From the NCBI RefSeq assembly GCF_019697375.1, contig NZ_JAHCDI010000004.1:5195324-5259323 (forward strand): a DNA stretch of 64,000 nt. Direction: 5' to 3'. The position numbers and the translations under genes were made by a program. The stretch comes from Micromonospora tarapacensis. GTDB lineage: Bacteria > Actinomycetota > Actinomycetes > Mycobacteriales > Micromonosporaceae. Below, piece by piece: positions 1 to 64,000 of the stretch (position 1 is the stretch's first letter; each line of letters opens with the position of its first letter). The notes beneath the pieces are model-generated. The model did no database searches. It saw only the letters and a list, made by a program, of their open reading frames with translations, and had not been told where the DNA came from.

Positions 1-2
1 GT

Positions 3-260
3 GACGGCCGCACCTACCCGTTGCAGATGGGCTCGACCGTGATCGGCCGCGGCGACCAGGCCAACCTGCGCCTGCCGGACGTCGGCATCTCCCGGCGACA
101 CGCCCGGCTGGACTTCGACGGTGGGCAGGTCGTGCTGACCGACCTCGGTTCGACCAACGGCACCATGGTCAACGGCCAACGGGTCTCCGCCGTGGCGTTG
201 AACCCCGGTGACATGGTCCAGCTCGGCACAACCACCCTGACCTTCCGCGTGGACGGCTGA
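3..260 (+). CDS. fhaA: FhaA-type FHA-domain protein, C-terminal fragment
   Basis: Only the last ~85 codons are in the window; the gene begins upstream. The visible part is one forkhead-associated (FHA) phosphothreonine-binding domain with GRG near its start, SRRHARL, and LGSTNGTMVNG. In family members an N-terminal DUF3662 domain precedes it. FhaA binds phosphorylated partners of the PknA/PknB kinases and helps control peptidoglycan synthesis. It is followed after 6 bp by fhaB and then pstP, the conserved actinobacterial order, which supports FhaA rather than another FHA protein. Confidence 0.85.
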   Translation, partial: DGRTYPLQMGSTVIGRGDQANLRLPDVGISRRHARLDFDGGQVVLTDLGSTNGTMVNGQRVSAVALNPGDMVQLGTTTLTFRVDG

Positions 261-266
261 CCCGCC

Positions 267-755
267 TTGCCGGAACTCGTCATCACCGTCGCCCGGTTCG
301 GATTCCTCGTCCTGCTGTGGATCTTCGTGTTCACCGTGGTCGGCGTCATCCGCCGGGACCTCTTCGCGGGGGCCCGCTCGGGCCGGCTGGTGGCCGCGCC
401 CCGGGCGGTGGGCGCGTCGACCGGCCAGGCGGCGGCGAAACCGGCAAAGGCGAAGCGGGGCCGGGCGGCCCACCAGTTGGTGGTGACCGCGGGCCAGTTG
501 GCCGGCACGCGGATCACGTTGGGTGAGGCTCAGATAACCATCGGTCGGGCCGAGGACTCCACCCTCGTCATCACCGACGACTACGCCTCGGCGCGACACG
601 CCCGACTCGTCCCGCGGGACGGGCAATGGTTCGTCGAGGACCTCGGCTCGACTAACGGGACGTACCTCGATCGCGCTAAGGTCACCGGACCGACCCCCGT
701 CCCCCTCGGCGTGCCGATCCGAATCGGGCGCACCTCTCTCGAATTACGGCCATGA
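267..755 (+). CDS. fhaB: FhaB (FipA-like) membrane-anchored FHA protein
   Basis: This 162-residue protein has an N-terminal membrane segment (about residues 9-27) and a C-terminal FHA domain (about 85-160) with SARHARL and DLGSTNGTYLD phosphopeptide-loop motifs. The TTG start is chosen because the LPELVI-type N terminus with immediate hydrophobic segment is how the family begins; no strong ribosome binding site is visible. The stop overlaps the pstP start by 4 bp (ATGA), so the two are probably translationally coupled. In mycobacteria FhaB links kinase signalling to the divisome; that role is inherited from the family, not shown here. Confidence 0.85.
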   Translation: MPELVITVARFGFLVLLWIFVFTVVGVIRRDLFAGARSGRLVAAPRAVGASTGQAAAKPAKAKRGRAAHQLVVTAGQLAGTRITLGEAQITIGRAEDSTLVITDDYASARHARLVPRDGQWFVEDLGSTNGTYLDRAKVTGPTPVPLGVPIRIGRTSLELRP

Positions 756-2231
756 CTCTGACCCTGCGCTACGCGGCCCACAGCGACCGCGGTCTGATCC
801 GAGACGGTAACCAGGATTCCGTCTACGCCGGACCGCGGCTACTCGCCGTTGCCGACGGCATGGGCGGCATGGCCGCCGGTGACGTCGCCAGCAACATCGT
901 CATCGGTGCCATGGCGCCGCTGGACGAGGACGTCCCCGGTGACGCCCTGGTCGATGCGCTCCGCTCCGCCGTGGGCACCGCCAATCAGCAGCTCCGCGAG
1001 ACCGTGGAGGCCAACCCGCAGTTGGAGGGGATGGGCACCACGCTGACCGCGACCCTCTTCTCCGGCAGCAAGCTGGGCATGGTCCACATCGGCGACTCGC
1101 GGGCCTATCTCCTGCGTGACGGAGAGTTCGCGCAGGTCACCAAGGACGACACCTACGTCCAGATGCTCGTCGACGAGGGCCGGATCAGCCCGGAGGAGGC
1201 GAGCAGTCACCCCCAGCGCTCGCTGCTCACCCGGGCCCTGGACGGCCGCGACATCGACCCGGAGTACTCGGTCCGGCAGGTCCTGCCGGGCGACCGTTAC
1301 CTGATCTGCTCCGATGGTCTGTCCGGGGTGGTCAGCGCCGAGACCATCGCCGAGACGCTGCGGGAGTACGCCGACCCGCAGCAGTGCGTCGAGCGGCTCG
1401 TCCAACTCGCCCTGCGCGGCGGCGGCCCGGACAACATCACGGTGATCATCGCCGACGCCACCGACCGCGACATCGTCGAGGCCGCGCCGATCGTCGGCGG
1501 GGCGGCGGCCCGGGACCGGGGCATGGCCACCTCGGCGGACGTCTCCACCCCGGCCGCCCGCGCCTCGGCCCTCTCCGCCCCCGACCCGCCACCCCGGACG
1601 AGTCCGCCGCGAACGCCGACGACGAGCCGGAGGCCCGCCGCCGCCCGCTGCGTGCGCTCGCGATGGCGACCGCCCTCATCGTGATCGTCGGCGGCGGGGT
1701 GTTCGCCGGGTGGAGCTACACCCAGCGGCAGTACTACGTCGGTGCGACGGAGAACGGTCAGGTGGCCGTGTTCCGCGGGATCCAGGGCCAGATCGCCGGC
1801 ATGGATCTCTCCAGCGTGCACTCGGAGAGCACCGCCGAGCTGGACGACCTCACCCTCGCCGCACAGGAACAGGTCAAACAGGGCATCCCGGCCCGGAGTG
1901 AACCGGACGCGGAACGGCGGCTGGCCGAGCTGACGATGGACAGCCCGACCAACGTCAACCTCAAGCCGCTCTGCCCACTCACGCCGAGCCCGGCCCCCAC
2001 GGCGGACCTGCCCTCCCCGACCCCGAGTGCGCTGGCCGGTTCGCCGAGCCCAGCCGGTTCGCCGAGTCCGGGGGCAGTGCCCCGGCCTCACCGGCGGGCG
2101 GATCCGCGGCCCCGTCGACCGCCACGCCCGACGGCACATCCGCGACCGCACCGGCCAGCACGCCCGACGCCCCGCCCACCGAAGCCTTCTCGCCGACGGT
2201 CGACCCGGCGGCCTGCCGGTCGCCCGAATAG
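752..2231 (+). CDS. pstP: PstP PP2C-family Ser/Thr phosphatase, read through two apparent frameshifts
   Basis: PstP dephosphorylates PknA/PknB and their targets. The catalytic domain (residues 1 to ~245) carries the PP2C metal-binding motifs ADGMGGMAAG, GDSRAY, SDGLSG and GGGPDNITVI. The frame then breaks near 1583-1592: a second frame supplies the membrane helix (coded about 1663-1720, ATALIVIVGGGVFAGW) and the outer segment. A second break at the G run 2070-2074 moves into a third frame coding an Ala/Pro/Ser/Thr-rich tail that ends TAG at 2229. Both breaks behave as one missing base, and the reconstructed product (~492 aa) has normal PstP length and topology. Sequencing error is more likely than a dead gene, because its partners are intact. 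Confidence 0.8.
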
Positions 2232-2257
2232 GCACCGGCACCGACCCGAGGACGATC

Positions 2258-3748
2258 GTGACCGCAGCGGCCACCCCGGCATCCTCGCCCGCGACCGCGG
2301 GCGAGCGACCCGGCGTACGCATGGCCCGGTCCCGCCGCAACGCCGAACTGTCGCTGCTGTTCCTCGCGATGGCCCTGGTGGCCGCGTACGGTGCGATGGT
2401 CGAGGCGAAGGTGCTCGACACGGTCACCCCGGGATTCTGGGTGCCGGCCGCCGCGCTCACCGCGGTGTTCCTCGGCATGCACCTGGTGATCAGGTTCCTC
2501 GCGCCGTTCGCCGATCCGGCCCTGCTGCCGGCGGTGGCCCTGCTCAACGGCCTCGGGGTGGGCTTCCTGCGCCGGCTCGACCTGGCCCGGGCGACCCCCG
2601 AGGAGCGGGCCGACCTGACCATCTTCGCCGGCATCGGTGGCCGGCAGTTGGCCTGGACGCTGATCTCGGTGATTCTCGCCGCCACCCTGCTGGCCGTGAT
2701 GCGTGACCACCGGTCGGTCTCCCGGTACGCGTACACCCTGGGGTTGGCGGGCATCGTGCTGGTCATGCTGCCGGCGGTGCTGCCGGCCAGCATCTCCGAG
2801 ATCAACGGCGCGAAGCTCTGGGTACGCATCGGCAGCTTCTCCATCCAGCCCGGCGAGTTCGCCAAGCTCGCCCTGCTGGTCTTCTTCGCCTACTACCTGG
2901 TGCGCAAGCGTGAGGTGCTGTCGCTGGCGAGCCACCGGTTCCTCGGCATCGACTTTCCGCGCGGGCGCGACCTCGGCCCGGTGCTCGTGGTCTGGGTGAT
3001 CAGTCTGCTGGTCCTCGTCTTCGAGAAGGACCTGGGCACCTCGCTGCTCTACTTCGGCATGTTCGTGGCCACGGTCTACATCGCCACCGAACGGGTCAGC
3101 TGGCTACTCATCGGTCTGGTTCTCTTCTTCGGTGGCGCCTACCTCGCGTACGTGCTCGGCGAGGCGGTGGGCGGGCCGTTCGCGAACTTCTACCTGCGGG
3201 CGCAGATCTGGCTGGATCCGTTCGCCCAGCCGTACGACGACGGCTACCAGCTGGTGCAGGGGCTGCTCGCGTTGGGCACCGGCGGGTTGTTCGGCGCCGG
3301 GCCAGGCGGTGGCCAGCCGCTGCTGCTGCCCGAGGTGCAGAACGACTTCATCTTCGCCGGCATCGGCGAGGAGATCGGCCTGTTCGGCCTCTCCGCGCTG
3401 CTGGTGATCTACCTGCTGATCGTCGAGCGGGGACTGCGGGCCGCGCTGGCGGTGCGGGACTCGTTCGGCAAGCTGCTCGCCGGCGGGCTGGCGTTCACCC
3501 TCGCGTTGCAGGTTTTCGTGATCGTCGGCGGGATCAGCAAGCTCATCCCGCTCACCGGTCAGACCACGCCGTTCCTCTCCGCCGGTGGCTCCTCGCTGAT
3601 GGCGAACTGGCTGCTCATCGCGGTGCTGCTGCGGGTATCCGACGCCGGCCGGCGCCCGGTCAACGGCGTCGGCGGCAAGGTGAACCGCCCCTCCGGCGGC
3701 CCGCCCGAGCAGTTGCACGGTGCACCCACGGAGGTGATCAAGCCGTGA
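2258..3748 (+). CDS. rodA: RodA/FtsW-family peptidoglycan glycosyltransferase
   Basis: This SEDS-family membrane protein polymerises lipid II during elongation with its partner PbpA. About ten membrane segments run through the 496 residues. Recognisable SEDS blocks include ASISEINGAKLWVRIG, GEFAKLALLVFFAYYL, FEKDLGTSLLYFG, VQNDFIFAGIGEEIGLFG and GQTTPFLSAGGSSLMANW. The GTG start at 2258 follows a short purine stretch (GAGGAC) and lies 26 bp after the reconstructed pstP stop; the open frame extends further upstream but that part overlaps pstP and has non-coding composition. The stop overlaps pbpA (GTGA), so the pair is probably co-translated. Confidence 0.9.
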   Translation: MTAAATPASSPATAGERPGVRMARSRRNAELSLLFLAMALVAAYGAMVEAKVLDTVTPGFWVPAAALTAVFLGMHLVIRFLAPFADPALLPAVALLNGLGVGFLRRLDLARATPEERADLTIFAGIGGRQLAWTLISVILAATLLAVMRDHRSVSRYAYTLGLAGIVLVMLPAVLPASISEINGAKLWVRIGSFSIQPGEFAKLALLVFFAYYLVRKREVLSLASHRFLGIDFPRGRDLGPVLVVWVISLLVLVFEKDLGTSLLYFGMFVATVYIATERVSWLLIGLVLFFGGAYLAYVLGEAVGGPFANFYLRAQIWLDPFAQPYDDGYQLVQGLLALGTGGLFGAGPGGGQPLLLPEVQNDFIFAGIGEEIGLFGLSALLVIYLLIVERGLRAALAVRDSFGKLLAGGLAFTLALQVFVIVGGISKLIPLTGQTTPFLSAGGSSLMANWLLIAVLLRVSDAGRRPVNGVGGKVNRPSGGPPEQLHGAPTEVIKP

Positions 3749-5250
3749 ACGCACCCCTGCGGCGAGTCGGTATCGTCGTCATCGTCCTGTTCGGCCTGCT
3801 CTTCGCGAACCTGAACTGGATCCAGGCCTACAAGGCCGACGAGTACCGCACCAGCGACTACAACGGCCGCGTCCAGGTCGCCAAGTACGACCGCAAGCGC
3901 GGCAACATCGAGGCCGGCGGCACCGCCCTGGCGGTCAGCAAGGAGACCGACGGCGAGCTGAAGTACCTGCGCACCTACCCGGGCGGTGCGAAGTACGCCC
4001 ACGTGCTCGGCTACGAGCCGGTCAACGGCACCGCCACCGGCCTGGAGCGCGTCGAGAACGACTTCCTCGCCGGCACCAGCGACCAGCTCATCGTCAACCG
4101 GCTGCGGGACATGGTCACCGGCGACCGCACCGCCGGCGGCAACGTGCTGCTCACCCTCTCCCGGCAGGCCCAGGACACCGCGTACGACGAGTTGCGCAAC
4201 AACAACGTCGGGGCGACCAAGGGTGCGGCGATCGCCATCGACCCGAGTACCGGGGCGGTGCAGGCGCTGGTCTCCATGCCCAGCTTCGACCCGAACCCGC
4301 TGGCCAGCCACGACACCAACGAGGCGACCTCGGCGTACAACGAGCTCGAACAGGCCGCCGGACGGCCGCTGCGCAACCGGGCGCTCGCCGAGGTGTTGCC
4401 CCCCGGCTCCACCTTCAAGATCGTGGTGGCCGCCGCCGCGCTGGAGAACGGCATCGGAAAGGAGACCCAGATCCCGGCCGGTTCGAGCTACACCCCGCCC
4501 ACCTCCGGCGAACCGATCCGCAACGCCGCGCCGTCGATCTGCCCCCAGGCCCAGGTCACCCTGATGACCGCGGTCACCGACTCCTGCAACACCGGGTTCG
4601 CCAAGCTCGGCGTGCAGCTCGGGCCGGACGTGATCAAGGAGAAGTCCCGGCAGTTCGGGTTCGAGCAGGAGGATCTGACCGTCGGCCGGCTCGGCGAGGG
4701 CGGTCTGGGGGTGGAGGCCAGCCGGACCGGCAGCATGGAGAACCCGGACGGCGGTGTGGACCCGGCGGCGCTGGCCCAGTCCTCCATCGGGCAACGCGAC
4801 GTGCGGATGACCCCGTTGCAGGGCGCCATGATCGCCGCGGCGGTGGCCCACAACGGCAGCCAGATGCGGCCGTACCTGGTGCGCCAGCTGCTGGCACCGG
4901 ACCGCACCACCGTCTACGACACCGCGGACCCGCGCGAGCTGCGCCGGCCGGTCAGCGGCCAGGTCGCCGCCGACCTGCGGGACATGATGGTCAGCGTGGT
5001 CGAGAACGGCACCGGGCGCAACGCGCGGATCAACGGCTACACCGTCGGCGGCAAGACCGGCACCGCACAGTCCGCGCCCGACCGGCCCGACCACGGCTGG
5101 TTCATCGGCTTCGCGCTCGACTCCAACGGCAACGCGGTCTCGGCCGTCTGCGTCGTCCTGGAGGAGGCCGGCAGCGGCGGCAGCGCCGAGGCCGCCCGGA
5201 TCGCCGGCCGGATCATGCGGGCCGCCATCGCCCAGCCCGGGGGGCGCTGA
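3745..5250 (+). CDS. pbpA: PbpA, class B penicillin-binding protein (transpeptidase)
   Basis: PbpA cross-links peptidoglycan outside the membrane in partnership with RodA. An N-terminal membrane anchor (residues ~8-26) precedes the transpeptidase domain, which shows all three active-site motifs: SxxK at 222-225 (STFK), SxN at 280-282 (SCN) and KTG at 437-439 (GGKTGTAQ). The length, 501 residues, is normal for actinobacterial PbpA. The GTG start overlaps the rodA stop by 4 bp. In mycobacteria this protein is a PknB substrate, which fits the kinases just downstream. Confidence 0.92.
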   Translation: MNAPLRRVGIVVIVLFGLLFANLNWIQAYKADEYRTSDYNGRVQVAKYDRKRGNIEAGGTALAVSKETDGELKYLRTYPGGAKYAHVLGYEPVNGTATGLERVENDFLAGTSDQLIVNRLRDMVTGDRTAGGNVLLTLSRQAQDTAYDELRNNNVGATKGAAIAIDPSTGAVQALVSMPSFDPNPLASHDTNEATSAYNELEQAAGRPLRNRALAEVLPPGSTFKIVVAAAALENGIGKETQIPAGSSYTPPTSGEPIRNAAPSICPQAQVTLMTAVTDSCNTGFAKLGVQLGPDVIKEKSRQFGFEQEDLTVGRLGEGGLGVEASRTGSMENPDGGVDPAALAQSSIGQRDVRMTPLQGAMIAAAVAHNGSQMRPYLVRQLLAPDRTTVYDTADPRELRRPVSGQVAADLRDMMVSVVENGTGRNARINGYTVGGKTGTAQSAPDRPDHGWFIGFALDSNGNAVSAVCVVLEEAGSGGSAEAARIAGRIMRAAIAQPGGR

Positions 5251-5251
5251 C

Positions 5252-6646
5252 ATGCTCAGTCCCGGGGTGCAGCTCGGCAACCGCTACCGCCTCGACGAGC
5301 GGATCGCCAGCGGCGGCATGGGTGACGTCTGGCGCGGCACCGACCAGGTGCTCGGGCGTACGGTGGCGGTCAAGAGCCTGCTGCCGGCGTTGCTGGACGA
5401 GCCGGGGTTCGCCGAGCGGTTCCGGGGCGAGGCCCGCACCATGGCGACGATCAACCATCCGGGCGTGGTCGACGTCTACGACTTCGGCAACGACCAGCAG
5501 ATCGCCTTCCTGGTGATGGAGTACGTCGAGGGCGACGCGCTGTCGGCCACGCTGAGCCGGGTCGGCCGGCTCACCCCGGCACGGACGATGGCGTTGGTGG
5601 CGCAGGCCGCCGAGGCACTGCACGCCGCCCACGTGAAGGGCATCGTGCACCGGGACGTGAAGCCCGGCAACCTGCTGGTGCGACCCAACGGCACGCTGGT
5701 GCTCACCGACTTCGGCATCGCCCGTTCCGACCTCGTTGGCCAGCTCACCGCGGCCGGCTCGGTGCTCGGCACCGCGTCGTACATCTCGCCCGAGCAGGCC
5801 ACCGGCCAGGTTGCCTCGCCCGCCTCCGACGTCTACGCCCTCGGTGTGGTCGCGTACCAGTGCCTCGCCGGGCGGCGGCCCTTCGAGGGCGACAACCCCC
5901 TCGACATCGCGATGCGGCACGTCCGGGAGGCCCCCAGGCCGCTGCCGTCCGACATCCCGCCCCAGGTCCGCGCGCTGGTGGAGCGGGCGTTGGCCAAGGA
6001 TCCGAAGGACCGCTGGCCGAGTGCCGCGGCGCTGGCCGGGGTGGCGCGACAGTTGAAGACGGCGCTGTCCCGGCAGGCGCGGGCCGCCGGCCCGGCCGCC
6101 CCGATCTCGGCGGCGCCCGCCTCGCCGGCGCCGGGCCGCGCGCAGGTGCCGGCGCCGCAGCCGCCGCGCCCACCGGTGGCGCCACACTCCCCGGCCGTGC
6201 CGTACTCCCCGGCGGCGGGGCATCGGCCGCCGGTGACCCACCAGCAGAGCCGCCCGCCGGTGGCGCAGCCGCCGCGACCGACCACGGTCGCGCCGGCCGC
6301 CCGACCGGCGGCGGGCTATCCGCGCGGGGCGGTCAACGGGCCACCGGGATACGCCCCGCAGCCCGGCCAGTCACGGCCGGTGCCTCGACGGTCACGTTCC
6401 GGAATGGCGTTCCTGGCGATCCTGCTGGGCGCACTGGTCCTTCTCTGTTCCGGCGTGATTTCCTACCAACTGCGGAACAACACCGGCGCCGGTGCGCCGG
6501 GCGGTCCTTCCGTGCGAGCGGTGACGTCCGACGCGCTGCGGCACGACGGACGAGACGATCCAGCCGGTACGGCGTACCGTCGACTGGATCGGCCCCGACC
6601 GGGCGGCGACGCGACGACGACGAGCGAAGGACGACAAACGCGATGA
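5252..6646 (+). CDS. pknA: PknA-type transmembrane Ser/Thr protein kinase
   Basis: This receptor-like kinase has its catalytic domain inside the cell (residues ~10-270): glycine loop ASGGMGDV, VAVK with Lys41, HRDVKPGN with catalytic Asp135, DFG 153-155, and an APE-like SPEQ. A Pro-rich linker (~280-380) leads to one membrane helix (~385-405) and a short outer tail without PASTA repeats, which separates it from pknB. It starts 1 bp after pbpA and overlaps pknB by ATGA. The last ~45 residues are Arg-rich and of uncertain quality. Confidence 0.88.
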   Translation: MLSPGVQLGNRYRLDERIASGGMGDVWRGTDQVLGRTVAVKSLLPALLDEPGFAERFRGEARTMATINHPGVVDVYDFGNDQQIAFLVMEYVEGDALSATLSRVGRLTPARTMALVAQAAEALHAAHVKGIVHRDVKPGNLLVRPNGTLVLTDFGIARSDLVGQLTAAGSVLGTASYISPEQATGQVASPASDVYALGVVAYQCLAGRRPFEGDNPLDIAMRHVREAPRPLPSDIPPQVRALVERALAKDPKDRWPSAAALAGVARQLKTALSRQARAAGPAAPISAAPASPAPGRAQVPAPQPPRPPVAPHSPAVPYSPAAGHRPPVTHQQSRPPVAQPPRPTTVAPAARPAAGYPRGAVNGPPGYAPQPGQSRPVPRRSRSGMAFLAILLGALVLLCSGVISYQLRNNTGAGAPGGPSVRAVTSDALRHDGRDDPAGTAYRRLDRPRPGGDATTTSEGRQTR

Positions 6647-8415
6647 CAGCGCAGGCCCGCCTGCTCGGTGGCAGGTACCAGGTCGGCGAGCTGCTCGGCT
6701 ATGGCGGAATGGCCGAGGTGCATCGCGGTCGTGACCTGCGACTCGGCCGGGACGTCGCGATCAAGATGCTCCGGGCCGACCTGGCCCGGGACGCCACCTT
6801 CCAGATGCGCTTCCGGCGGGAGGCGCAGAACGCCGCCTCGCTCAACCACCCGGCCATCGTCGCCGTCTACGACACCGGTGAGGAGCAGGCGCCGACCGGC
6901 GAGACCCTTCCGTTCATCGTGATGGAGTTCGTGAACGGGCGGACCTTGAAGGAGGTCCTGGGCGCCGAGGGTCGGTTGCAGCCCCGCCGAGCGCTGGAGA
7001 TCTGTGCCGACATCGGCGCCGCGCTGGATTTCAGCCACCGGCACGGCATCATCCACCGCGACATCAAGCCCGGCAACGTGATGCTCACCCAGACCGGCCA
7101 GGTCAAGGTGATGGACTTCGGCATCGCGCGGGCCCTGGCCAGCGGTGCCACCACGATGACGCAGACCAGCGCGGTCATCGGCACCGCCCAATATCTGTCC
7201 CCCGAGCAGGCCCGCGGCGAGGCGGTCGACGCCCGCTCCGACGTGTACGCCGCCGGCTGTGTGCTCTTCGAGCTGCTCTGCGGGCATCCACCGTTCGTCG
7301 GCGACAGTCCGGTCAGCGTCGCGTACCAGCACGTCCGGGAGGCCCCGCCGACGCCGAGCGACCTCAACCCGGACGTCAACCCCGCGGTCGACGCGATCGT
7401 GCTCAAGGCGCTGTCGAAGAACCCGCTCAACCGCTACCAGAGCGCCGGCGAGATGCGGGCGGATCTGCTCCGCGCGGCGGCCGGCCGGCCGGTGCTGGCG
7501 ACCCCGGTGATGCGCGAGGACGAGACCGTGGCGATGGCCGCGGCCGGCGGCGCGGGCTACCCGTCCGCGGGGGGGACGCAGACCCGGCAGATCCCGGCCC
7601 GGGTGGGCGACCCGCGCCAGCGCAAGGCTTCGTCCTGGCTGATCGCGATGTTCGCCGCGCTCGGCGTGCTCGCGGTGATCGCCCTGGTCGCCGCCCTGCT
7701 GCTGAACGAGCAGCCACCCGAGGACGCTCCGGTGCCGACGGTCACCGGGCTGAGCCAGGACGCCGCGTTCGCCCAGATCGAGCGGGACGGCTTCACACCC
7801 GCGCTCGGCGATCCGGTCTTCACCTCGGACTGCCGCGAGGGCACGGTGACCAACCAGACCCCGGCCGCCGGGGAGCGGGCCGAGCCGAACAGCGCGGTGA
7901 CCGTGCAGGTCTGCGGCGGCAAGCCCAAGGTGACCATCCCGACCGGCCTGGTCGGCAGCACCCGGGAGAGCGCCGAGACCCGCCTCGATGAACTCAAGCT
8001 CACCGTCGAGGTCGAAGAGAAGGACAGCGGGGAGCCGGCGGGTCAGGTGCTGGAGGTCAACCCGCCCTCCGGCGAGAAGGTGGCGGAGGGCAGCGAGGTC
8101 ACCCTCACCGTCTCCCGTGGCAATGTCGTGGCCGTGCCGGACGTGGAGGGCCTCACCGAGGCGGACGCGAAGCGGCAACTGGACAGCGCCGGCTTCGAGG
8201 CCGTTGTGGAGATCGGCCCCGAGGTGCCCGCGAACGAGGCCGGCCGGGTGGTGGACCAGAACCCGAACGCCGACACTCCGCGCACCAAGGGCAGCAAGGT
8301 GACGATCGTCGTGTCGGTCGAGGAGCCGGAGGAAGAACCGGATCCGTCGACCCAGACGCCGCCGCCGACCGGAGACCCGACGACCCCGCCGCCCGACGGC
8401 GATGACGACGGCTGA
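6643..8415 (+). CDS. pknB: PknB, PASTA-domain Ser/Thr protein kinase
   Basis: The kinase domain covers residues ~10-275 (Lys41, HRDIKPGN with Asp140, DFG 158-160, a Thr-rich activation loop at 170-176). After a juxtamembrane stretch and a membrane helix (~331-354) come three PASTA repeats (about 363-424, 428-491, 495-560) and an acidic Pro/Thr tail. PASTA repeats bind muropeptides or lipid II and tie kinase activity to wall synthesis. The 590-residue length is close to the mycobacterial kinase, which carries four repeats. It is the last gene of the operon; the next gene is on the opposite strand. Confidence 0.95.
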   Translation: MTAQARLLGGRYQVGELLGYGGMAEVHRGRDLRLGRDVAIKMLRADLARDATFQMRFRREAQNAASLNHPAIVAVYDTGEEQAPTGETLPFIVMEFVNGRTLKEVLGAEGRLQPRRALEICADIGAALDFSHRHGIIHRDIKPGNVMLTQTGQVKVMDFGIARALASGATTMTQTSAVIGTAQYLSPEQARGEAVDARSDVYAAGCVLFELLCGHPPFVGDSPVSVAYQHVREAPPTPSDLNPDVNPAVDAIVLKALSKNPLNRYQSAGEMRADLLRAAAGRPVLATPVMREDETVAMAAAGGAGYPSAGGTQTRQIPARVGDPRQRKASSWLIAMFAALGVLAVIALVAALLLNEQPPEDAPVPTVTGLSQDAAFAQIERDGFTPALGDPVFTSDCREGTVTNQTPAAGERAEPNSAVTVQVCGGKPKVTIPTGLVGSTRESAETRLDELKLTVEVEEKDSGEPAGQVLEVNPPSGEKVAEGSEVTLTVSRGNVVAVPDVEGLTEADAKRQLDSAGFEAVVEIGPEVPANEAGRVVDQNPNADTPRTKGSKVTIVVSVEEPEEEPDPSTQTPPPTGDPTTPPPDGDDDG

Positions 8416-8559
8416 AGCGGCGGCGGGGATGTCCTGCCGTCCTTCCCCCCGTTCCGCCTTTCCGGCGAGTGACCCACCGATTTCCGCGGCAGGAGGCCCA
8501 GCGGTGAATGGCGGGGTGCCGGCCGCCGTGACCTCACCCGTGACGGACGCCCTGGCAGG

Positions 8560-8573
8560 CTGAGCGCGCTCAG
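8560..8573. repeat. 14-bp perfect palindrome at the end of pabA
   Basis: CTGAGCGCGCTCAG is self-complementary and covers the stop codon of the minus-strand pabA gene. The convergent 154-bp gap between pknB and pabA shows no clear rho-independent hairpin, so this could be part of a weak bidirectional end signal or chance in GC-rich DNA. Confidence 0.3.
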
Positions 8574-9220
8574 GTGGTGGCGAAGGCGGCGCGGCGGCGG
8601 GCGTCGACCTCGGCGGCCAGCTCCGGTGCGCGCTCCAACGCCTCGGGGTGACCAGCGGCGGCGAGCCAGTTGGCCAGCATCAGGTGACCGCCCTCGGTGA
8701 GCACCGACTCCGGGTGGAACTGGACGCCCTCGATCGGCAGGGTGCGGTGGCGCATCGCCATCACGATCCCGGAGGCCGTCCAGCCGGTCACCCTCAGCTC
8801 GGTCGGCAGTGTCTCGCGCAGCACCGCGAGGGAGTGGTATCGGGTCGCCGTGAACGGGTCGGGCAGGCCGGCGAGGACGCCCGTGTTGTCGTGCCGGACC
8901 TCCGAGGTCTTGCCGTGCAGCAGCTCGGGGGCGCGGGTGACGGTGGCCCCGAACGCCTCGCCGATGGCCTGGTGACCCAGGCACACCCCGAAGATCGGCA
9001 GTTTCCCGGCATACGCATGGATGACGTCGAGGCAGCTGCCGGCCCGGTCGGGCGTGCCCGGCCCCGGTGAGAGCAGGATGCCGGCCACACCGACCCGGCC
9101 CACCTCGGCCACGTCGATCTCGTCGTTGCGTCGTACCTCGCACTCGACGCCGAGCTGGCCGAGGTACTGCACCAGGTTGAAGACGAACGAGTCGTAGTTG
9201 TCGATCACCAGGACGCGCAT
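8570..9220 (-). CDS. pabA: Glutamine amidotransferase, PabA/TrpG class
   Basis: This class I glutamine amidotransferase releases ammonia for anthranilate or 4-amino-4-deoxychorismate synthase. Motifs are FGVCLGHQAIGEAFG (nucleophile Cys), LLSPGPGTPDRAG (oxyanion region) and GVQFHPESVLT (catalytic His). The ATG is chosen because the family N terminus MRVLVIDNYDSFVFNL begins there. The mycobacterial homologue in the same position is named trpG. No synthase partner is nearby, so the choice between folate and tryptophan roles is open. The 216-residue length is typical. Confidence 0.88.
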   Translation of the reverse strand: MRVLVIDNYDSFVFNLVQYLGQLGVECEVRRNDEIDVAEVGRVGVAGILLSPGPGTPDRAGSCLDVIHAYAGKLPIFGVCLGHQAIGEAFGATVTRAPELLHGKTSEVRHDNTGVLAGLPDPFTATRYHSLAVLRETLPTELRVTGWTASGIVMAMRHRTLPIEGVQFHPESVLTEGGHLMLANWLAAAGHPEALERAPELAAEVDARRRAAFATT

Positions 9221-9224
9221 CGGC

Positions 9225-9527
9225 TCACTCGTCCTCGTCGGGTGGTGGGGTGTTGTTCCGATCGGTGTCGTACGGCAGGTCGTGCTCGTCGCCCGGTGGG
9301 GCGTCCTCGACCGAGCCGTCGTCACCGGGGATCACGTCGCCGCCGGGCCCGCCCGGAACGCCGGAGTCCTCCTGGGTCACCTGCACGTCGTCGAAGGGCA
9401 GCAGCGGCTCCGCCCAGGGGAACACCACATACCAGAGCAGCGCCACCGCCATGGTGGCGAGCAGCAGGCTGCCGGCGAGCTTGCCGGCCAGCCCGAAGGG
9501 AAGTTTGCGCCAGATCCACGCGTACAT
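9225..9527 (-). CDS. Small membrane protein with an acidic tail, sortase-linked
   Basis: This 100-residue protein has one membrane helix (~residues 13-35) followed by a very acidic Pro/Gly/Asp tail, presumably outside the cell. The ATG at 9527 lies 2 bp after the sortase stop, with GGGGA a few bases before it. I recognise no named domain. Its tight position between srtE and pabA suggests co-expression with the sortase, but it has no LPXTG or LAXTG motif and so is not an obvious substrate. Confidence 0.7.
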   Translation of the reverse strand: MYAWIWRKLPFGLAGKLAGSLLLATMAVALLWYVVFPWAEPLLPFDDVQVTQEDSGVPGGPGGDVIPGDDGSVEDAPPGDEHDLPYDTDRNNTPPPDEDE

Positions 9528-9529
9528 CG

Positions 9530-10375
9530 TCAGGTCCCCAGCTCCGCCGGGCGCCCCGCGGCCTTCGGCTGGGTGCGTGTCAACTCGGCGTGAATGATCA
9601 ACCGCTGGTAGTTGTCGAACTTCGGGTTGCACGTGGTCAGGGTCAGCATCCGCTTGGTCGCCTTCTCGCCCGGCCGGCCCGGCACCGGGGCCACCACCTC
9701 GACCTGGGTCGGCTTCACGATCAGACTGTCGGTGACCTGGTAGACGTACCACTCGTCGCGGCCCTCGACGATGATCGGGTCGCCGTCCCGCAACTCGTCC
9801 AGCCGCCAGAAGGTGGCCCGGTTGCGGTGCCCGGCCACCGAGAAGTTGCCCACCTGCCCCGGTCGGGCGCTGTCCGGATAATGGCCGGGAGCGTACCGGA
9901 TGTCCTTTTGGCCGACTCCCTCGACCACGATCCATTCCTTCTCGAACTTCGGGATGTAGAGGCCCGCGATCGGCGTGCCGTGCACCGCTGGTTTGGGCGA
10001 GGCGGACGGGCTCGCCGAGGGGGCCGCCACCGTCGGGTCCGGCTCGGGTGCCCATGCCTGCGCCAGCTGCTCGCTCAGCTCGCCCTGGTGGGCGTCGACG
10101 ATCGCCGACTTGCCCCAGATCTCGTAGCCGGCGAAGAGCAGCACCACCAGGCCGAACGTGATCAGCAACTCGCCGCTGAACCGGAGGCCGGTGCGCACCC
10201 GGGACCAGATTGACGGGCGAGTCAGCTCCGAGTAGACGCTCTTGTAGCCCTCACCCGTCTGGTGCGGGCGCAGTTGCACCACCCGGTCGCCGCGTCGTGG
10301 CTTCGGCGCCTCGGCGGGCTGGCCTGCGCCGTCGGACGACTCCTCGACCTTCGGCGGCCGGGGTACGGCCCCCAT
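9530..10375 (-). CDS. srtE: Class E sortase (SrtE)
   Basis: Sortases cleave a C-terminal sorting signal and attach the protein to peptidoglycan; class E enzymes of actinomycetes use LAXTG-type signals. A cytoplasmic N terminus and a membrane helix (~67-85) precede a Pro/Ser linker and the sortase barrel. The catalytic triad is visible: His183 (VAGHRNR), Cys249 (TLTTCNP) and Arg258 (NYQRL). The ATG overlaps the stop of the upstream repeat protein (ATGA), so translation is probably coupled. The 281-residue length is normal. No LAXTG substrate gene is evident in the window. Confidence 0.9.
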
Positions 10376-12193
10376 CAGGGCGGTCGAGTCCGCCGGGGCG
10401 GCGGGCTGCCGGGGCGGGTTCCGGTGACCGCCGGAATGAGCGCGGTGGCCGCGGGGTCGGCCGCCCGGCTCGCGGCGGCCGGCTGGGCCTGCTGGTTCGG
10501 GTTCGGCCGGTGCGGGGCCGCCTGAGCCTGCTGGTTGGCCGCTGCCGGACGGGCCGGTTGGCTCGGTGCCGTCGGGGAGACCGATGGGTTCGCCCGGGTC
10601 GGCTCCGCCGCCCGGTCACCGGCCGTCGACCGGGTGGCGGCGTCGCCGACCTTCGGTATCAGCGCGGTAGGGCCCTCGGCCGACCAGCCGGCCGGGCCGG
10701 CGGAGCCATTCGAAGGCTGCCGTGCGGGCTGGGCATCCGGCGTGCCACGCCCGTCCGCCGGCCAGGACGGCACGGTCCGCGGTGGCACCTGGGTCGGCCG
10801 GGTGGATGTGGCTGGCGTGCCGGGTTCGGGCTGGGCGTCGCGCCCCGGGCGAGCCGGGTGCCCGCTGTACGGAGGCGGCCCGTAGGTCTGCCCGCCGTGC
10901 GGCGTCGGGTCGTTTCCCGACTGCGGAGGTCGCGATGGCTGCCCGGTCGGCGCCGTCGTCGACCCACCGGGCACCGGCGCCCGATCGGCTCCGGCCCAGC
11001 CCGCACCGACGCCTGGCTGCCCAGCCTGCGCCGGTTGTGCTGGTTGCGCCGGTTGGCCGGGCTGGGCCTGCTGTGCTGGTCGCGCCGGTTGTGCGGGGTG
11101 GGACTGCTGGGCGGGCTGCGCCGATGGTCCGGGCTGGGCCGGCTGCGCGGAGTGCGCCCTTTCGGTGGGCTGCGGCGACTGAGCCGGCCGCAGGCCCTGC
11201 GCCCCTTGTGGGGCCTGGGTGGGCTGTGCCGGCTGTGCCCGCTGTGCCGGCTGTGTGCCGGGCCAGGGCGGCGGCCCACCGGCGGCCCGGGCGCTGTCCG
11301 GGTGGCCCGGACCGGCCGGGGGCCGGCTCGGCTCGAAGGCTCCTCGCCAGGGCGTCGGCCCCACCGGGAGGTCCGGCTGGCCGGACGGGAGGGGCACGCC
11401 GGGCCACTGCTCGATGCCCCCCGTGCTCTGCGGCTGACCGGAAGTCCCGCCGCGCGCCGGGTGCGGCGCAGCATCCCACTGGGTCGGCGTGCGGCCCGCG
11501 CTCGCCGTGCGCTCCGGGGCGGCGCCGGATCCCACCGCGTCGCACCGCGATCCGGGGTTGGTGCGGCGTCCCACTGCTTCGCGGTGCGGTCCGGGGTTGG
11601 TGCGGCGTCCCACTGCTTCGCGCTGCGGTCCGGGGCGGGCGGCGGGTCCCACTGGTTGGCGTTGCGGCCCGCGGCCGGTGGGGCATCCCACTGGCTCGCC
11701 GGGTGATCCGCGGCTGGCGCCGGGTCCCAGCGACCGGCGGCCGGGGTCTGCGGCTCCTGGGCGGGTCGCCCGCCCCGGCGGTCGGCCGCCGGGCCGCCGC
11801 CGCTCTCCGCGCCGGCGGTCGCGTCCCGGTCGTCCGGGGTGGCAGGTCCGGCCGTGGCCCGGGCCGGCTGGTCCGGGCCGCCGTGGGGTCCCACCGGGTG
11901 GTGCCGGCGGGTTGGGCGGCCTCGGTGGCCTCGAAACGGCCCGAGTTCGTGGGCCGCTGGCTCTCCGTCGGCTGGGTGCCGGCCGCTGCCTGGTCGGCCG
12001 GACGTCGGGGCGTCGCCGGCTGGGTGCCGTACGGCGAGCGCGGCGGCCCGGACGGGGTGGGCGGGACCGGATCGGGCCAGGCGCCGGCCGGACGGGTGTC
12101 GGGGCCGGCGGAATCCGCCCGCTCGACCTTGGGCAGGAAGGCGGTGGGCTCGTCGGCCCGGTCGCGGTGCCGGCCGTCAGATTGCTGGCTCAC
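10375..12193 (-). CDS. Long Trp/Pro/Gln-rich repeat protein coupled to the sortase, with two apparent frameshifts
   Basis: The reading is pieced together from three frames: 12193 to ~11885, ~11885 to ~11520, and ~11520 to 10375, each junction behaving as one missing base. The ~605-residue product starts MSQQSDG and has no membrane helix or enzymatic domain. The central part holds about eight [QR]WD[PA] repeats spaced ~13-16 residues (coded by 11.5-11.9 kb), then long QPAQPAQ-type tracts. A short motif TA[FL][IL]P[KA]V occurs three times ([27 protein letters not shown]). Low complexity means homology gives little; a role as a scaffold in the wall-kinase neighbourhood is a guess. Start GTG 12193 has GAGG 5 nt upstream. 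Confidence 0.65.
11500..11720. repeat. Direct DNA repeats coding the [QR]WD repeats
   Basis: Segments such as TGCGGCGTCCCACTGCTTCG and GCGGTCCGGGGTTGGTGCGG recur about every 40-48 bp. They encode the tryptophan repeats of the minus-strand protein at 10375-12193. Near-identical copies make this stretch prone to recombination and to assembly error, and one of the two frame breaks falls inside it. Confidence 0.7.
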
Positions 12194-12231
12194 TGCGGCC
12201 TCACTGCGGCACTGTCGGGCCTCACTGCGGC
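12189..12231. repeat. Three copies of CTCACTGCGGC spanning a gene junction
   Basis: CTCACTGCGGC occurs at 12189-12199, 12200-12210 and 12221-12231. On the minus strand (GCCGCAGTGAG) one copy contains the DUF881 stop codon, one provides a GTGAGG Shine-Dalgarno-like stretch, and one contains the GTG start of the repeat protein. Duplication of a gene end seems to have built the downstream initiation site. Confidence 0.7.
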
Positions 12232-13022
12232 ACGGTCGCCGATCGCAGAGTGGTGGAGTCCTCGAATGCGGGCACGGTGACGGTCGAGGCTTCCTCGGAG
12301 TAGCCGAGCTGGTAGTTGTCGACCGCGTCCCTGAACCACCGGACTCCCTCGGAAACGGCGAGGGCCTGCCGGAGCGCGGCGGGATCGCCAATTGCAACGA
12401 TCTTGAAAGGTGGGGAGTACACCCGGCCGTGCAGCAGCAGGGTGTTACCCACGCAGCGTACCGCGCTGGTCGTCAGTACGCGGACGTTCATGATTGACAT
12501 CGCCTCGGCGCCGCCGGCCCACAGGGCGTTGACCACCGCCTGGACATCGCCCTGGTGGACGACCAGGTCGTCGTTGGTCGCACCCTCCGGCAGGCTGCCG
12601 AGCTGCGGCGCGTCGTCGAGCTCGACGATCAGGCCGGGGCCGGTGAGGGCGGTGAAGCCGGCCGCCCCCCGGCTGGCGTCGGCGCGCTCCTGCTGCTTCT
12701 TGATCGGGCCGTCGGAGTCGGCCAGGTCGGCCGTGCGGCTCTCGACCTCTCCGCGCAGCGTCGCGGCCCGTTCCTCGTTCGCCGCCACCTGGGCGCGGCG
12801 GTCCTCGATGAGCTCGGTGAGCTGGGGTCGCCGGTCCTCACGCAGCGCGGTGCCGCCGGCGGTGGTCGCCGCGGTGGTGAAGAGCAGGCCGGCGGCGAGA
12901 GCGATCAACGGTACGCCGACGGACCAGCCCGGCTGCCGCTGTTGCGGCCGGCGGGGCAGCAACCCGGCGACGAGTCGTCGCAGCGCCTTCTGCCACGACG
13001 CGGCGCCGGATGTGTACTCCAC
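12222..13022 (-). CDS. DUF881 membrane protein next to crgA
   Basis: This 266-residue protein has an N-terminal membrane helix (~residues 29-50), a coiled-coil stretch (~60-105) and a DUF881 fold ending in repeated beta/alpha segments (GPGLIVELDDAP, VNALWAGGAEAMSIMNVRV, PPFKIVAIGDPAALRQAL). The GTG start at 13022 is set by AAGGGGG eight bases upstream; the frame remains open further up but that stretch runs through the intergenic region. The mycobacterial homologue (Rv0012) sits in the same place between crgA and trpG. Function is unknown; the context suggests cell division or envelope growth. Confidence 0.85.
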   Translation of the reverse strand: MEYTSGAASWQKALRRLVAGLLPRRPQQRQPGWSVGVPLIALAAGLLFTTAATTAGGTALREDRRPQLTELIEDRRAQVAANEERAATLRGEVESRTADLADSDGPIKKQQERADASRGAAGFTALTGPGLIVELDDAPQLGSLPEGATNDDLVVHQGDVQAVVNALWAGGAEAMSIMNVRVLTTSAVRCVGNTLLLHGRVYSPPFKIVAIGDPAALRQALAVSEGVRWFRDAVDNYQLGYSEEASTVTVPAFEDSTTLRSATVPQ

Positions 13023-13131
13023 GGACAATTCCCCCTTATCCCAGCGCTTCCGCCCCACCCGGTGCGGTGGTGGCAGCAGCAGCCCTGCGGGGCGCCCCCG
13101 CTGCCGCCTGGCACCCGGCTGGCCCCATTCG

Positions 13132-13160
13132 TGGATTGGACGGGCCTTCCGGACTACGCT
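13132..13160 (+). promoter_or_regulatory. Candidate crgA promoter
   Basis: TGGATT (13132-13137), 17 bp, TACGCT (13155-13160). It lies ~90 bp before crgA in the divergent crgA/DUF881 interval. On the other strand a TAATGT (13176 to 13171) is a candidate -10 for the DUF881 operon, without a good -35. Confidence 0.4.
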
Positions 13161-13247
13161 AGCTGTCGAAACATTATTGGCCATGGACCGTCGCCCTCGC
13201 GCCCGGTTGTCAGGCCGGACGAGGTCGTAACCCCTCTGGAGAGCGTC

Positions 13248-13511
13248 GTGCCAAAGTCTCAGGTCCGCAAGAAGAAGGTGTACACCCCGCCGACGGACGT
13301 CCGCCCCACGGCGACAGCGGCGACGCGCAAGCCCAGCCCGATGTGGCTGCCGGTGTCGGCAGTGTCGTTGATCGTCTTCGGCATCGGCTGGCTGGTGGTC
13401 TACTACCTCTCCGAGCAGGAGTACCCAGTCATGGAGCTGGGTTACTGGAACCTGGCGGTGGGCTTCGGGGCGATGGTCGCCTCGCTGATCCTGCTCTCCC
13501 GCTGGCGCTGA
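13248..13511 (+). CDS. crgA: CrgA cell-division inhibitor/scaffold
   Basis: CrgA is a small divisome membrane protein that recruits FtsZ/FtsI partners and restrains septation in actinobacteria. The 87 residues begin with a basic KSQVRKKKVYTPP segment and contain two membrane helices (~36-55 and ~64-83). GTG at 13248 is preceded by GGAGAG, and the encoded N terminus matches the family (PKSxVRKKxxYTPP). The long open frame upstream is noise. Neighbouring DUF881, trpG-like and pknB genes give the classical context. Confidence 0.93.
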   Translation: MPKSQVRKKKVYTPPTDVRPTATAATRKPSPMWLPVSAVSLIVFGIGWLVVYYLSEQEYPVMELGYWNLAVGFGAMVASLILLSRWR

Positions 13512-13627
13512 CCCGCAGGTCAACGCCCACGACCGCCGGCGGTCGGCCCAGGGCCGACCGAGCGGACGCCGGTGCGGCCTCCTAAGGTGTCCGCAGGGCG
13601 GCGTGGCTCGGGTGCGAGAAGACTCAC

Positions 13628-13643
13628 GTTACTGCTGGGTAAC
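13628..13643. promoter_or_regulatory. Operator-like palindrome GTTACTGCTGGGTAAC upstream of the EtfD-like gene
   Basis: Half sites GTTAC and GTAAC are separated by 6 bp. The same arrangement, GTTACTGATCGGTAAC, lies upstream of the acyl-CoA dehydrogenase at 26071-26086. It overlaps a possible -35 (TTACTG 13629-13634, 17 bp, TAGGCT 13652-13657). Its size and symmetry suit a TetR-type repressor. Confidence 0.6.
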
Positions 13644-13664
13644 CTTGCGCGTAGGCTGCACTGC

Positions 13665-13687
13665 ATGACCGAGCGGAGCGAGGTCAT
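13665..13687. repeat. Inverted repeat ATGACC-N11-GGTCAT, REP-like
   Basis: The arms ATGACC (13665-13670) and GGTCAT (13682-13687) flank GAGCGGAGCGA. The element lies in the leader of the EtfD-like gene. Similar GAGCGGAGCGAG stretches are, to my recollection, frequent between genes in Micromonosporaceae, so this may be one copy of a dispersed repeat; no second copy was seen in this window. Confidence 0.45.
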
Positions 13688-13788
13688 CGACCGGTCAGGT
13701 TGAGGTGCGGCGGCGATGGGTCGACCGCCCGTGCCGCCGGCCCGGTCGCCGAGCCGCTCGACAGGCAGCAGACCGGGAGGCCAACTCG

Positions 13789-15984
13789 ATGGGCAGCGTC
13801 CAGATCGTCACCACGATCCTCGCGGCCGCCATCACCGCCGTGGCGGTGTGGCTTGCGGTACGCGCGGTCATCCGGATGGCGGCCGTGATCCGGCTGGGTC
13901 GGCCCGACCCGACCCGGTTCGGCGACAAGGGCAGCCGTACGACGACCATGCTCGCGGAGACGGCCGGGCACACCCGGATGCTCCGCTGGAGCGTGGTGGG
14001 GGCGGCGCACTGGTTCGTGATGGTCGGCTTCATCGTGCTGTCGCTGCTGGTGCTGGAGGCGTACTTCGAGGTGGTCTCGCCGACCGGCGGGCTGCCGCTG
14101 ATCGGCGGCTGGGCGCTCTACGGACTGGTCACCGAGGCGATCGGCATCCTCGGCGTGGTCGGCATCGTGGTGCTCATCGCGATCCGGTTGGCCAACCGGC
14201 CGAACCGGGCCGGTCGCCGCTCACGGTTCACCGGCTCCACGATGTGGCAGGGCTACTTCGTCGAGGCGGTCGTCCTCGCCGTGCTGATCATGGGCTTCCT
14301 GATCCGCGGCTTCAAGGTGGCCACCGACCACTTCGAGTATCCGACCTGGGCCACGCCGCTGAGCCACGCGGTCGGCTCGGTGCTGCCGGGCTGGGAGTCC
14401 GGCGTCAGCGTCGCCGCCCTCATCAAGATCTCGATCTCGATGGCCTGGGTCATCGTGATCGCGCTGAACGTCACGATGGGTGTCGCGTGGCACCGCTTCC
14501 TCGCCTTCCCCAACATCTTCTTCAAGCGGGAGCCGGGGGCGGCCGGCTCCGGTCTCGGCGCGCTGCGGCCGATGATGAGCGACGGCAAGCCGCTCGACTT
14601 CGAGGAGGCCGACCCGGATTCCGATCAGTTCGGCGTGGCGCACGTCGAGCAGTTCACCTGGAAGGGCCTGCTGGATTTCAGCACCTGCACCGAGTGTGGC
14701 CGCTGCCAGTCGCAGTGCCCGGCGTGGAACACCGGCAAGCCGCTGTCGCCGAAGCTGCTGGTGCTCAGCCTGCGGGATCACGCCTACGCAAAGGCGCCCT
14801 ACCTGCTGGCCGGTGGTGGCAAGGACCTCACCGGCGAGGAGAAGGCGACCGCCGCGCAGCTTGCCCACGTCGACGTGCTGGCGCTCGCCGAGGCGGAGAA
14901 GCCGCTGATCGGCGACGCCGAGGCCGGTGGGGTGATCGACCCCGACGTGCTCTGGTCGTGCACCACCTGCGGTGCCTGCGTGGAGCAGTGCCCGGTGGAC
15001 ATCGAGCACGTCGACCACATCGTCGACATGCGTCGCTACCAGGTGCTCATCGAGTCGAACTTCCCCTCCGAGGCCGGCGTGATGCTGCGCAACCTGGAGA
15101 ACAAGGGCAACCCGTGGGGGGCCCCGCAGAACACCCGCGAGGACTGGACCAAGGGCCTCGACTTCGAGGTCCCGCGTGTCGGCGAGGTCGAGGACTTCGA
15201 GTACCTCTTCTGGGTGGGTTGCGCCGGGGCGTTCGAGGACCGGGCCAAGAAGACCACCCGGGCCGTCGCCACGCTGCTGCACGAGGCGGGCGTGTCGTTC
15301 GCCATCCTGGGCGAGGGCGAGACCTGCTCGGGCGACCCGGCGCGGCGCATCGGGAACGAGTTCGTCTTCCAGATGCTCGCCCAGCAGAACGTCGAGACCC
15401 TCAACGAGGCGTTCGAGGGCCGCGAGCGGTCCAAGCGCAAGATCGTCGCGACCTGCCCGCACTGCTTCAACACCCTGGGCAACGAGTACGGCCAGCTCGG
15501 CGGCGAGTTCGAGGTGGTGCACCACACCCAGTTGCTGGCGCACCTGGTCGCCACCGGCAGGCTCACCCCGGTGCAGCCGGTCGACGGCGGGGTGACGTAC
15601 CACGACCCGTGCTATCTCGGCCGGCACAACCGGGTCTTCACCCCGCCGCGCGAGGTGCTCGGCAGCGCCATCCAGGGCGAGCTGACCGAGATGCCCCGCA
15701 ACAGCGAGCGTTCCTTCTGCTGCGGCGCCGGTGGCGCGCGGATGTGGATGGAGGAGCGGATCGGCAAGCGGATCAACGTGGACCGGGTCGAGGAGGCCAT
15801 GTCCACCGGGGCGAGAACGGTCGCCGTCGGTTGCCCGTTCTGCTCCACGATGCTCAACGACGGCGTGAACGGTAAGGACGCCGGCGAGCAGGTCGAGGTG
15901 GTCGATGTGGCGAGCGTCCTGCTCCGCTCCGTCCGGCCCGAACAGGCCACGGGCACCGAGGAGGCCGCGTCGGTGGCCGGCTGA
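13789..15984 (+). CDS. EtfD-like membrane Fe-S oxidoreductase (heterodisulfide-reductase family)
   Basis: The 731-residue protein resembles mycobacterial Rv0338c (EtfD) and Bacillus FadF, which pass electrons from acyl-CoA dehydrogenases via ETF to menaquinone. The N-terminal half has about five membrane helices. Two ferredoxin-type 4Fe-4S sites follow: CTECGRCQSQCP (~303-314) and CTTCGACVEQCP (~394-405). Two C-terminal cysteine-rich CCG regions come last (WVGCAGAF ... CSGDPARR ... CPHCFNTLG; DPCYLGRHN ... CCGAGGARMW). ATG at 13789 has GGGAGG seven bases upstream. It stands alone; no etfAB genes are nearby. The upstream palindrome shared with the acyl-CoA dehydrogenase supports a fatty-acid-oxidation role. 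Confidence 0.85.
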   Translation: MGSVQIVTTILAAAITAVAVWLAVRAVIRMAAVIRLGRPDPTRFGDKGSRTTTMLAETAGHTRMLRWSVVGAAHWFVMVGFIVLSLLVLEAYFEVVSPTGGLPLIGGWALYGLVTEAIGILGVVGIVVLIAIRLANRPNRAGRRSRFTGSTMWQGYFVEAVVLAVLIMGFLIRGFKVATDHFEYPTWATPLSHAVGSVLPGWESGVSVAALIKISISMAWVIVIALNVTMGVAWHRFLAFPNIFFKREPGAAGSGLGALRPMMSDGKPLDFEEADPDSDQFGVAHVEQFTWKGLLDFSTCTECGRCQSQCPAWNTGKPLSPKLLVLSLRDHAYAKAPYLLAGGGKDLTGEEKATAAQLAHVDVLALAEAEKPLIGDAEAGGVIDPDVLWSCTTCGACVEQCPVDIEHVDHIVDMRRYQVLIESNFPSEAGVMLRNLENKGNPWGAPQNTREDWTKGLDFEVPRVGEVEDFEYLFWVGCAGAFEDRAKKTTRAVATLLHEAGVSFAILGEGETCSGDPARRIGNEFVFQMLAQQNVETLNEAFEGRERSKRKIVATCPHCFNTLGNEYGQLGGEFEVVHHTQLLAHLVATGRLTPVQPVDGGVTYHDPCYLGRHNRVFTPPREVLGSAIQGELTEMPRNSERSFCCGAGGARMWMEERIGKRINVDRVEEAMSTGARTVAVGCPFCSTMLNDGVNGKDAGEQVEVVDVASVLLRSVRPEQATGTEEAASVAG

Positions 15985-16005
15985 CCGGCGGCGTACGCGA
16001 CGGCG

Positions 16006-16033
16006 CGGCGGCATCCTTCACCGGATGCCGCCG
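16006..16033 (+). terminator. Hairpin after the EtfD-like gene
   Basis: A perfect 11-bp stem, CGGCGGCATCC (16006-16016) with GGATGCCGCCG (16023-16033), encloses a 6-nt loop, 22 bp after the stop codon. There is no real T tract, as is common in this GC range. Confidence 0.65.
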
Positions 16034-16129
16034 CGTCCGCTTTAGCATTGAAGGGCATAACTGTAACGGAATGGCCGACACCCTTTGTGTGCGTCCAGTC
16101 GCGCAAAGGTGAATGAGCCGTTGGTCGCC

Positions 16130-16158
16130 TTGATTCCGTACGGCGCCTTCCCTAATGT
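16130..16158 (+). promoter_or_regulatory. Sigma70-type promoter of the first NlpC/P60 gene
   Basis: TTGATT (16130-16135), 17-bp spacer, TAATGT (16153-16158). This is one of the best consensus promoters in the window. It predicts transcription from about 16165 and a ~79-nt leader. Confidence 0.65.
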
Positions 16159-16162
16159 GAGG

Positions 16163-16226
16163 CACCGACCGCCGTAGGTCGTCTGCCTCGCCCCCTACCG
16201 CTCGCGAGGCGCCCGGTGGTCGGTCG
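16163..16226 (+). promoter_or_regulatory. Structured 5' leader of the first NlpC/P60 gene
   Basis: Nested inverted repeats can form. ACCGACC (16164-16170) pairs with GGTCGGT (16218-16224) as an outer stem, and GCCTCG (16185-16190) pairs with CGAGGC (16205-16210) as an inner stem. GACCGCCGTAGGTC (16168-16181) offers an alternative small hairpin. The ribosome binding site AAAGGAG lies just after. I do not recognise a known riboswitch; a regulatory leader is inferred from structure and position only. Confidence 0.4.
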
Positions 16227-16243
16227 CAAAGGAGTCGCTGCCG

Positions 16244-17248
16244 GTGGCAACCATGCCCCTCCATCGTCATGCGGCGGGACGATCCCGTCCGGGCGGCCTG
16301 CGCAGGGTCGCTCGTCGGCTGGTCGTCCTCGTCGCCGCCGTCGCGGTCGGTGCCGGCCTGCTCGCCGCCCCTGCGTACGCCGAGCCCTCGGTCGACGAGA
16401 TCGAGGCGCAGATCGACAAGCAGTGGCGGGTGCTGGAGCCCACCATCGAGCAGTACAACAAGGTGCGGTCGCAGCTGAAGGTCAACCGGAAGAAGTCGAA
16501 GGACCTCCAGAAGAAGATCCAGCCGCTGGCCCTGGAGGCCGAGCTGGCGATGAACCGGGTGGCCGACCTCGCCTCCCGGTACTACATCAGCGGCCCGTCC
16601 CAGGAACTCGGCGCGCTGCTGCTCAACGCCAGTCCGGACATGCTCGGTGAGCAGATGGCATTCCTCGACCGGCTGGCGTCGGCAGAGCGCCGGCAGCTCG
16701 AGGGCGTCATGAAGATCCGGAAGAAGTACGACGACCAGAAGGCCAAGCTCGACAAGCTGATCGCTGCCCAGGAGAAGCAGGAGAAGGATCTCGCGGCGAA
16801 GAAGAAGAAGATCGACGCCGAGATCAAGCGGCTCGAGCGGGCGCTGCCGGTGACGACGGTGAAGACCACCAACTGCCCGACCATCAACGGCGTGGTCAGC
16901 GCGGCGGCCCGGACCGCCATCAAGACCGCGTGCAACCAGGTCGGCAAGCCGTACGTCTGGGGTGCCACCGGGCCGAACTCGTTCGACTGCTCCGGTCTGA
17001 CCCAGTACGCCTACCGGGCCGCCGGCATCTCACTGACCCACTTCACCGGTGCCCAGTGGAACGAGGGCAAGGCCATCTCCCGCTCCGACGCCCGCCCCGG
17101 CGACCTGGTCTTCTTCTTCAGCGACCTGCACCACGTCGGGCTCTATCTGGGCAACAACCAGATGGTGCACGCCGCCCGCGCCGGCAAACCGGTGAACGTC
17201 TCGTCCATCACGACCATGCCGGTCGCCGGCTTCCGTCGACCCGGCTGA
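16244..17248 (+). CDS. Secreted NlpC/P60 peptidoglycan endopeptidase (RipA-like)
   Basis: These enzymes cut peptide stems of peptidoglycan, usually the D-Glu/mDAP bond, and act at the septum or wall surface. A signal peptide (to ~residue 46, AAPAYA) is followed by a long Lys-rich coiled coil (~50-205) and a C-terminal NlpC/P60 domain (~225-330). The catalytic Cys is in FDCSGLTQYAY and His in HHVGLYLG. Both coiled coil and catalytic domain parallel its neighbour at 17496, so the pair looks like a tandem duplication. GTG 16244 follows AAAGGAG at normal spacing. Confidence 0.9.
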   Translation: MATMPLHRHAAGRSRPGGLRRVARRLVVLVAAVAVGAGLLAAPAYAEPSVDEIEAQIDKQWRVLEPTIEQYNKVRSQLKVNRKKSKDLQKKIQPLALEAELAMNRVADLASRYYISGPSQELGALLLNASPDMLGEQMAFLDRLASAERRQLEGVMKIRKKYDDQKAKLDKLIAAQEKQEKDLAAKKKKIDAEIKRLERALPVTTVKTTNCPTINGVVSAAARTAIKTACNQVGKPYVWGATGPNSFDCSGLTQYAYRAAGISLTHFTGAQWNEGKAISRSDARPGDLVFFFSDLHHVGLYLGNNQMVHAARAGKPVNVSSITTMPVAGFRRPG

Positions 17249-17292
17249 CCGTCTTCGGCCAGCGTCGCTGAGCGGTAGAGCAGGAACGTCCG

Positions 17293-17322
17293 AGGGCCCC
17301 CGGTCAAGTTGCCGGGGGCCCT
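17293..17322 (+). terminator. Strong hairpin terminator after the first NlpC/P60 gene
   Basis: A perfect 11-bp stem, AGGGCCCCCGG (17293-17303) with CCGGGGGCCCT (17312-17322), and an 8-nt loop, followed by CCTCGTTGT. It separates the two hydrolase genes, which therefore have their own promoters. Confidence 0.8.
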
Positions 17323-17359
17323 CCTCGTTGTCGGATGTCAGCACCGAGAGTGACGGCGC

Positions 17360-17482
17360 GGATGTGTTGCGTATCGACGCAGGTCGTCTCTACGCTGGTC
17401 AATCGTTGGCCCGTAGGTCGATCCGCCCAGCCGGGGTGGTGACGGTCCGTCAGCTAACCCGGTAGGCGGTACGGAGAGAGGG
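17360..17482 (+). ncRNA. Possible c-di-AMP (ydaO/yuaA-type) riboswitch, degenerate 5' half
   Basis: The stretch 17447-17468 reads CCGTCAGCTAACCCGG then TAGGCG. This matches, from memory, the conserved 3' block of actinobacterial ydaO aptamers, which commonly precede NlpC/P60 and Rpf wall-hydrolase genes. GGCCCGTAGG (17408-17417) and GGTCAATCG (17397-17405) may correspond to further conserved parts. The usual GGGGACCC and GGGGTGAATC blocks are not clearly present, and an alternative promoter (TTGCGT 17367, 18 bp, TACGCT 17391) would start transcription inside the element. A covariance-model search would settle it. Confidence 0.45.
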
Positions 17483-17495
17483 AGAACCGAGCCCG

Positions 17496-18539
17496 GTGGC
17501 ACACCAAGCCCCGCGGCCACCGTCGCAACGGCCGGCGATGCCCGGCCGATCGACGGCTGCACCGCGTCTTCGCTGGTACCGCTGCACCAGACGCCCCCTG
17601 GCCGCGCTGGCCGCGATCGCCGTGATCCTGACCGGCGGTGCGACAGCGGCCCGGGCCGACCCGACGGTCGCCGACATCGAGCGCCAGATCGACGAGGACT
17701 GGAACCGGCTCGAACCCGTCATCGAACGGCACAACGCCACCCGGCAGGACCTGGCCGTCCACCGGCGGACGGCCGACGCCCTGACCGCCCGGATCGCGCC
17801 GCTGCAACGTCAGGTGGACGAGGCGATGGACCGGGTCGGTGCGCTGGCCGCCCGGGCGTACAGGGGTGAACAGGTGCGCGCCGTCAACACCCTGCTGGGC
17901 AGCCGGTCGCCGGGCGAGGTCGTCGAGCAGCTCGGCCTGCTCGACCGGTACGCCCGTTACCAGCAGCAGGACGTGCGGCACGCGAGCGAACTGCGTGACG
18001 AACTCGCCGCCGCCCGGGCCGGGCTGGACCGCACCATCGACGAGTTGGCCCGCGCCGAGGCCGAACTCGCGGATCGGCGCCGGCAGATCGACGCCGAGAT
18101 CGACCGGTTGCAGCGGGTGCGGCTGCGGGCGTACGACAAGGGAGCCGGCGGCCCACTGCGGCCGGCGCCCTGCCCGGCCAGTTACCCGGGCGGGCCGGCC
18201 GGAGCGGCGGTGACCTTCGCCTGCGCCCAGATCGGCAAGCCGTACTCGTGGGGCGCCGAGGGGCCGAACGCCTACGACTGCTCCGGGTTGACCCTGGCGG
18301 CGTGGGCGCGGGCCGGAGTGGCGCTGCCGCACAACGCGGCGCGGCAGCGCCGGGTCACCGCGTCGGTCAGCCGGGGTGCGCTGCGCGCCGGGGATCTCGT
18401 CTTCTACTACCGGGATCTGCACCATATCGGCATGTACGTCGGCGGTGGCTGGGTGGTGCACGCCTCCCGCGCCGGCCAGCCGGTGAAGATGAAGCAGCTG
18501 GACAGCAGCCCCGTGCACAGCTTCGGCCGGCCCGGCTGA
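17496..18539 (+). CDS. Secreted NlpC/P60 peptidoglycan hydrolase, second copy
   Basis: This 347-residue paralogue of the preceding gene has a basic N terminus, a signal sequence (~29-53, ending ARADPTV), an Arg/Ala-rich coiled coil (~55-215) and an NlpC/P60 domain (~235-345). The domain shows KPYSWGAEGPNAYDCSGL (catalytic Cys), HHIGMYVGGG (His) and VVHASRAGQPV. Its coiled coil is Arg-rich where the first copy is Lys-rich, so the copies have diverged. GTG 17496 follows GAGAGAGGGAG. The leader carries a ydaO-like motif, which would tie this hydrolase to c-di-AMP. Confidence 0.88.
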   Translation: MAHQAPRPPSQRPAMPGRSTAAPRLRWYRCTRRPLAALAAIAVILTGGATAARADPTVADIERQIDEDWNRLEPVIERHNATRQDLAVHRRTADALTARIAPLQRQVDEAMDRVGALAARAYRGEQVRAVNTLLGSRSPGEVVEQLGLLDRYARYQQQDVRHASELRDELAAARAGLDRTIDELARAEAELADRRRQIDAEIDRLQRVRLRAYDKGAGGPLRPAPCPASYPGGPAGAAVTFACAQIGKPYSWGAEGPNAYDCSGLTLAAWARAGVALPHNAARQRRVTASVSRGALRAGDLVFYYRDLHHIGMYVGGGWVVHASRAGQPVKMKQLDSSPVHSFGRPG

Positions 18540-18611
18540 GGCGTCGGGCGCAGCACGTCGGGCCTGCTCCGGCGCGGGCGCGGGCCGGTGGTGCGGCCGG
18601 CAGCCCGGGCG

Positions 18612-19190
18612 TCAGCGGGTGGGCCAGGTGCGCCAGCTCTGCCAGGCACGGCTCGGCGTCGGGCCGCGCTGACCCTGGTAGCGCGAGCCGTAGACGACCG
18701 AGCCGTACGGGTGCTCGGCCGGCGAGGAGAGCCGGAAGATGCAGAGCTGACCGATCTTCATGCCGGGCCAGAGGGTGATCGGCAGGTTGGCGACGTTTGA
18801 CAGCTCCAGGGTGACGTGACCGGAGAAGCCGGGGTCGATGAAGCCGGCGGTGGAGTGGGTGAGCAGACCGAGCCGCCCCAGGCTCGACTTGCCTTCCAGC
18901 CGGCCGGCGAGCTGGTCGCCCAGCGAGATGACCTCCAGCGTGGAGGCGAGCACGAACTCACCCGGGTGCAGCACGAACGCCTGGCCGTCGGGGACCTCGA
19001 CCGCCGAGGTCAGGTCGTCCTGCTGGGTGGCCGGGTCGATGTGGGTGTAGAGGTGGTTGTTGAAGACCTGGAACAGCTTGTCCAGGCGTACGTCGATGCT
19101 GGAGGGCTGCACCAGGGTGGGCTCGAACGGCTCGAGCGCCAGGGTGCCCGCCTTGATCTCGGAGACCAGGTCCCGGTCGGAGAGCAGCAT
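18612..19190 (-). CDS. dcd: dCTP deaminase
   Basis: This enzyme deaminates dCTP for thymidylate synthesis; the mycobacterial form also hydrolyses the dUTP product, making dUMP directly. Motifs are [24 protein letters not shown] (nucleotide binding) and [19 protein letters not shown] (catalytic Glu). The ATG at 19190 starts MLLSDRDL as in the family, giving 192 residues. No Shine-Dalgarno is visible; a TATGGT hexamer ends 6 nt before the ATG, so the transcript is probably leaderless. Confidence 0.93.
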
Positions 19191-19196
19191 CGCCAC

Positions 19197-19202
19197 ACCA
19201 TA
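19197..19202 (-). promoter_or_regulatory. -10 element of a probable leaderless dcd transcript
   Basis: On the minus strand TATGGT is followed by 6 nt and then the dcd ATG. The -35 is not evident. Confidence 0.45.
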
Positions 19203-19239
19203 GCTGCCGGTATGCGACCTGCGTGTCGGGCTACCCGCT

Positions 19240-19255
19240 TCGAACGTGTGTTCGA
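19240..19255. promoter_or_regulatory. Perfect LexA/SOS box TCGAACGTGTGTTCGA
   Basis: The sequence fits the actinobacterial SOS consensus TCGAAC-N4-GTTCGA at all 12 fixed positions. It ends exactly where the -10 (TAGGAT, 19256-19261) of the PPOX-family gene begins, so bound LexA would block the promoter. The divergent dcd start is 50 bp away and could also be affected. Confidence 0.85.
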
Positions 19256-19261
19256 TAGGAT
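19256..19261 (+). promoter_or_regulatory. -10 element of a probable leaderless PPOX-gene transcript
   Basis: TAGGAT is followed by 6 nt and then the ATG at 19268, with no room for a Shine-Dalgarno. It directly adjoins the SOS box. Confidence 0.6.
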
Positions 19262-19267
19262 GTCGGC

Positions 19268-19825
19268 ATGGCTTCCTGGTCCGAATTCGCCGCCGACGAG
19301 CCCCGACTCGCCGACGGGATCCGCCTTCTGATGCAGCAGTACGGCCCGGGCTTCGGCTACCTGGCCACGGTCCGCGCCGACGGCGGGCCCCGGGTGCACC
19401 CGGTCTCCCCCGTGATCGCCGACGACGGTCTCTTCTGCTTCGTGATCGACTCGCCGAAGCGGCGCGACCTGGAACGCGACGGTCGTTACGCGCTGCACTC
19501 GTTCCCACCGGAGGAGAGTGACGACGAGGCGTACGTCGCAGGCCGGGCCCGGCCCGTCACCGACGACGCCACGGTGGCCCGCCTGGCCCTCGCCGCGCGG
19601 GCCGCGCCACACGCCGACTGGCGGTTGTTCGAGTTCACCGTCGACGTGGCGATGCTCGCCCGGCGCGAGCATGCCGGTGCCGGAGAGCCAGCCGCCCGCC
19701 CGGCCGTCCAGGTCTGGCTCGACCCGTCCGCCGTCACCCCGGAAGCCGTCACCCCGGAAGCCGTCCGCCCGATGGCCGCATCGGCCCCCGCCCGACCCGG
19801 GCGGCACCACCGCCGCGCGGCCTGA
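19268..19825 (+). CDS. Pyridoxamine 5'-phosphate oxidase (PPOX) family flavin protein, candidate SOS gene
   Basis: The 185-residue protein has the split-barrel PPOX fold: [36 protein letters not shown], then a strand-rich core with [23 protein letters not shown]. Such proteins bind FMN or F420 and reduce small molecules; the substrate is unknown. The C terminus (~from 145) is a low-complexity Ala/Pro tail with a tandem VTPEA repeat. A perfect LexA box abuts the promoter, so DNA-damage induction is predicted, which is unusual for this family. It converges on the metalloprotease gene. Confidence 0.82.
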
Positions 19826-19830
19826 GCGCG

Positions 19831-19864
19831 CCGGTGCCGGCCCCGTCGACGGGGCCGGCACCGG
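19831..19864. terminator. 34-bp perfect palindrome, bidirectional terminator
   Basis: Two 17-nt self-complementary halves meet at GTCGAC (centre 19847/19848) and begin CCGGTGCCGGCCCC. It lies 5 bp after the PPOX stop and between convergent genes, as expected of a shared terminator. It would form a cruciform or hairpin with essentially no loop. Confidence 0.75.
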
Positions 19865-19947
19865 TCCGGTCGTACGTCCGCTAGTGCGGTGGCCAGAAAC
19901 GTTTACCGGGCCTCGCCGCGACAACGCCAACGTTCCTGGACACCGTA

Positions 19948-20946
19948 CTAGGCCCGATAGGTGTTCCAGGCGTTGATCATGCGGGTCGCCTGGCCCGACG
20001 TGAACTGGTACATGCAGGTGTCGTAGGTGTAGTCCATGAAGTTGGTGATCGGGTCGAGGCCCGTGCTGGAGCAGGTGTTCCGGCCGGTCGGGCACTGGTA
20101 GGCCGGTGACGCCTCGGCCGGTGTGTCGGAGACGCTGTCACCGCTGCCCGAGCAGCCACCCTGGAAGGTGTGGTAGAGGTTCAGCCAGTGGCCGACCTCG
20201 TGGGTGCCGGTGTCACCCTGGTTGTAGTTGGTGGCGGTGCCGCCGGGCAGTGACTCGCTCAGCACGACCACGCCGTCCATCACGTTCAGGGTGTTCTGCG
20301 GGAACGTCGCCCAGCCGAGCAGGCCGTTGCTCAGCGCGCCGAAGTAGATGTTCAGCGTGCCCTTGGTGCCCTGTCGCAGTTGGGTCTTCATCTGCCGCTC
20401 GGCCGTCGAGCCCTGCCGGATCGGATACCACGAGGTGTTGGTGACCCGGTTGATGCTCTGTAGCTGGAACGCGAATGCGGTGGACGCGCCACCGGTCGCC
20501 CCGCTGAACGACTGGTTCAACACGTTGATCTGCGACTGGATCATCGAGTCGGGGATGTTCCCGCCGGACCGGGTGGTGTTCTTGCGGATCACGTGCGCCA
20601 CGACCGGAATGGTGACCGAGGCCGCGGCGGCCTGGGCGTTCAGCGTGCGCTGCCCGACCCGCTTGGCCCGCTCCTGGAGCAGGTCGGCGAACTCGGCCTC
20701 GCGCTGGTGAACCTGCGCGATGGTCAGCTCGTTGGGGTCGTGCTTCACGACGGCATCGCCGCGGACCCGGGCCGCCGTGCCCGTCGGATCCTCACACACC
20801 TCGTCGGCGACGGAGGCCGCGGCCGGGCCCGCGGTCGTGGTGGCGGCCGGCAGCAGGCCGACCGTGGCCGCACCGAGCACCAAGGCCAACGACGTCGATG
20901 CGAGGCCGGCGACATGCCGGTTCAGCAGGACGGGACGCAGTCCCAT
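19948..20946 (-). CDS. Secreted zinc metalloprotease, pappalysin (M43) family
   Basis: The extended zinc motif HEVGHWLNLYH (HExxHxxGxxH-type) and the Met-turn region NFMDYTYDTCMYQFT mark an M43 cytophagalysin/pappalysin-type protease. A signal peptide (to ~residue 40) is followed by a short pro-segment rich in charged residues (~45-100) and the catalytic domain. Cys residues after the zinc site (GGCSGSGDSV, YQCPTGRNTC) suggest disulphides in an exported enzyme. The ATG at 20946 is set by AGAGGTGG and by the start of the signal peptide. Length is 332 residues. Confidence 0.9.
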   Translation of the reverse strand: MGLRPVLLNRHVAGLASTSLALVLGAATVGLLPAATTTAGPAAASVADEVCEDPTGTAARVRGDAVVKHDPNELTIAQVHQREAEFADLLQERAKRVGQRTLNAQAAAASVTIPVVAHVIRKNTTRSGGNIPDSMIQSQINVLNQSFSGATGGASTAFAFQLQSINRVTNTSWYPIRQGSTAERQMKTQLRQGTKGTLNIYFGALSNGLLGWATFPQNTLNVMDGVVVLSESLPGGTATNYNQGDTGTHEVGHWLNLYHTFQGGCSGSGDSVSDTPAEASPAYQCPTGRNTCSSTGLDPITNFMDYTYDTCMYQFTSGQATRMINAWNTYRA

Positions 20947-21036
20947 AAGCCCACCTCTTTCTGGCGACGCGACCGGGGGTTGTGTCGCGTCGTGCGGAAA
21001 ACGTGGGGCAGACGTTACAACCCATCGATAGATCTG

Positions 21037-21052
21037 AACATAGACATATGTT
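21037..21052. promoter_or_regulatory. Operator-like inverted repeat AACATA-N4-TATGTT
   Basis: It lies in the unusually AT-rich 188-bp stretch between the metalloprotease gene (transcribed leftward from 20946) and tRNA-Gly. It is ~90 bp upstream of the protease start codon and could bind a regulator of that gene. Confidence 0.4.
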
Positions 21053-21134
21053 GCGGTGATGAAACTTCTTGCCACCCCCTGGTCCGGGTGCCTGGGTGCA
21101 CCGCTGCGGTGGCTCAGGTACAGTGGTCCCGCTT

Positions 21135-21208
21135 GCGGGTGTAGTTCAATGGCAGAACATCAGCTTCCCAAGCTGACAGTGCGGGTTCGATTCCCGTCAC
21201 CCGCTCCA
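21135..21208 (+). tRNA. tRNA-Gly (anticodon CCC), CCA encoded
   Basis: A full cloverleaf can be drawn. The acceptor arms are GCGGGTG and CACCCGC. The D arm includes AGTTCAATGGCAGAAC, the anticodon arm is TCAGC-TTCCCAA-GCTGA, and the T arm contains CGGGTTCGATTCCCG. The discriminator T is followed by an encoded CCA. The loop TTCCCAA gives anticodon CCC, reading GGG. A TACAGT hexamer ends 10 nt upstream. Confidence 0.95.
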
Positions 21209-21212
21209 GCAT

Positions 21213-21249
21213 GAAGCCCAGGCCAGGACACGTCCCCGACCTGGGCTTC
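21213..21249 (+). terminator. tRNA terminator hairpin
   Basis: A perfect 10-bp stem, GAAGCCCAGG (21213-21222) with CCTGGGCTTC (21240-21249), begins 4 bp after the tRNA CCA. The 17-nt loop contains a small GGAC/GTCC stem. Confidence 0.75.
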
Positions 21250-21364
21250 GCGCATGACCGCTTCGTGAGCCGGGCACTCGCACCGCGGCTTGTGCGCCTC
21301 GGGCTCCCGGCACCGCACCATCCGTGGCTGGCCGCCTGGCCGGGCCGGCGCGGGCCGGTCCCCG

Positions 21365-21370
21365 TACGCT
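21365..21370 (+). promoter_or_regulatory. -10 element of a probable leaderless LLM-gene transcript
   Basis: TACGCT is followed by 7 nt and then ATG 21378, with no Shine-Dalgarno between. Confidence 0.5.
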
Positions 21371-21377
21371 GGCGATC

Positions 21378-22256
21378 ATGCGGATTGGCATCGTGATCCT
21401 GCCCGATCAGCGCTGGTCGGTGGCGCGGCACCGTTGGCGGCAGGCCGACGACTGGGGCTTCGACCACGCCTGGACGTACGACCACCTGGGCTGGCGCGAC
21501 CTGGTGGATGGTCCCTGGTTCGACTCGATGACGACGCTGACCGCCGCCGCGACCGTGGCCTCCCGGATCCGGCTGGGCACGCTCGTGGCGTCGCCGAACT
21601 TCCGGCATCCGGCGGCCTTCGCCCGGCAGGTGACCGCGCTCGACGACATCTCGGGCGGGCGGGTGCTGCTCGGGCTGGGTGCGGGCGGGATCGGGTTCGA
21701 CTCGGCGGTGCTCGGCGGCGAGACGCTACCTCCACGGCAGCGGGTGGACCGGTTCGCCGAGTTCACCGGGCTGCTCGACGCGATTCTGCGGCAGGACGGG
21801 ACGACGTGGCGGGGTGAGTGGTTCGCGGCGGTGGATGCGCGGAGCGATCCGGGCTGCGTCCAGCGTCCCCGGGTGCCGTTTGTGGTGGCCGCCAACGGGG
21901 CCCGGTCGATGCGGCTCGCGGCCCGGTTCGGGCAGGGTTGGGTGACCACCGGCCCCGGCGTCGACGACCTGGACGACTGGTGGGCGGCGGTGGCCGAGCT
22001 GGTGGCCCGGCTCGACGCGATCCTCGCGGCGCAGGGGCGTGACCCGGCCAGTCTGGACCGCTACCTCTCGCTGGACTCGGCGCCGGTCTTCTCGCTGAGC
22101 AGCGCGCAGTTCTTCGCCGACCAGGTCGGCCGCGCGGCGCAGCTGGGCTTCACCGACGTGATCACGCACTGGCCCCGGGAGAGCAGCTGGTACGCCGGTG
22201 ACGAGGCGGTCCTGGTGGACGTCGCCACCCGCCTGCTGCCCGAACTGCGCGGCTGA
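21378..22256 (+). CDS. LLM-class (luciferase-like) flavin/F420-dependent oxidoreductase
   Basis: The 292-residue TIM-barrel protein shows the luciferase-like pattern: MRIGIVILPDQRW, WGFDHAWTYDHLGW, TRIRLGTLVASPNFRHPA, ARQVTALDDISGGRVLLGLGAG. Actinobacterial members of this type often use F420. The substrate cannot be read from sequence. The ATG at 21378 is chosen by family alignment and by the -10 seven bases upstream. It is monocistronic, convergent with the ASCH gene. Confidence 0.85.
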   Translation: MRIGIVILPDQRWSVARHRWRQADDWGFDHAWTYDHLGWRDLVDGPWFDSMTTLTAAATVASRIRLGTLVASPNFRHPAAFARQVTALDDISGGRVLLGLGAGGIGFDSAVLGGETLPPRQRVDRFAEFTGLLDAILRQDGTTWRGEWFAAVDARSDPGCVQRPRVPFVVAANGARSMRLAARFGQGWVTTGPGVDDLDDWWAAVAELVARLDAILAAQGRDPASLDRYLSLDSAPVFSLSSAQFFADQVGRAAQLGFTDVITHWPRESSWYAGDEAVLVDVATRLLPELRG

Positions 22257-22287
22257 ACCTGCGGCGCCGTCCTCCGGGCGGGTCGGC

Positions 22288-22719
22288 TCAGCTGCCGAGG
22301 TCGCCGGTGGCGACGCCGCCGTCGCCGGCGGAGACCAGCCGGAAGCGTACGCAGACGATCTCGGTGTCCTCGGTGACCGGGGTGCCGACGCGGGTCCAGT
22401 AGGCGGCGTGGCCGGCGCGCCACTCCTCGATCGAGCGGTCGCCCTCTCCCTCGGAGCGGGCGAAATCCCATGGGACCGTGGCGAAGCGGGTCACCTCGAC
22501 ACCCGTCACCTCGACGACGCCCACCAGGGCGTCCTGGTCGTCGACGAGGGCCAAACGCTCACCGACCTGCTCCAACTCCTCGCCCTCGTCGGCGTACTCG
22601 GCGCGCAGGCCGGCGGTTGCGGTCTTCACCCCGGCCAGCACGAGGGTGTTGAGGTTCGCCCGCAGCTCCCCGGGAGTGCCGAGGGCGAGCGCTCGGAGTC
22701 CGCCGATTCGTGGCCACAT
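22288..22719 (-). CDS. ASCH-domain protein
   Basis: The 143-residue protein fits the ASCH fold, a PUA-like barrel: LGTPGELRANLNTLVLAGVKTATAGLR contains the GxKxxT-type signature, and DALVGVVEVTGVEVTRF and VCVRFRL form the strands. ASCH proteins are predicted RNA-binding; some bacterial ones hydrolyse N4-acetylcytidine. The family member here is not assigned. The ATG has no Shine-Dalgarno; TAGCCT ends 7 nt upstream. Confidence 0.8.
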   Translation of the reverse strand: MWPRIGGLRALALGTPGELRANLNTLVLAGVKTATAGLRAEYADEGEELEQVGERLALVDDQDALVGVVEVTGVEVTRFATVPWDFARSEGEGDRSIEEWRAGHAAYWTRVGTPVTEDTEIVCVRFRLVSAGDGGVATGDLGS

Positions 22720-22726
22720 GGTGCCG

Positions 22727-22732
22727 AGGCTA
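22727..22732 (-). promoter_or_regulatory. -10 element of a probable leaderless ASCH-gene transcript
   Basis: On the minus strand TAGCCT is followed by 7 nt and then the ATG at 22719. Confidence 0.5.
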
Positions 22733-22811
22733 CCGCCCGGTCGGTGGCGCTCCAGCGTCCCAACGCCCTCCCGGGAGGGTACGGTCGATGCTCGACGACA
22801 AGGAGACGTCC

Positions 22812-23327
22812 ATGGCGGACCGACGTGCGGTGCTCATTCCGGGACGCGGGTACGACACCCGGTACCCGCTCTTCCTCTATCTGGGTGAGGCGCTGCGCCG
22901 GGCCGGTTTCGGGCTGCACGGGATCTCCTGGCAGGTGCCGGACGACTTCGACGTCGACACCATCGGCAATTGGGTCTGCGACCAGGTGGCCCCGACGTTG
23001 ACCGAGCGGACCGACCTGTTGGTCGGCAAGTCGCTCGGCACCCTCGCCGCGCCGCTGGCTGCCGCTCGCGGGCTGCCGGCCGTCTGGCTGACCCCGGCGC
23101 TGCACCGCGGCGAGGTGATCGATGCGCTGCGGCGGGCCACCGCGCCGTTCATGCTGGTCGGCGGCGCCGCCGACTCGTCCTGGGACGGCTCGGTCGCGCG
23201 GCGGCTGACGCCACACGTGCTGGAGATCCCGGCCGGCGACCACGCGCTGATGGTGCCCGGTCCGTTGGCCCGCTCCGCGGAGGCCCTCGGGCAGGTCTGC
23301 ACCGTGGTGGAGGACTTCGTCCGCTGA
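22812..23327 (+). CDS. Small alpha/beta-hydrolase-type protein
   Basis: The 171-residue protein begins MADRRAVLIPGRGYDTRYPLFLYL and contains DLLVGKSLGTLAAPLAA, a nucleophile-elbow-like GKSLG with Ser as candidate nucleophile. It ends with EIPAGDHALMVPG, where the His would complete the site. It is shorter than a full hydrolase and lacks an obvious lid. Substrate is unknown. The ATG at 22812 follows AAGGAG at good spacing; an upstream in-frame start without a binding site is rejected. Confidence 0.75.
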   Translation: MADRRAVLIPGRGYDTRYPLFLYLGEALRRAGFGLHGISWQVPDDFDVDTIGNWVCDQVAPTLTERTDLLVGKSLGTLAAPLAAARGLPAVWLTPALHRGEVIDALRRATAPFMLVGGAADSSWDGSVARRLTPHVLEIPAGDHALMVPGPLARSAEALGQVCTVVEDFVR

Positions 23328-23367
23328 TTCCCGGTCAGGCGGGCAGTTTCCCGGTCAGGCGGGCAGT
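23328..23367. repeat. Perfect 20-bp tandem duplication of a gene end
   Basis: TTCCCGGTCAGGCGGGCAGT occurs at 23328-23347 and 23348-23367. The right-hand copy contains the stop and last codons (Leu-Pro-Ala-stop) of the minus-strand phosphoribosyltransferase; the left-hand copy repeats that end downstream of it. Confidence 0.85.
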
Positions 23368-23906
23368 TGCGCGCCGGTCAGCAGGCCGGTGATGCGCAGT
23401 TCGTCGGCCACGGCCGGTGGACAGTCGACCACCACGGCGGCGGTGCCGACCGGCTCGGCGCCCCGGGCCGCACAGATGTCGTAGAGGGCGCGAACCTGGG
23501 CGGCGGTGGCCACCCAGTCGTCCACCACCAGCACCCGGTCGCCCGGACCGAGGTGCCGGTCGCGGACGGCGAGGTGGACCTGCCGTCCGCGGAAGTCGGG
23601 CGGGCTCTGCGCCCAGGTCAGTGGTCCGGCGGGCAGCCGTCCGTCGCCGGGCTTGTGCGCCGGCACGAATCCCACGCCGAGGGCGGTGGCCGCCAGCGGC
23701 CCGAGGAGGAACCCGGTGACGGCCGGTGCGACGACCACCGTGGGCCGGGCCGCCCGGAACGGTCCGACCAGCGCGGGCCCCAGGGCGGCGAGCGTGCCGG
23801 GGTCACGCCACCAGCCGGAGACGTCGCTGACCAGGTGGCTGGCGCCCGGTCCCGGATCGATCCACGCGAACAGCTCGACCAGGCGATTCCTCAGCTCAGC
23901 GGGCAT
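23355..23906 (-). CDS. Phosphoribosyltransferase-family protein
   Basis: A PRPP-binding loop is visible as GDRVLVVDDWVATAAQVRALYDI, preceded by TVVVAPAVTGFLLGPLAATALG. This is the type I phosphoribosyltransferase layout seen in adenine PRTase-like proteins. The DDW (rather than DDxxxTG) loop is slightly unusual. The ATG at 23906, with AGGAT eight bases upstream, gives 183 residues; an upstream ATG at 24002 lacks a binding site and would overlap a predicted operator. The base specificity cannot be judged. Confidence 0.78.
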   Translation of the reverse strand: MPAELRNRLVELFAWIDPGPGASHLVSDVSGWWRDPGTLAALGPALVGPFRAARPTVVVAPAVTGFLLGPLAATALGVGFVPAHKPGDGRLPAGPLTWAQSPPDFRGRQVHLAVRDRHLGPGDRVLVVDDWVATAAQVRALYDICAARGAEPVGTAAVVVDCPPAVADELRITGLLTGAQLPA

Positions 23907-23996
23907 GTCACCATCCTGCGCCAGCGCGACGGCGAGCACCGGGCCGCCCGGCCCACGGCGAATCGGATGATCAGCTTCACGTATCACCCTAATTCC

Positions 23997-24023
23997 GATC
24001 ATACCAACATGATCACGTTGACT
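23997..24023 (+). promoter_or_regulatory. Inverted repeat GATCAT-N6-ATGATC and -35 of the DPBB-protein gene
   Basis: The palindrome (23997-24014) lies 3 bp before TTGACT (24018-24023). A weak -10, TTATGG (24042-24047), follows after 18 bp. A regulator bound here would cover the promoter. The start codon is at 24087. Confidence 0.5.
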
Positions 24024-24086
24024 TCGGAAGTGCTTCTCTCGTTATGGTCCGACCCGATTTGATGCGCCGAGGAAAGGACCGGGCCG

Positions 24087-24725
24087 GTGGTTGGTAGGCA
24101 CTCCCGTACCCGCAGGATCACCTCGCCGGCCGGGTTGACGGCCAGCGCGGTGGTCGCCGTCGCCCTCGCCGTCGGGGGCACCGTCGGCGCCGTCCGGCTG
24201 ACCGCCGGTTCGGAGCCGGCCCGGCCGGCCGCGATCGACCTCTCGCCCACCCTGGACGGCGCCGGCTCGCCGACGGCGTCGCCGAGCGGCAGTGCCGGCG
24301 CCTCGCCGACGGCCACGGCGAGTCCGACGCCGATCCGCACCACGCAGGCGCCGTCCCGCAGCAAGCAACGTACGGCCAGCCCGACGCCGAAGCCGACGGC
24401 CAAGAAGACGACGGCCAAGAAGACGACGGCCCGGCCGGTGGTCGACACCGGCTCGTGTGGCGCGTCGTTCTACTCGCAGGGGCAGCTGACCGCCAACGGC
24501 GAGACGTTCAACCCCGAGGAGTTGACGGCCGCGCACAAGACGCTGCCCTTCGACACCAGGGTCCGGGTGACCAACCCGACCAACGGGAAGTCGGTCACCG
24601 TCCGGATCAACGACCGCGGCCCGTTCATCGACGGCCGCTGCCTGGACCTGTCGCGGGCCGCGTTCGCCGAGATCGCCTCGCTCGACCTCGGCCACGTCGA
24701 GGTCCGGTACGAGGTGCTGGGCTGA
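24087..24725 (+). CDS. Membrane-anchored RlpA-like double-psi beta-barrel protein
   Basis: An N-terminal membrane or signal segment (~residues 19-40) and a Pro/Ser/Thr/Lys linker with a [10 protein letters not shown] repeat (~105-118) lead to a C-terminal double-psi beta-barrel (~124-212): [33 protein letters not shown], then [21 protein letters not shown]. The Asp in NDRGP is the conserved active-site-type residue of RlpA lytic transglycosylases. No SPOR domain is present, so peptidoglycan binding must differ from the proteobacterial form. GTG 24087 follows GAGGAAAGGA. Confidence 0.85.
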
Positions 24726-24835
24726 GCCCGTGTCGCGCGGTGGTCGGCTCCGGGCCGCGCTCCTCGCGGCCAGAACCGTTTCGTCCGACGAGCCAGGGTC
24801 GTTCTTTCACCCCCATCCATCGGGCATGCTGTCGG

Positions 24836-25952
24836 ATGTACGCACACAACTCCTCCAGCCGGGCCGCGGCCCGCTGAGCCCGGATCCCGCGCCGGCCTCG
24901 GCGCGGCCCTCGTGCTGCTCGCGATCGTCTCGGCGGTCGAGCTGGCGGACGGTCGCACGGCGAACTACATCGCGCTGATGGTGGCCGCCCCGTTCCTGGC
25001 CGCGGCACTCGCGTCCTGGCGCATCGTGCTCGGCGTCGGCACCGCGACCTCGGTGCTCGGAGCGGCCTTCGCCATGGCCGAACGGACCGTGACGCTCTCC
25101 ACGGCCGTCGCAGTGGTCGGCATCGTGCTGGGCACCGGCATCGCGGCGGCGGTGGCGGCGGTGCGGGAACGGCAGGCGGAGCAGATCGCCGAGCTGTCGA
25201 GACTCGCGACGGTGGCGCAGCAGGCGGTGCTGCGTCCGCTCGGCCCCCGGGTGGGCGCGCTGTCGGTGGCCGGGCGGTACATCTCGTCGACCGCCACCGC
25301 GGAGATCGGCGGTGACCTCTACGAGGCGATCGACACTCCGTACGGTGTACGAATGATCATCGGTGACGTGCGCGGCAAGGGCCTGGAGGCGGTCCGGTTG
25401 GCGAGCATCGTGCTTGGTTCGTACCGGCACGTCGCGTACGAGCGGGCCGACCTGCGTGCCGTGGTGACGGACCTGGATCGGGCGGTGGCCCGTAACGTCG
25501 GCGACGAGGACTTCGTCACGGCGGCACTGGTGGAGGAGCGGGGCGGCACCCTCACCATCGTCAACTGTGGACATCCGGCGCCGCTGCTGCTGCGCCGGGG
25601 TGCGGTGATTCCCCTCGAACCGCCGGCACCGGCGCCTCCGCTGGGTTTCAAGCCGGCGGTCCGGCCGCGGGTGGAACGGCTGGAGCCGGGCGACCGGTTG
25701 CTGCTGTTCACCGACGGGCTCGGTGAGGCGCGGCGGGACGGCGAGTTCTTCCCCACCGCCGACCGTGCCTGGCGGCTGCTCGGGCACGGCACCGTGGGCG
25801 ACGGTCTCGCCTCGCTGGAGACCGCCCTGGTCGAATGGGTGCACGGCCGGCTGGACGACGACATCGCGCTGGTCCTGATGGAGTACACGGGCTCGCCGGG
25901 CGGTGCGACCGTGCCGGTGCCGAGCTGGGAGGTCGGCGCGGCCGAGGGGTGA
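24836..25952 (+). CDS. SpoIIE-type PP2C phosphatase with N-terminal membrane domain, start uncertain
   Basis: The C-terminal two thirds is a PP2C-like phosphatase (SpoIIE/RsbU type): AEIGGDLYEAIDTPYGVRMIIGDVRGKGLEAV, TIVNCGHPAPLLL, RLLLFTDGLGEARRDGEFF, DDDIALVLMEY. About four membrane helices precede it (to ~100). Such proteins usually dephosphorylate anti-sigma antagonists. The first in-frame start is GTG 24912, inside the first helix. ATG 24836 (MYAHNSSSRAAAR), with CATGCT five bases upstream, meets a stop at 24875 unless one base in 24868-24877 is extra. I give the longer reading but it is tentative. Confidence 0.7.
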
Positions 25953-26008
25953 GGCCCGCGCTGTCCGGTGCCCGCGACCCCGGCTGACCGGAACCTGAAC
26001 CGCAGGTG

Positions 26009-26024
26009 TGTGATCGCTGTCACT
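26009..26024 (+). promoter_or_regulatory. CRP-type site TGTGATCGCTGTCACT upstream of the acyl-CoA dehydrogenase
   Basis: It matches TGTGA-N6-TCACA in 9 of 10 fixed positions. Its centre is ~53 bp before the expected transcription start. An ACCTG-N5-CAGGT repeat lies just upstream (25993-26007). Confidence 0.6.
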
Positions 26025-26057
26025 TCCCGGGGTGGCTTGTCGGTGTCTACCCGCGAG

Positions 26058-26086
26058 TAATACAGTCAGGGTTACTGATCGGTAAC
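26058..26086 (+). promoter_or_regulatory. -10 TAATAC and downstream operator GTTACTGATCGGTAAC
   Basis: TAATAC (26058-26063) is followed by the palindrome at 26071-26086, over the likely transcription start. The palindrome matches the one before the EtfD-like gene (13628-13643) in both arms and the adjoining TG. Repressor binding here would block initiation. Confidence 0.65.
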
Positions 26087-26112
26087 ACCTGTCCGGAAGC
26101 GGGGCCAGCGAC

Positions 26113-27969
26113 ATGACCCACTACAAGAGCAACCTTCGGGACCTCGAATTCAACCTGTTCGAGGTGTTCGGGGCGGACCGGGCGTTCGGCCAGGAGCCGT
26201 ACTCCGACCTCGACATCGACACCGCGCGGAGCTTCCTCGCCGAGGTCGACCGGCTGGCTCGGGGTGACCTGGCCACCAGCTACCAGGACAGCGATCGCAA
26301 CCCACCGGTCTTCGACCCGACCACGCACACCGCGCCGCTGCCGGAGTCGTTCAAGAAGTCGTACCGGGCGTTCATGGAGTCCGAGTTCTGGCGCCTGGAC
26401 CTGCCGCCGGAACTGGACGGCACCAACGCCCCCCGGGCGCTGTGGTGGGCGCTCGCCGAGCTGGTGCTCGGCTCGAACGCCCCGGTCTGGATGTACGCCT
26501 CCGGCCCGTCCTTCGCGCACGTGCTGCACGTCGAGGGCACCGAGCGGCAGAAGAAGTGGGCCAAGCTCTTCATCGATCGGCAGTGGGGCTCGACGATGGT
26601 GCTGACCGAGCCGGACGCCGGCTCGGACGTCGGCGCCGGGCGTACCCGCGCGATCCCGCAGCCGGACGGCTCCTGGCACATCGAGGGTGTCAAGCGCTTC
26701 ATCACCTCGGGTGAGCACGACCTGACCGACAACATCGTCCACTACGTGCTGGCCCGGCCGGTCGGCGTGGCGGGCGTGGGCGGCCCGGGCACAAAGGGCC
26801 TGTCGCTCTTCGTCGTGCCGAAGTACCACTTCGACGAGAGCACCGGCGAGTTGGGCGAGCGCAACGGCGTCTTCGCCACCAACGTCGAGCACAAGATGGG
26901 GCTGAAGGTCTCCAACACCTGCGAGGTGACCTTCGGCGAGCACGGCGTACCGGCCAGGGGCTGGCTGCTCGGCGAGAAGCACGACGGCATCCGGCAGATG
27001 TTCATGATCATCGAGTATGCCCGGATGATGGTCGGCACCAAGGCGATCGCCACCCTCTCCACCGGTTACCTGAACGCCCTGGAGTACGCCAGGAACCGGG
27101 CGCAGGGCGCCGACCTGACCCAGATGACGGACAAGAGCGCCCCCCGGGTGACCATCACCGCGCACCCGGACGTGCGCCGCTCGCTGCTGTTGCAGAAGTC
27201 GTACGCCGAGGGCCTGCGGGCCCTGGTCCTCTACACCGCCTCCTGGCAGGACAAGATCGCCATCGCCGAGGCGGCCGGCGACGAGAAGGCCACCAGGCTG
27301 GCCAAGCGGGTCAACGACCTGCTCCTCCCGCTGGTCAAGGGGGTCGGCTCCGAGCGGGCCTACGAGCTGCTCGGGCACGAGTCGCTACAGACCTTCGGCG
27401 GCTCCGGCTTCCTCCAGGACTACCCGCTGGAGCAGTACGTCCGGGACGCCAAGATCGACACCCTGTACGAGGGCACCACGGCGATCCAGAGCCTCGACCT
27501 GATCTTCCGGAAGATCGTCCGGGACAACGGCAAGGCGCTGATGGCGGTGGCCGGTGAGATCCAGGAGTTCATCGCCACCGAGGCGGGCAACGGTCAGCTC
27601 AAGGAGGAGCGTCAGGCGCTCGGCAAGGCGCTCGCCGAGATCCAGAGCATTCTCGGCGTGATGACCGGGTGGCTGGGCGAGGTGGGCAGCGGTGACACCC
27701 GGGCCGTCTACAAGGTCGGGCTGGGCAGCCGGCGGTTCCTGCTGGCGCTCGGCGACCTGGTGGTCGGCTGGCTGTTGCAGAGGCAGGCCGACGTGGCGCT
27801 GAAGGCGCTGGCCGGCGAGGTGTCGGCCGCCGACCAGGCGTTCTACACCGGGAAGGTGGCCGCGGCCCGGTTCTTCGCCCGCGAGGTGCTGCCCCGCATC
27901 GGCGCCGACCGGCGGATCATCGAGGGCGCCGACCTGGACATCATGGACCTCCCGGAGGAGGCGTTCTGA
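26113..27969 (+). CDS. Acyl-CoA dehydrogenase (FadE family, long form)
   Basis: This flavoenzyme makes the first double bond in fatty-acid beta-oxidation. The 618-residue length and C-terminal extension (~from 480) match the long FadE5-like group. Visible motifs are [15 protein letters not shown] (FAD/substrate region), [30 protein letters not shown] and [38 protein letters not shown], with Glu of YEGT as the likely base. The ATG has a weak GGAAG upstream. It stands alone behind a CRP-type site and a palindrome shared with the EtfD-like gene, its probable electron-acceptor route. Confidence 0.92.
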
Positions 27970-28048
27970 CCCGACCGGCAGCCGGGCGGCCGGTGGGCTT
28001 CGGTCCGTCGGCCGCCCCGGCCCGCCGGTGGTCGGTGATCGGGGCCGA

Positions 28049-28077
28049 TGACCGCCGGGTGCTCGGGGCGCTAGTCT
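28049..28077 (+). promoter_or_regulatory. Promoter of glxA, probably leaderless
   Basis: TGACCG (28049-28054), 17 bp, TAGTCT (28072-28077), then 7 nt to GTG 28085. No Shine-Dalgarno is present. Confidence 0.5.
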
Positions 28078-28084
28078 GCACGGC

Positions 28085-30079
28085 GTGAAGTGGCCAACCG
28101 GTCAGACCCTGCGGCAGCGCGTGCTGCTCCCGGTGGTCGGCGTATCGATCCTGCTCACCGCCAATGTCCCGCCACTGTACGACTTCTCGAGCAACTGGTT
28201 GCACGAGCGCAAGATCAACAGTGTGGAGTATCAACGGGAGCACGGTTCCTGGCAGATTCTCGAACTGCCGGAAGACCGGCGGGTCAACGCCATCCACGCG
28301 GCACTGCTGCCCACCGGCAAGGTCCTGCTGGTCGCCGGGTCGGGCAACGTTCGCGACCAGTTCGAAGCCGGCACGTTCCGCACGCTGCTGTTCGACCCGG
28401 CGACCAACGCCACCGAACTGGTCGACACCCCGGTGGACCTGTTCTGCTCCGGCCACGCGTTCCTGCCCGACGGTAACCTGCTCGTCGCCGGCGGCACCCA
28501 GCGTTACGAGGTCCTCGAAGAGGACGTCAAACGTGCCGGCGGCACCATGGTGGTCAAGAACGAGTCCCCCGACGGCGGTCCGCGCAGCTTCGTCAAGGGC
28601 ACCGAGTTCGTCGCGCCCGACGGCCGGCGCTACACCGCCGGCGAGGACTTCGTGATCCCGCCGGCCACCAAGACGGTCGAGCGGATCGAGCCCGGGGATC
28701 CCGACCACGATCCGGGCCACGCCGACGCCGACCACCCCGCCGAACGGGTCACCGTCACCGCCAGCGAGACCGCGATCTGGGTCGACGCCGCCGGCTTCGG
28801 CGACGAGTACGTCGTCGACCGGCAGACCCAGTACCGGTTGAACGCCCTGGTCGGCACCGACGCGGAGAACATCTACGGCCTCGCCGAGGCCATCACCATG
28901 GACAAACAGGACTACCAGGGTCTGGCCGACGCGTTCGAGTTCAACCCGTGGACCGAGCGCTACGAACGGGTCGACGACATGTTCGAGAAGCGCTGGTACC
29001 CGACGCTGACCGGGTTGCCCGACGGGCGGGTGCTGACCGTGTCCGGTCTCGACGGCAGCGGCCGGATCCTCGACGGCACGCAGAACGAGATCTACGACCC
29101 GGCCACCCGGAGCTGGACGTCGCGGCCCGACCTGGAACGCTACTTCCCGACCTATCCCAGCCTGTTCCAGACCGCCGTGCGGGATCGGCTGTTCTACAGC
29201 GGCTCCAACGCCGGCTACGGACCGGAGGAGCAGGGCCGAGACCCCGGCTTCTGGGACCTCGGCGACAACACGTTCACCCAGGTCGAAGGGTTGCGCGACA
29301 CCGACCAGCTGGAGACCAGCATGAGTGCCTGGATCGGCCCGGTCCAGGACCAGCGGATCATGGTCGTCGGCGGGGGTGGCGTCGGTGAGTCCGAGCTGTC
29401 CACCGAGCGGATCGACATCATCGACCTGGACGGCCCCGAGCCGCGGTTCACCCCCGGCCCGGATCTGCCGGAGGGCACCCGCTACCCCAACCTGGTGCAG
29501 TTGCCGGACGACACCACCCTGATCACCAACGGGTCCAACGACTACCGGGGCCGAAGCGCCAGCGACAACCACACCGCACGGATCTACCACCCGGATTCCG
29601 ACACCCTCACTGTCGCCGCCGACCCGCGGGTCGGCCGCAACTACCACGCGGCGGCGCTGCTGCTGCCCGACGGGCGGGTGCTCACCGTCGGCTCCGACCC
29701 GCTGTTCCGCGATGCCAAGAACAGCATCAGCGGCGAATTCGAGCAGCGGCTGGAGCTGTTCTCGCCGCCGTACCTGTTCCGCGGCGACCGCCCCCGGCTC
29801 GGCACCGTGCCGCCGGAGGTCAAGCGGGGTGAGAAGGTCAGCATCACCACCGCGGACGCGGCCCGCATCGACAGGCTGCGACTGATCCGGCCCGGCGCCG
29901 CCACCCACATGCTCAACAACGAGCAGCGCTCGGTGGCGGTCGAGTTCACCGCCGAGGCGGGCCAGCTGGAGCTGACCATGCCGCGCAAGGCCGGCGTGCT
30001 GCTCTCCGGGCCGTACCTGTTGTTCGCCGTCGACAGCGACGGGGTCCCGTCGATCGGCGTACCGGTGATGGTGTCCTGA
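28085..30079 (+). CDS. glxA: GlxA, mononuclear copper-radical oxidase (galactose-oxidase-like)
   Basis: GlxA oxidises the glycan made by CslA at hyphal tips in Streptomyces. An N-terminal membrane segment (~12-30) precedes Kelch-type beta-propeller repeats and a C-terminal DUF1929 domain. Copper ligands and cofactor residues are recognisable: Cys121 (LFCSGHAFLPDG) and Tyr305 (RWYPTLTGLPDG) for the Tyr-Cys cofactor, Tyr520-His521 (RNYHAAALLLPDGR) and His608 (ATHMLNNEQRS). Trp289 (FNPWTERY) is a candidate stacking residue. A His/Asp-rich insert (205-219) is noteworthy. Length is 664 residues. The gene converges on cslZ and is followed by cslA. Confidence 0.92.
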   Translation: MKWPTGQTLRQRVLLPVVGVSILLTANVPPLYDFSSNWLHERKINSVEYQREHGSWQILELPEDRRVNAIHAALLPTGKVLLVAGSGNVRDQFEAGTFRTLLFDPATNATELVDTPVDLFCSGHAFLPDGNLLVAGGTQRYEVLEEDVKRAGGTMVVKNESPDGGPRSFVKGTEFVAPDGRRYTAGEDFVIPPATKTVERIEPGDPDHDPGHADADHPAERVTVTASETAIWVDAAGFGDEYVVDRQTQYRLNALVGTDAENIYGLAEAITMDKQDYQGLADAFEFNPWTERYERVDDMFEKRWYPTLTGLPDGRVLTVSGLDGSGRILDGTQNEIYDPATRSWTSRPDLERYFPTYPSLFQTAVRDRLFYSGSNAGYGPEEQGRDPGFWDLGDNTFTQVEGLRDTDQLETSMSAWIGPVQDQRIMVVGGGGVGESELSTERIDIIDLDGPEPRFTPGPDLPEGTRYPNLVQLPDDTTLITNGSNDYRGRSASDNHTARIYHPDSDTLTVAADPRVGRNYHAAALLLPDGRVLTVGSDPLFRDAKNSISGEFEQRLELFSPPYLFRGDRPRLGTVPPEVKRGEKVSITTADAARIDRLRLIRPGAATHMLNNEQRSVAVEFTAEAGQLELTMPRKAGVLLSGPYLLFAVDSDGVPSIGVPVMVS

Positions 30080-30097
30080 CCCGTCGGCGTCCCGGCG

Positions 30098-31156
30098 TCA
30101 GTCGCCGGCCAACCGGAGGGCGTAGTCGGACCACCACCGGCCGGCCGGCGGCTCGCCGGGCCGGCAGGCACCGTCGGACTCGCCCGGCCGTTTGATCCAC
30201 AACAGCGCGTCGACGCGGTCCAGACCGGCCGACGTGGTCGGCGCCGCACCGAGCCGGCGACCCGGCGGGTTGCACCAGGCCGGACCGCCGTCGACGGTCG
30301 CCCGCTCTACCGGCCCGGCACCGTTGCGGCTGGTGTCGACGACGAACCGGGTACGACCGCCGAGCGCGTCGGACAACCGCCGGCCGTAGTCGACGTTCTC
30401 CGACGTACGGATGAAGTTCGAGACGTTGAGCGTGAAGCCGTCGGCCTGCTCGATCCCGGCCGCACGCAGCGCCCTCGACAGCCGGGACACGTCCCGGACC
30501 CAGCGGGGGTGGCCGGCGTCGAGGTAGACCTGGGCGGTGCCGGTCTGCTTGAGGACGGCGACCGCGTCGGCCAGCAGCGCCAGCCGGTCGTCGCCGTCGG
30601 CACAGTCGTCCAGGCTGTGGGCCACCGCGTCCGGTTCGACGATCACCGTCACCGGCCGGCTGCCGATGCCGGCGGCGAAGTTGCGGATCCACGTCCGGTA
30701 GTCGTCGCCGTCCGGTGCACCGCCACCGCTGAAGCTGCCGCAGTCGCGGCCCGGGATGTGATAGGCCACCAGCACCGGCATCCCGCCGGATCCGGCGGCC
30801 CGGGTCAGCACCGCGTCGACCGCCGACTGCACCTGCGCCGTGGGGTCGGTGATCCAGACTGCCGCCGGCTGCTCGCTGATCCGCCGGATCCGGTCGGCGT
30901 CGTCGGTGCGGCCGGCGTTCTCCCACGCGGTGACCTGTTCGGCTGCGGCACCGGTGGGGTCGACGAAGAGTTTCGCGCCCGCCAGCCTCACCGGCGCGTC
31001 ACCCGAGCGGGTCGGTCCCGCGCTCGTCGCGGTGCCCGGCTCCGGAGTCGAATCGGGGGCCGGTCGGGCCTCCGGTCGTCCACAACCAGCCGAAACCAGC
31101 AGGAGCGCTACCGTGGGCAGGGCGAGCACCGACCAGCGGGGCAGCGAAAACAACAC
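30098..31156 (-). CDS. cslZ: Glycoside hydrolase family 6 exported endoglucanase (CslZ-like)
   Basis: The exported 352-residue protein begins MLFSLPRW with a signal peptide and a lipobox-like LVSAGC at ~25-30, so it may be a lipoprotein. The GH6 domain shows VAYHIPGRDCGSFSGGG, VIVEPDAVAH, VYLDAGHPRWV, GFTLNVSNF and LWIKRPGESDG; Asp residues in RDC and EPDA are the usual catalytic ones. GTG 31156 is chosen because GGAGGA lies six bases upstream and the signal peptide begins there. In Streptomyces CslZ trims or releases the CslA/GlxA glycan; the neighbouring genes make the same role likely. Confidence 0.88.
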   Translation of the reverse strand: MLFSLPRWSVLALPTVALLLVSAGCGRPEARPAPDSTPEPGTATSAGPTRSGDAPVRLAGAKLFVDPTGAAAEQVTAWENAGRTDDADRIRRISEQPAAVWITDPTAQVQSAVDAVLTRAAGSGGMPVLVAYHIPGRDCGSFSGGGAPDGDDYRTWIRNFAAGIGSRPVTVIVEPDAVAHSLDDCADGDDRLALLADAVAVLKQTGTAQVYLDAGHPRWVRDVSRLSRALRAAGIEQADGFTLNVSNFIRTSENVDYGRRLSDALGGRTRFVVDTSRNGAGPVERATVDGGPAWCNPPGRRLGAAPTTSAGLDRVDALLWIKRPGESDGACRPGEPPAGRWWSDYALRLAGD

Positions 31157-31280
31157 CGTTCGTCCTCCGTCGCGGGCGTAGCGCATCGCCGAGACTAGCT
31201 CAACCAGCCGGTAACGGCGGTGCCGTACGATCGCGCAGAACCGTCGACCAGGGCGTGGTGTCGGCGGCAATGCGAGCAGG

Positions 31281-33305
31281 ATGGCAGGGCTGTTACCGGT
31301 GACCGATTCCCTGGACATTCCGGTGTATGGGCGATCCTGGGCTCGTCTCGAAGCGTTCAGCAGGATCGCCGGCCCGTTGACCGAGCCGCCGGACGGCCAG
31401 CCCTATCGGGTGCGGTACCGCAGCATGCACCGGGTGACGGGGAACCGGCGGATCGTCACCGCGGCCGGCATCGCGTTGGCGAACATCTGCTTCGAGGTCG
31501 TCTTCCTCATCTGGCTGCTACAGCCCGGGCACCTCGCCGACACCAATCCGGGGCCGGTCGCCGAGCTGGCCCGGGTCGCCAACGTCTTCGTCATCTGCTC
31601 GATCCTCGCCGTCGAGGCGTTACGGCTGATCAACGTCCTGTCGTTGTCGCTCGCCTCGGTCATCGCCCGGGACCCGATTCCGGTGACACCACCGCCCAGG
31701 CTGAAGGTCGCCTTCCTCACCACCATCGTGCCGAGCAAGGAGCCGATCGCGGTGGTGCGGGACACGCTGCGCGCCGCCACCCGGATCCGCCATCGCGGGG
31801 TGTTCGACGTCTGGCTGCTCGACGAGGGCGACGACCCCGACGTCAAGGCGATGTGCGCGGGACTGGGTATCCGGCATTTCACCCGCAAGGGCGCGGCGAA
31901 CTACAACCAGCCGCGCGGCCCGTTCCGGGCCAGGACCAAGCACGGCAACTACAACGCCTGGGTCGACGCACACGGCGACGCGTACGACGTGTTCCTCTCG
32001 GTCGACCCCGACCATGTGCCGCTGGCCAACTTCGCCGAGCGGATTCTCGGCTACTTCCGTGACCCGGACGTCGCCTACGTCGTCGGTCCGCAGTGCTACA
32101 AGAACGGCGAGGCCTTCGTCACCCGCGCTGCCGAGTCGCAACAGTTCCCGTTCCACAGCGTGATCCAGCGGGCGGCCAACTCGTACGGCACGTCGATGCT
32201 GGTCGGCACCAACAACGCGATCCGGATCCGCGCGCTGCGCGACATCGGTGGCCTCAGCGACTCGATCACCGAGGACATGGCGACGGGGTTGGCCGTGCAC
32301 ACCACCCGCAATCGCGCCACCGGCCGGCGGTGGAAGTCGGTCTACACCCCCGACGTACTCTCCGCGGGTGACGGTCCGTCCAGTTGGAGCGACTACTTCT
32401 CGCAGCAACGCCGATGGTCCCGGGGGACCTTCGAGCTGCTGTTCGGCCGCTACTGGCTACGCTTTCCCCGGCTCTCCGTCGGCGGCATGCTGCACTACAC
32501 GCTGATCACCACGTTCTACCCGTCGATGGCGATCGCCTGGTTGCTCGGCATCGTCAACGCGCTGCTGTTCCTGGCCCTCGGGGTCACCGGCATGACCATC
32601 TCCCCGCAGCTCTGGTTCGCGCTGTACACCGACGCCACCGCGTTCTCCCTCTGGCTCTACCTGTACAACCGGCAGTACAACGTCAGCCCGTACGAGCCAC
32701 CCGGCTCCCGTGGGCTCAAGGGCATGCTGATGTCGATCATTTCGGCGCCGATCTACGCCGGGCAGCTGGTCAGCACGCTGCTGCGCCGGCCGGCCCGGTT
32801 CGTGGTCACCCCGAAGGGGGCGCACAGCAGCAGCGACGGGCTTCACACGTTCCGGGCCCATCTGGGATGGCTGGCGGTGCTGGCCGCGGCGATCGTCGTC
32901 GCGTTCGTCCGTGGCTACGCCAGCCCCGCGGCGTTGCTCTGGCCGGTCGTCGCCCTGCTGATCTGCCTGGCCCCGATCGCACTGTGGCGGCGGGATCTCC
33001 GGATGACCGCTGCCGCGCCGGCCGCGGCGACCGACGGACCCGCGCCGATCCGGGAGGTGCGCACCCCGGACCGGGTCGGTGACATCACCATGGAAATCCC
33101 CCGCGTGCTCCGCGACGCGCATCTGGCCAGTCGGCTGGCCCGCGAGCAGCGGCCGGACGACCCCGCCGGCCCCCGGCCCAACCAGGTTGTCCGGCAGGCC
33201 GGCCCCCCTGCCGTCGAGCGGATCTGGACGCACGACACGGAGGGTAGGGGCCGGCCGGGGAGTTCGCCGGGCGGCGGTGCGGGTAACCCCACGGCTGGCG
33301 GGTAA
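31281..33305 (+). CDS. cslA: CslA, cellulose-synthase-like glycosyltransferase
   Basis: This family 2 glycosyltransferase makes a beta-glucan-like polymer at growing tips of mycelial actinobacteria. Two membrane helices come before the catalytic domain and about five after it. Processive-synthase motifs are LLDEGDDPDV, SVDPDHVPL (DxD), SITEDMATGLAVH (TED base) and QQRRWSRGT (QxxRW). The 674-residue protein ends in a hydrophilic Pro/Arg tail (~from 600). ATG 31281 has little spacing from its GAGCAGG; GTG 31302 is an alternative. It is transcribed away from cslZ. Confidence 0.9.
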   Translation: MAGLLPVTDSLDIPVYGRSWARLEAFSRIAGPLTEPPDGQPYRVRYRSMHRVTGNRRIVTAAGIALANICFEVVFLIWLLQPGHLADTNPGPVAELARVANVFVICSILAVEALRLINVLSLSLASVIARDPIPVTPPPRLKVAFLTTIVPSKEPIAVVRDTLRAATRIRHRGVFDVWLLDEGDDPDVKAMCAGLGIRHFTRKGAANYNQPRGPFRARTKHGNYNAWVDAHGDAYDVFLSVDPDHVPLANFAERILGYFRDPDVAYVVGPQCYKNGEAFVTRAAESQQFPFHSVIQRAANSYGTSMLVGTNNAIRIRALRDIGGLSDSITEDMATGLAVHTTRNRATGRRWKSVYTPDVLSAGDGPSSWSDYFSQQRRWSRGTFELLFGRYWLRFPRLSVGGMLHYTLITTFYPSMAIAWLLGIVNALLFLALGVTGMTISPQLWFALYTDATAFSLWLYLYNRQYNVSPYEPPGSRGLKGMLMSIISAPIYAGQLVSTLLRRPARFVVTPKGAHSSSDGLHTFRAHLGWLAVLAAAIVVAFVRGYASPAALLWPVVALLICLAPIALWRRDLRMTAAAPAAATDGPAPIREVRTPDRVGDITMEIPRVLRDAHLASRLAREQRPDDPAGPRPNQVVRQAGPPAVERIWTHDTEGRGRPGSSPGGGAGNPTAGG

Positions 33306-33362
33306 TCGTCGCCGGCCAGTCCGAGTACGCCCAGAGCAACCGCACGGGGGAGTGCCGCGCAC

Positions 33363-33632
33363 ATGGGCATTGGTAGTGGGATCTTCCTGATCGCGATCGG
33401 CGCGATCCTGACCTTCGCCATCCGGGCCAACGTCTGGTGGGTCGACCTGCGGGCGGTCGGCTGGGTCTTCATCCTGGCCGGACTGACCGTCCTGCTCACC
33501 ACGCTCTGGTTCTGGCAGGACCGCCGTAAACGGGCACGGACGCTGATCGTGGAGGAGAACCGGCTCTCGCATCCCACCGCGATGATGCCGCCGCCTCCCG
33601 ACCCGCCACCGCCGACCGCGCCGCCGAGCTGA
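33363..33632 (+). CDS. DUF6458-type small membrane protein, copy 1
   Basis: This 89-residue protein has two membrane helices (~5-20 and ~30-49) separated by WWVDLRAVGW, then a basic RRKRAR stretch and a Pro-rich tail. The MGIGSGIFLIAIGAILTFA start is shared with the gene at 34323, so the two are paralogues separated only by sixA. Function is unknown. GGGGGAG lies upstream of the ATG. Confidence 0.8.
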   Translation: MGIGSGIFLIAIGAILTFAIRANVWWVDLRAVGWVFILAGLTVLLTTLWFWQDRRKRARTLIVEENRLSHPTAMMPPPPDPPPPTAPPS

Positions 33633-33668
33633 CCGGCCACCCGACCTGGCCGAGCCGGTGTGCCGGGC

Positions 33669-34208
33669 TCAGCCGCGGGCGGTGTGCCGGGCGCCGACGC
33701 CGGCCGCCCCGCCGGCCAGTGCCGCCCAGGGCACCGGGACGCGATGCACCACCAAGCCGCTGGTCCGCAGCCCGGCCGGGTCGGCGTGCAGCGGATCGAG
33801 CAGTTCGGACAGCAGTGAGATGCCCGGGTTGTGGGCGATCAGCAGAACCGTCGCGACCGTCGGCTCCACCCGCTTGACCAGGGTCAGTAGATCCTCCGGG
33901 TGCGCCTCGTACGCATCCGGTTCATAACGGACGACCGGTACCGGGCCGGCGGGACCGCTCTCCGGCGCCGAACCGGTCATTCCCATCTCGACGTCGTGCC
34001 AGGTCTGCCGGGTGCGCAGGGCCGCGGAGCAGAGCACCACCTCCGGCAGCAGCCCGTGCCGGGCGAGCCAGGCGCCGGCTGCCGCGGCGTCGGCCCGCCC
34101 CCGCGCGACAAGCGGACGTTCCGCATCCGGGCCGTCCGCTGTGGGCTGTTCGGCCTTGGCGTGTCGCAACAGCACGAGCGTCCGTTCGTCGACCGGGGTG
34201 TCCGTCAT
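33669..34208 (-). CDS. sixA: SixA-type histidine phosphatase
   Basis: The protein shows the histidine-phosphatase RHG-type motif as LVLLRHAKAEQ at its N terminus and the second catalytic His in LLIAHNPGISLL. The small size (179 residues) and RHAKAE sequence place it with SixA, which removes phosphate from phosphohistidine proteins. The ATG at 34208 is the nearest start to the first strand. It lies between two DUF6458 paralogues on the opposite strand. The substrate is not known. Confidence 0.85.
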   Translation of the reverse strand: MTDTPVDERTLVLLRHAKAEQPTADGPDAERPLVARGRADAAAAGAWLARHGLLPEVVLCSAALRTRQTWHDVEMGMTGSAPESGPAGPVPVVRYEPDAYEAHPEDLLTLVKRVEPTVATVLLIAHNPGISLLSELLDPLHADPAGLRTSGLVVHRVPVPWAALAGGAAGVGARHTARG

Positions 34209-34322
34209 GCCCCCAGCTTGCCCGATTGGAGTTCTCCGTGCCGGGGTAGTCCCTCGGTGCCGCAACCTCATCGGTGGCCGCGGCGGAGTGGAATGCCAGC
34301 TTCGATAGCCAAGGAGACGATG

Positions 34323-34604
34323 ATGGGCATCGGTGGCAGTATTTTCCTGATCGCGCTGGGTGCGATCTTCGCGTTCGCGGTGGAGGCGGAGGTCGGCTGG
34401 CTCGACCTGAGCGTCGTCGGTTGGGTGTTGATGCTCGCGGGCGTCGCCGGCCTGATCGTGACCCTCTACTTCTGGAACTCGCGTCGGCGCACGGTCGCCC
34501 CGGTGCGCGAGGAGCGGGTGGTCGCCGACCGTACCGTGCCGGTGCAGGACGACCGGGTGGTGCAGGAGTACCGCGAGGTGCGCCGGCCCGGTCCCCCCGT
34601 CTGA
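34323..34604 (+). CDS. DUF6458-type small membrane protein, copy 2
   Basis: This 93-residue paralogue of the gene at 33363 has the same layout: MGIGGSIFLIALGAIFAFA helix, GWLDLSVVGW link, second helix, RRR. Its tail is charged and Val/Arg-rich instead of Pro-rich. AAGGAG is followed by two consecutive ATGs; the second (34323) has normal spacing and the family start. Confidence 0.8.
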   Translation: MGIGGSIFLIALGAIFAFAVEAEVGWLDLSVVGWVLMLAGVAGLIVTLYFWNSRRRTVAPVREERVVADRTVPVQDDRVVQEYREVRRPGPPV

Positions 34605-34667
34605 CCTTCGGCGAACGGCCGGCGCGGGGGTGGTGCACGCACCACCCCCACCGTCGTGCCGGCCGGG

Positions 34668-35345
34668 TCAGGCGAACAGTGCGAAGTAGATGGCGATGTG
34701 GTGGCAGATCGCGGCGACCAGCGTGCAGGCGTGGAAGAACTCGTGGTGGCCGAAGACGTTGGGCCACGGATCGGGGCGCCGCAGCGCGTAGAAGACCGCG
34801 CCGACCGTGTAGACGGCGCCGCCCACGGCGAGCAGCACCAACGGAGTCACTCCGCCCTGGTGGAGGATGTCGGGCAGCATCGCCACCGACACCCAGCCGA
34901 GGGCCAGGTAGAGCGGCGCGGAGACCCAGCGGGACGCGTGCGGCCAGACCAGCTTGAGCGCCACGCCGGCCAGTGCGCCGCCCCAGACCACCGACAGCAT
35001 TATCACGGCGTCGCGGGTCTCCAGCAGCAGCAGGCAGAAGGGCGTGTACGTGCCGGCGATGAACAGGAAGATCATCGAATGGTCCATCCGGCGCATGACC
35101 GCGAAGCCGCGCGCCGACCACACCCGACGGTGGTAGAGCGCGCTGGTGCCGAACAGTCCGCAGACGGTGAGGCTGTAGACGGCGGAGCTGATCAGGGGGG
35201 TCCAGCCGGGACGGGTGGCGGCGATCGAGCAGAGCACGATGCCGCAGACCAGGGCGACGAAGAACGCGTACGTGTGCAGCCAGCCGCGCATCCGGGGTTT
35301 CCCGATGTCGACCGGCTTGAGCCGGGGGCGTGCTGAGGTGGTCAC
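34668..35345 (-). CDS. PAQR/hemolysin III family membrane protein
   Basis: Seven membrane helices and the family's metal-site residues are visible: TSALYHR, DHSMIFLFIAGTYTPFCLL and GHHEFFHACTLVAAICHHIAI. Bacterial members of this family are of uncertain function; some behave as membrane-perturbing or lipid-hydrolase-like proteins. The GTG at 35345 lies 6 nt after TAACCT, so the transcript is probably leaderless. Length, 225 residues, is typical. Confidence 0.88.
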   Translation of the reverse strand: MTTSARPRLKPVDIGKPRMRGWLHTYAFFVALVCGIVLCSIAATRPGWTPLISSAVYSLTVCGLFGTSALYHRRVWSARGFAVMRRMDHSMIFLFIAGTYTPFCLLLLETRDAVIMLSVVWGGALAGVALKLVWPHASRWVSAPLYLALGWVSVAMLPDILHQGGVTPLVLLAVGGAVYTVGAVFYALRRPDPWPNVFGHHEFFHACTLVAAICHHIAIYFALFA

Positions 35346-35351
35346 GCCCTT

Positions 35352-35409
35352 AGGTTACGGCAGCGTAGGTTACCTTCGGGTAGTGTAACTGGTCACGCCG
35401 TCCGACCAG
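35352..35409. promoter_or_regulatory. Repeat-rich control region between the PAQR and pxp genes
   Basis: On the minus strand TAACCT (35357 to 35352) is the -10 for the PAQR gene. TAGGTTAC occurs twice (35351-35358, 35366-35373) and an inverted repeat CTGGTC-N9-GACCAG lies at 35389-35409. GTTACCTTCGGGTAGT (35369-35384) partly resembles the operator shared by the FadE and EtfD-like genes. Confidence 0.4.
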
Positions 35410-35451
35410 CGGACGACGCGAACACGTCCGCCGGGCCGGGATGATGGCGCA

Positions 35452-36123
35452 ATGCGGATCAGACCGGTCGGCTCGCACGCCCTCCTGCTCGACCTCGCCG
35501 CGACCGACGCCGGCCCGCCCGCCCCGCAGGGACGGCAAGCGGAGGCCGCCGTCGCGGTGGAAGCCTGGCGGGCGGAGCTGTGGCACCGCCGCGCCCGGGG
35601 TGAACTGGTCGCCGCCGAGATCGTGCCGGCCGCCGCCACCGTGCTCCTCGACGGCGTCCCGGACCCAGCCGCCACCGCGTCCCGGATCGCCACCTGGACA
35701 CCCGCCACCACGCCCGAGGTGACCGGCACCGCCGCCGGCAGCGTCGAGGTTCCCGTCACGTACGACGGGGAGGACCTGCCGCGCGTCGCCGAACACTGGG
35801 GGGTGGACGTGGCACACGTCGTGCGCCGCCTGCGGGACACCGAGTTCCGGGTGGCGTTCTGCGGCTTCGCGCCCGGCTTCGGCTACCTGAGCGGTCTGCC
35901 CGCCGAACTGGCGGTGCCCCGGCTCGCCACCCGCGCCCCGGGTGCCGGCGGGGTCGGTCGCGCTGGCCGGCCCGTACGCCGGGATCTACCCGACCGCGTC
36001 GCCCGGTGGCTGGCTGCTGGTCGGGCGGACCGGGCGGACCCTGTTCGACGTGACGGCCGACCCGCCCGCCCTGCTCACCCCGGCACCCGGGTCCGGCTGG
36101 TGCCGGCCGGGTCGAACCGGTGA
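35452..36123 (+). CDS. pxpB: 5-oxoprolinase subunit B (PxpB/KipI), with two compensating indels
   Basis: PxpA, B and C together hydrolyse 5-oxoproline to glutamate with ATP. The N-terminal KipI-like part ([15 protein letters not shown] ... [15 protein letters not shown]) is in the first frame. After the CCCC run at 35936-35939 the frame needs one base fewer, and the conserved [22 protein letters not shown] block continues in another frame; near the CCCC at 36078-36081 one base is missing and the first frame returns for [12 protein letters not shown]. The gene is thus likely intact with sequencing indels. GATGAT six bases before the ATG suggests leaderless transcription. Confidence 0.8.
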
Positions 36124-36998
36124 ACGGGTGGCCGGCGGTGGCCGGCGGCGAGGTCGAGGTGCTCCGCGCCGGGGCGCTGACCACCGTGCAGGACCTGGGC
36201 CGGCCGGGCTGGGCGCACCTCGGCGTGCCCCGCTCCGGTGCACTCGACCCGGCGGCGCTGCGGCTGGCCAACCGCCTGGTCGGCAACCCGGAGTCCGCGG
36301 CCGGGCTGGAGTTGACCCTCACCGGCTGCACGTTGCGACCGACCCGGGCCACCACGGTCGCCGTGGTGGGAGCCGAGGCCGACGTGCGGGTCGGCGACCG
36401 GCCCGGTGACCCCGGACGCCCGCTGGCCGTACCGGCTGGGGCGGTGCTGCGGATCGGTCCCGCCCGACGGGGCCTGCGCTGCTGGCTCGCGGTGGCCGGC
36501 GGGATCGCCGTCGCACCGGTGCTGGGCAGCCGGGCCACCGACACCCTCGCCGGCCTCGGGCCGGCACCACTGCGCGACGGTGACCTGCTGCCGCTGGGCG
36601 CGCCGACCGGCCCACCCGCCCCCGTCGACCTCACCGTGCCGCTCACCCCACCGACGGAACTACGCCTCGCGGTGCGGCTCGGCCCCCGGCACGACTGGTT
36701 CACCCCGGCCGCCCTGGACCGGCTGCTCGGCACGGCGTACGAGGTCAGTCCGTTGACCAATCGGGTCGGTGCGCGGCTGACCGGCGCACCGCTGCCCCGC
36801 GCGGTGGCCGGTGAGCTACCCAGCGAAGGGCTCGTCCTCGGCGCGGTGCAGGTGCCGGCGGACGGCCAACCGTTGATCTTCCTCGCCGACCATCCCACCA
36901 CCGGTGGTTATCCGGTCATCGCGGTGGTGGACGACGTGACCCCGCTCGCGCAGGCCCGCCCAGGCACTACGGTGAGGTTTCATGGACCTCAACGCTGA
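36120..36998 (+). CDS. pxpC: 5-oxoprolinase subunit C (PxpC, biotin-dependent carboxylase-like domain)
   Basis: The 292-residue protein is a cyclophilin-like carboxyltransferase-domain protein: [50 protein letters not shown] and a C-terminal [20 protein letters not shown]. It forms the PxpBC half of 5-oxoprolinase. GTG 36120 overlaps the pxpB stop by 4 bp, and the gene overlaps pxpA by 17 bp, so the three genes form a tight operon. Confidence 0.9.
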
Positions 36999-37731
36999 CC
37001 TGGGCGAGGGATTCGGCATCTGGCGGCTCGGCGACGACGAGGCCCTGCTGGACCTGGTCACCTCCGCCAACGTCGCCTGCGGCTTCCACGCCGGAGACCC
37101 GTCCACGATGCGCCGGGTCTGTGCAGCCGCCGCCGAGCGGGGCGTCGCCATCGGCGCCCAGGTCGGCTACCGGGACCTTGCCGGCTTCGGCCGGCGGCAC
37201 ATCGCGTACGACTTCGCGGAGCTGCGCGACGAGACCCTCTACCAGCTCGGCGCGCTGGACGCCTTCTGCCGGGCCTACCGCAGCCGGGTCCGCTACCTCA
37301 AGCCGCACGGGGCGCTGTACCACGCCGCCGCCTGCGACGAGATGCAGGCGACGGCGCTCGTCGCGGCGATCGGCGACCACGACCGGGACCTGCCGGTGCT
37401 CTGCCCACCCGGCTCCGTGCTGGCCCAACTCGCCCAGGGGGCCGGAATCCGGGTGGTGGCCGAGGGATTCGCCGACCGCAACTACCTGCCCAACGGCCAA
37501 CTGGTGCCGCGTACCTCGCCGGACGCGCTGGTCACCGACCCGCACGAGGTGGCCCGCCGGGCGGTGCGGATGGCCACCGAACGGGTCGTGGTCGCCGTCG
37601 ACGGCAGCGCCATCCCGTGCCCGGTGGAGTCCGTCTGCCTGCACGGCGACAGCCCCGGTGCGGTGGCCGCCGCGGAACTCGTCCGCGCCGCCCTCATCGA
37701 CGCCGGGGTCACCCCCGCCCCGTTCGGCTGA
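36982..37731 (+). CDS. pxpA: 5-oxoprolinase subunit A (PxpA, LamB/YcsF family)
   Basis: Family motifs are clear: [12 protein letters not shown] (metal-binding start), SANVACGFHAGDP, VGYRDLAGFGRR, VRYLKPHGALYH, EGFADRNYLPNGQLVPR and CLHGDSPGA. The protein opens the oxoproline ring with PxpBC. Length, 249 residues, is standard. The ATG lies inside the end of pxpC. Confidence 0.93.
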   Translation: MDLNADLGEGFGIWRLGDDEALLDLVTSANVACGFHAGDPSTMRRVCAAAAERGVAIGAQVGYRDLAGFGRRHIAYDFAELRDETLYQLGALDAFCRAYRSRVRYLKPHGALYHAAACDEMQATALVAAIGDHDRDLPVLCPPGSVLAQLAQGAGIRVVAEGFADRNYLPNGQLVPRTSPDALVTDPHEVARRAVRMATERVVVAVDGSAIPCPVESVCLHGDSPGAVAAAELVRAALIDAGVTPAPFG

Positions 37732-37744
37732 AACCGCCGCGCCG

Positions 37745-39580
37745 TCAGCCGGCGTCCATGCCGCGCAGGACCAGCGGCAGGCGGGCCGCGGCGCCGTCGA
37801 CGACGCGCACCGGCACGCCCCAGTCCTGCCGGGTGAGGTGGCAGGCCGCATGCTCCACGTCGGCGTCGCAGGTCGCCGCCTGGGCGGTGACCTGGAGCAC
37901 CCCGTCGGGCACCGAGCCGTCGATCACCAGACGCCGGGACAGCTCGGTGCTGGTACCCGACCCCTCGACCAGCAGCTCGGGCGGCGACGCGGAAACCACC
38001 AACCGGGTCGACGGCCCGTACGTCTCGTCCAGCTTCTGTCCCGGCGCCGGGGTGAAGACGACGTCCAGGACCACCTCGCCGGCGGTCAGCTCGGTCGGCC
38101 TGCGTTCGGTGCGGCGCCGGGGGCCGTCGACCGTGTCCGCCCCGGCCGCCGAGAGCGCGCCCGGGGCCAGCCGGGTGATCCGGTGCCCGGCGGACTCCAC
38201 CACCAGCACCGCGCCGTCGGGGGTGAGGACCAGGTCGCTCGGCTCGGCGAGGCCGGTGGCCACGGTGGCGACCCGGTCGCCGACCGGGTCGTACCGGCGC
38301 ACGGAGCCGTTGTACGTGTCGGCGATCAGCACCGAGCCGTCGGGCAGGGCGCAGACGCCGAGCGGATGTTGCAGCAGGGCCTGCGCCGCCGGCCCGTCCA
38401 CGTGACCGAAGTCGAACAGACCCTGGCCGACGGCGGTGCCCAGGACACCGTCCTCGACGTACCGGATGGCGCTGGTCTCGCTGTCGGCGACCCAGAGACG
38501 GGCGCCGTCGCCGGAGACCGCGAGCCCGGACGGCTGAGCCAGCCACGCCTGCGCCAGCGGCCCGTCGCGCAGCGCCTCCACGGTCGTGCCGGCGTACATG
38601 CCGGCGGTCCGCCTGATCGGATCGAACCACCACAGCTGGTGGATGCCGGCCATGGCGATGACGAGCTTGTCGTCGTACCAGGCGAGGTCCCAGGGCGAGG
38701 AGAGATCGACCGAGAGCGCGTCGTGCGCGTGGTCGTCGACCGCGGACCGCCACTGCCGCCCGGTGCCGGCCACGGTGACCACCTCGCCGGTGGCCAGCCG
38801 TACGCCGCGCAGCAGATGGTTGACCGTGTCGGCGACCACCAGGTCGTAGCCGGCGACCTCGGCGACCTGCGCCGGGAGCAGGCACAGCCCTTGCGGCTCG
38901 GAGAAGGTGGCGACATCGGCCGGCCCGTCGGCCCGGCCCCGGCTGCCGGTGCCGATCGTCCGGGCGACGGTCTCGCCGTCGGCGGCCAACTCGACCACCC
39001 GGTGCCGCGCCGAGTCGGTGACCAGCAGGCCGCCGCCGGGCAGCGCCACCGCCTTGCCCGGGAAGCGCAGGGTGGTCCGCGGCTCGGCCGGCGGCACGTA
39101 CGGGCCGTCGCCCCGGTGCAGCGTGCCGCGGCCCTCGTGGGTGGCGACCAGGTCGTCGATCAGCCGCGCCAGCCCGTCGGCGTGCCCCTCGCCGGCCATC
39201 GTCGCGACCACGTAGCCCTCCGGGTCGATCACCGCGAGGGTCGGCCAGGCGCGGGCCGCGTACTGCTGCCACATGTCCAGCTCGGGATCATCGAGTACGG
39301 GGTGGTGCACGCCGTACCGCTCGACCGCCGCGGCCAGCGCGTCCGGGTCCTTCTCGTGCTCGAACTTCGGCGAGTGCACGCCGATCACCACGAGGACGTC
39401 GGCGTACTTCTCCTCGATCGGCCGCAGCTCGTCCAGCACGTGCAGGCAGTTGATGCAGCAGAAGGTCCAGAAATCCGCAATCACGATCTTGCCCCGCAGG
39501 TCGGCGAGCGTCAGCTCCCGCCCGCCGGTGTTCAACCAGGCCCGGCCCCGAAGCTCGGGAGCCCGCACACGTGCACTCAT
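37745..39580 (-). CDS. Thioredoxin-like/NHL-repeat fusion protein
   Basis: Residues ~1-150 form a TlpA-type thioredoxin domain (LRGKIVIADFWTFCCINCLHVLDELRPIEEKY), in which CINC follows an extra Cys. Residues ~165-480 hold NHL beta-propeller repeats (FPGKAVALPGGGLLVTDSARHRVVEL and later copies), and a C-terminal beta-domain follows. The architecture resembles animal NHLRC2 and its bacterial relatives. No signal peptide is present, so it should be cytoplasmic. The 611-residue ATG start at 39580 is preferred because MSARVRAPELRGRAWLN begins the domain; the frame upstream is not coding-like. Confidence 0.88.
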   Translation of the reverse strand: MSARVRAPELRGRAWLNTGGRELTLADLRGKIVIADFWTFCCINCLHVLDELRPIEEKYADVLVVIGVHSPKFEHEKDPDALAAAVERYGVHHPVLDDPELDMWQQYAARAWPTLAVIDPEGYVVATMAGEGHADGLARLIDDLVATHEGRGTLHRGDGPYVPPAEPRTTLRFPGKAVALPGGGLLVTDSARHRVVELAADGETVARTIGTGSRGRADGPADVATFSEPQGLCLLPAQVAEVAGYDLVVADTVNHLLRGVRLATGEVVTVAGTGRQWRSAVDDHAHDALSVDLSSPWDLAWYDDKLVIAMAGIHQLWWFDPIRRTAGMYAGTTVEALRDGPLAQAWLAQPSGLAVSGDGARLWVADSETSAIRYVEDGVLGTAVGQGLFDFGHVDGPAAQALLQHPLGVCALPDGSVLIADTYNGSVRRYDPVGDRVATVATGLAEPSDLVLTPDGAVLVVESAGHRITRLAPGALSAAGADTVDGPRRRTERRPTELTAGEVVLDVVFTPAPGQKLDETYGPSTRLVVSASPPELLVEGSGTSTELSRRLVIDGSVPDGVLQVTAQAATCDADVEHAACHLTRQDWGVPVRVVDGAAARLPLVLRGMDAG

Positions 39581-39661
39581 GACCCCATCGTGCCTCACCA
39601 GCGGACGCCAACCGGTCGGACGGGGAGGTAGGAGAGGTGTACGTGACACTGCGCACGAAGA

Positions 39662-39707
39662 CCCGCCCCGGCCGCCGGCAGGGGGATTGCCGGACGACCG
39701 GGGCGGG
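39662..39707 (-). terminator. Large hairpin terminator of the divergent two-gene unit
   Basis: Outer arms CCCGCCCCGG (39662-39671) and CCGGGGCGGG (39698-39707) enclose a CCGGCA/TGCCGG inner stem (39675-39680, 39688-39693). It lies just past the stop at 39712 of the minus-strand gene. Confidence 0.7.
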
Positions 39708-39711
39708 CGGC

Positions 39712-39969
39712 TCACTTCGGGGGGCGGACCGGAACCCAGTCCGTGAACCGCCGGTGCAGGCTCACGGGACGCGGGCCCGAATCCAGCTCGGCGAGCTGGG
39801 CGGCGGCCTCCTCCCGCAGCGTCACGAGGTAGACCATCAGGGCGGCCATGCTGCCCTTGTACTCCGCGAGCAGGCGCAGCTTCGCCGGGGAGCACGGCCA
39901 CGCCGCGCCGCACGCCGCGCAGCGCCACGTCGGGCGGGACGGAATGTGGGCTTCGAGGTCGCCACTCAC
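39712..39969 (-). CDS. Small hypothetical protein with CxxC (XRE-locus accessory)
   Basis: This 85-residue protein begins MSGDLEAHIPSRPTWRCAACGAAWPCSP, with a CxxC and a third Cys, followed by a helical middle (LRLLAEYKGSMAALMVYLVTLREEAAAQL). I know similar short proteins, rich in Trp and Cys near the N terminus, beside XRE genes in Micromonosporaceae, but no function. GTG 39969 overlaps the stop of the upstream gene by 4 bp. Confidence 0.65.
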   Translation of the reverse strand: MSGDLEAHIPSRPTWRCAACGAAWPCSPAKLRLLAEYKGSMAALMVYLVTLREEAAAQLAELDSGPRPVSLHRRFTDWVPVRPPK

Positions 39970-40454
39970 CCGGTCACGCTCGCGGCGCCGGAGCGCGGCC
40001 GGCAGCGACGCTCGTACGGGACGGGCGTCACCTTCACCGGGCGCAGGCCCTTCGGCATCAGGAACAGGGCCCGCCGCGCTGTCGCGTCCCCGTGCCGGTC
40101 GAGCTGATACACGTCGACCCAGGCCCACCCGTCGTACGTCGTCCGGCCCAGTGTCCGGATCACGCGGACCAAGACGGGCTTGACGAATTGCGGGGACGCT
40201 TCCCGGGTCAGGAGGTACACGCCGGGGGAGACCCGGGGGGTCACCGGACATCGCGGCGGTCGAGCCGGTCGGGCCAGCGCGAGGCGGATACGACGTTCGC
40301 GGGCTTTGACACAGGCACGGCGGGCCTCCTCGGTCAGCGCGGGATGGTTGGAAGGGGCCGCCCCGAAGGTCGCTCGCCGGATGGGGGCGGCCCCTGACGG
40401 CGCGACCAGCGGGCCACCCCGGGTCCTCCACTGGCTCGTGCCGTCTAGTGACAC
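39966..40454 (-). CDS. Hypothetical protein divergent from the XRE regulator, start uncertain
   Basis: The confident part is TEEARRACVKARERRIRLAL, then PGVYLLTREASPQFVKPVLVRVIRTLGRTTYDGWAWVDVYQLDRHGDATARRALFLMPKGL, a folded-looking domain of ~110 residues with no family name known to me. GTG 40454 is only one possible start; the true one may be closer to the conserved part. It overlaps and probably drives the 85-residue gene downstream. The pair is divergent from the XRE gene with ~117 bp between. Confidence 0.5.
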   Translation of the reverse strand: MSLDGTSQWRTRGGPLVAPSGAAPIRRATFGAAPSNHPALTEEARRACVKARERRIRLALARPARPPRCPVTPRVSPGVYLLTREASPQFVKPVLVRVIRTLGRTTYDGWAWVDVYQLDRHGDATARRALFLMPKGLRPVKVTPVPYERRCRPRSGAASVTG

Positions 40455-40571
40455 TCTGATGTGGAGACCGCTACTCTCGAAAGGTGCTTTTGGTGTCCGG
40501 GCTGAGCTGGCGAAACAGCCGTGGATCCGGTGGCGACATGGATAGTTGATCTTCATTCTGAGGAGCTCTGA

Positions 40572-41372
40572 ATGCCTGACGTACCGACCCCCTTGGCGGC
40601 CTTCATCGTTAGCGAGATCCGTCGGGGCCGGGGGGTCGCTGGCATGACGCAGGAGGCGTTTGGGCGCGGCGCAGGGTTCAGCGCGTCCCATGTCAGCGCC
40701 GTTGAAGGCGGCACGCGGGCGCTGACGGCGGACTTCGTCCGAGGGGCTGACCGCGCGCTGAACACTGGTGGCCTGTTCGGGCGCCTAGCAATGGAACTGG
40801 GCGCCCCTTCCTGGTTTCTGCCGTGGCTCGATGCCGAACGCGGGGCGACGCAGCTTCGCTATTTCGAGCCGAACCTGATCCCGGGCCTGTTGCAGAGCGA
40901 GGCATACGCTCGCGCCGTCCTACGGCTCGACCCTCGGCTGACGGATGAGGAGGTAGATCGCCGGGTCGCTGGTCGACTTGAGCGGCAGGCCATCCTCACG
41001 CGCGAGTCCCCGCCTCGGATCGTCGTCGCCGTTGACGAAGGAGCGATCCGCCGAGCCGGCGACGGGGCTGAAAAACTGATGGCCGAACAACTCTTTCACC
41101 TTGTAGCTTGCGCAGAGCGACCCAATATCAGCGTCCACGTCATCCCGGTGGACGTTGGCCTTCACGCCGGGCTCTCCGGCCCACTGTCCCTGGCGCACAT
41201 GCCGGACGGTAGCTGGATAGGGCACCTCGAAAGCCAGCTAGGCGGCGATGTGGTGGACCGGCCAGCCGACCTGGATACGCTCTTCGAGCGGTGGGAGAGC
41301 GTCCGTACCGAGGCTCTTCCCCGGAGGCAGTCCCTAGACCTGATCAAGGAAGTGGCGAACCAATGGACCTGA
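40572..41372 (+). CDS. XRE-family regulator with DUF5753 domain
   Basis: The 266-residue protein has an N-terminal helix-turn-helix (AGMTQEAFGRGAGFSASHVSAVEGGTRALT, ~24-53) and a C-terminal DUF5753 domain starting with EPNLIPGLLQSEAYARAVL, the layout of the abundant actinobacterial XRE/DUF397 regulators. In Streptomyces such pairs influence development or secondary metabolism. GAGGAG five bases before the ATG sets the start. The stop overlaps the DUF397 gene by 10 bp. Confidence 0.9.
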   Translation: MPDVPTPLAAFIVSEIRRGRGVAGMTQEAFGRGAGFSASHVSAVEGGTRALTADFVRGADRALNTGGLFGRLAMELGAPSWFLPWLDAERGATQLRYFEPNLIPGLLQSEAYARAVLRLDPRLTDEEVDRRVAGRLERQAILTRESPPRIVVAVDEGAIRRAGDGAEKLMAEQLFHLVACAERPNISVHVIPVDVGLHAGLSGPLSLAHMPDGSWIGHLESQLGGDVVDRPADLDTLFERWESVRTEALPRRQSLDLIKEVANQWT

Positions 41373-41554
41373 ACGGCGCGCGGTGGCGAAAGGCCACCCG
41401 TAGCGGTACCAGCGGCGGCAACTGCGTCGAGGTGGCCGACAACCTTCCCGGCGTCGTCGGTGTGCGTGACTCGAAGGACCCGACCGGCCCGGCACTCGCC
41501 TTCGGGCCGGTGGCCTGGAAGGCGTTCGTCCGCCAGGTCGTTGATCGGGCCTGA
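41363..41554 (+). CDS. DUF397 small protein paired with the XRE regulator
   Basis: The 63-residue protein shows the DUF397 pattern: GARWRKATRSGTSGGNCVEVA, VGVRDSKDPTGPALAFGPVAWKAFVRQV. DUF397 proteins are the usual partners, and possibly antagonists, of the upstream XRE/DUF5753 regulators. The ATG lies within the end of that gene. Confidence 0.9.
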   Translation: MDLNGARWRKATRSGTSGGNCVEVADNLPGVVGVRDSKDPTGPALAFGPVAWKAFVRQVVDRA

Positions 41555-41567
41555 CCCCAGGCGCGCG

Positions 41568-41606
41568 AGAGCGCCCGTCCCCCGGGCAGGGGGCGGGCGC
41601 TCTTTG
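41568..41606 (+). terminator. Rho-independent terminator of the XRE-DUF397 operon
   Basis: AGAGCGCCCG (41568-41577) pairs with CGGGCGCTCT (41594-41603); an inner TCCCC/GGGGG stem extends it, and TT follows. It is the most canonical terminator in the window. Confidence 0.85.
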
Positions 41607-41655
41607 CTGTCCCGGGCCGAACGCGCGTCGGGCAGGCCCAGCGGTGCAGACCCGG

Positions 41656-41681
41656 CGGGGTCACGGTCTCCCGTGACCCCG
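41656..41681 (-). terminator. Hairpin terminator of the LppU-like gene
   Basis: CGGGGTCACGG (41656-41666), loop TCTC, CCGTGACCCCG (41671-41681): 11 perfect pairs, 17 bp past the minus-strand stop at 41699. Confidence 0.75.
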
Positions 41682-41698
41682 TCGGGCAGGCAGCCGGG

Positions 41699-44155
41699 TC
41701 AGCCGCCGGTTGCCGGCTTGAGGCAGAGCACCGGGTTGGCGGTGGAGCCGCGCAGGTCCACGTGCGGCATGAGTGGGTCGGGGCAATTGTCCTTCGACTC
41801 GACCTTCGACACCACGGTGAAGGCGTCCGTCTCGGCGCAGTCGGCCGCGACGGCGCTGTCGCCGGATCGCTTCACGCAGGAGCCGACCGTGGGGTCGAAC
41901 CCGCCCGCCTCGTCCGACCCGCCGACCGCGCCGAGGAGCATCAGCAGGCCGAGCGGGATGGCCAGGATGAGCACCGCGGCGACCAGCACCGCGGCGAGCA
42001 CCCGGCCGTTGCGTACCTTCGGCACCGGTGCTTCCGCGGCCGGTTCGGCAACCGGCTTGAAGGCGTCGAAGCGGCCCTGGTCCGGATCTCCCGAACCGGC
42101 ACCGGGGGTCGGGCTCCACGGCGGGGCGGACTGCGGCGGCGGCGGGAACGCCGGATCGTGGCCGGTCGGCTCGGACCGCACGGCGGACCCGTAGGCAACG
42201 CCCGAGCGTTCGGGTGGGCCGCCGAAGTGATCGCCACCGCCCGGACCGAACGGATCGCCACCACCCGGGCCGCCGAACCGCTCGGCCGGGCGCTCCGGCT
42301 CGGCATGCGGCCGGTTGCCGTTGACCGGGCGGTTGCTCGGCGGTGCGTCGATGAAGGACGGCAGTCCCGGCGGGAAGGCCGGTGGTGCCGCTGGAGACGC
42401 CGGGGCAGCCGCGCCCGCGAAGGCGTTCGGCCCGCCGGCCGGCGGCTCCCGATCGGCGAAGCGTGGCTCCAGGGCCTGGTCGAACCGTTCCGGGGCGGCC
42501 TGGTCGAACCGGGGCGCCGGCGGCTGTTCGTCCCGCTCCTGGGCCGGCTCCTCGGCCTGCTCGGGGCGGGCCGGCCGGCCGTACACGCGAGGCTGTGGCG
42601 CCGGTGACCCGGTCGGGTGGACCGCATGGTCGGCCGGCGGCATCACCCGGCTCGCCAGCGGCACGGAGGCGCTCGCCGTGACGCCGCCGCCAGCCGGTGT
42701 CGGGGTGGCCCGACCCTCGTTCTCCGGCGAGTTGCGGGGCGCGGGGACGACCGGCCCGGCCGGCGGCTGCGGGTCATCGTGGCGTGACTCGGGCTGGCCC
42801 CAGCCCATCCCTCCGGCCGGCTGGTCGGAACCCGGGCGGGCGCCCTGCCCGGCCTGGTCGTCGTACGGATTCGGCTGGCCGTAGTCGGTGGGCGGTGCGG
42901 AGGCCAGGCTGGCACCCGGCACCCGCTGCTCCTGCGGCGGCAACGGCACCATGTTGGCCGGCGAGATGCCCGGGGCCGGTGCCGGCTGGTAGACCGGGGC
43001 CTCCTCCGGCCGACCGGTGTCGGGCTCGCCGTCGGCGCGGGGTGGCCCGGCTTCCGCTCCCCCGGTGCGGCCCCATGCCTCACCGGGTGCCCACGGCTGG
43101 ACGTCGGGCAGCGACGACCGGTCGGCGTTACGGGAGGGGAGCGGCTCCTGTGCCGGGCTCCAGGACGGTGGTGGTCCGGCCGCCGCGTTGCCGCCGGCCC
43201 AGCCGGTCGGCGCGTCCGGCGCAGGCGTGGCCCATCCCGGCTGTGCCGGACGCTCGCCACCGCTGGGCCATGCCTCGGCCGGTTGCTCACCGGCGTTGCC
43301 GCTGGTGGCGGGCTCCCATCGCTGGCCGGTGGCCCAGCTTGGCTGTTCCTGCTGGTCTGCCGGCCACGGGTCGGCTCGGGGCGATCCCTCGGCGGCGGGC
43401 CGGTGCTGCTGCGCGGCGTCGCTCTGCGGAACCTGGGCGGTGGCCCGGGCGGCCGGCTCGGCGCGGCCGGGGATCGGCTGGTCGACCTGGGCCCAGCCCG
43501 GCTGTGCCGGCTCGGGCTGGCTGCCGGCCGTGGCCCAGCCGGGAGCCGGGTCGCCGGCACGCGGTGTGGGCGTCCATTCCGGCTGCTGGCCGTCGGCCCA
43601 TCCGCCGGGCTGGCCGGTGGCCGGCTGACCACCGCCCCAGCCGGGCGGCTGGCTCGGCGTCGCTTGTCCATTGGCCCAGTCGGGCTGGCTCGGGGCCGGT
43701 TGGTGGGGTGTCCACTCTGCTGGCTGGCGGGCGTCAGCCGGGGCGGGATCCGCCGCCCAGGCGGGGCTGCTCTGGCCGCCGACGGCCCAGGCGGGTTGAT
43801 CCGGAGTGGACTGGCCGGCCTGGTTCCAACTCTGGGGGGGCTGCTGCGGCTGGCCTGCCTGAGCCGCCCAGGGCGGCTGGTTTCCGGCGGGCTGATCCCA
43901 ACTGCCGGATGTCGGCGACTCCGCCTGCCGGGTCGCCTGTCCGCTGACCCACGGGGCCTCCTGCTGGTTCGCCCAGGCGGGTGCGGATGCGTCGGGTCGG
44001 TTGGGTGGCGGGGGAGCCCAGCCCAGATCGGGGGTGGGTGTGGCGTACCCGCTGTCCTGCTGAGCCGGTCGGTCGCCGTACGGCGCCGGTCCGCCGCCGC
44101 CCGGCGGCACCTCGTCCGGCTCCTGGCCGGGGCGGTGCGGGCCCTCGGACGTCAT
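41699..44155 (-). CDS. Large Pro/Trp-rich membrane protein with LppU-like C terminus
   Basis: About 715 residues of low-complexity sequence, with many PxWA, QPGWA and PPWA repeats, precede one membrane helix (VRNGRVLAAVLVAAVLILAIPLGLLMLLGAV) and a ~65-residue Cys-containing domain (VGSCVKRSGDSAVAADCAE ... NPVLCLKPATGG) of the LppU/SCO3897 type. The small domain is thus outside and the long repeat region inside the cell. The function of this class is unknown. ATG 44155 follows GAGGAGG at normal spacing; total 818 residues. The tryptophan-repeat style recalls the sortase-linked protein at 10375-12193. Confidence 0.78.
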   Translation of the reverse strand: MTSEGPHRPGQEPDEVPPGGGGPAPYGDRPAQQDSGYATPTPDLGWAPPPPNRPDASAPAWANQQEAPWVSGQATRQAESPTSGSWDQPAGNQPPWAAQAGQPQQPPQSWNQAGQSTPDQPAWAVGGQSSPAWAADPAPADARQPAEWTPHQPAPSQPDWANGQATPSQPPGWGGGQPATGQPGGWADGQQPEWTPTPRAGDPAPGWATAGSQPEPAQPGWAQVDQPIPGRAEPAARATAQVPQSDAAQQHRPAAEGSPRADPWPADQQEQPSWATGQRWEPATSGNAGEQPAEAWPSGGERPAQPGWATPAPDAPTGWAGGNAAAGPPPSWSPAQEPLPSRNADRSSLPDVQPWAPGEAWGRTGGAEAGPPRADGEPDTGRPEEAPVYQPAPAPGISPANMVPLPPQEQRVPGASLASAPPTDYGQPNPYDDQAGQGARPGSDQPAGGMGWGQPESRHDDPQPPAGPVVPAPRNSPENEGRATPTPAGGGVTASASVPLASRVMPPADHAVHPTGSPAPQPRVYGRPARPEQAEEPAQERDEQPPAPRFDQAAPERFDQALEPRFADREPPAGGPNAFAGAAAPASPAAPPAFPPGLPSFIDAPPSNRPVNGNRPHAEPERPAERFGGPGGGDPFGPGGGDHFGGPPERSGVAYGSAVRSEPTGHDPAFPPPPQSAPPWSPTPGAGSGDPDQGRFDAFKPVAEPAAEAPVPKVRNGRVLAAVLVAAVLILAIPLGLLMLLGAVGGSDEAGGFDPTVGSCVKRSGDSAVAADCAETDAFTVVSKVESKDNCPDPLMPHVDLRGSTANPVLCLKPATGG

Positions 44156-44498
44156 GCGTGCGCCTCCTCCATCACATGTCGGCCGCCGTCGCCGATGTCT
44201 CGGCAGGGCAGCCGGCGGTGCCGGCGTACCGGCCGTGCCGGCTCCCCGCACCGTATCCCGGTTGCCGCCGGAGGGCTTCCGGGGAGCTGTGGCCATCACT
44301 GTCCGTCGCCGAGTGGTGTCGAGGTGCTTTCATCGCCTCGACACGTCCCTGAGCGTGGACGACGACCGAGCCCCACCGTACCGGGCGCTGCGGCGGGGCG
44401 GTATCCCGGTGTCAGTGCCCGCTCGACGCCGACGACCCGCCCGGGTTGCTTCCGGGCGGGTCGTCGATCTGGAGGAGGCGGATAACGTCCGTGTGGCG
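44156..44498. other. Non-coding interval between the LppU-like gene and the 45-residue gene
   Basis: No gene is supported in this 343-bp interval. It contains the promoter-proximal region of the LppU-like gene on the minus strand, without a clear -10/-35, and the terminator at 44430-44466. Confidence 0.6.
44430..44466 (-). terminator. 15-bp-stem terminator after the 45-residue gene
   Basis: CGACGACCCGCCCGG (44430-44444) pairs fully with CCGGGCGGGTCGTCG (44452-44466) across a 7-nt loop. It follows the minus-strand stop at 44499 and isolates that gene. Confidence 0.8.
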
Positions 44499-44636
44499 TC
44501 AGTGCATGTGACGCTGGGCGATGGCGAGGATCTCGTCGCGGACCGCGGGCGAACCGGCGGAGCGCAGCGCCCGCTCGATGGCGCGGGCGCGGCGGCTGGC
44601 GTCGCGGCGGTTGCGGATTCGCTCGATCATGCTCAT
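44499..44636 (-). CDS. 45-residue basic helical protein
   Basis: The product begins MSMIERIRNRRDASRRARAI and continues as an Arg/Ala-rich amphipathic helix, ending IAQRHMH. AGGAGA four bases before the ATG, its own AT-rich promoter and its own strong terminator all support a real gene. It lacks a membrane segment. Short basic proteins of this kind could bind nucleic acid, but I know no family. Confidence 0.7.
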   Translation of the reverse strand: MSMIERIRNRRDASRRARAIERALRSAGSPAVRDEILAIAQRHMH

Positions 44637-44716
44637 GGGTCTCTCCTGCTGGCTATTCGGTTGTCGTCCCGTCGTTGTCTCAATTGAAGCGCGAGAAGCC
44701 CTCAGGGTCCAGCGAT

Positions 44717-44754
44717 TATTAGGTGAGTTGGACCACCAGCCTAAGAATCTTAGG
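44717..44754 (-). promoter_or_regulatory. Promoter and operator of the 45-residue gene
   Basis: On the minus strand TTAGGC, 17 bp, TAATAA form a promoter. The inverted repeat CCTAAG-N3-CTTAGG (44740-44754) covers the -35, so a bound regulator would compete with RNA polymerase. This is one of the most AT-rich spots in the window. Confidence 0.5.
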
Positions 44755-44795
44755 TGGAGCGTGGTCTCCGGCGGTACTTTCTTCGTGCAATGGCA

Positions 44796-44837
44796 ACGGC
44801 CGGTGTGCCGGGCGTTAACCCGTGGCACACCGGCCGT
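44796..44837 (-). terminator. Terminator of the 2-oxoacid dehydrogenase operon
   Basis: ACGGCCGGTGTGCC (44796-44809) pairs with GGCACACCGGCCGT (44824-44837), 14 perfect pairs, 17 bp after the E2 stop. The loop can add a GGG/CCC stem. Confidence 0.8.
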
Positions 44838-44853
44838 CGCCGTGCTGGATCGG

Positions 44854-46307
44854 TCACGTCCAGGCGAGCAGCGCCGCCTCCGGATCGGCGAGGAAGTCAC
44901 CCACGTCGCGCAGGAACTTCGAGCCCAGCTCACCGTCGATGATCCGGTGGTCGAAGGAGAGGCCGAGCGTGGTGACCAGGCGCGGCTTGACCTTGCCCTT
45001 GTGCACCCAGGGCAGTTCCCGGACCGCGCCGAAGGCCAGGATCGCCGACTCGCCCGGGGGCAGGATCGGCGTACCGGTGTCCACCCCGAACACGCCGACG
45101 TTGGTGATGGTCAGGGTGCCACCGGACATGTCGGCCGGCGACGTCCTGCCCGCCTTGGCCGTCTGCACCAGTTCCGTCAACGCGTCCGCCAGCTCGCGCA
45201 GCGACAACCGGCCGGCGTCCTTGACGTTCGGCACGATCAGGCCACGCTCGGTGGCCGCCGCGATGCCGAGGTTGACGTACTCCTTGACGACGATCTCGTC
45301 GCCCGCCCAGGTGGAGTTGACCAACGGATGCCGCTTGACCGCCAGCAGCATCGCCTTGGCGACCAGCAGCAGCGGCGAGACGCGCACGTCGCGCCACTCC
45401 CGCCGGGCACGCAGCCGGTCCAGGGCCTTCATCGCCCGGGTCACGTCGACGGTGAGGAACTCGGTGACGTGCGGGGCGGTGAAGGCCGAGCGAGACATGT
45501 TCTCGGCGGTGAGCCGGCGTACCCCCTTGACCGGGATGCGCTGCTCGCGGTCCGCGCCGAAACTCGCGGCCGTGGTCGCCGGGGCGCCGACCGGCGGCTC
45601 CGCCGGGGAAGACGCCCGCTGTACGTCCTCGCGGGTGATCGAGCCCGACGGCCCCGATCCGACCAGCGTGCCCAGGTCCACGCCGAGGTCCCTGGCGAGC
45701 TTGCGTACCGGCGGCTTGGCCAGCACCGGCCCACCGCCCCGGCCGTTGCCGCTCACCGCCGGGCCGGGCGAGACCGGAGTCGCCGGGATCGGTGCCGGAA
45801 CCGGCGCGACCGGTGCGGCCTCGACGGGGACGGGCGTGGCCTGCGCCGCAGTGCTCCGGCGAGGACGGCGCTTGGCCGCGGTGGTGCGCGGGCCGTAGCC
45901 GACCAGGACGGCCGTCCGGCCGCCCGGGGCGGGACCGCCGATCAGGCCCGGCTCCACCGCCCCTCGGCCGGCGCGACCTCGACGGCGGCCAGCGAGGCCG
46001 CCGACGGGGCGGGCAGATCCGCGCCGGACGTCCCGGTGGTCGACTCGACCGGACCGGCGCCCGGATCGGTGTCGATCGCGATGATCGGCGTGCCGACCTC
46101 GACCGTGCTGCCTTCCGGGTGGAAGATCGCCTGGACCTGGCCGGCCCACTTCGCCGGGATCTCGACGGCCGCCTTCGCCGTCTCCACCTCGACGATCGGC
46201 TGGTTCAGCTCGATGGTGTCACCGACCTTGACCAGCCAGGCGAGGATCTCGCCCTCGGTCAGCCCCTCGCCCAGGTCGGGCAGGTTGAACTCCTTGATCC
46301 GAGACAT
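44854..46307 (-). CDS. bkdC: Branched-chain 2-oxoacid dehydrogenase E2 (lipoyl acyltransferase), one apparent frameshift
   Basis: E2 transfers the acyl group from lipoyl-lysine to CoA. The N-terminal lipoyl domain (MSRIKEFNLPDLGEGLTEG ... VEVETAKAAVEIP, with the lipoylated Lys in ETAKA) is in one frame up to ~45963. After the CCCC run 45960-45963 one base seems missing, and the second frame continues with a linker, the E1/E3-binding domain (AKPPVRKLARDLGVDLGTLVGSGPSG) and the acyltransferase domain ending in the catalytic SFDHRIIDG. The combined protein (~484 aa) is normal. It is the last gene of E1alpha-E1beta-E2; no E3 gene follows. Confidence 0.85.
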
Positions 46308-46312
46308 GCCGC

Positions 46313-47302
46313 TCACCACCCGAAGGAGCGGTCGACGGCGTCGAGCACCCGGTCGAGGTCGGGGAGGTACTCCTCCTCCACCCGGGACGCCGGGTAGGGC
46401 GTGTCGAAGCCGGTCACCCGCAGCACCGGCGACTCCAGGGAGTAGAAGCACTGCTCGGTGATCCGTGCCGCGATTTCGGCGCCCATGCCCAGGTTGCCCG
46501 GGGCCTCGTGCACCACCACCGCGCGGCCGGTGCGCCGCACCGACTCGTACACGACGCCGAGGTCCAGCGGGGACAGCGTACGCAGGTCGACGACCTCCAG
46601 CTCCCGGCCGTCCTCGGCGGCGGCGGTCGCCGCGTCGAGGCAGGTACGCACCATCGGGCCGTACGCCAGCAGGGTGGCGTCGGTGCCCGCCCGCGCGACC
46701 CGGGCGGCGTGCAGCGGGTACGCCTGCGACAGCGGGGCCTCCAGGTCGACCTGCCCCTTCTCCCAGTAGCGTCGCTTCGGCTCCAGGAACACGATCGGGT
46801 CGTCCGACGTGATCGCCTGCTGGATCATCACGTACGCGTCCTGCGGGTTGGCGCAGGAGACGACCTTCAGGCCGGCGGTGTGCGCGAAGTACGCCTCGGG
46901 CGACTCCGAGTGGTGCTCCACGGCGCCGATGCCGCCGCCGAACGGGATCCGGATGACCATCGGGATGTTCAGCTTGCCGCGCGAGCGGTAGTGCATCTTC
47001 GCCACCTGCGACACGATCTGGTCGTACGCGGGGTAGACGAAGCCGTCGAACTGGATCTCGCAGACCGGCCGGTAGCCACGGATGGCCAGGCCGACGGCGG
47101 TGCCGATGATCCCGGACTCGGCGAGCGGGGTGTCGATCACCCGCTGGTCGCCGAAGTCCTTCTGGAGACCGTCGGTGATCCGGAAGACACCGCCGAGCTT
47201 GCCGACGTCCTCGCCCATGATGACGACCTTCGGGTCGTTCTCCAGGGCCCTGCGCAGACCGACATTGAGGGCCTTGCCGAGGGTGAGCGTCTCCGTGGCC
47301 AT
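46313..47302 (-). CDS. bkdB: Branched-chain 2-oxoacid dehydrogenase E1 beta subunit
   Basis: The 329-residue transketolase-like subunit shows KVVIMGEDVGKLGGVFRITDGL, ESGIIGTAVGLAIRGYRPV, RIPFGGGIGAVEHHSESPEAYFAHTAGLKVV and VVVHEAPGNLGMGAEIAARI. It binds thiamine diphosphate together with E1 alpha. The ATG overlaps the E1 alpha stop (TGATG), and E2 begins 5 bp after its own stop. The HHSESPE block favours branched-chain over pyruvate substrate, but this is not decisive. Confidence 0.9.
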   Translation of the reverse strand: MATETLTLGKALNVGLRRALENDPKVVIMGEDVGKLGGVFRITDGLQKDFGDQRVIDTPLAESGIIGTAVGLAIRGYRPVCEIQFDGFVYPAYDQIVSQVAKMHYRSRGKLNIPMVIRIPFGGGIGAVEHHSESPEAYFAHTAGLKVVSCANPQDAYVMIQQAITSDDPIVFLEPKRRYWEKGQVDLEAPLSQAYPLHAARVARAGTDATLLAYGPMVRTCLDAATAAAEDGRELEVVDLRTLSPLDLGVVYESVRRTGRAVVVHEAPGNLGMGAEIAARITEQCFYSLESPVLRVTGFDTPYPASRVEEEYLPDLDRVLDAVDRSFGW

Positions 47303-48477
47303 CAGTGTGCGCTCCCCTCGAACGACGCGAAGTACCGGCTGAACTCTGCGCGCTGCTCGTCGAGCAGGGGCGACCCGTTGGGGTAGACGTGGTCGAACAT
47401 GGTGGCGGGCTCCGGGTTCGGCATCGCCAGCACCCGCTCGCGCAGGTCCACCGCCTCCCGGCGGGCCTGCTCGTCCACCTCCGTGAAGAAGCCGGTGTCG
47501 GCGATCTTCTCCCGCTCCAGGAAGGTCTTCATCCGGGCGATCGGGTCCTTGGCCTGCCACGCCTCGACCTCGCTCGCGATGCGGTAGCGGGTCGGGTCGT
47601 CGGAGGTGGTGTGCGCGCCCATCCGGTACGTGTACGCCTCGATCAGGCTCGGGCCCTGCCCGTGCCGGGCGTTGTCCAGCGCCTGCCGGGTCACCGCGTA
47701 GGTGGCCAGCACGTCGTTGCCGTCCACCCGGATGCCGGGGAAGCCGAAGCCGGCCGCGCGCCGGTAGAGCGGGATGCGGGTCTGCCGCTCCAGCGGCTCG
47801 GAGATGGCGTACTGGTTGTTCTGGCAGAAGAACACCAGGGGCGAGTTGAACACGCCGGCCCAGACGAACGCCTCGTTCACGTCACCCTGGCTGGTGGCGC
47901 CGTCGCCGAAGTAGGCGATCACCGCCTCGCCGTCGTCGGTGCCGGTCCGGCCGTCCATCGCGACGCCCATGGCGTACCCGGTCGCGTGCAGGGTCTGCGC
48001 CCCGATCACGATCGTGTACATGTTGAACTTGAACTCGTTCGGATCCCAGCCGCCCTGGTCGACGCCGCGGAACAGGCCCAGCGGCATGATCGGGTCGATG
48101 CCCCGGCAGTAGAGCACGCCGTGCTCGCGGTAGGTGGGAAAGGCCATGTCCTGCGTACGCAGGGCCCGGCCCGAACCGACCTGGGCCGCCTCCTGGCCGA
48201 GCAGGCTCGCCCAGATGCCCAGCTCGCCCTGCCGTTGCAGGGCCGTGGCCTCGGCGTCCAGCTTGCGGACCAGCACCAGGTCGCGATAGAGGCCGCGGTA
48301 CTCCTCGTCGGTGAAGTCGACCCGGTACTCGATGCCGTCCGGACCAATGACGCTGTCGATCCGCTCGCCCGCAGGGGTGAGCAGCTGCACCAGCTCCGGG
48401 TCGCCGCTGCTGGCCTTCCTGGTTCGGGGTGCGGCTCGCCGGCCGCGGGTGCTGGCCCCGGGGTCGCCCTTTGCCAT
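47302..48477 (-). CDS. bkdA: Branched-chain 2-oxoacid dehydrogenase E1 alpha subunit
   Basis: The 391-residue subunit decarboxylates the 2-oxoacid. It shows the thiamine diphosphate motif YFGDGATSQGDVNEAFVWAGVFNSPLVFFCQNN (GDG to NN), the phosphorylation-loop region TYRMGAHTTSDDPTRYR, and LGQEAAQVGSGRAL near the N terminus. GGGAGAG before the ATG at 48477 sets the start. It heads the operon; branched-chain acyl-CoA made here feeds iso/anteiso fatty-acid synthesis or valine/leucine/isoleucine breakdown. Confidence 0.9.
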   Translation of the reverse strand: MAKGDPGASTRGRRAAPRTRKASSGDPELVQLLTPAGERIDSVIGPDGIEYRVDFTDEEYRGLYRDLVLVRKLDAEATALQRQGELGIWASLLGQEAAQVGSGRALRTQDMAFPTYREHGVLYCRGIDPIMPLGLFRGVDQGGWDPNEFKFNMYTIVIGAQTLHATGYAMGVAMDGRTGTDDGEAVIAYFGDGATSQGDVNEAFVWAGVFNSPLVFFCQNNQYAISEPLERQTRIPLYRRAAGFGFPGIRVDGNDVLATYAVTRQALDNARHGQGPSLIEAYTYRMGAHTTSDDPTRYRIASEVEAWQAKDPIARMKTFLEREKIADTGFFTEVDEQARREAVDLRERVLAMPNPEPATMFDHVYPNGSPLLDEQRAEFSRYFASFEGSAH

Positions 48478-48996
48478 CCGTCTCTCCCTGTCGTGTCTGC
48501 GTCGGCACCGGGGGGTCACCCGGCCGCGCGACTCGTGCGCCCGATTCCGGCTGGTGCCGGGATCGGTTCCTGGCGGCCGGGCCTAGCCCCGGTAGGGGTT
48601 GCCGCGCGGCATGAGCCGGATTCCATGGCCGAACCCGGTTCGGGAGCGCCGGTGCCCAGTCGCGCCTGCCGCATGGGTGCGCGGAGGTCGCGGCTGCGCT
48701 GCCGCCGTGGCTCCATACTCGCATCAGAGGTGAGTCCTCCCACACTCCACCTGCCCCGCACCTCAGGCGCGGCCCGCTTCGTTACCCGAAATACCGGACT
48801 GTCTGGTCGAGCGACGCGCGACCGATCCGGTGATGATTCGTCACTATTCGGCCAGATACGCGTGTCGACACGCGGTGTGGGGTTGGCCGACGCAGAGTCA
48901 CTGACCCAGGCTGTTCGCGCGGGCCCGATCCAGCTCCGGCGGCCCGCCGGGCTCGCTCTGGCGGGCCCGGTCAGGGGCGACGACGAGGAGTGCGTG
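48478..48996. other. 519-bp divergent intergenic region
   Basis: No credible gene is seen. The region must hold the promoters of the bkd operon (leftward) and of the Pro-rich protein (rightward), but no consensus -10/-35 stands out. It contains palindromes GAACCCGGTTC (~48632) and CGCGTGTCGACACGCG (48859-48874), and a less GC-rich patch around 48780-48860. Confidence 0.6.
48859..48874. promoter_or_regulatory. 16-bp perfect palindrome CGCGTGTCGACACGCG
   Basis: It lies 123 bp before the start of the Pro-rich surface-protein gene, next to the AT-richest part of the interval. It could be an operator; no known consensus is matched. Confidence 0.35.
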
Positions 48997-49965
48997 GTGT
49001 CCGAACCAGGTGCAGGTCCCGGGGGGCCGATCCTCGGCCGGCACCGGATGCCCGGCGGCTACCGCCGCGTGGTGGGTGCACACCGCGCCGCGCGCACCAG
49101 CGGGCCGGCCCGGGGTTACCTGTTGACCGTGGCCCTGCTCGCCGGCACGGCCTCGATGCCGGTGCTGGCCGCGATCAGCACCGGATCGGCGACGGTCGGC
49201 AGCACGGCGCTGCCGGACAGCGGCACGCCGTTCATCCCGACGCCCTCGATCGGTCCGGTGGTTGTCCCGCCGCCACCGACCACCACCCCGCCGACCACCA
49301 CCCCGACGGCCACCGTGTCGGCGGTGCCGGCGGTCGAGCCGGCGGCGGACCGGCCGCGTCCGGTGCCCGCCCCGTCGGCCGAGCCGGTGCCGGCACGTCA
49401 CCCCGAGCCGCCGGCGACCGTACCCGCGCCGCCCACCAACACGCCCGCCCCACGGCCGGCACCCACCCCGATCCGCACGCCCGCGCCCTCGTCGACCGCG
49501 ACACCACCGGGCGGCTCGCCGTCGCCGACCAGCGATCCACCCACGGCATCGGCCGGTCCGAGCGGTTCCGTCGAGCCGAGCGGTTCCGTCGAGCCGAGCG
49601 GTTCCGTCGAGCCGAGCGCGTCGAGCGACCCACCGCCGACGACGGAGCCGACCGCGCCGGGTGACCCGTCGGCGTCGGCTGACCCGTCGGCACCGGTGGC
49701 GCCGACCGAGTCGAGTGACCCGTCCGCACCGGTGGCGCCGACCGAGTCGAGTCACCCGCCGACGGCCGGGCCGACCGCGTCGGTCGTCCCGACCGGCAGC
49801 GTCCCGCCCGAGGCTTCGCCGACCAACGTCAGCACCGAACCCGTGCTGCCCTCCACGCCGGAGCGCAGCGGCAGCGCACGTTCCCGGGCCGGGATCCGCC
49901 TCCGGCACCGCCGGACGTCCGGCGCGGGTCCGTCCGCCGGAGCCGGTCTGCCGGCCGCCCGCTGA
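48997..49965 (+). CDS. Exported Pro/Ser/Thr-rich repeat protein
   Basis: The 322-residue protein has a basic N terminus and one hydrophobic helix (~40-58, signal or anchor), then a mucin-like Pro/Thr/Ser/Ala region with perfect repeats SGSVEP (three times) and DPSAPVAPTESS (twice, one residue changed in DNA). A basic C-terminal tail (SRAGIRLRHRRTSG) ends it. No catalytic domain or sorting motif is present. Such regions are often O-mannosylated in actinobacteria. GTG 48997 follows GAGGAG at good spacing. Confidence 0.7.
   Translation: MSEPGAGPGGPILGRHRMPGGYRRVVGAHRAARTSGPARGYLLTVALLAGTASMPVLAAISTGSATVGSTALPDSGTPFIPTPSIGPVVVPPPPTTTPPTTTPTATVSAVPAVEPAADRPRPVPAPSAEPVPARHPEPPATVPAPPTNTPAPRPAPTPIRTPAPSSTATPPGGSPSPTSDPPTASAGPSGSVEPSGSVEPSGSVEPSASSDPPPTTEPTAPGDPSASADPSAPVAPTESSDPSAPVAPTESSHPPTAGPTASVVPTGSVPPEASPTNVSTEPVLPSTPERSGSARSRAGIRLRHRRTSGAGPSAGAGLPAAR
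49561..49614. repeat. Three perfect 18-bp tandem repeats
   Basis: AGCGGTTCCGTCGAGCCG is repeated three times without change and codes SGSVEP in the Pro-rich protein. Absence of silent changes suggests recent expansion. Confidence 0.9.
49681..49752. repeat. Two 36-bp tandem repeats
   Basis: Units at 49681-49716 and 49717-49752 code DPSAPVAPTESS twice and differ only at one third-codon position (TCGG versus TCCG). Confidence 0.85.
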
Positions 49966-50013
49966 GGCGCCACGGGCGCACCGGCCGGCCGGCTGGACGG
50001 ATCCGCGTGCCGC

Positions 50014-51234
50014 TCAACCGTCGTCGGCGAGCCGGTGCCGGTTGGCCTCTATCCAGGCGTCGAGGGCGGCCGGGTCGTCCGGGTCGACGCCATCGGCCAT
50101 CAACTGAGCCACCGCGGCGGTGGCCGGGCTGCGCCGCTCACCGGTCGCGTAGAGCCGGACGAACTCCGGCACCATCTCCTCGATCGCGGCGTCGGTCCCG
50201 GTGACGGCCGACTCGGGCAGTCCGCGCCGGCGGGCCGCGTACCCGGCCCAGGCCCGCAGCACCCGGGGCAACATCGCCGCGTCGTCCATGTCCAGCACGG
50301 CTCGGCGGTGCACCCAGTCGAGCAGGAAGAGCCCGGCGACGGTCGGACTCCACCGCAACGGATCGGCGTCCGGGAAGGTGGCCGCGTGGTCGAGCACCAG
50401 GCCCAGGCAGAAGTGCAGGGAGGCCAGATCGGCGCCGTCGACGGCGTCCAGCCCGGAGCGGGCCGCGTCCGGGGAGGCCAGGAAGCGGCGGATCTCCGCG
50501 GCCCGCTCGGCGTCCGGCAGCGGTTCGTCGGGCAACCGGGGCGGCGGCGCGGTCGCGGCCGGCAGGACCGCGAGGCGGGCACCGACGAGCGCACGGTCGG
50601 TGGCCAGCGAACCGGCGCCGGGCAGCTGACCGAGCTGGTCGGTGACCGTCAGGTGCCGGCTCACCTCGTCGCGCATCCGGGTCGGGCTCTCCTCCCGGAA
50701 CCAGGTCAGCTCGTCGTCGGCGCACAGCTGCCGGACCTGCTCCAGGATCCGGCCGGCCGGCCCGCCGACGAAGACGTCCTTGGTGATGCCGATGTTGTGG
50801 TCGACGAGCGCCACCAGTGCGTGTTCCGGCCCACCCGAGGCGTCGTCGTAGGCAAAGGTCGCGAGGTAGGAGGTCTGGTCGCCGTACACGTCGCCGTATG
50901 CCCAGGTGCCGGTGAGGTGCACCCGGCCGAGCTGCCCGGACCAGGCGGGTGCGGTCGCTCCCGGGCGGACCCGGTCCGCGCCGTCCGCGTCCGGCACCAG
51001 GGCGGCGAAGACCGCCCGGACGGTGGTCGCCGCGGCGGCCCGCCGCCGCGAGGTGGCGGCGAGGAAGCCGCCGACGAAATCGCGTACCGCCGCCTCCCGG
51101 TCCGTCTCCGCGACCTCGTAAACGCTGCCCAGCAGTGCCGCGCCGAGCATCTCCGCGTCAAGGGCCGAATCGAGTTTGGTCACGTCGCGTGCGGCGTGCA
51201 GCACCGCGTCGTAGGGGGTCTGAGGCGTGGCCAT
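50014..51234 (-). CDS. Hypothetical cytoplasmic protein (406 aa)
   Basis: The protein is soluble-looking with no signal or membrane helix. Segments such as VHLTGTWAYGDVYGDQTSYLATFAYDDASGGPEHALVALVDHNIGITKDVFVG form a beta-rich N-terminal half, and the C-terminal half is helical (LFLLDWVHRRAVLDMDDAAMLPRVLRAWAGYAARRRGL). I recognise no family. Codon bias is like that of its neighbours. It is transcribed in the same direction as the GTPase pair upstream, 106 bp away. Confidence 0.75.
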   Translation of the reverse strand: MATPQTPYDAVLHAARDVTKLDSALDAEMLGAALLGSVYEVAETDREAAVRDFVGGFLAATSRRRAAAATTVRAVFAALVPDADGADRVRPGATAPAWSGQLGRVHLTGTWAYGDVYGDQTSYLATFAYDDASGGPEHALVALVDHNIGITKDVFVGGPAGRILEQVRQLCADDELTWFREESPTRMRDEVSRHLTVTDQLGQLPGAGSLATDRALVGARLAVLPAATAPPPRLPDEPLPDAERAAEIRRFLASPDAARSGLDAVDGADLASLHFCLGLVLDHAATFPDADPLRWSPTVAGLFLLDWVHRRAVLDMDDAAMLPRVLRAWAGYAARRRGLPESAVTGTDAAIEEMVPEFVRLYATGERRSPATAAVAQLMADGVDPDDPAALDAWIEANRHRLADDG

Positions 51235-51340
51235 GCTTCGACCCTACGCCGCTCGCTGTCCGGCGACGCGCTGAGCGGACCGACCGGCGAGGCGCCCGGC
51301 CGCGCGGTGCGCGAACCGACCCGGCGCCCCGGGTGCCGCC

Positions 51341-53023
51341 TCACCGGTGCCGGGCGACCTCCAGGACGGTGCGCGCGTCGGCGTGCGCGGCGATCACGGC
51401 CCGCACCGGGGCGAGCACGTGCTGGTCGCCGACCATGGCGACCGCCCTGGTCAGCTGCGTTTCGGCCCGCTGCCGGGCCCGCCGGGCGGCCCACCGGGTC
51501 ACCGGGCGGGTCAGGGCCGCCACCAGCAGCCCGGTCAGCAGTCCGCCGAGCAGCAGCAGTGTGGGCACCGGCACCTCGCCGACCATCGGGTGCCGCAGCT
51601 CCGGCAACCCCAGGGCCCGCATGGCATAGCCGAGGAGCAGCCAGCCCAGCCCGGCAACCGCGGCGAGGGTCACCAGCCACTGCACTCCGCCGACCAGGCG
51701 CCACCAGGCGCGGGGGCGGCTCAGGTCGAGGTCGGCACCGGCGAGCGCGCGGTCCAGGGCGTCCGGCAGGTCGCCGAGGCGGGACCGGGCCGCCGCGGTC
51801 ACCGCGTTCGGCCAGGCGCTCGGCAGCCCGGCGCCGGCCTGCTCGGCCACCGTTCGCAGCGCCAGCGCCAGCGCGGACTTGTCGGCGGCGCTGGGCTCGG
51901 GTACGGACGTCGCGGCGACCAGGCTCGCCGCCGGATCACCACCCTGCGGCCCCGGCAGGTGCAGCCGGCGCAGCGGATCGGGCCGCAGCCGCCGCCAGGA
52001 CCGCACCAGCGGCCAGCCGGTGGCCGCCGCGGCACGGTGCTGGTACGTCTGCTCGACCGCCTCCACCACCGTCGGCACCCCCGCTGCGCGGGCCAGCGCG
52101 CGATCCAGCGCGGTGACCGCGGGATCGTCCGTCGGCAGCGCCGTCCGGGGCGCGCCGACCATGTCGTCCAGGGTGGCGACGACGGCGTCCACGTCGCCGG
52201 AGAGCCGGCGCAGCGCGGCCTGCCGCTCGGCCACGGTGCGTTGCAGCGCCGCCCGCAACCCCTCCGGGCCGGTCGGGTCGGCGACCGTCGCGGCCAGCAG
52301 CGACACCCCGTCCAGCCCGTCCGCGTCGAGGAGCCGGCGCAGGTCGGCGAGGACCCGGGGCACCTCGGCCGGGGGCAGCCGATCGGTCTGGTTGAGCACG
52401 ACCAGGGTGACGTCCCGGTGCCGGCTGAATTCGCGGAGGTAGCTGCGGTGGACCACCCGGTCGGCGTACTTCTGCGGGTCGACCACCCAGACCACGAGGT
52501 CCACCAGGCCGAGCAGCCGGTCCACCTCCAGCCGGTGCGAGTGCTGGACGGAGTCGAAGTCCGGCAGGTCGAGCAGGATCAGACCGTGCAGTGTGGACTC
52601 GTCGTCGCCGTCCAGCAGGCTCTCCCGGACGAAGCGATGCCGCGGTAGCACGCCGAGCCAGTCGAGCAGCCGGGTGCCGCCGTCGAGCGGCCCCCAGACG
52701 CAGGCGTGGGTCACCCCGGTGGTCGGCCGGCGTACCCCGACGGGGGACAGGTCCATCCGCGCCATCGCGTTGAACAGGCTCGACTTGCCGCTGCCGGTCG
52801 TGCCGGCCAGGGCGACGACGGTGTGGTCCCGGGACAGGGCCAGCCGGGTCGCGGCCCGTTCGACCAGGGTGCGGGCCGGAACCAGCGGGGTGTCCGGCAG
52901 GTGGCCGTCGACGATGCCGAGGAACCGCTGCACCGCCTCCAGCCGGGCGAACAACTGGTCGGCGTCGACCCGCCCGTCGGCCACCCGGAGCGCCTCACGG
53001 AGGCGCCCGCCCATGCCGGTCAC
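51341..53023 (-). CDS. Membrane GTPase of the paired dynamin-like/Era-like type, second gene
   Basis: The 560-residue protein has a GTPase domain with P-loop AGTTGSGKSSLFNAM, DLPDFDS (G3) and VVLNQTDRL (G4, NxxD). Two membrane helices near the C terminus (~435-456, ~472-492) and a final basic helical part follow. GTG 53023 overlaps the upstream GTPase stop (GTGA). Adjacent paired GTPases with C-terminal helices recall the DynA/DynB dynamin-like pair of Streptomyces sporulation septa; I infer similarity of arrangement, not proven orthology. Confidence 0.8.
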   Translation of the reverse strand: MTGMGGRLREALRVADGRVDADQLFARLEAVQRFLGIVDGHLPDTPLVPARTLVERAATRLALSRDHTVVALAGTTGSGKSSLFNAMARMDLSPVGVRRPTTGVTHACVWGPLDGGTRLLDWLGVLPRHRFVRESLLDGDDESTLHGLILLDLPDFDSVQHSHRLEVDRLLGLVDLVVWVVDPQKYADRVVHRSYLREFSRHRDVTLVVLNQTDRLPPAEVPRVLADLRRLLDADGLDGVSLLAATVADPTGPEGLRAALQRTVAERQAALRRLSGDVDAVVATLDDMVGAPRTALPTDDPAVTALDRALARAAGVPTVVEAVEQTYQHRAAAATGWPLVRSWRRLRPDPLRRLHLPGPQGGDPAASLVAATSVPEPSAADKSALALALRTVAEQAGAGLPSAWPNAVTAAARSRLGDLPDALDRALAGADLDLSRPRAWWRLVGGVQWLVTLAAVAGLGWLLLGYAMRALGLPELRHPMVGEVPVPTLLLLGGLLTGLLVAALTRPVTRWAARRARQRAETQLTRAVAMVGDQHVLAPVRAVIAAHADARTVLEVARHR

Positions 53024-54882
53024 CGCAGTTCCCGACCGGCATCCGGGGCGTCCGCGCCCGCCGGCCCGCCGAGCGCGCCGGCGGCATCGGCGAATCCGCT
53101 GCTGCGTCGGGCCGCCTCCACCCGTCCGGCCGCCCGGCGCAGTGCCGGTGCGGTCCCCGCCGCCGGCCGGGCCTGGTCCGTCCGGGAGAGATACCGGGCG
53201 GCCTCGGTGTCCAGCAGGCCCTGCACCCGCTCCAGGAGGTCCTCCCGGGCCTTGCTGGCCAGCGTGCGTACGGCCTGGTCGCCGAAGACGGCCTGGAGCA
53301 CCGCCTGGCCGGCGACGGTGGTGCCGGCCCCGGTGGCGACCTCCAGGCCGGTCGGGATGAACGCCGTCGAGGCGAAGACCGCGATCATCACGACCAGTCC
53401 GGTGGCGTTGACCGCGTACGCCGCCGTGCGGGCCACGAAACGTCGGTCGCCGCCCTCGGTCCGGACCAGCTCCAGCACGCCGCGCTGCCAGTCCCGAACC
53501 AGCCGCTCGGCTCGCTCGGGCAGCTCGGCGGAATGATGGGCGAGGTCCGGTTCGAGCAGTGCGGCCCCGGCCGGATGCGCCTTCCACCCGGTGTACGCGT
53601 GCTCGGCCGCTTCGGCGGCCACGCCCCGCAGCAAGGTCACCAGTTGGGACTCGATCGCGTCGCGCAGTTCGGCGGCCGGCGGCGGACGCCCGGTGAACGC
53701 GGCCACGACGCGGTCGCGCAGCCGGCCGATCCGCGCCTCCAGGCTGCGGAAGAGGTCGCTCGTGCCGATGAACTCCTGCCAACGGGCAAGCACCTCGCCA
53801 CGGAGCAGCCGGCCGTCGCGCAGCCCCTGGTCGACCGTCCGGTTCGCGGCCCGGTACGCCGCGCGTACCCGATCGTCCAGCGCGTCCGCGGCGGCCACCT
53901 GCTCGTCGGCGGCCACGGCCAGGCTCTCGACGGAGGGTTGCAGGGCGGCCAGCGCGCCGCCCAGGGTCTGCCGGACGACCGCCGAGCGGGCGTCCGCGTC
54001 GGCGGCGAGTCGGGCGAACCAGCCCGCCAGCGGTGCGGTGGCCCGGCCGGGCAGCAGGCCCTGCCCGTCGACCCAGGTCTCCGGCAGCACGAACAGCGGT
54101 GCCGAGCCGAGGTCCTGCTCGGCCAGCATCTCGGCGAGGTGGGCGGCGACCTCGTCGGTCGCCTCCACCGGCACCCGGTCGAGCACCAGGGCGATCACCG
54201 CGCCTCGGGCCCGCGCACCGCGCAGCAGGTCCCAGGGGACCGCGTCGGCATACCGGGCGGCGGTGGTGACGAAGAGCCAGAGGTCGGCGGCGGCGAGGAG
54301 CTGGCCGGCCAGCGCCCGGTTGGCGTCGACCACGGAGTCGATGTCGGGCGCGTCCAGGAACGCCAGCCCCGGGGGGAGGGCGGGGGCGGTGACCAGGTGC
54401 AGGGTGCGGGGGTCGCCGCTGGGCTGGCTGGTGCGGGTCAGCCCGGGCAGCAACTCGCCACGGCGGAACCAGGGCGAGTCGGCGGGGTTGCAGACCAGGA
54501 CCGGGGAGCGGGTGGTCGGCCGCAGCACCCCGGCGACGCTGACCCGGGCCTGCACCAGACTGTTGATCAGGGTCGACTTGCCGGCGCCGGTGGAGCCGCC
54601 GACCACCACGAGCAGCGGGGCGTCGAGGCGGGCGAGGCGGGGCAGCAGGTAGTCGTCGAGCTGGTCGGCGAGCGCGGCACCGATTCGTCCGGCTGGTTCG
54701 GCGGAGGGCAGAACCAGCGGGAACCGGGCCGCGCCGATCGCGGCCCGCAGGCCGGTCAGGGCGTCCGGCAGGGCGTCGTCCCCGCTGGCCGCGGGCCGGT
54801 CCTCCCCGGCGCCGGTGAGGCCGGTGCGGGCTGCGACGGCGGGCGTGCCGGACAGTGAGTCGGTATCGCCATTCGTCGTCAC
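53020..54882 (-). CDS. Membrane GTPase of the dynamin-like type, first gene
   Basis: The 620-residue protein shows P-loop VVGGSTGAGKSTLINSLVQARVS, a G2-like RPTTRSPV, LDAPDIDSV (G3) and ALVLDRVPVE in place of NKxD. A long helical middle (~270-440) and one or two hydrophobic segments (VVMIAVFASTAFIPTGL; VAGQAVLQAVFG) follow. GTG 54882 (TTNGDTDSL) is preferred; a TTG at 54918 would add a poor N terminus. It is translationally coupled to the second GTPase. The divergent dnaK promoter is ~110 bp away. Confidence 0.8.
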   Translation of the reverse strand: MTTNGDTDSLSGTPAVAARTGLTGAGEDRPAASGDDALPDALTGLRAAIGAARFPLVLPSAEPAGRIGAALADQLDDYLLPRLARLDAPLLVVVGGSTGAGKSTLINSLVQARVSVAGVLRPTTRSPVLVCNPADSPWFRRGELLPGLTRTSQPSGDPRTLHLVTAPALPPGLAFLDAPDIDSVVDANRALAGQLLAAADLWLFVTTAARYADAVPWDLLRGARARGAVIALVLDRVPVEATDEVAAHLAEMLAEQDLGSAPLFVLPETWVDGQGLLPGRATAPLAGWFARLAADADARSAVVRQTLGGALAALQPSVESLAVAADEQVAAADALDDRVRAAYRAANRTVDQGLRDGRLLRGEVLARWQEFIGTSDLFRSLEARIGRLRDRVVAAFTGRPPPAAELRDAIESQLVTLLRGVAAEAAEHAYTGWKAHPAGAALLEPDLAHHSAELPERAERLVRDWQRGVLELVRTEGGDRRFVARTAAYAVNATGLVVMIAVFASTAFIPTGLEVATGAGTTVAGQAVLQAVFGDQAVRTLASKAREDLLERVQGLLDTEAARYLSRTDQARPAAGTAPALRRAAGRVEAARRSSGFADAAGALGGPAGADAPDAGRELR

Positions 54883-54966
54883 CGCTAAAGCGTGCCCGAC
54901 CGACACAAGGTAAGACAACCAGTCGGTAGCGACCGGCGAGTTGCGCCCATCCGGCTCAACCTTGAC

Positions 54967-55013
54967 TTGACGATTTGCGGGGACGTGGCACTATTGAGTC
55001 AAGTTCACTCAAC
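54967..55013 (+). promoter_or_regulatory. dnaK promoter with HAIR (HspR) operator
   Basis: ATTGAGT (54993-54999), 7 nt, ACTCAAC (55007-55013) fits the HAIR consensus CTTGAGT-N7-ACTCAAG with one mismatch at each outer end. It lies just downstream of a promoter, TTGACG (54967-54972), 16 bp, CACTAT (54989-54994). Confidence 0.85.
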
Positions 55014-55103
55014 TTGGGGTGGGGTCGCCGAGGGCGGCACCCGCCGCGCAGTGCGACGGGAGGGCCCGTCACCTGCTCAACGTTACGAAGCGAGGAAGCG
55101 AAG

Positions 55104-56978
<1,875 letters not shown>

Positions 56979-57024
56979 CGGTCCTGGCGACCCGAGCTCA
57001 CGGGCAGAGGGATGAGGTAGTCGT

Positions 57025-57795
57025 ATGACGGAGAAGCCACGAGCCGCCGACCCGGGCCGCACCGGGTCGGCGCCGGGTGGCTCGGCGTCCGAGCCGGCCG
57101 CCGGCGACGCGCCGCGGGTCGTCATCCGCAACAACCGCAAGATCAGCCAGATCCGGGAGCCCGACGGTACGGCCGCCGACGCCGGGCCCGACGTCCCGGC
57201 GGAGGGTCTGGTCGAGGACGCCGAGGTGGTCGTCGACTCGATCGAGGTCGAGGCCGGCGCGCTGAGCGAATCGTCCTCCAGCGAGGGCCCGGCGGTGGTG
57301 GACGCCCCGGCGCAACCCGCCGATGAGCCCTCGGAATCGGCCGGTGGTGGCGGCGGGCTCGGCGCCGAACTGGAAGCGCTCCGCGCCGAGATGGAGGAGC
57401 GCACGCGGGATCTGCAACGGGTGTCGGCCGAGTACGCCAACTACCGCAAGCGGGTCGAGCGTGACCGTGGCCTGGTCACCGAGCAGGCGACCGGCTCGGT
57501 GCTCGCCGCGCTGCTGCCGATCCTGGACGATCTCGACCGGGCCCGGGAACACGGCGATCTGGTCGGCCCGTTCGGTGCGGTGGCGGACCAGCTGACCACC
57601 GCGCTGGGCAAGTTCGGGTTGACCCCGTTCGGTGAGCAGGGCGACCCGTTCGACCCGACGCGGCACGAGGCGGTGGCCCATCAGACCTCGGCCGACGTCA
57701 GCGAGCCGACCTGCGTGCAGGTGATGCGTCGGGGCTACCAGATCGGTGAGCGACTGTTGCGGCCCGCGCTGGTCGCGGTCGCCGAGCCGGAATAG
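57025..57795 (+). CDS. grpE: GrpE nucleotide-exchange factor
   Basis: GrpE releases ADP from DnaK. The 256-residue protein has an unusually long acidic, low-complexity N terminus (~1-115), then the coiled coil (LRAEMEERTRDLQRVSAEYANYRKRVERD) and the beta-domain ending in GYQIGERLLRPALVAVAE. ATG 57025 lies 46 bp after dnaK; a GATGAGG upstream is an acceptable binding site. The disordered N terminus is longer than in enteric GrpE but common in actinobacteria. Confidence 0.95.
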   Translation: MTEKPRAADPGRTGSAPGGSASEPAAGDAPRVVIRNNRKISQIREPDGTAADAGPDVPAEGLVEDAEVVVDSIEVEAGALSESSSSEGPAVVDAPAQPADEPSESAGGGGGLGAELEALRAEMEERTRDLQRVSAEYANYRKRVERDRGLVTEQATGSVLAALLPILDDLDRAREHGDLVGPFGAVADQLTTALGKFGLTPFGEQGDPFDPTRHEAVAHQTSADVSEPTCVQVMRRGYQIGERLLRPALVAVAEPE

Positions 57796-57880
57796 TGCGT
57801 GATGGTGACCCGGTCGCCCCGCCCGCCGATACCCGGTGGGCGGGGCGACCCGGACCCGGAGGCGGGGAGGAGGTGCCCGA

Positions 57881-59056
57881 GTGAGTTCCAAGGACTGGAT
57901 CGAGAAGGACTACTACGCGGTCCTGGGCGTGGCCAAGTCCGCCCCCGCTGACGAGATCAAGAAGGCGTACCGGAAGCTGGCCCGCGAATCGCACCCGGAC
58001 CACAACCCCGGTGACACCAGGGCCGAGGAACGCTTCAAAACGGTCTCCGAGGCGTACGCGGTGCTCGGCGACGACGCGAAGCGCCGCGAGTACGACGAGA
58101 TGCGCTCGCTGTTCGGCTCGGGCGCGTTCCGGCGTGGCGCCCGCCAGCCGGGCCAGCCGGGCGGCGTGCCGTTCGACGTCTCCGACCTGTTCGACGGCGG
58201 GCAGCCCGGCGGTGGCCGGTTCGCCGGTGGCGGCATCTCCGACCTGTTCAGCTCGATCTTCTCGGGCGCCGGCGGTGGTGCGGGCGCACCCGGCCCGGCC
58301 CGCGGGCGCGACATCGAGACCGAGGTGGCGCTCGACTTCGACGACGCCGTCCGGGGGGTGACCCTGCCGTTGACGCTCCGGGCGCCCGGCGTCTGCGACA
58401 CCTGCCACGGCAACGGCGCCAAGCCCGGCACCCGGCCGCGGGCCTGCCCGGTCTGCCGTGGGGCCGGAGTGACCACCCGGAACCAGGGCGCGTTCAGCTT
58501 CTCCGAGCCGTGTCGCAACTGCCAGGGCGTCGGCACGGTGGTGGACGAGAAGTGTCCCGAGTGCCAGGGCACCGGCGGGGTCACCAAGACCCGGACGCTC
58601 AACGTCCGGTTCCCGGCCGGGGTGGCCGACGGCCAGCGGATCCGGCTGGCCGGCCGGGGCGAGCCGGGCGAGCGCGGCGGCCCCGCGGGTGACCTGTTCG
58701 TGCACGTGAAGGTCCGGCCGGACGAGCTGTTCGGGCGCACCGGTGACGACCTCACCCTGACCGTCCCGATCACGTTCGCGGAGGCCGTGCTCGGCACCGA
58801 CCTGCGGGTGCCGACCCTCGACGGTGCGGTGACCCTGCGGGTGCCACCGGGTACGCCGAGCGGGCGGATCCTGCGAGCCCGGGGCAAGGGGGTCAGCCGC
58901 CGCGACGGTCAGGCCGGTGACCTGCTGGTCACCCTCGACGTGGTGGTGCCGGCACGAGTCTCGGACGAGGCACGGGCAGCCCTTGAGACGTTCGCCGAGC
59001 AGACCCCGCCGGCGGCTCGGGAACACCTCGACGTACGGGTGCGTCGGTTCGGTTGA
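57881..59056 (+). CDS. dnaJ: DnaJ (Hsp40 co-chaperone)
   Basis: The 391-residue protein has the J domain with HPD (ESHPDHNPG), a Gly/Phe-rich region and four zinc-binding CxxCxGxG repeats: CDTCHGNG, CPVCRGAG, CRNCQGVG, CPECQGTG. The C-terminal substrate domain follows. GTG 57881 has GGAGG nine bases upstream. It stimulates the DnaK ATPase and is co-transcribed with dnaK and hspR. Confidence 0.97.
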   Translation: MSSKDWIEKDYYAVLGVAKSAPADEIKKAYRKLARESHPDHNPGDTRAEERFKTVSEAYAVLGDDAKRREYDEMRSLFGSGAFRRGARQPGQPGGVPFDVSDLFDGGQPGGGRFAGGGISDLFSSIFSGAGGGAGAPGPARGRDIETEVALDFDDAVRGVTLPLTLRAPGVCDTCHGNGAKPGTRPRACPVCRGAGVTTRNQGAFSFSEPCRNCQGVGTVVDEKCPECQGTGGVTKTRTLNVRFPAGVADGQRIRLAGRGEPGERGGPAGDLFVHVKVRPDELFGRTGDDLTLTVPITFAEAVLGTDLRVPTLDGAVTLRVPPGTPSGRILRARGKGVSRRDGQAGDLLVTLDVVVPARVSDEARAALETFAEQTPPAAREHLDVRVRRFG

Positions 59057-59084
59057 TCGGTGAAGCGGTGCGGAGGTGAGCGGG

Positions 59085-59522
59085 ATGAACGGGTTCATCG
59101 GGTCGGATGACCCTGCCTACGAGGCCAAGGTGCTCATGATCTCGGTTGCGGCGCGGATGGCGGGGATGCACCCGCAGACGCTTCGCCAGTACGACCGGCT
59201 CGGCCTGGTCCAGGCCGGTCGGGCGGCCGGTGGTGGGCGGCGGTACAGCGTCCGGGACGTGGTGCTGCTGCGTGAGGTGCAGCGGCTCAGCCAGGACGAC
59301 GGGGTCAACCTCGCCGGGATCAAGCGGATCATCGGGTTGGAGCAGCTGCTGGAGCAGGCGCAGCACCGGCTCGCCCAGCTTGAGGCCGAACTCGATGCCG
59401 CGTACCGGCGGGTGGCCGAACTGGAGTCGCTGGCCCGCTTCCCCGGTCGTGACCTGGTCCCGACCAACCAGACCTCGACCGCCCTGGTGGTCTGGCGTCC
59501 CCGCCGCAGTCCCGGCCGCTGA
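59085..59522 (+). CDS. hspR: HspR, MerR-family heat-shock repressor
   Basis: HspR binds HAIR sites and represses dnaK and clpB, with DnaK as co-repressor. The MerR-type helix-turn-helix is ISVAARMAGMHPQTLRQYDRLGLVQAGR; RRYSVRDVVLLREVQRL and a C-terminal coiled coil follow. ATG 59085 has GGAGG eight bases upstream; GTG 59076 would leave no spacing. The 145-residue protein ends the operon. Both known target promoters, dnaK and clpB, are in this window with matching operators. Confidence 0.95.
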   Translation: MNGFIGSDDPAYEAKVLMISVAARMAGMHPQTLRQYDRLGLVQAGRAAGGGRRYSVRDVVLLREVQRLSQDDGVNLAGIKRIIGLEQLLEQAQHRLAQLEAELDAAYRRVAELESLARFPGRDLVPTNQTSTALVVWRPRRSPGR

Positions 59523-59645
59523 CCGGAGCCCGCCCGGGGGTTGCCGCACTTTCCCGAAACCCGAGTGCGAGCCGGCTCACCTCCGCTAGCCTCGAAATCA
59601 GATCCAACTATCCCAATCCGGACTCCTAGCGTGGCGGGGGGCGCC

Positions 59646-59864
59646 GTGACGGAATCGGCGAAGAAGGTGGCCGAAGAGGCGGAACATCGGCTTGACAACC
59701 TGGCCGAGGACGTCCGGAAGCGATTCGATCGGATCACCCAGGGGCGCCTCTCCGACCAGGTGAAGGCCGGCAGGTTCAGCGGACGCGCCGGCCCGGGCGG
59801 ACACGGCGCCGGCTGGGCGCGTACCGACCAGCACCGCCGCCAGCGGGGCGGATCGGACAGCTGA
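59646..59864 (+). CDS. Small charged hypothetical protein
   Basis: The product starts MTESAKKVAEEAEHRLDNLAEDV, an amphipathic helix, and ends in a Gly/Arg-rich segment; it has 72 residues from GTG 59646 (GGGGGG upstream) or 77 from GTG 59631. I know no family. A possible -10, TAGCCT (59587), lies upstream, and a terminator follows at 59880. Confidence 0.55.
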   Translation: MTESAKKVAEEAEHRLDNLAEDVRKRFDRITQGRLSDQVKAGRFSGRAGPGGHGAGWARTDQHRRQRGGSDS

Positions 59865-59879
59865 GGATCCGCCGTCGTG

Positions 59880-59910
59880 CGGGCCGGGAGCCACGGGGGG
59901 TCCCGGCCCG
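59880..59910 (+). terminator. Hairpin terminator after the small charged protein
   Basis: CGGGCCGGGA (59880-59889) pairs with TCCCGGCCCG (59901-59910) across an 11-nt loop, between convergent genes. Confidence 0.75.
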
Positions 59911-59954
59911 TTCGCCGGCTGGCCGGGGGGCAATCCACGAACCGGAGCTGGACC

Positions 59955-60383
59955 TCAGAGGCGACGGTTCTCCCGAACCAGCCCGCCCTCGCACCACTCC
60001 CGGTAGACGAACATCTCCGGCCGGGTGAGCAGCACCCGGCTGTTGTGGGCCCAGGTCCGCATCATCTCGTCGCCGTTGCGCCCGGCCTGGTCCACCAGCT
60101 TGCGAAAGCGCCGTTTCGGATGGGCCCGGAAATTCGTCCGGATCCCGTCCGCGGCGTAGATGTAGAGGCAGTGCAGCGCGAACCGCCGAGCCGGGCAGCG
60201 CGTGTCCATCGCCAACTCGAACAGCGTCATCACCAGCCGGTCACCGGAGACCAGCAGGTCCCAGTCGGGTGGCATGGACGTCAACGGGACGGAATCCGGG
60301 TGGTATGCCCACGCTCGCAACTCCGCCGGGGTCGGGTCGACGGGGTTGGCAAAGCCGTGGAACGCTGACTCCTGCACGCTCAC
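59955..60383 (-). CDS. Conserved-looking hypothetical protein (142 aa)
   Basis: The protein reads as a compact globular domain rich in Trp, Arg and His (AELRAWAYHPDSVPLTSMPPDWDLLVSGDRLVMTLFELAMD, then CPARRFALHCLYIYAADGIRTNF). I have no family name for it. GTG 60383 is supported by GAAGG seven bases upstream. The last residues (YREWCEGGLVRENRRL) are charged. It shares no operon with its neighbours. Confidence 0.75.
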   Translation of the reverse strand: MSVQESAFHGFANPVDPTPAELRAWAYHPDSVPLTSMPPDWDLLVSGDRLVMTLFELAMDTRCPARRFALHCLYIYAADGIRTNFRAHPKRRFRKLVDQAGRNGDEMMRTWAHNSRVLLTRPEMFVYREWCEGGLVRENRRL

Positions 60384-60555
60384 CGGCCAACCTTCCGCTC
60401 TCGCCCACGGGGGCGTCCGCCCGCCGTGAACCCTGGCTGCTGGGGCGAAACGTTAACGCGTACTGGTGAGTCACGGGTAGCCCCCGCGGGTGGCAATTCG
60501 GCATCTGTCCGCCATCCGGGAACGGCCGGGGCACGAACCACCGGCCGCCACCGGT

Positions 60556-61761
60556 TCATTCGGCCACCGGCGCCGGGCTCGCCCGCTGGGCCCTGGCCCG
60601 CCCGCGGAGCCACTGCTTGAACCAGTTCAGGTCCGGCAACCGGGCGAGCATCGGCCCGGTCACCACCGTGATGAGCACGTACGCCGTGGCGAGCGCCGCC
60701 AGCTGAGGCTCGACGCTGCCGGCGGCCACCGCCAGCCCGGCGATGACGATGGAGAACTCTCCCCGGGGTACGAGTGCCAGCCCGGCGCGCCAGCGTCCCG
60801 GCTCGGCGATTCCGGCCCGCCGGGCCGCCAGGTAGCCGGTCAGGGTCTTCGTTCCCATCGTCACCACTGCGAGCAGCAGCGCCGGCAGCAGCACCGGCGG
60901 GATGTCCCGCGGGTCGGTGACCAGGCCGAAGAAGACGAAGAAGACGGCGGCGAACAGGTCCCGCAGCGGCGTCAGCAGCTGCGTGGCGTGGTGGGCGACC
61001 GGCCCGGAGAGCGCGATGCCGACCAGGAACGCGCCGACCGCCGCCGACACCTGAAGCTTCGCCGCGAGCCCGGCCACCAGCAGGGTCAGGCCGAGCACCC
61101 CGAGCAGCAGTGCCTCGGCGTCGTCGGCCGACATGAAACGGGAGATGACCTTGCCGTACCGGACGGCGACCACCAGCACCGCGATCACGGTCAGTACCGC
61201 GACGCCCAGGCCGAGGCCGCCCTTGGCCAGACCGACGCCGGCCAGCAGGGCGGTCACCAGGGGCAGGTAGAACGCCATCGCCAGGTCCTCGATCACCAGC
61301 ACCGAGAGGACCACCGGCGTCTCCCGGTTACCGAGCCGGCCCAGGTCGGCGAGAACCTTGGCGATCACGCCGGAGGACGAGATCCAGGTGATCCCGGCGA
61401 GCACCACCGCGGAGACCCAACCCCAGCCGAGCAGCAGCGCGAAGGCCGCCCCCGGCAGTGCGTTGAGCAGCACGTCGATCAGGCCGGCCGGCGCGGACGC
61501 TCGGAGGTTGCCGACCAGTTCGCTGGCCGAGTACTCCAGGCCGAGCATCACCAGCAGCAGGATCACGCCGATCTCCGCGCCGACGGCGAAGAACTCCTCG
61601 CTGGCGTTGAGTTCCACGATGCCGCCGTGGCCGAAGGCGAGGCCGGCGAGCAGGTACAGCGGGATCGGCGACAGGCCGATCCGGCGGCTGAGCCGGCCGA
61701 GCAGACCGAGCAGGAACAGCAGCGCGCCGACTTCGACGAGCAGGGTCGTGGTTTCGTGCAT
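60556..61761 (-). CDS. khtU: Monovalent cation:proton antiporter, KhtU/KefB-like
   Basis: The 401-residue CPA2 membrane protein has ~12 helices. Recognisable parts are RRIGLSPIPLYLLAGLAFGHGG, ILLLVMLGLEYSASELV, ITWISSSGVIAKVLADLGRLGNRETPVVLSVLVIEDLAMAFYLPL and ALVPRGEFSIVIAGLAV. It has no TrkA-N or TrkA-C domain of its own; the preceding gene supplies a TrkA-C subunit, as in Bacillus KhtTU. It probably exports K+ or NH4+ in exchange for H+ at high pH. Confidence 0.87.
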   Translation of the reverse strand: MHETTTLLVEVGALLFLLGLLGRLSRRIGLSPIPLYLLAGLAFGHGGIVELNASEEFFAVGAEIGVILLLVMLGLEYSASELVGNLRASAPAGLIDVLLNALPGAAFALLLGWGWVSAVVLAGITWISSSGVIAKVLADLGRLGNRETPVVLSVLVIEDLAMAFYLPLVTALLAGVGLAKGGLGLGVAVLTVIAVLVVAVRYGKVISRFMSADDAEALLLGVLGLTLLVAGLAAKLQVSAAVGAFLVGIALSGPVAHHATQLLTPLRDLFAAVFFVFFGLVTDPRDIPPVLLPALLLAVVTMGTKTLTGYLAARRAGIAEPGRWRAGLALVPRGEFSIVIAGLAVAAGSVEPQLAALATAYVLITVVTGPMLARLPDLNWFKQWLRGRARAQRASPAPVAE

Positions 61762-61768
61762 CCGCGCC

Positions 61769-62269
61769 TCAGCCGTCCGGATCGCCGTCGGCGAAGATGG
61801 CCGTCACCGCGTCGAGACCGTGGCGGGTCCCGACGACGACCACCACGTCGCCGGCGGCGAACCGGAACGAGGGAGCCGGAGAGACGTTCACCTCGCCGTC
61901 GCGCAGCACGGCCACGATCGAGGCGCCGGTGCGCGTCCGGGCCTTCGTGTCCCCCAGCTGCCGATTGACGTACGGCGAGGAGGCCGGAATCGCGACCTGC
62001 TCGGTGAGCAGCCCGGCGGCCTGCTCCCGCAGCCCGGAGAGCTGGCCGAGCATCAGCGACGCGCCGAGAATGTCGGCCAGCGCCTCCGCCTCGTCATCGG
62101 TGAGCGGGATGTCCGCCGCGCAGGCGTCCGGGTCATCCGGGTCGTAGAGGACGAGGTCCCGCCGGCCGTTGCGATGGGAGACGACGCCGAGGCGGCGACC
62201 CGACTCCGTCACCATGTCGTGGCGGACACCGATCCCCGGTAAGGCAGTCTGTTCGACACGTACTCGCAC
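61769..62269 (-). CDS. khtT: KhtT-like TrkA-C regulatory subunit
   Basis: The 166-residue soluble protein has an N-terminal domain ([45 protein letters not shown]) and a C-terminal RCK_C/TrkA-C domain ([25 protein letters not shown] ... [19 protein letters not shown]). In Bacillus KhtT binds c-di-AMP and restrains KhtU. That would complement the possible c-di-AMP riboswitch at 17.4 kb. GTG 62269 starts the gene, which ends 7 bp before khtU. Confidence 0.87.
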
Positions 62270-62347
62270 GAGCTCAGGCTACCTCTCGCGTCGGAGGCCG
62301 AATGACCATGCGTCGGGCCCGCAACCTGGAGGGCGACTGACAGCTGA

Positions 62348-62363
62348 TGTGACCCAGGTCACG
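62348..62363 (+). promoter_or_regulatory. CRP-type site TGTGACCCAGGTCACG before clpB
   Basis: It fits TGTGA-N6-TCACA in 9 of 10 positions and lies between the divergent khtT and clpB genes, ~37 bp before the expected clpB transcription start. Confidence 0.5.
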
Positions 62364-62369
62364 GTTAAG

Positions 62370-62390
62370 GTTGAGTGGAATAGACTCAAG
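62370..62390 (+). promoter_or_regulatory. HAIR (HspR) operator of clpB
   Basis: GTTGAGT (62370-62376), 7 nt, ACTCAAG (62384-62390) matches CTTGAGT-N7-ACTCAAG except the first base. It overlaps a candidate -10, TAGACT (62381-62386). Confidence 0.9.
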
Positions 62391-62435
62391 TCTGGTTGTG
62401 TCTGTCTCAGTGGACACGCCGATCCAGGGGAGCCC

Positions 62436-64000
62436 ATGAACACCGAACGCCTCACCACCAAGAGCCGCGAGACCATCACCGGCGCGGTTGCGCTGGCGAA
62501 CCAGCGCGGGCACGCCACCGTCGAACCGTGGCACCTGCTGCTGTCGCTGCTGGAGACCGAGGGCTCGACCGCTGCCGGTCTGTTGCGCGCCGTCGGGGCC
62601 GACCCCGCCGAGCTGCGCCGGGCCGCGCGGCGGGCCGTCGACACGTTGCCCACCGTCCGCGGCTCCAGCATTGCCGAGCCGACACTGGCCCGCGAGTTCG
62701 TCAACGCCATCGGCGCCGCCGAGCAGATCGCCCGGCCGCTGGGCGACGAGTACACCTCCACCGAGCACCTGCTCGCCGGGCTGGCCCGGGTCGGTGGTGC
62801 CGTCGCCGGCACGCTGAAGGCCGCCGGTGCCACCGAGGAGAGCCTGGTCGCCGCCTTCCCTCAGGTGCGTGGTGGGGACCGTCGGGTGACCAGCGCCGAC
62901 CCGGAGCAGACCTACCAGGCGCTGGCCAAGTACGGCGTCGACCTGACCGCGAGCGCGCGGGACGGCAAGATCGACCCGGTGATCGGCCGGGACTCCGAGA
63001 TCCGTCGGGTGATCCAGGTGCTGTCCCGGCGTACCAAGAACAACCCGGTGCTGATCGGCGAGCCCGGCGTCGGCAAGACCGCGATCGTCGAGGGCCTGGC
63101 CCAGCGGATCGTCGCCGGTGACGTGCCCGAGTCGCTGCGCGACAAGAAGCTGGTCTCGCTCGACCTCGGCGCGATGGTCGCCGGTGCGTCGTACCGGGGC
63201 CAGTTCGAGGAGCGGTTGAAGTCCGTGCTGGAGGAGATCAAGAACTCCGACGGCCAGGTCATCACCTTCCTCGACGAGCTGCACACCGTGGTCGGCGCCG
63301 GCAAGGGCGAGGGCTCGATGGACGCCGGCAACATGCTCAAGCCGATGCTGGCCCGTGGTGAGCTGCGTATGGTCGGCGCCACCACGCTGGACGAGTACCG
63401 CGAGCACATCGAGAAGGACCCGGCCCTGGAACGCCGCTTCCAGCCGGTGCTGGTCGGTGAGCCCACCGTGGAGGACACCATCGGCATCCTGCGCGGGCTC
63501 AAGGAGCGCTACGAGGTGCACCACGGCGTACGCATCACCGACGCCGCCCTGGTGGCCGCCGCCACCCTCTCCGACCGGTACATCACCGACCGGTTCCTGC
63601 CCGACAAGGCGATCGACCTGGTCGACGAGTCGGCGTCCCGACTCCGGATGGAGATCGACTCGCGTCCGGTGGAGGTGGACGAGATCGAGCGGGCGGTGCG
63701 CCGGCTGGAGATCGAGGAGATGGCACTGGCCAAGGAGCCGGATGCCGCATCGGCCGAGCGCCTGGAGCGGCTGCGCAAGGAGTTGGCCGACAAGCGCGAG
63801 CAGCTCACCGCCCTCTCCGAGCGTTGGCAGCTGGAGAAGAGCCACATCACCAAGCTCTCCACCGCCAAGGAGGAGTTGGAGCGGCTCGGCGGCGAGGCCG
63901 AGCGGGCCGAGCGCGATGGCGAGCTGGAACGCGCCGCCGAGCTGCGCTACGGCCGGATTCCCGCGCTCAAGGCCGAACTGGCCACCGCCGAGGAGGAACT
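62436..64000 (+). CDS. clpB: ClpB disaggregase, N-terminal part (runs off the window)
   Basis: The first ~521 codons are present; the frame stays open to the window end. An N-terminal Clp repeat domain ([34 protein letters not shown]) precedes AAA+ module 1. That module has Walker [16 protein letters not shown], Walker [45 protein letters not shown], and the start of the coiled-coil M domain. ClpB rescues aggregated proteins with DnaK. GGGGAG precedes the ATG, and a HAIR operator lies 45 bp upstream. Confidence 0.97.

Follow-up and report, generated by a model that had tools for sequence, protein, structure and literature searches.

Introduction

The described system closest to the one presented here is FdmR (Rv0238; studied in M. 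marinum), a TetR repressor of mycobacterial fatty-acid degradation, which shares the TetR family with our candidate regulator. In the passages available, long-chain acyl-CoA is given as the signal to which FdmR, a repressor of fatty-acid degradation genes, responds (PMC12403877), and fadE5 as one of the genes that it regulates (PMC9262360). The mycobacterial EtfD/ETF/FadE5 path involves the same three enzymes whose genes have operators in our genome. According to the excerpts available, M. smegmatis vesicles supplied with ETF and FadE5 require EtfD for their butyryl-CoA-driven acidification (PMC13083937), and etfD is needed for beta-oxidation (PMC8593149); TetR-based transcriptional control is not among the topics that these excerpts cover. 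One paper contains both FdmR and EtfD, with FdmR appearing, in the part available, just in the reference list (PMC11086914). Among the literature matches listed, the excerpts contain neither FdmR control of etfD or etfBA nor such a regulon in Micromonospora, and etfD may be a known FdmR target.

Other TetR-type regulators are also worth comparing. FadR of Bacillus is an acyl-CoA-responsive regulator of fatty-acid degradation, which is the same logic as that proposed here. FasR of M. tuberculosis senses long acyl-CoA via a tunnel (PMC7382501, in the part available) and is described as an activator in lipid biosynthesis, unlike the repressor that we propose. AccR of Streptomyces avermitilis, likewise a TetR protein, is described in excerpts as a short-chain acyl-CoA regulator that acts on acyl-CoA metabolism genes through a 16-nt palindrome (PMC10933834). 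Its operator, GTTAA-N6-TTAAC, is not the motif present in our sequence, where the arms read GTTAC and GTAAC instead of GTTAA and TTAAC.

In this work, we analysed a stretch of 64,000 nucleotides of Micromonospora tarapacensis (hereafter the window) together with the rest of the genome and related genomes. Two palindromes of the window, GTTACTGCTGGGTAAC and GTTACTGATCGGTAAC, are very probably bound by a single repressor that senses fat. This repressor appears to switch on the fat-burning pathway as a whole, from the oxidising enzyme to the electron handover to the respiratory chain. Both the sequence and the order of the genes suggest that the regulator is of the FdmR type found in mycobacteria; what would be new is the Micromonospora member and a regulon that here seems to include the ETF/EtfD electron path.

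Results

The same palindrome upstream of etfD and fadE5

The initial annotation had reported one palindrome before two distant genes, and both sites were verified. GTTACTGCTGGGTAAC (13628-13643) is intergenic and lies 145 bases 5' of its gene, and GTTACTGATCGGTAAC (26071-26086), also intergenic, lies 26 bases 5' of its own. With up to one mismatch allowed, the window holds no match to GTTACN6GTAAC besides these two, against a mean of 0.26 in dinucleotide-shuffled windows, 3 of 100 of which held at least two matches. Throughout the genome (6,901,429 bases in 4 contigs), the exact motif occurs five times and its reversed control never, and the counts with one mismatch are 51 and 19, so that the repetition is above chance. 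The accompanying claim that most of the 6-bp centre differs was mistaken, since TGCTGG and TGATCG differ at just two of six positions, and a weaker second copy, CTACCCGCGAGTAA (26047-26060), 25 bp 5' of the 26071 site (start to start), had been missed. Covariation of the centre was considered as added support and dropped, the paired centre positions having no consistent excess over expectation. Two other exact copies, each at position 1501 of its locus, precede a bile-acid-symporter-family gene (L001) and a gene for a ricin-lectin-domain protein with a sub-threshold GDSL match (L002), neither with a clear link to fatty-acid oxidation.

The gene following the first site (13789-15984, forward strand) encodes a product of 731 amino acids with 4Fe-4S and CCG domains (Pfam), which we take as an EtfD/FadF-type membrane Fe-S oxidoreductase; etfD matches at E≤1e-60 were obtained in 59 of the 61 genomes searched. 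Window and genome scans, as well as conservation among congeners, mark GTTACTGCTGGGTAAC as the predicted etfD operator, and a possible -10 element, TAGGCT (13652-13657, forward strand), stands a short way 3' of it. Conservation was followed in 30 loci per gene, own genome included, drawn from the 37 genomes of the genus among these 61. One operator-class site is present 5' of etfD in 29/30 loci, and TAGGCT occurs at most 25 bp 3' of the site in all 30. The etfD leader also holds an inverted repeat, ATGACC...GGTCAT (13665-13687), which is present in many relatives and missing from a subset (e.g. L094, L098, L100).

The exception, L087, has GTTACTGCTCGTTAAC, one arm of which reads TTAAC as in the AccR operator. 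The sites might be those of a short-chain acyl-CoA regulator resembling AccR, whose palindrome has equal length and spacing and similar arms, and which represses fadE and echA genes too (PMC10933834, in the excerpts available). However, the arms read YTAC and GTAR in the promoter stretches, L087 excepted, and we consider this explanation very unlikely, with AccR compared by its printed motif alone.

Based on phmmer matches in the PDB, the gene after the 26071 site (26113-27969, forward strand; 618 aa) is fadE5, for a FadE5-type acyl-CoA dehydrogenase. It scored 854 bits against 6kpt and 847 bits against 6kse, the latter named FadE5, while the next family reached 336; we take these matches to be mostly M. 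smegmatis entries. Inspection of the sequence suggests a -35 element, TTGTCG (26037-26042), separated by an 18-bp spacer from a possible -10 element, TACAGT (26061-26066), both on the forward strand. The predicted upstream operator, CTACCCGCGAGTAA, would thus lie between the presumed -35 and -10, and the -10 between both operators, the downstream one being GTTACTGATCGGTAAC, predicted from the window and genome scans and from conservation. All 30 congeneric loci have two sites 24-26 bp apart; GTTACTGATCGGTAAC is unchanged in 29, with the last base altered in the other, and TACAGT occurs between the sites in 23/30 and TAGAGT in 7/30. Further 5' of the promoter lies another palindrome, TGTGATCGCTGTCACT (26009-26024), which we call Crp-like on the basis of what we take to be the Crp/GlxR consensus. 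The pattern TGTGTRAT-N4-6-CAC is found in 30/30 congeneric fadE5 upstream stretches, and the palindrome suggests a further, Crp-type control of this gene.

A candidate TetR regulator with putative operators of its own

The initial annotation had proposed to look for an autoregulated TetR gene. A TetR gene with two such sites lies 28 kb past the downstream end of the window (G000:C4:5287300-5287956), divergent from an SCP2-domain/acyl-CoA dehydrogenase gene pair. An exact GTTACN6GTAAC copy lies between the TetR gene and this pair, at C4:5287277, and a second operator at the TetR promoter, TTACGCATGAGTAG, starts 16 bp beyond it. Both PF00440 and PF21943 score above cut-off in the protein, and its AlphaFold model is all-helical, with a mean pLDDT of 81. 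The best fold match of the model is 3f1b, a TetR-like regulator of Rhodococcus, and the closest folds include FasR with C20-CoA (TM-score 0.69-0.73, normalised by query). Stearoyl-CoA-bound FadR of Bacillus is among the first 50 matches, with an identity of 15-18% in the structural alignments. Membership of the FasR family itself was rejected, as the protein scores 95.1 bits against a cut-off of 330 for the NCBIfam equivalog NF053731.

For a broader view, a profile built from six orthologues was used to scan named genomes, and the best 80 of 582 confirmed stretches were taken (Micromonospora, Salinispora, Plantactinospora, Asanoa, Dactylosporangium, Lentzea, Saccharothrix and others). YTACN6GTAR was searched from 200 bases upstream to 40 bases inside the matched start. 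At least one site was present in 79 of these best 80 loci and two in 76, spaced by 16 bp in 76/76; L314, L321 and L329 have a single site, and L292 has none. These upstream stretches hold 155 sites in 19,200 bases, compared with 77 in the remaining 1,145,928 bases, and the corresponding counts for the reversed control are 0 and 3. All 30 congeneric TetR promoters carry two sites, and in a genome of another family (G050, L145) the pair is 15 bp apart. Such paired sites suggest dimers bound side by side.

The comparison with FdmR rests on profile and gene order. A TetR profile gave one clear match, at 228 bits, in a mycobacterium-like genome (G043), where the next best reached 119. Some 7 kb separate this TetR gene from fadE5; the genes follow one another as LpqI-like, TetR, HtdX-like, fabG4, fadA2, fadE5, and the stretch from TetR to FadE5 has what we take to be the order of Rv0238 to Rv0244c in M. 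tuberculosis. In our own genome too, fabG4/fadA2 are located about 6-7 kb from the TetR gene. The Micromonospora gene differs from FdmR in being divergent from the SCP2/acyl-CoA dehydrogenase pair and in having two operators of its own.

A probable conserved regulon of mostly fatty-acid and acyl-CoA genes

A relaxed pattern, YTACBSNNSVGTAR, built from the sites already seen at that stage, matched 31 times in our genome and 21 times when reversed, a high background that weighs against the FdmR-type reading; the same counts in congeners were 30 and 20 (G015), 25 and 6 (G012), and 39 and 7 (G019). A gene start lies within 300 bp downstream of 27/31 relaxed sites and of 4/21 control sites (Fisher p = 1.2e-6), the starts coming from a crude codon-usage gene caller which puts some genes in the wrong place and, in L006, overlooked where TetR and SCP2 begin. 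According to a hand tally over all own-genome rows plus the TetR and fadE5 pairs, 21 of the 31 sites precede genes whose orthologues in G019, in G015 or in both are likewise preceded by a site; 37 of the 39 G019 sites and 28 of the 30 G015 sites were examined.

Most of the conserved predicted targets are enzymes of fatty-acid or acyl-CoA metabolism, several of them given a lipid role on account of their protein family. Besides etfD, fadE5 (two sites) and TetR/SCP2-FadE (two sites), they comprise fadA-fadB, fabG4/fadA2, a second thiolase, a methylmalonyl-CoA-mutase-family enzyme, a further acyl-CoA dehydrogenase, a DUF4442 thioesterase-like protein, an AMP-binding ligase, a TPP enzyme behind an enoyl-CoA-hydratase-like gene, a short-chain dehydrogenase, an aldehyde dehydrogenase, two alpha/beta hydrolases, a PlsC-like acyltransferase and a GMC oxidoreductase that is broken in our genome. 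Two further members have no evident lipid link, namely an ABC transporter and a reading frame of 66 aa that matches no family. The Pfam families of the targets include thiolases, acyl-CoA dehydrogenases, AMP-binding ligase, 3-hydroxyacyl-CoA dehydrogenase/enoyl-CoA hydratase, acyltransferase and alpha/beta hydrolases. Of the GMC oxidoreductase only a 3' remnant in two frames is left (L137:6627-7215; G000:C3:628626), with the operator still standing a few bases 5' of it, and a longer form exists in G019.

The other genes that the initial annotation had proposed to look for have sites as well: the palindrome occurs at fadA-fadB, at an acyl-CoA ligase candidate (the AMP-binding ligase) and, one position off the relaxed pattern, at etfBA, which was located separately via PF01012. 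Conservation in relatives, also to be checked according to that annotation, holds for the etfD site and the fadE5 pair at the frequencies given above. The outcome that it had named as refuting, either many copies before unrelated genes or inside coding regions or a lack of conservation of either site in relatives, was not found, although 2 of the 5 exact and 10 of the 31 relaxed sites stand without a conserved or evident link. Ten sites unconserved in G019/G015 (L110, L117, L118, L119, L121, L125, L126, L127, L133 and L002) were dropped from the regulon. The exclusion of L117 may be wrong, a fabG-type gene resembling the one there having a site in G055 (L398).

One site precedes etfB in 30/30 congeneric loci. 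It overlaps the stop codon of the preceding gene, and its arms are constant while the intervening codons vary; its conservation could be partly a coding constraint. Such an overlap, together with the sites lying on or beside presumed promoter elements, would also fit the view that these stretches are kept as promoter elements or as some other kind of conserved DNA and that no dedicated repressor exists. Nevertheless, the placement relative to the presumed -10 varies (upstream at etfD, on both sides at fadE5), the palindromic arms are constant around a variable centre, and the tandem spacing of 16 bp is invariant in the two-site TetR loci among the best 80 of 582. A set of sites without a repressor thus seems to us barely credible.

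A near copy, GTTACTAGTCGGTAAT (L134:1455), precedes a GDSL-lipase-family gene, and a G019 site (L211) stands before a similar-looking gene; extracellular lipases may be part of the regulon.

Discussion

We assign a probability of roughly 0.84 to the reading that these sites are operators of one FdmR-type TetR repressor, released by acyl-CoA, whose targets include etfD, etfBA, fadE5 and its own gene. The single TetR-type regulator over both palindromes that had been proposed initially is supported by the sites at TetR, fadA-fadB, etfBA and the ligase and by their conservation. We infer that the TetR protein binds the operators, that it represses and that its ligand is an acyl-CoA. Release by acyl-CoA is likely because FdmR is described as acyl-CoA-responsive and because the model resembles 3f1b, FasR with C20-CoA and FadR with stearoyl-CoA.

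Under this mechanism, a TetR dimer would occupy YTACNNNNNNGTAR sites lying across or beside the promoters of etfD, etfBA and fadE5. The same dimer would bind its own promoter, shared with the divergent SCP2/acyl-CoA dehydrogenase pair, and those of about a dozen further, mostly lipid-related transcription units. At etfD the repressor would sit beside the presumed -10, and at fadE5 two dimers would flank it. When long-chain acyl-CoA accumulates, it would fill the C-terminal pocket of the repressor and the dimer would leave the DNA. Release would then induce the dehydrogenase together with the electron-transfer flavoprotein and with the membrane oxidoreductase by which this flavoprotein is drained. 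If one acyl-CoA-responsive repressor does govern FadE5, ETF and EtfD, the supply of electrons would be matched to their drain by transcription. Moreover, the definition of the operator might help to annotate fatty-acid catabolic genes across Micromonosporaceae and parts of the order.

In the fetched loci of other families of the order, a site was present before fadE5 in 8/8, between fabG4 and fadA2 in 5/5, before etfD in 6/7 and before the TetR gene in 4/5. The etfD locus of G048 (L154) has no operator-class site. In the mycobacterium-like G043, whose FadE5 scores 1170 bits against 6kse, a full and a looser site flank a TATAGT in the fadE5 promoter, and etfD has two sites 25 bp apart. The FdmR-like TetR gene of this genome (L331) has no site of its own, and one is found about 85 bp upstream of a FasR-like TetR gene (L340). 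Three genomes, G055, G057 and G042, gave no FdmR-like TetR at E≤1e-20, a threshold below which a diverged gene may fall; their best matches to the TetR profile are FasR-like or desaturase-linked TetRs. These assemblies are 95-100% complete, and two of the G055 sites lie at contig ends. The fadE5 sites are kept in all three genomes, etfD and fadA together with the TPP-enzyme gene keep theirs in G055 and G057, and etfB and the mutase gene do so in G055. Sites and reversed controls number 19 and 5 in G055, 11 and 3 in G057, and 6 and 8 in G042, which has no excess. It is possible, if on balance doubtful, that the FdmR-type TetR is gone in several families and that a different regulator reads the same sites within an order-wide beta-oxidation regulon of dehydrogenase, ETF and EtfD.

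The same observations bear on the possibility that another TetR, e.g. a FasR-type paralogue, is the main reader of the operators, with the FdmR-like TetR merely a target or co-user. This would account for the operators that remain in G055, G057 and G042 beside FasR-like and desaturase-linked TetRs, and for G043, where the site precedes the FasR-like and not the FdmR-like gene; the G043 site slightly lowered our confidence in the FdmR-type reading and slightly raised that in the paralogue. On the other hand, the C. glutamicum FasR motif is unlike this operator, as far as the excerpts of PMC10933834 go, and eight FasR-like or similar loci in other genomes (L332-L339) are without an operator-class site. 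In addition, the FdmR-like gene retains its pair of sites in 76 of the 80 named loci (best 80 of 582). We thus hold a paralogue to be an unlikely main reader and retain the FdmR-type repressor.

Finally, a second, related operator class possibly exists. Tandem TACG-N4-CGTA motifs, 15 bp apart, stand in other genera before genes that by inspection are desaturase-like and lie beside a different TetR (L342-L345), and congeners have them before a gene resembling acyl-ACP desaturases (L205, L241); the latter two sites were excluded from the regulon because they resemble this class, tied to another TetR. In the window, two YTACN6GTAR sites, TTACGGCAGCGTAG and TTACCTTCGGGTAG, also 15 bp apart (35355-35383), sit between an HlyIII-family gene and a carboxyltransferase-domain gene, and only the first of them fits the TACG-N4-CGTA class.
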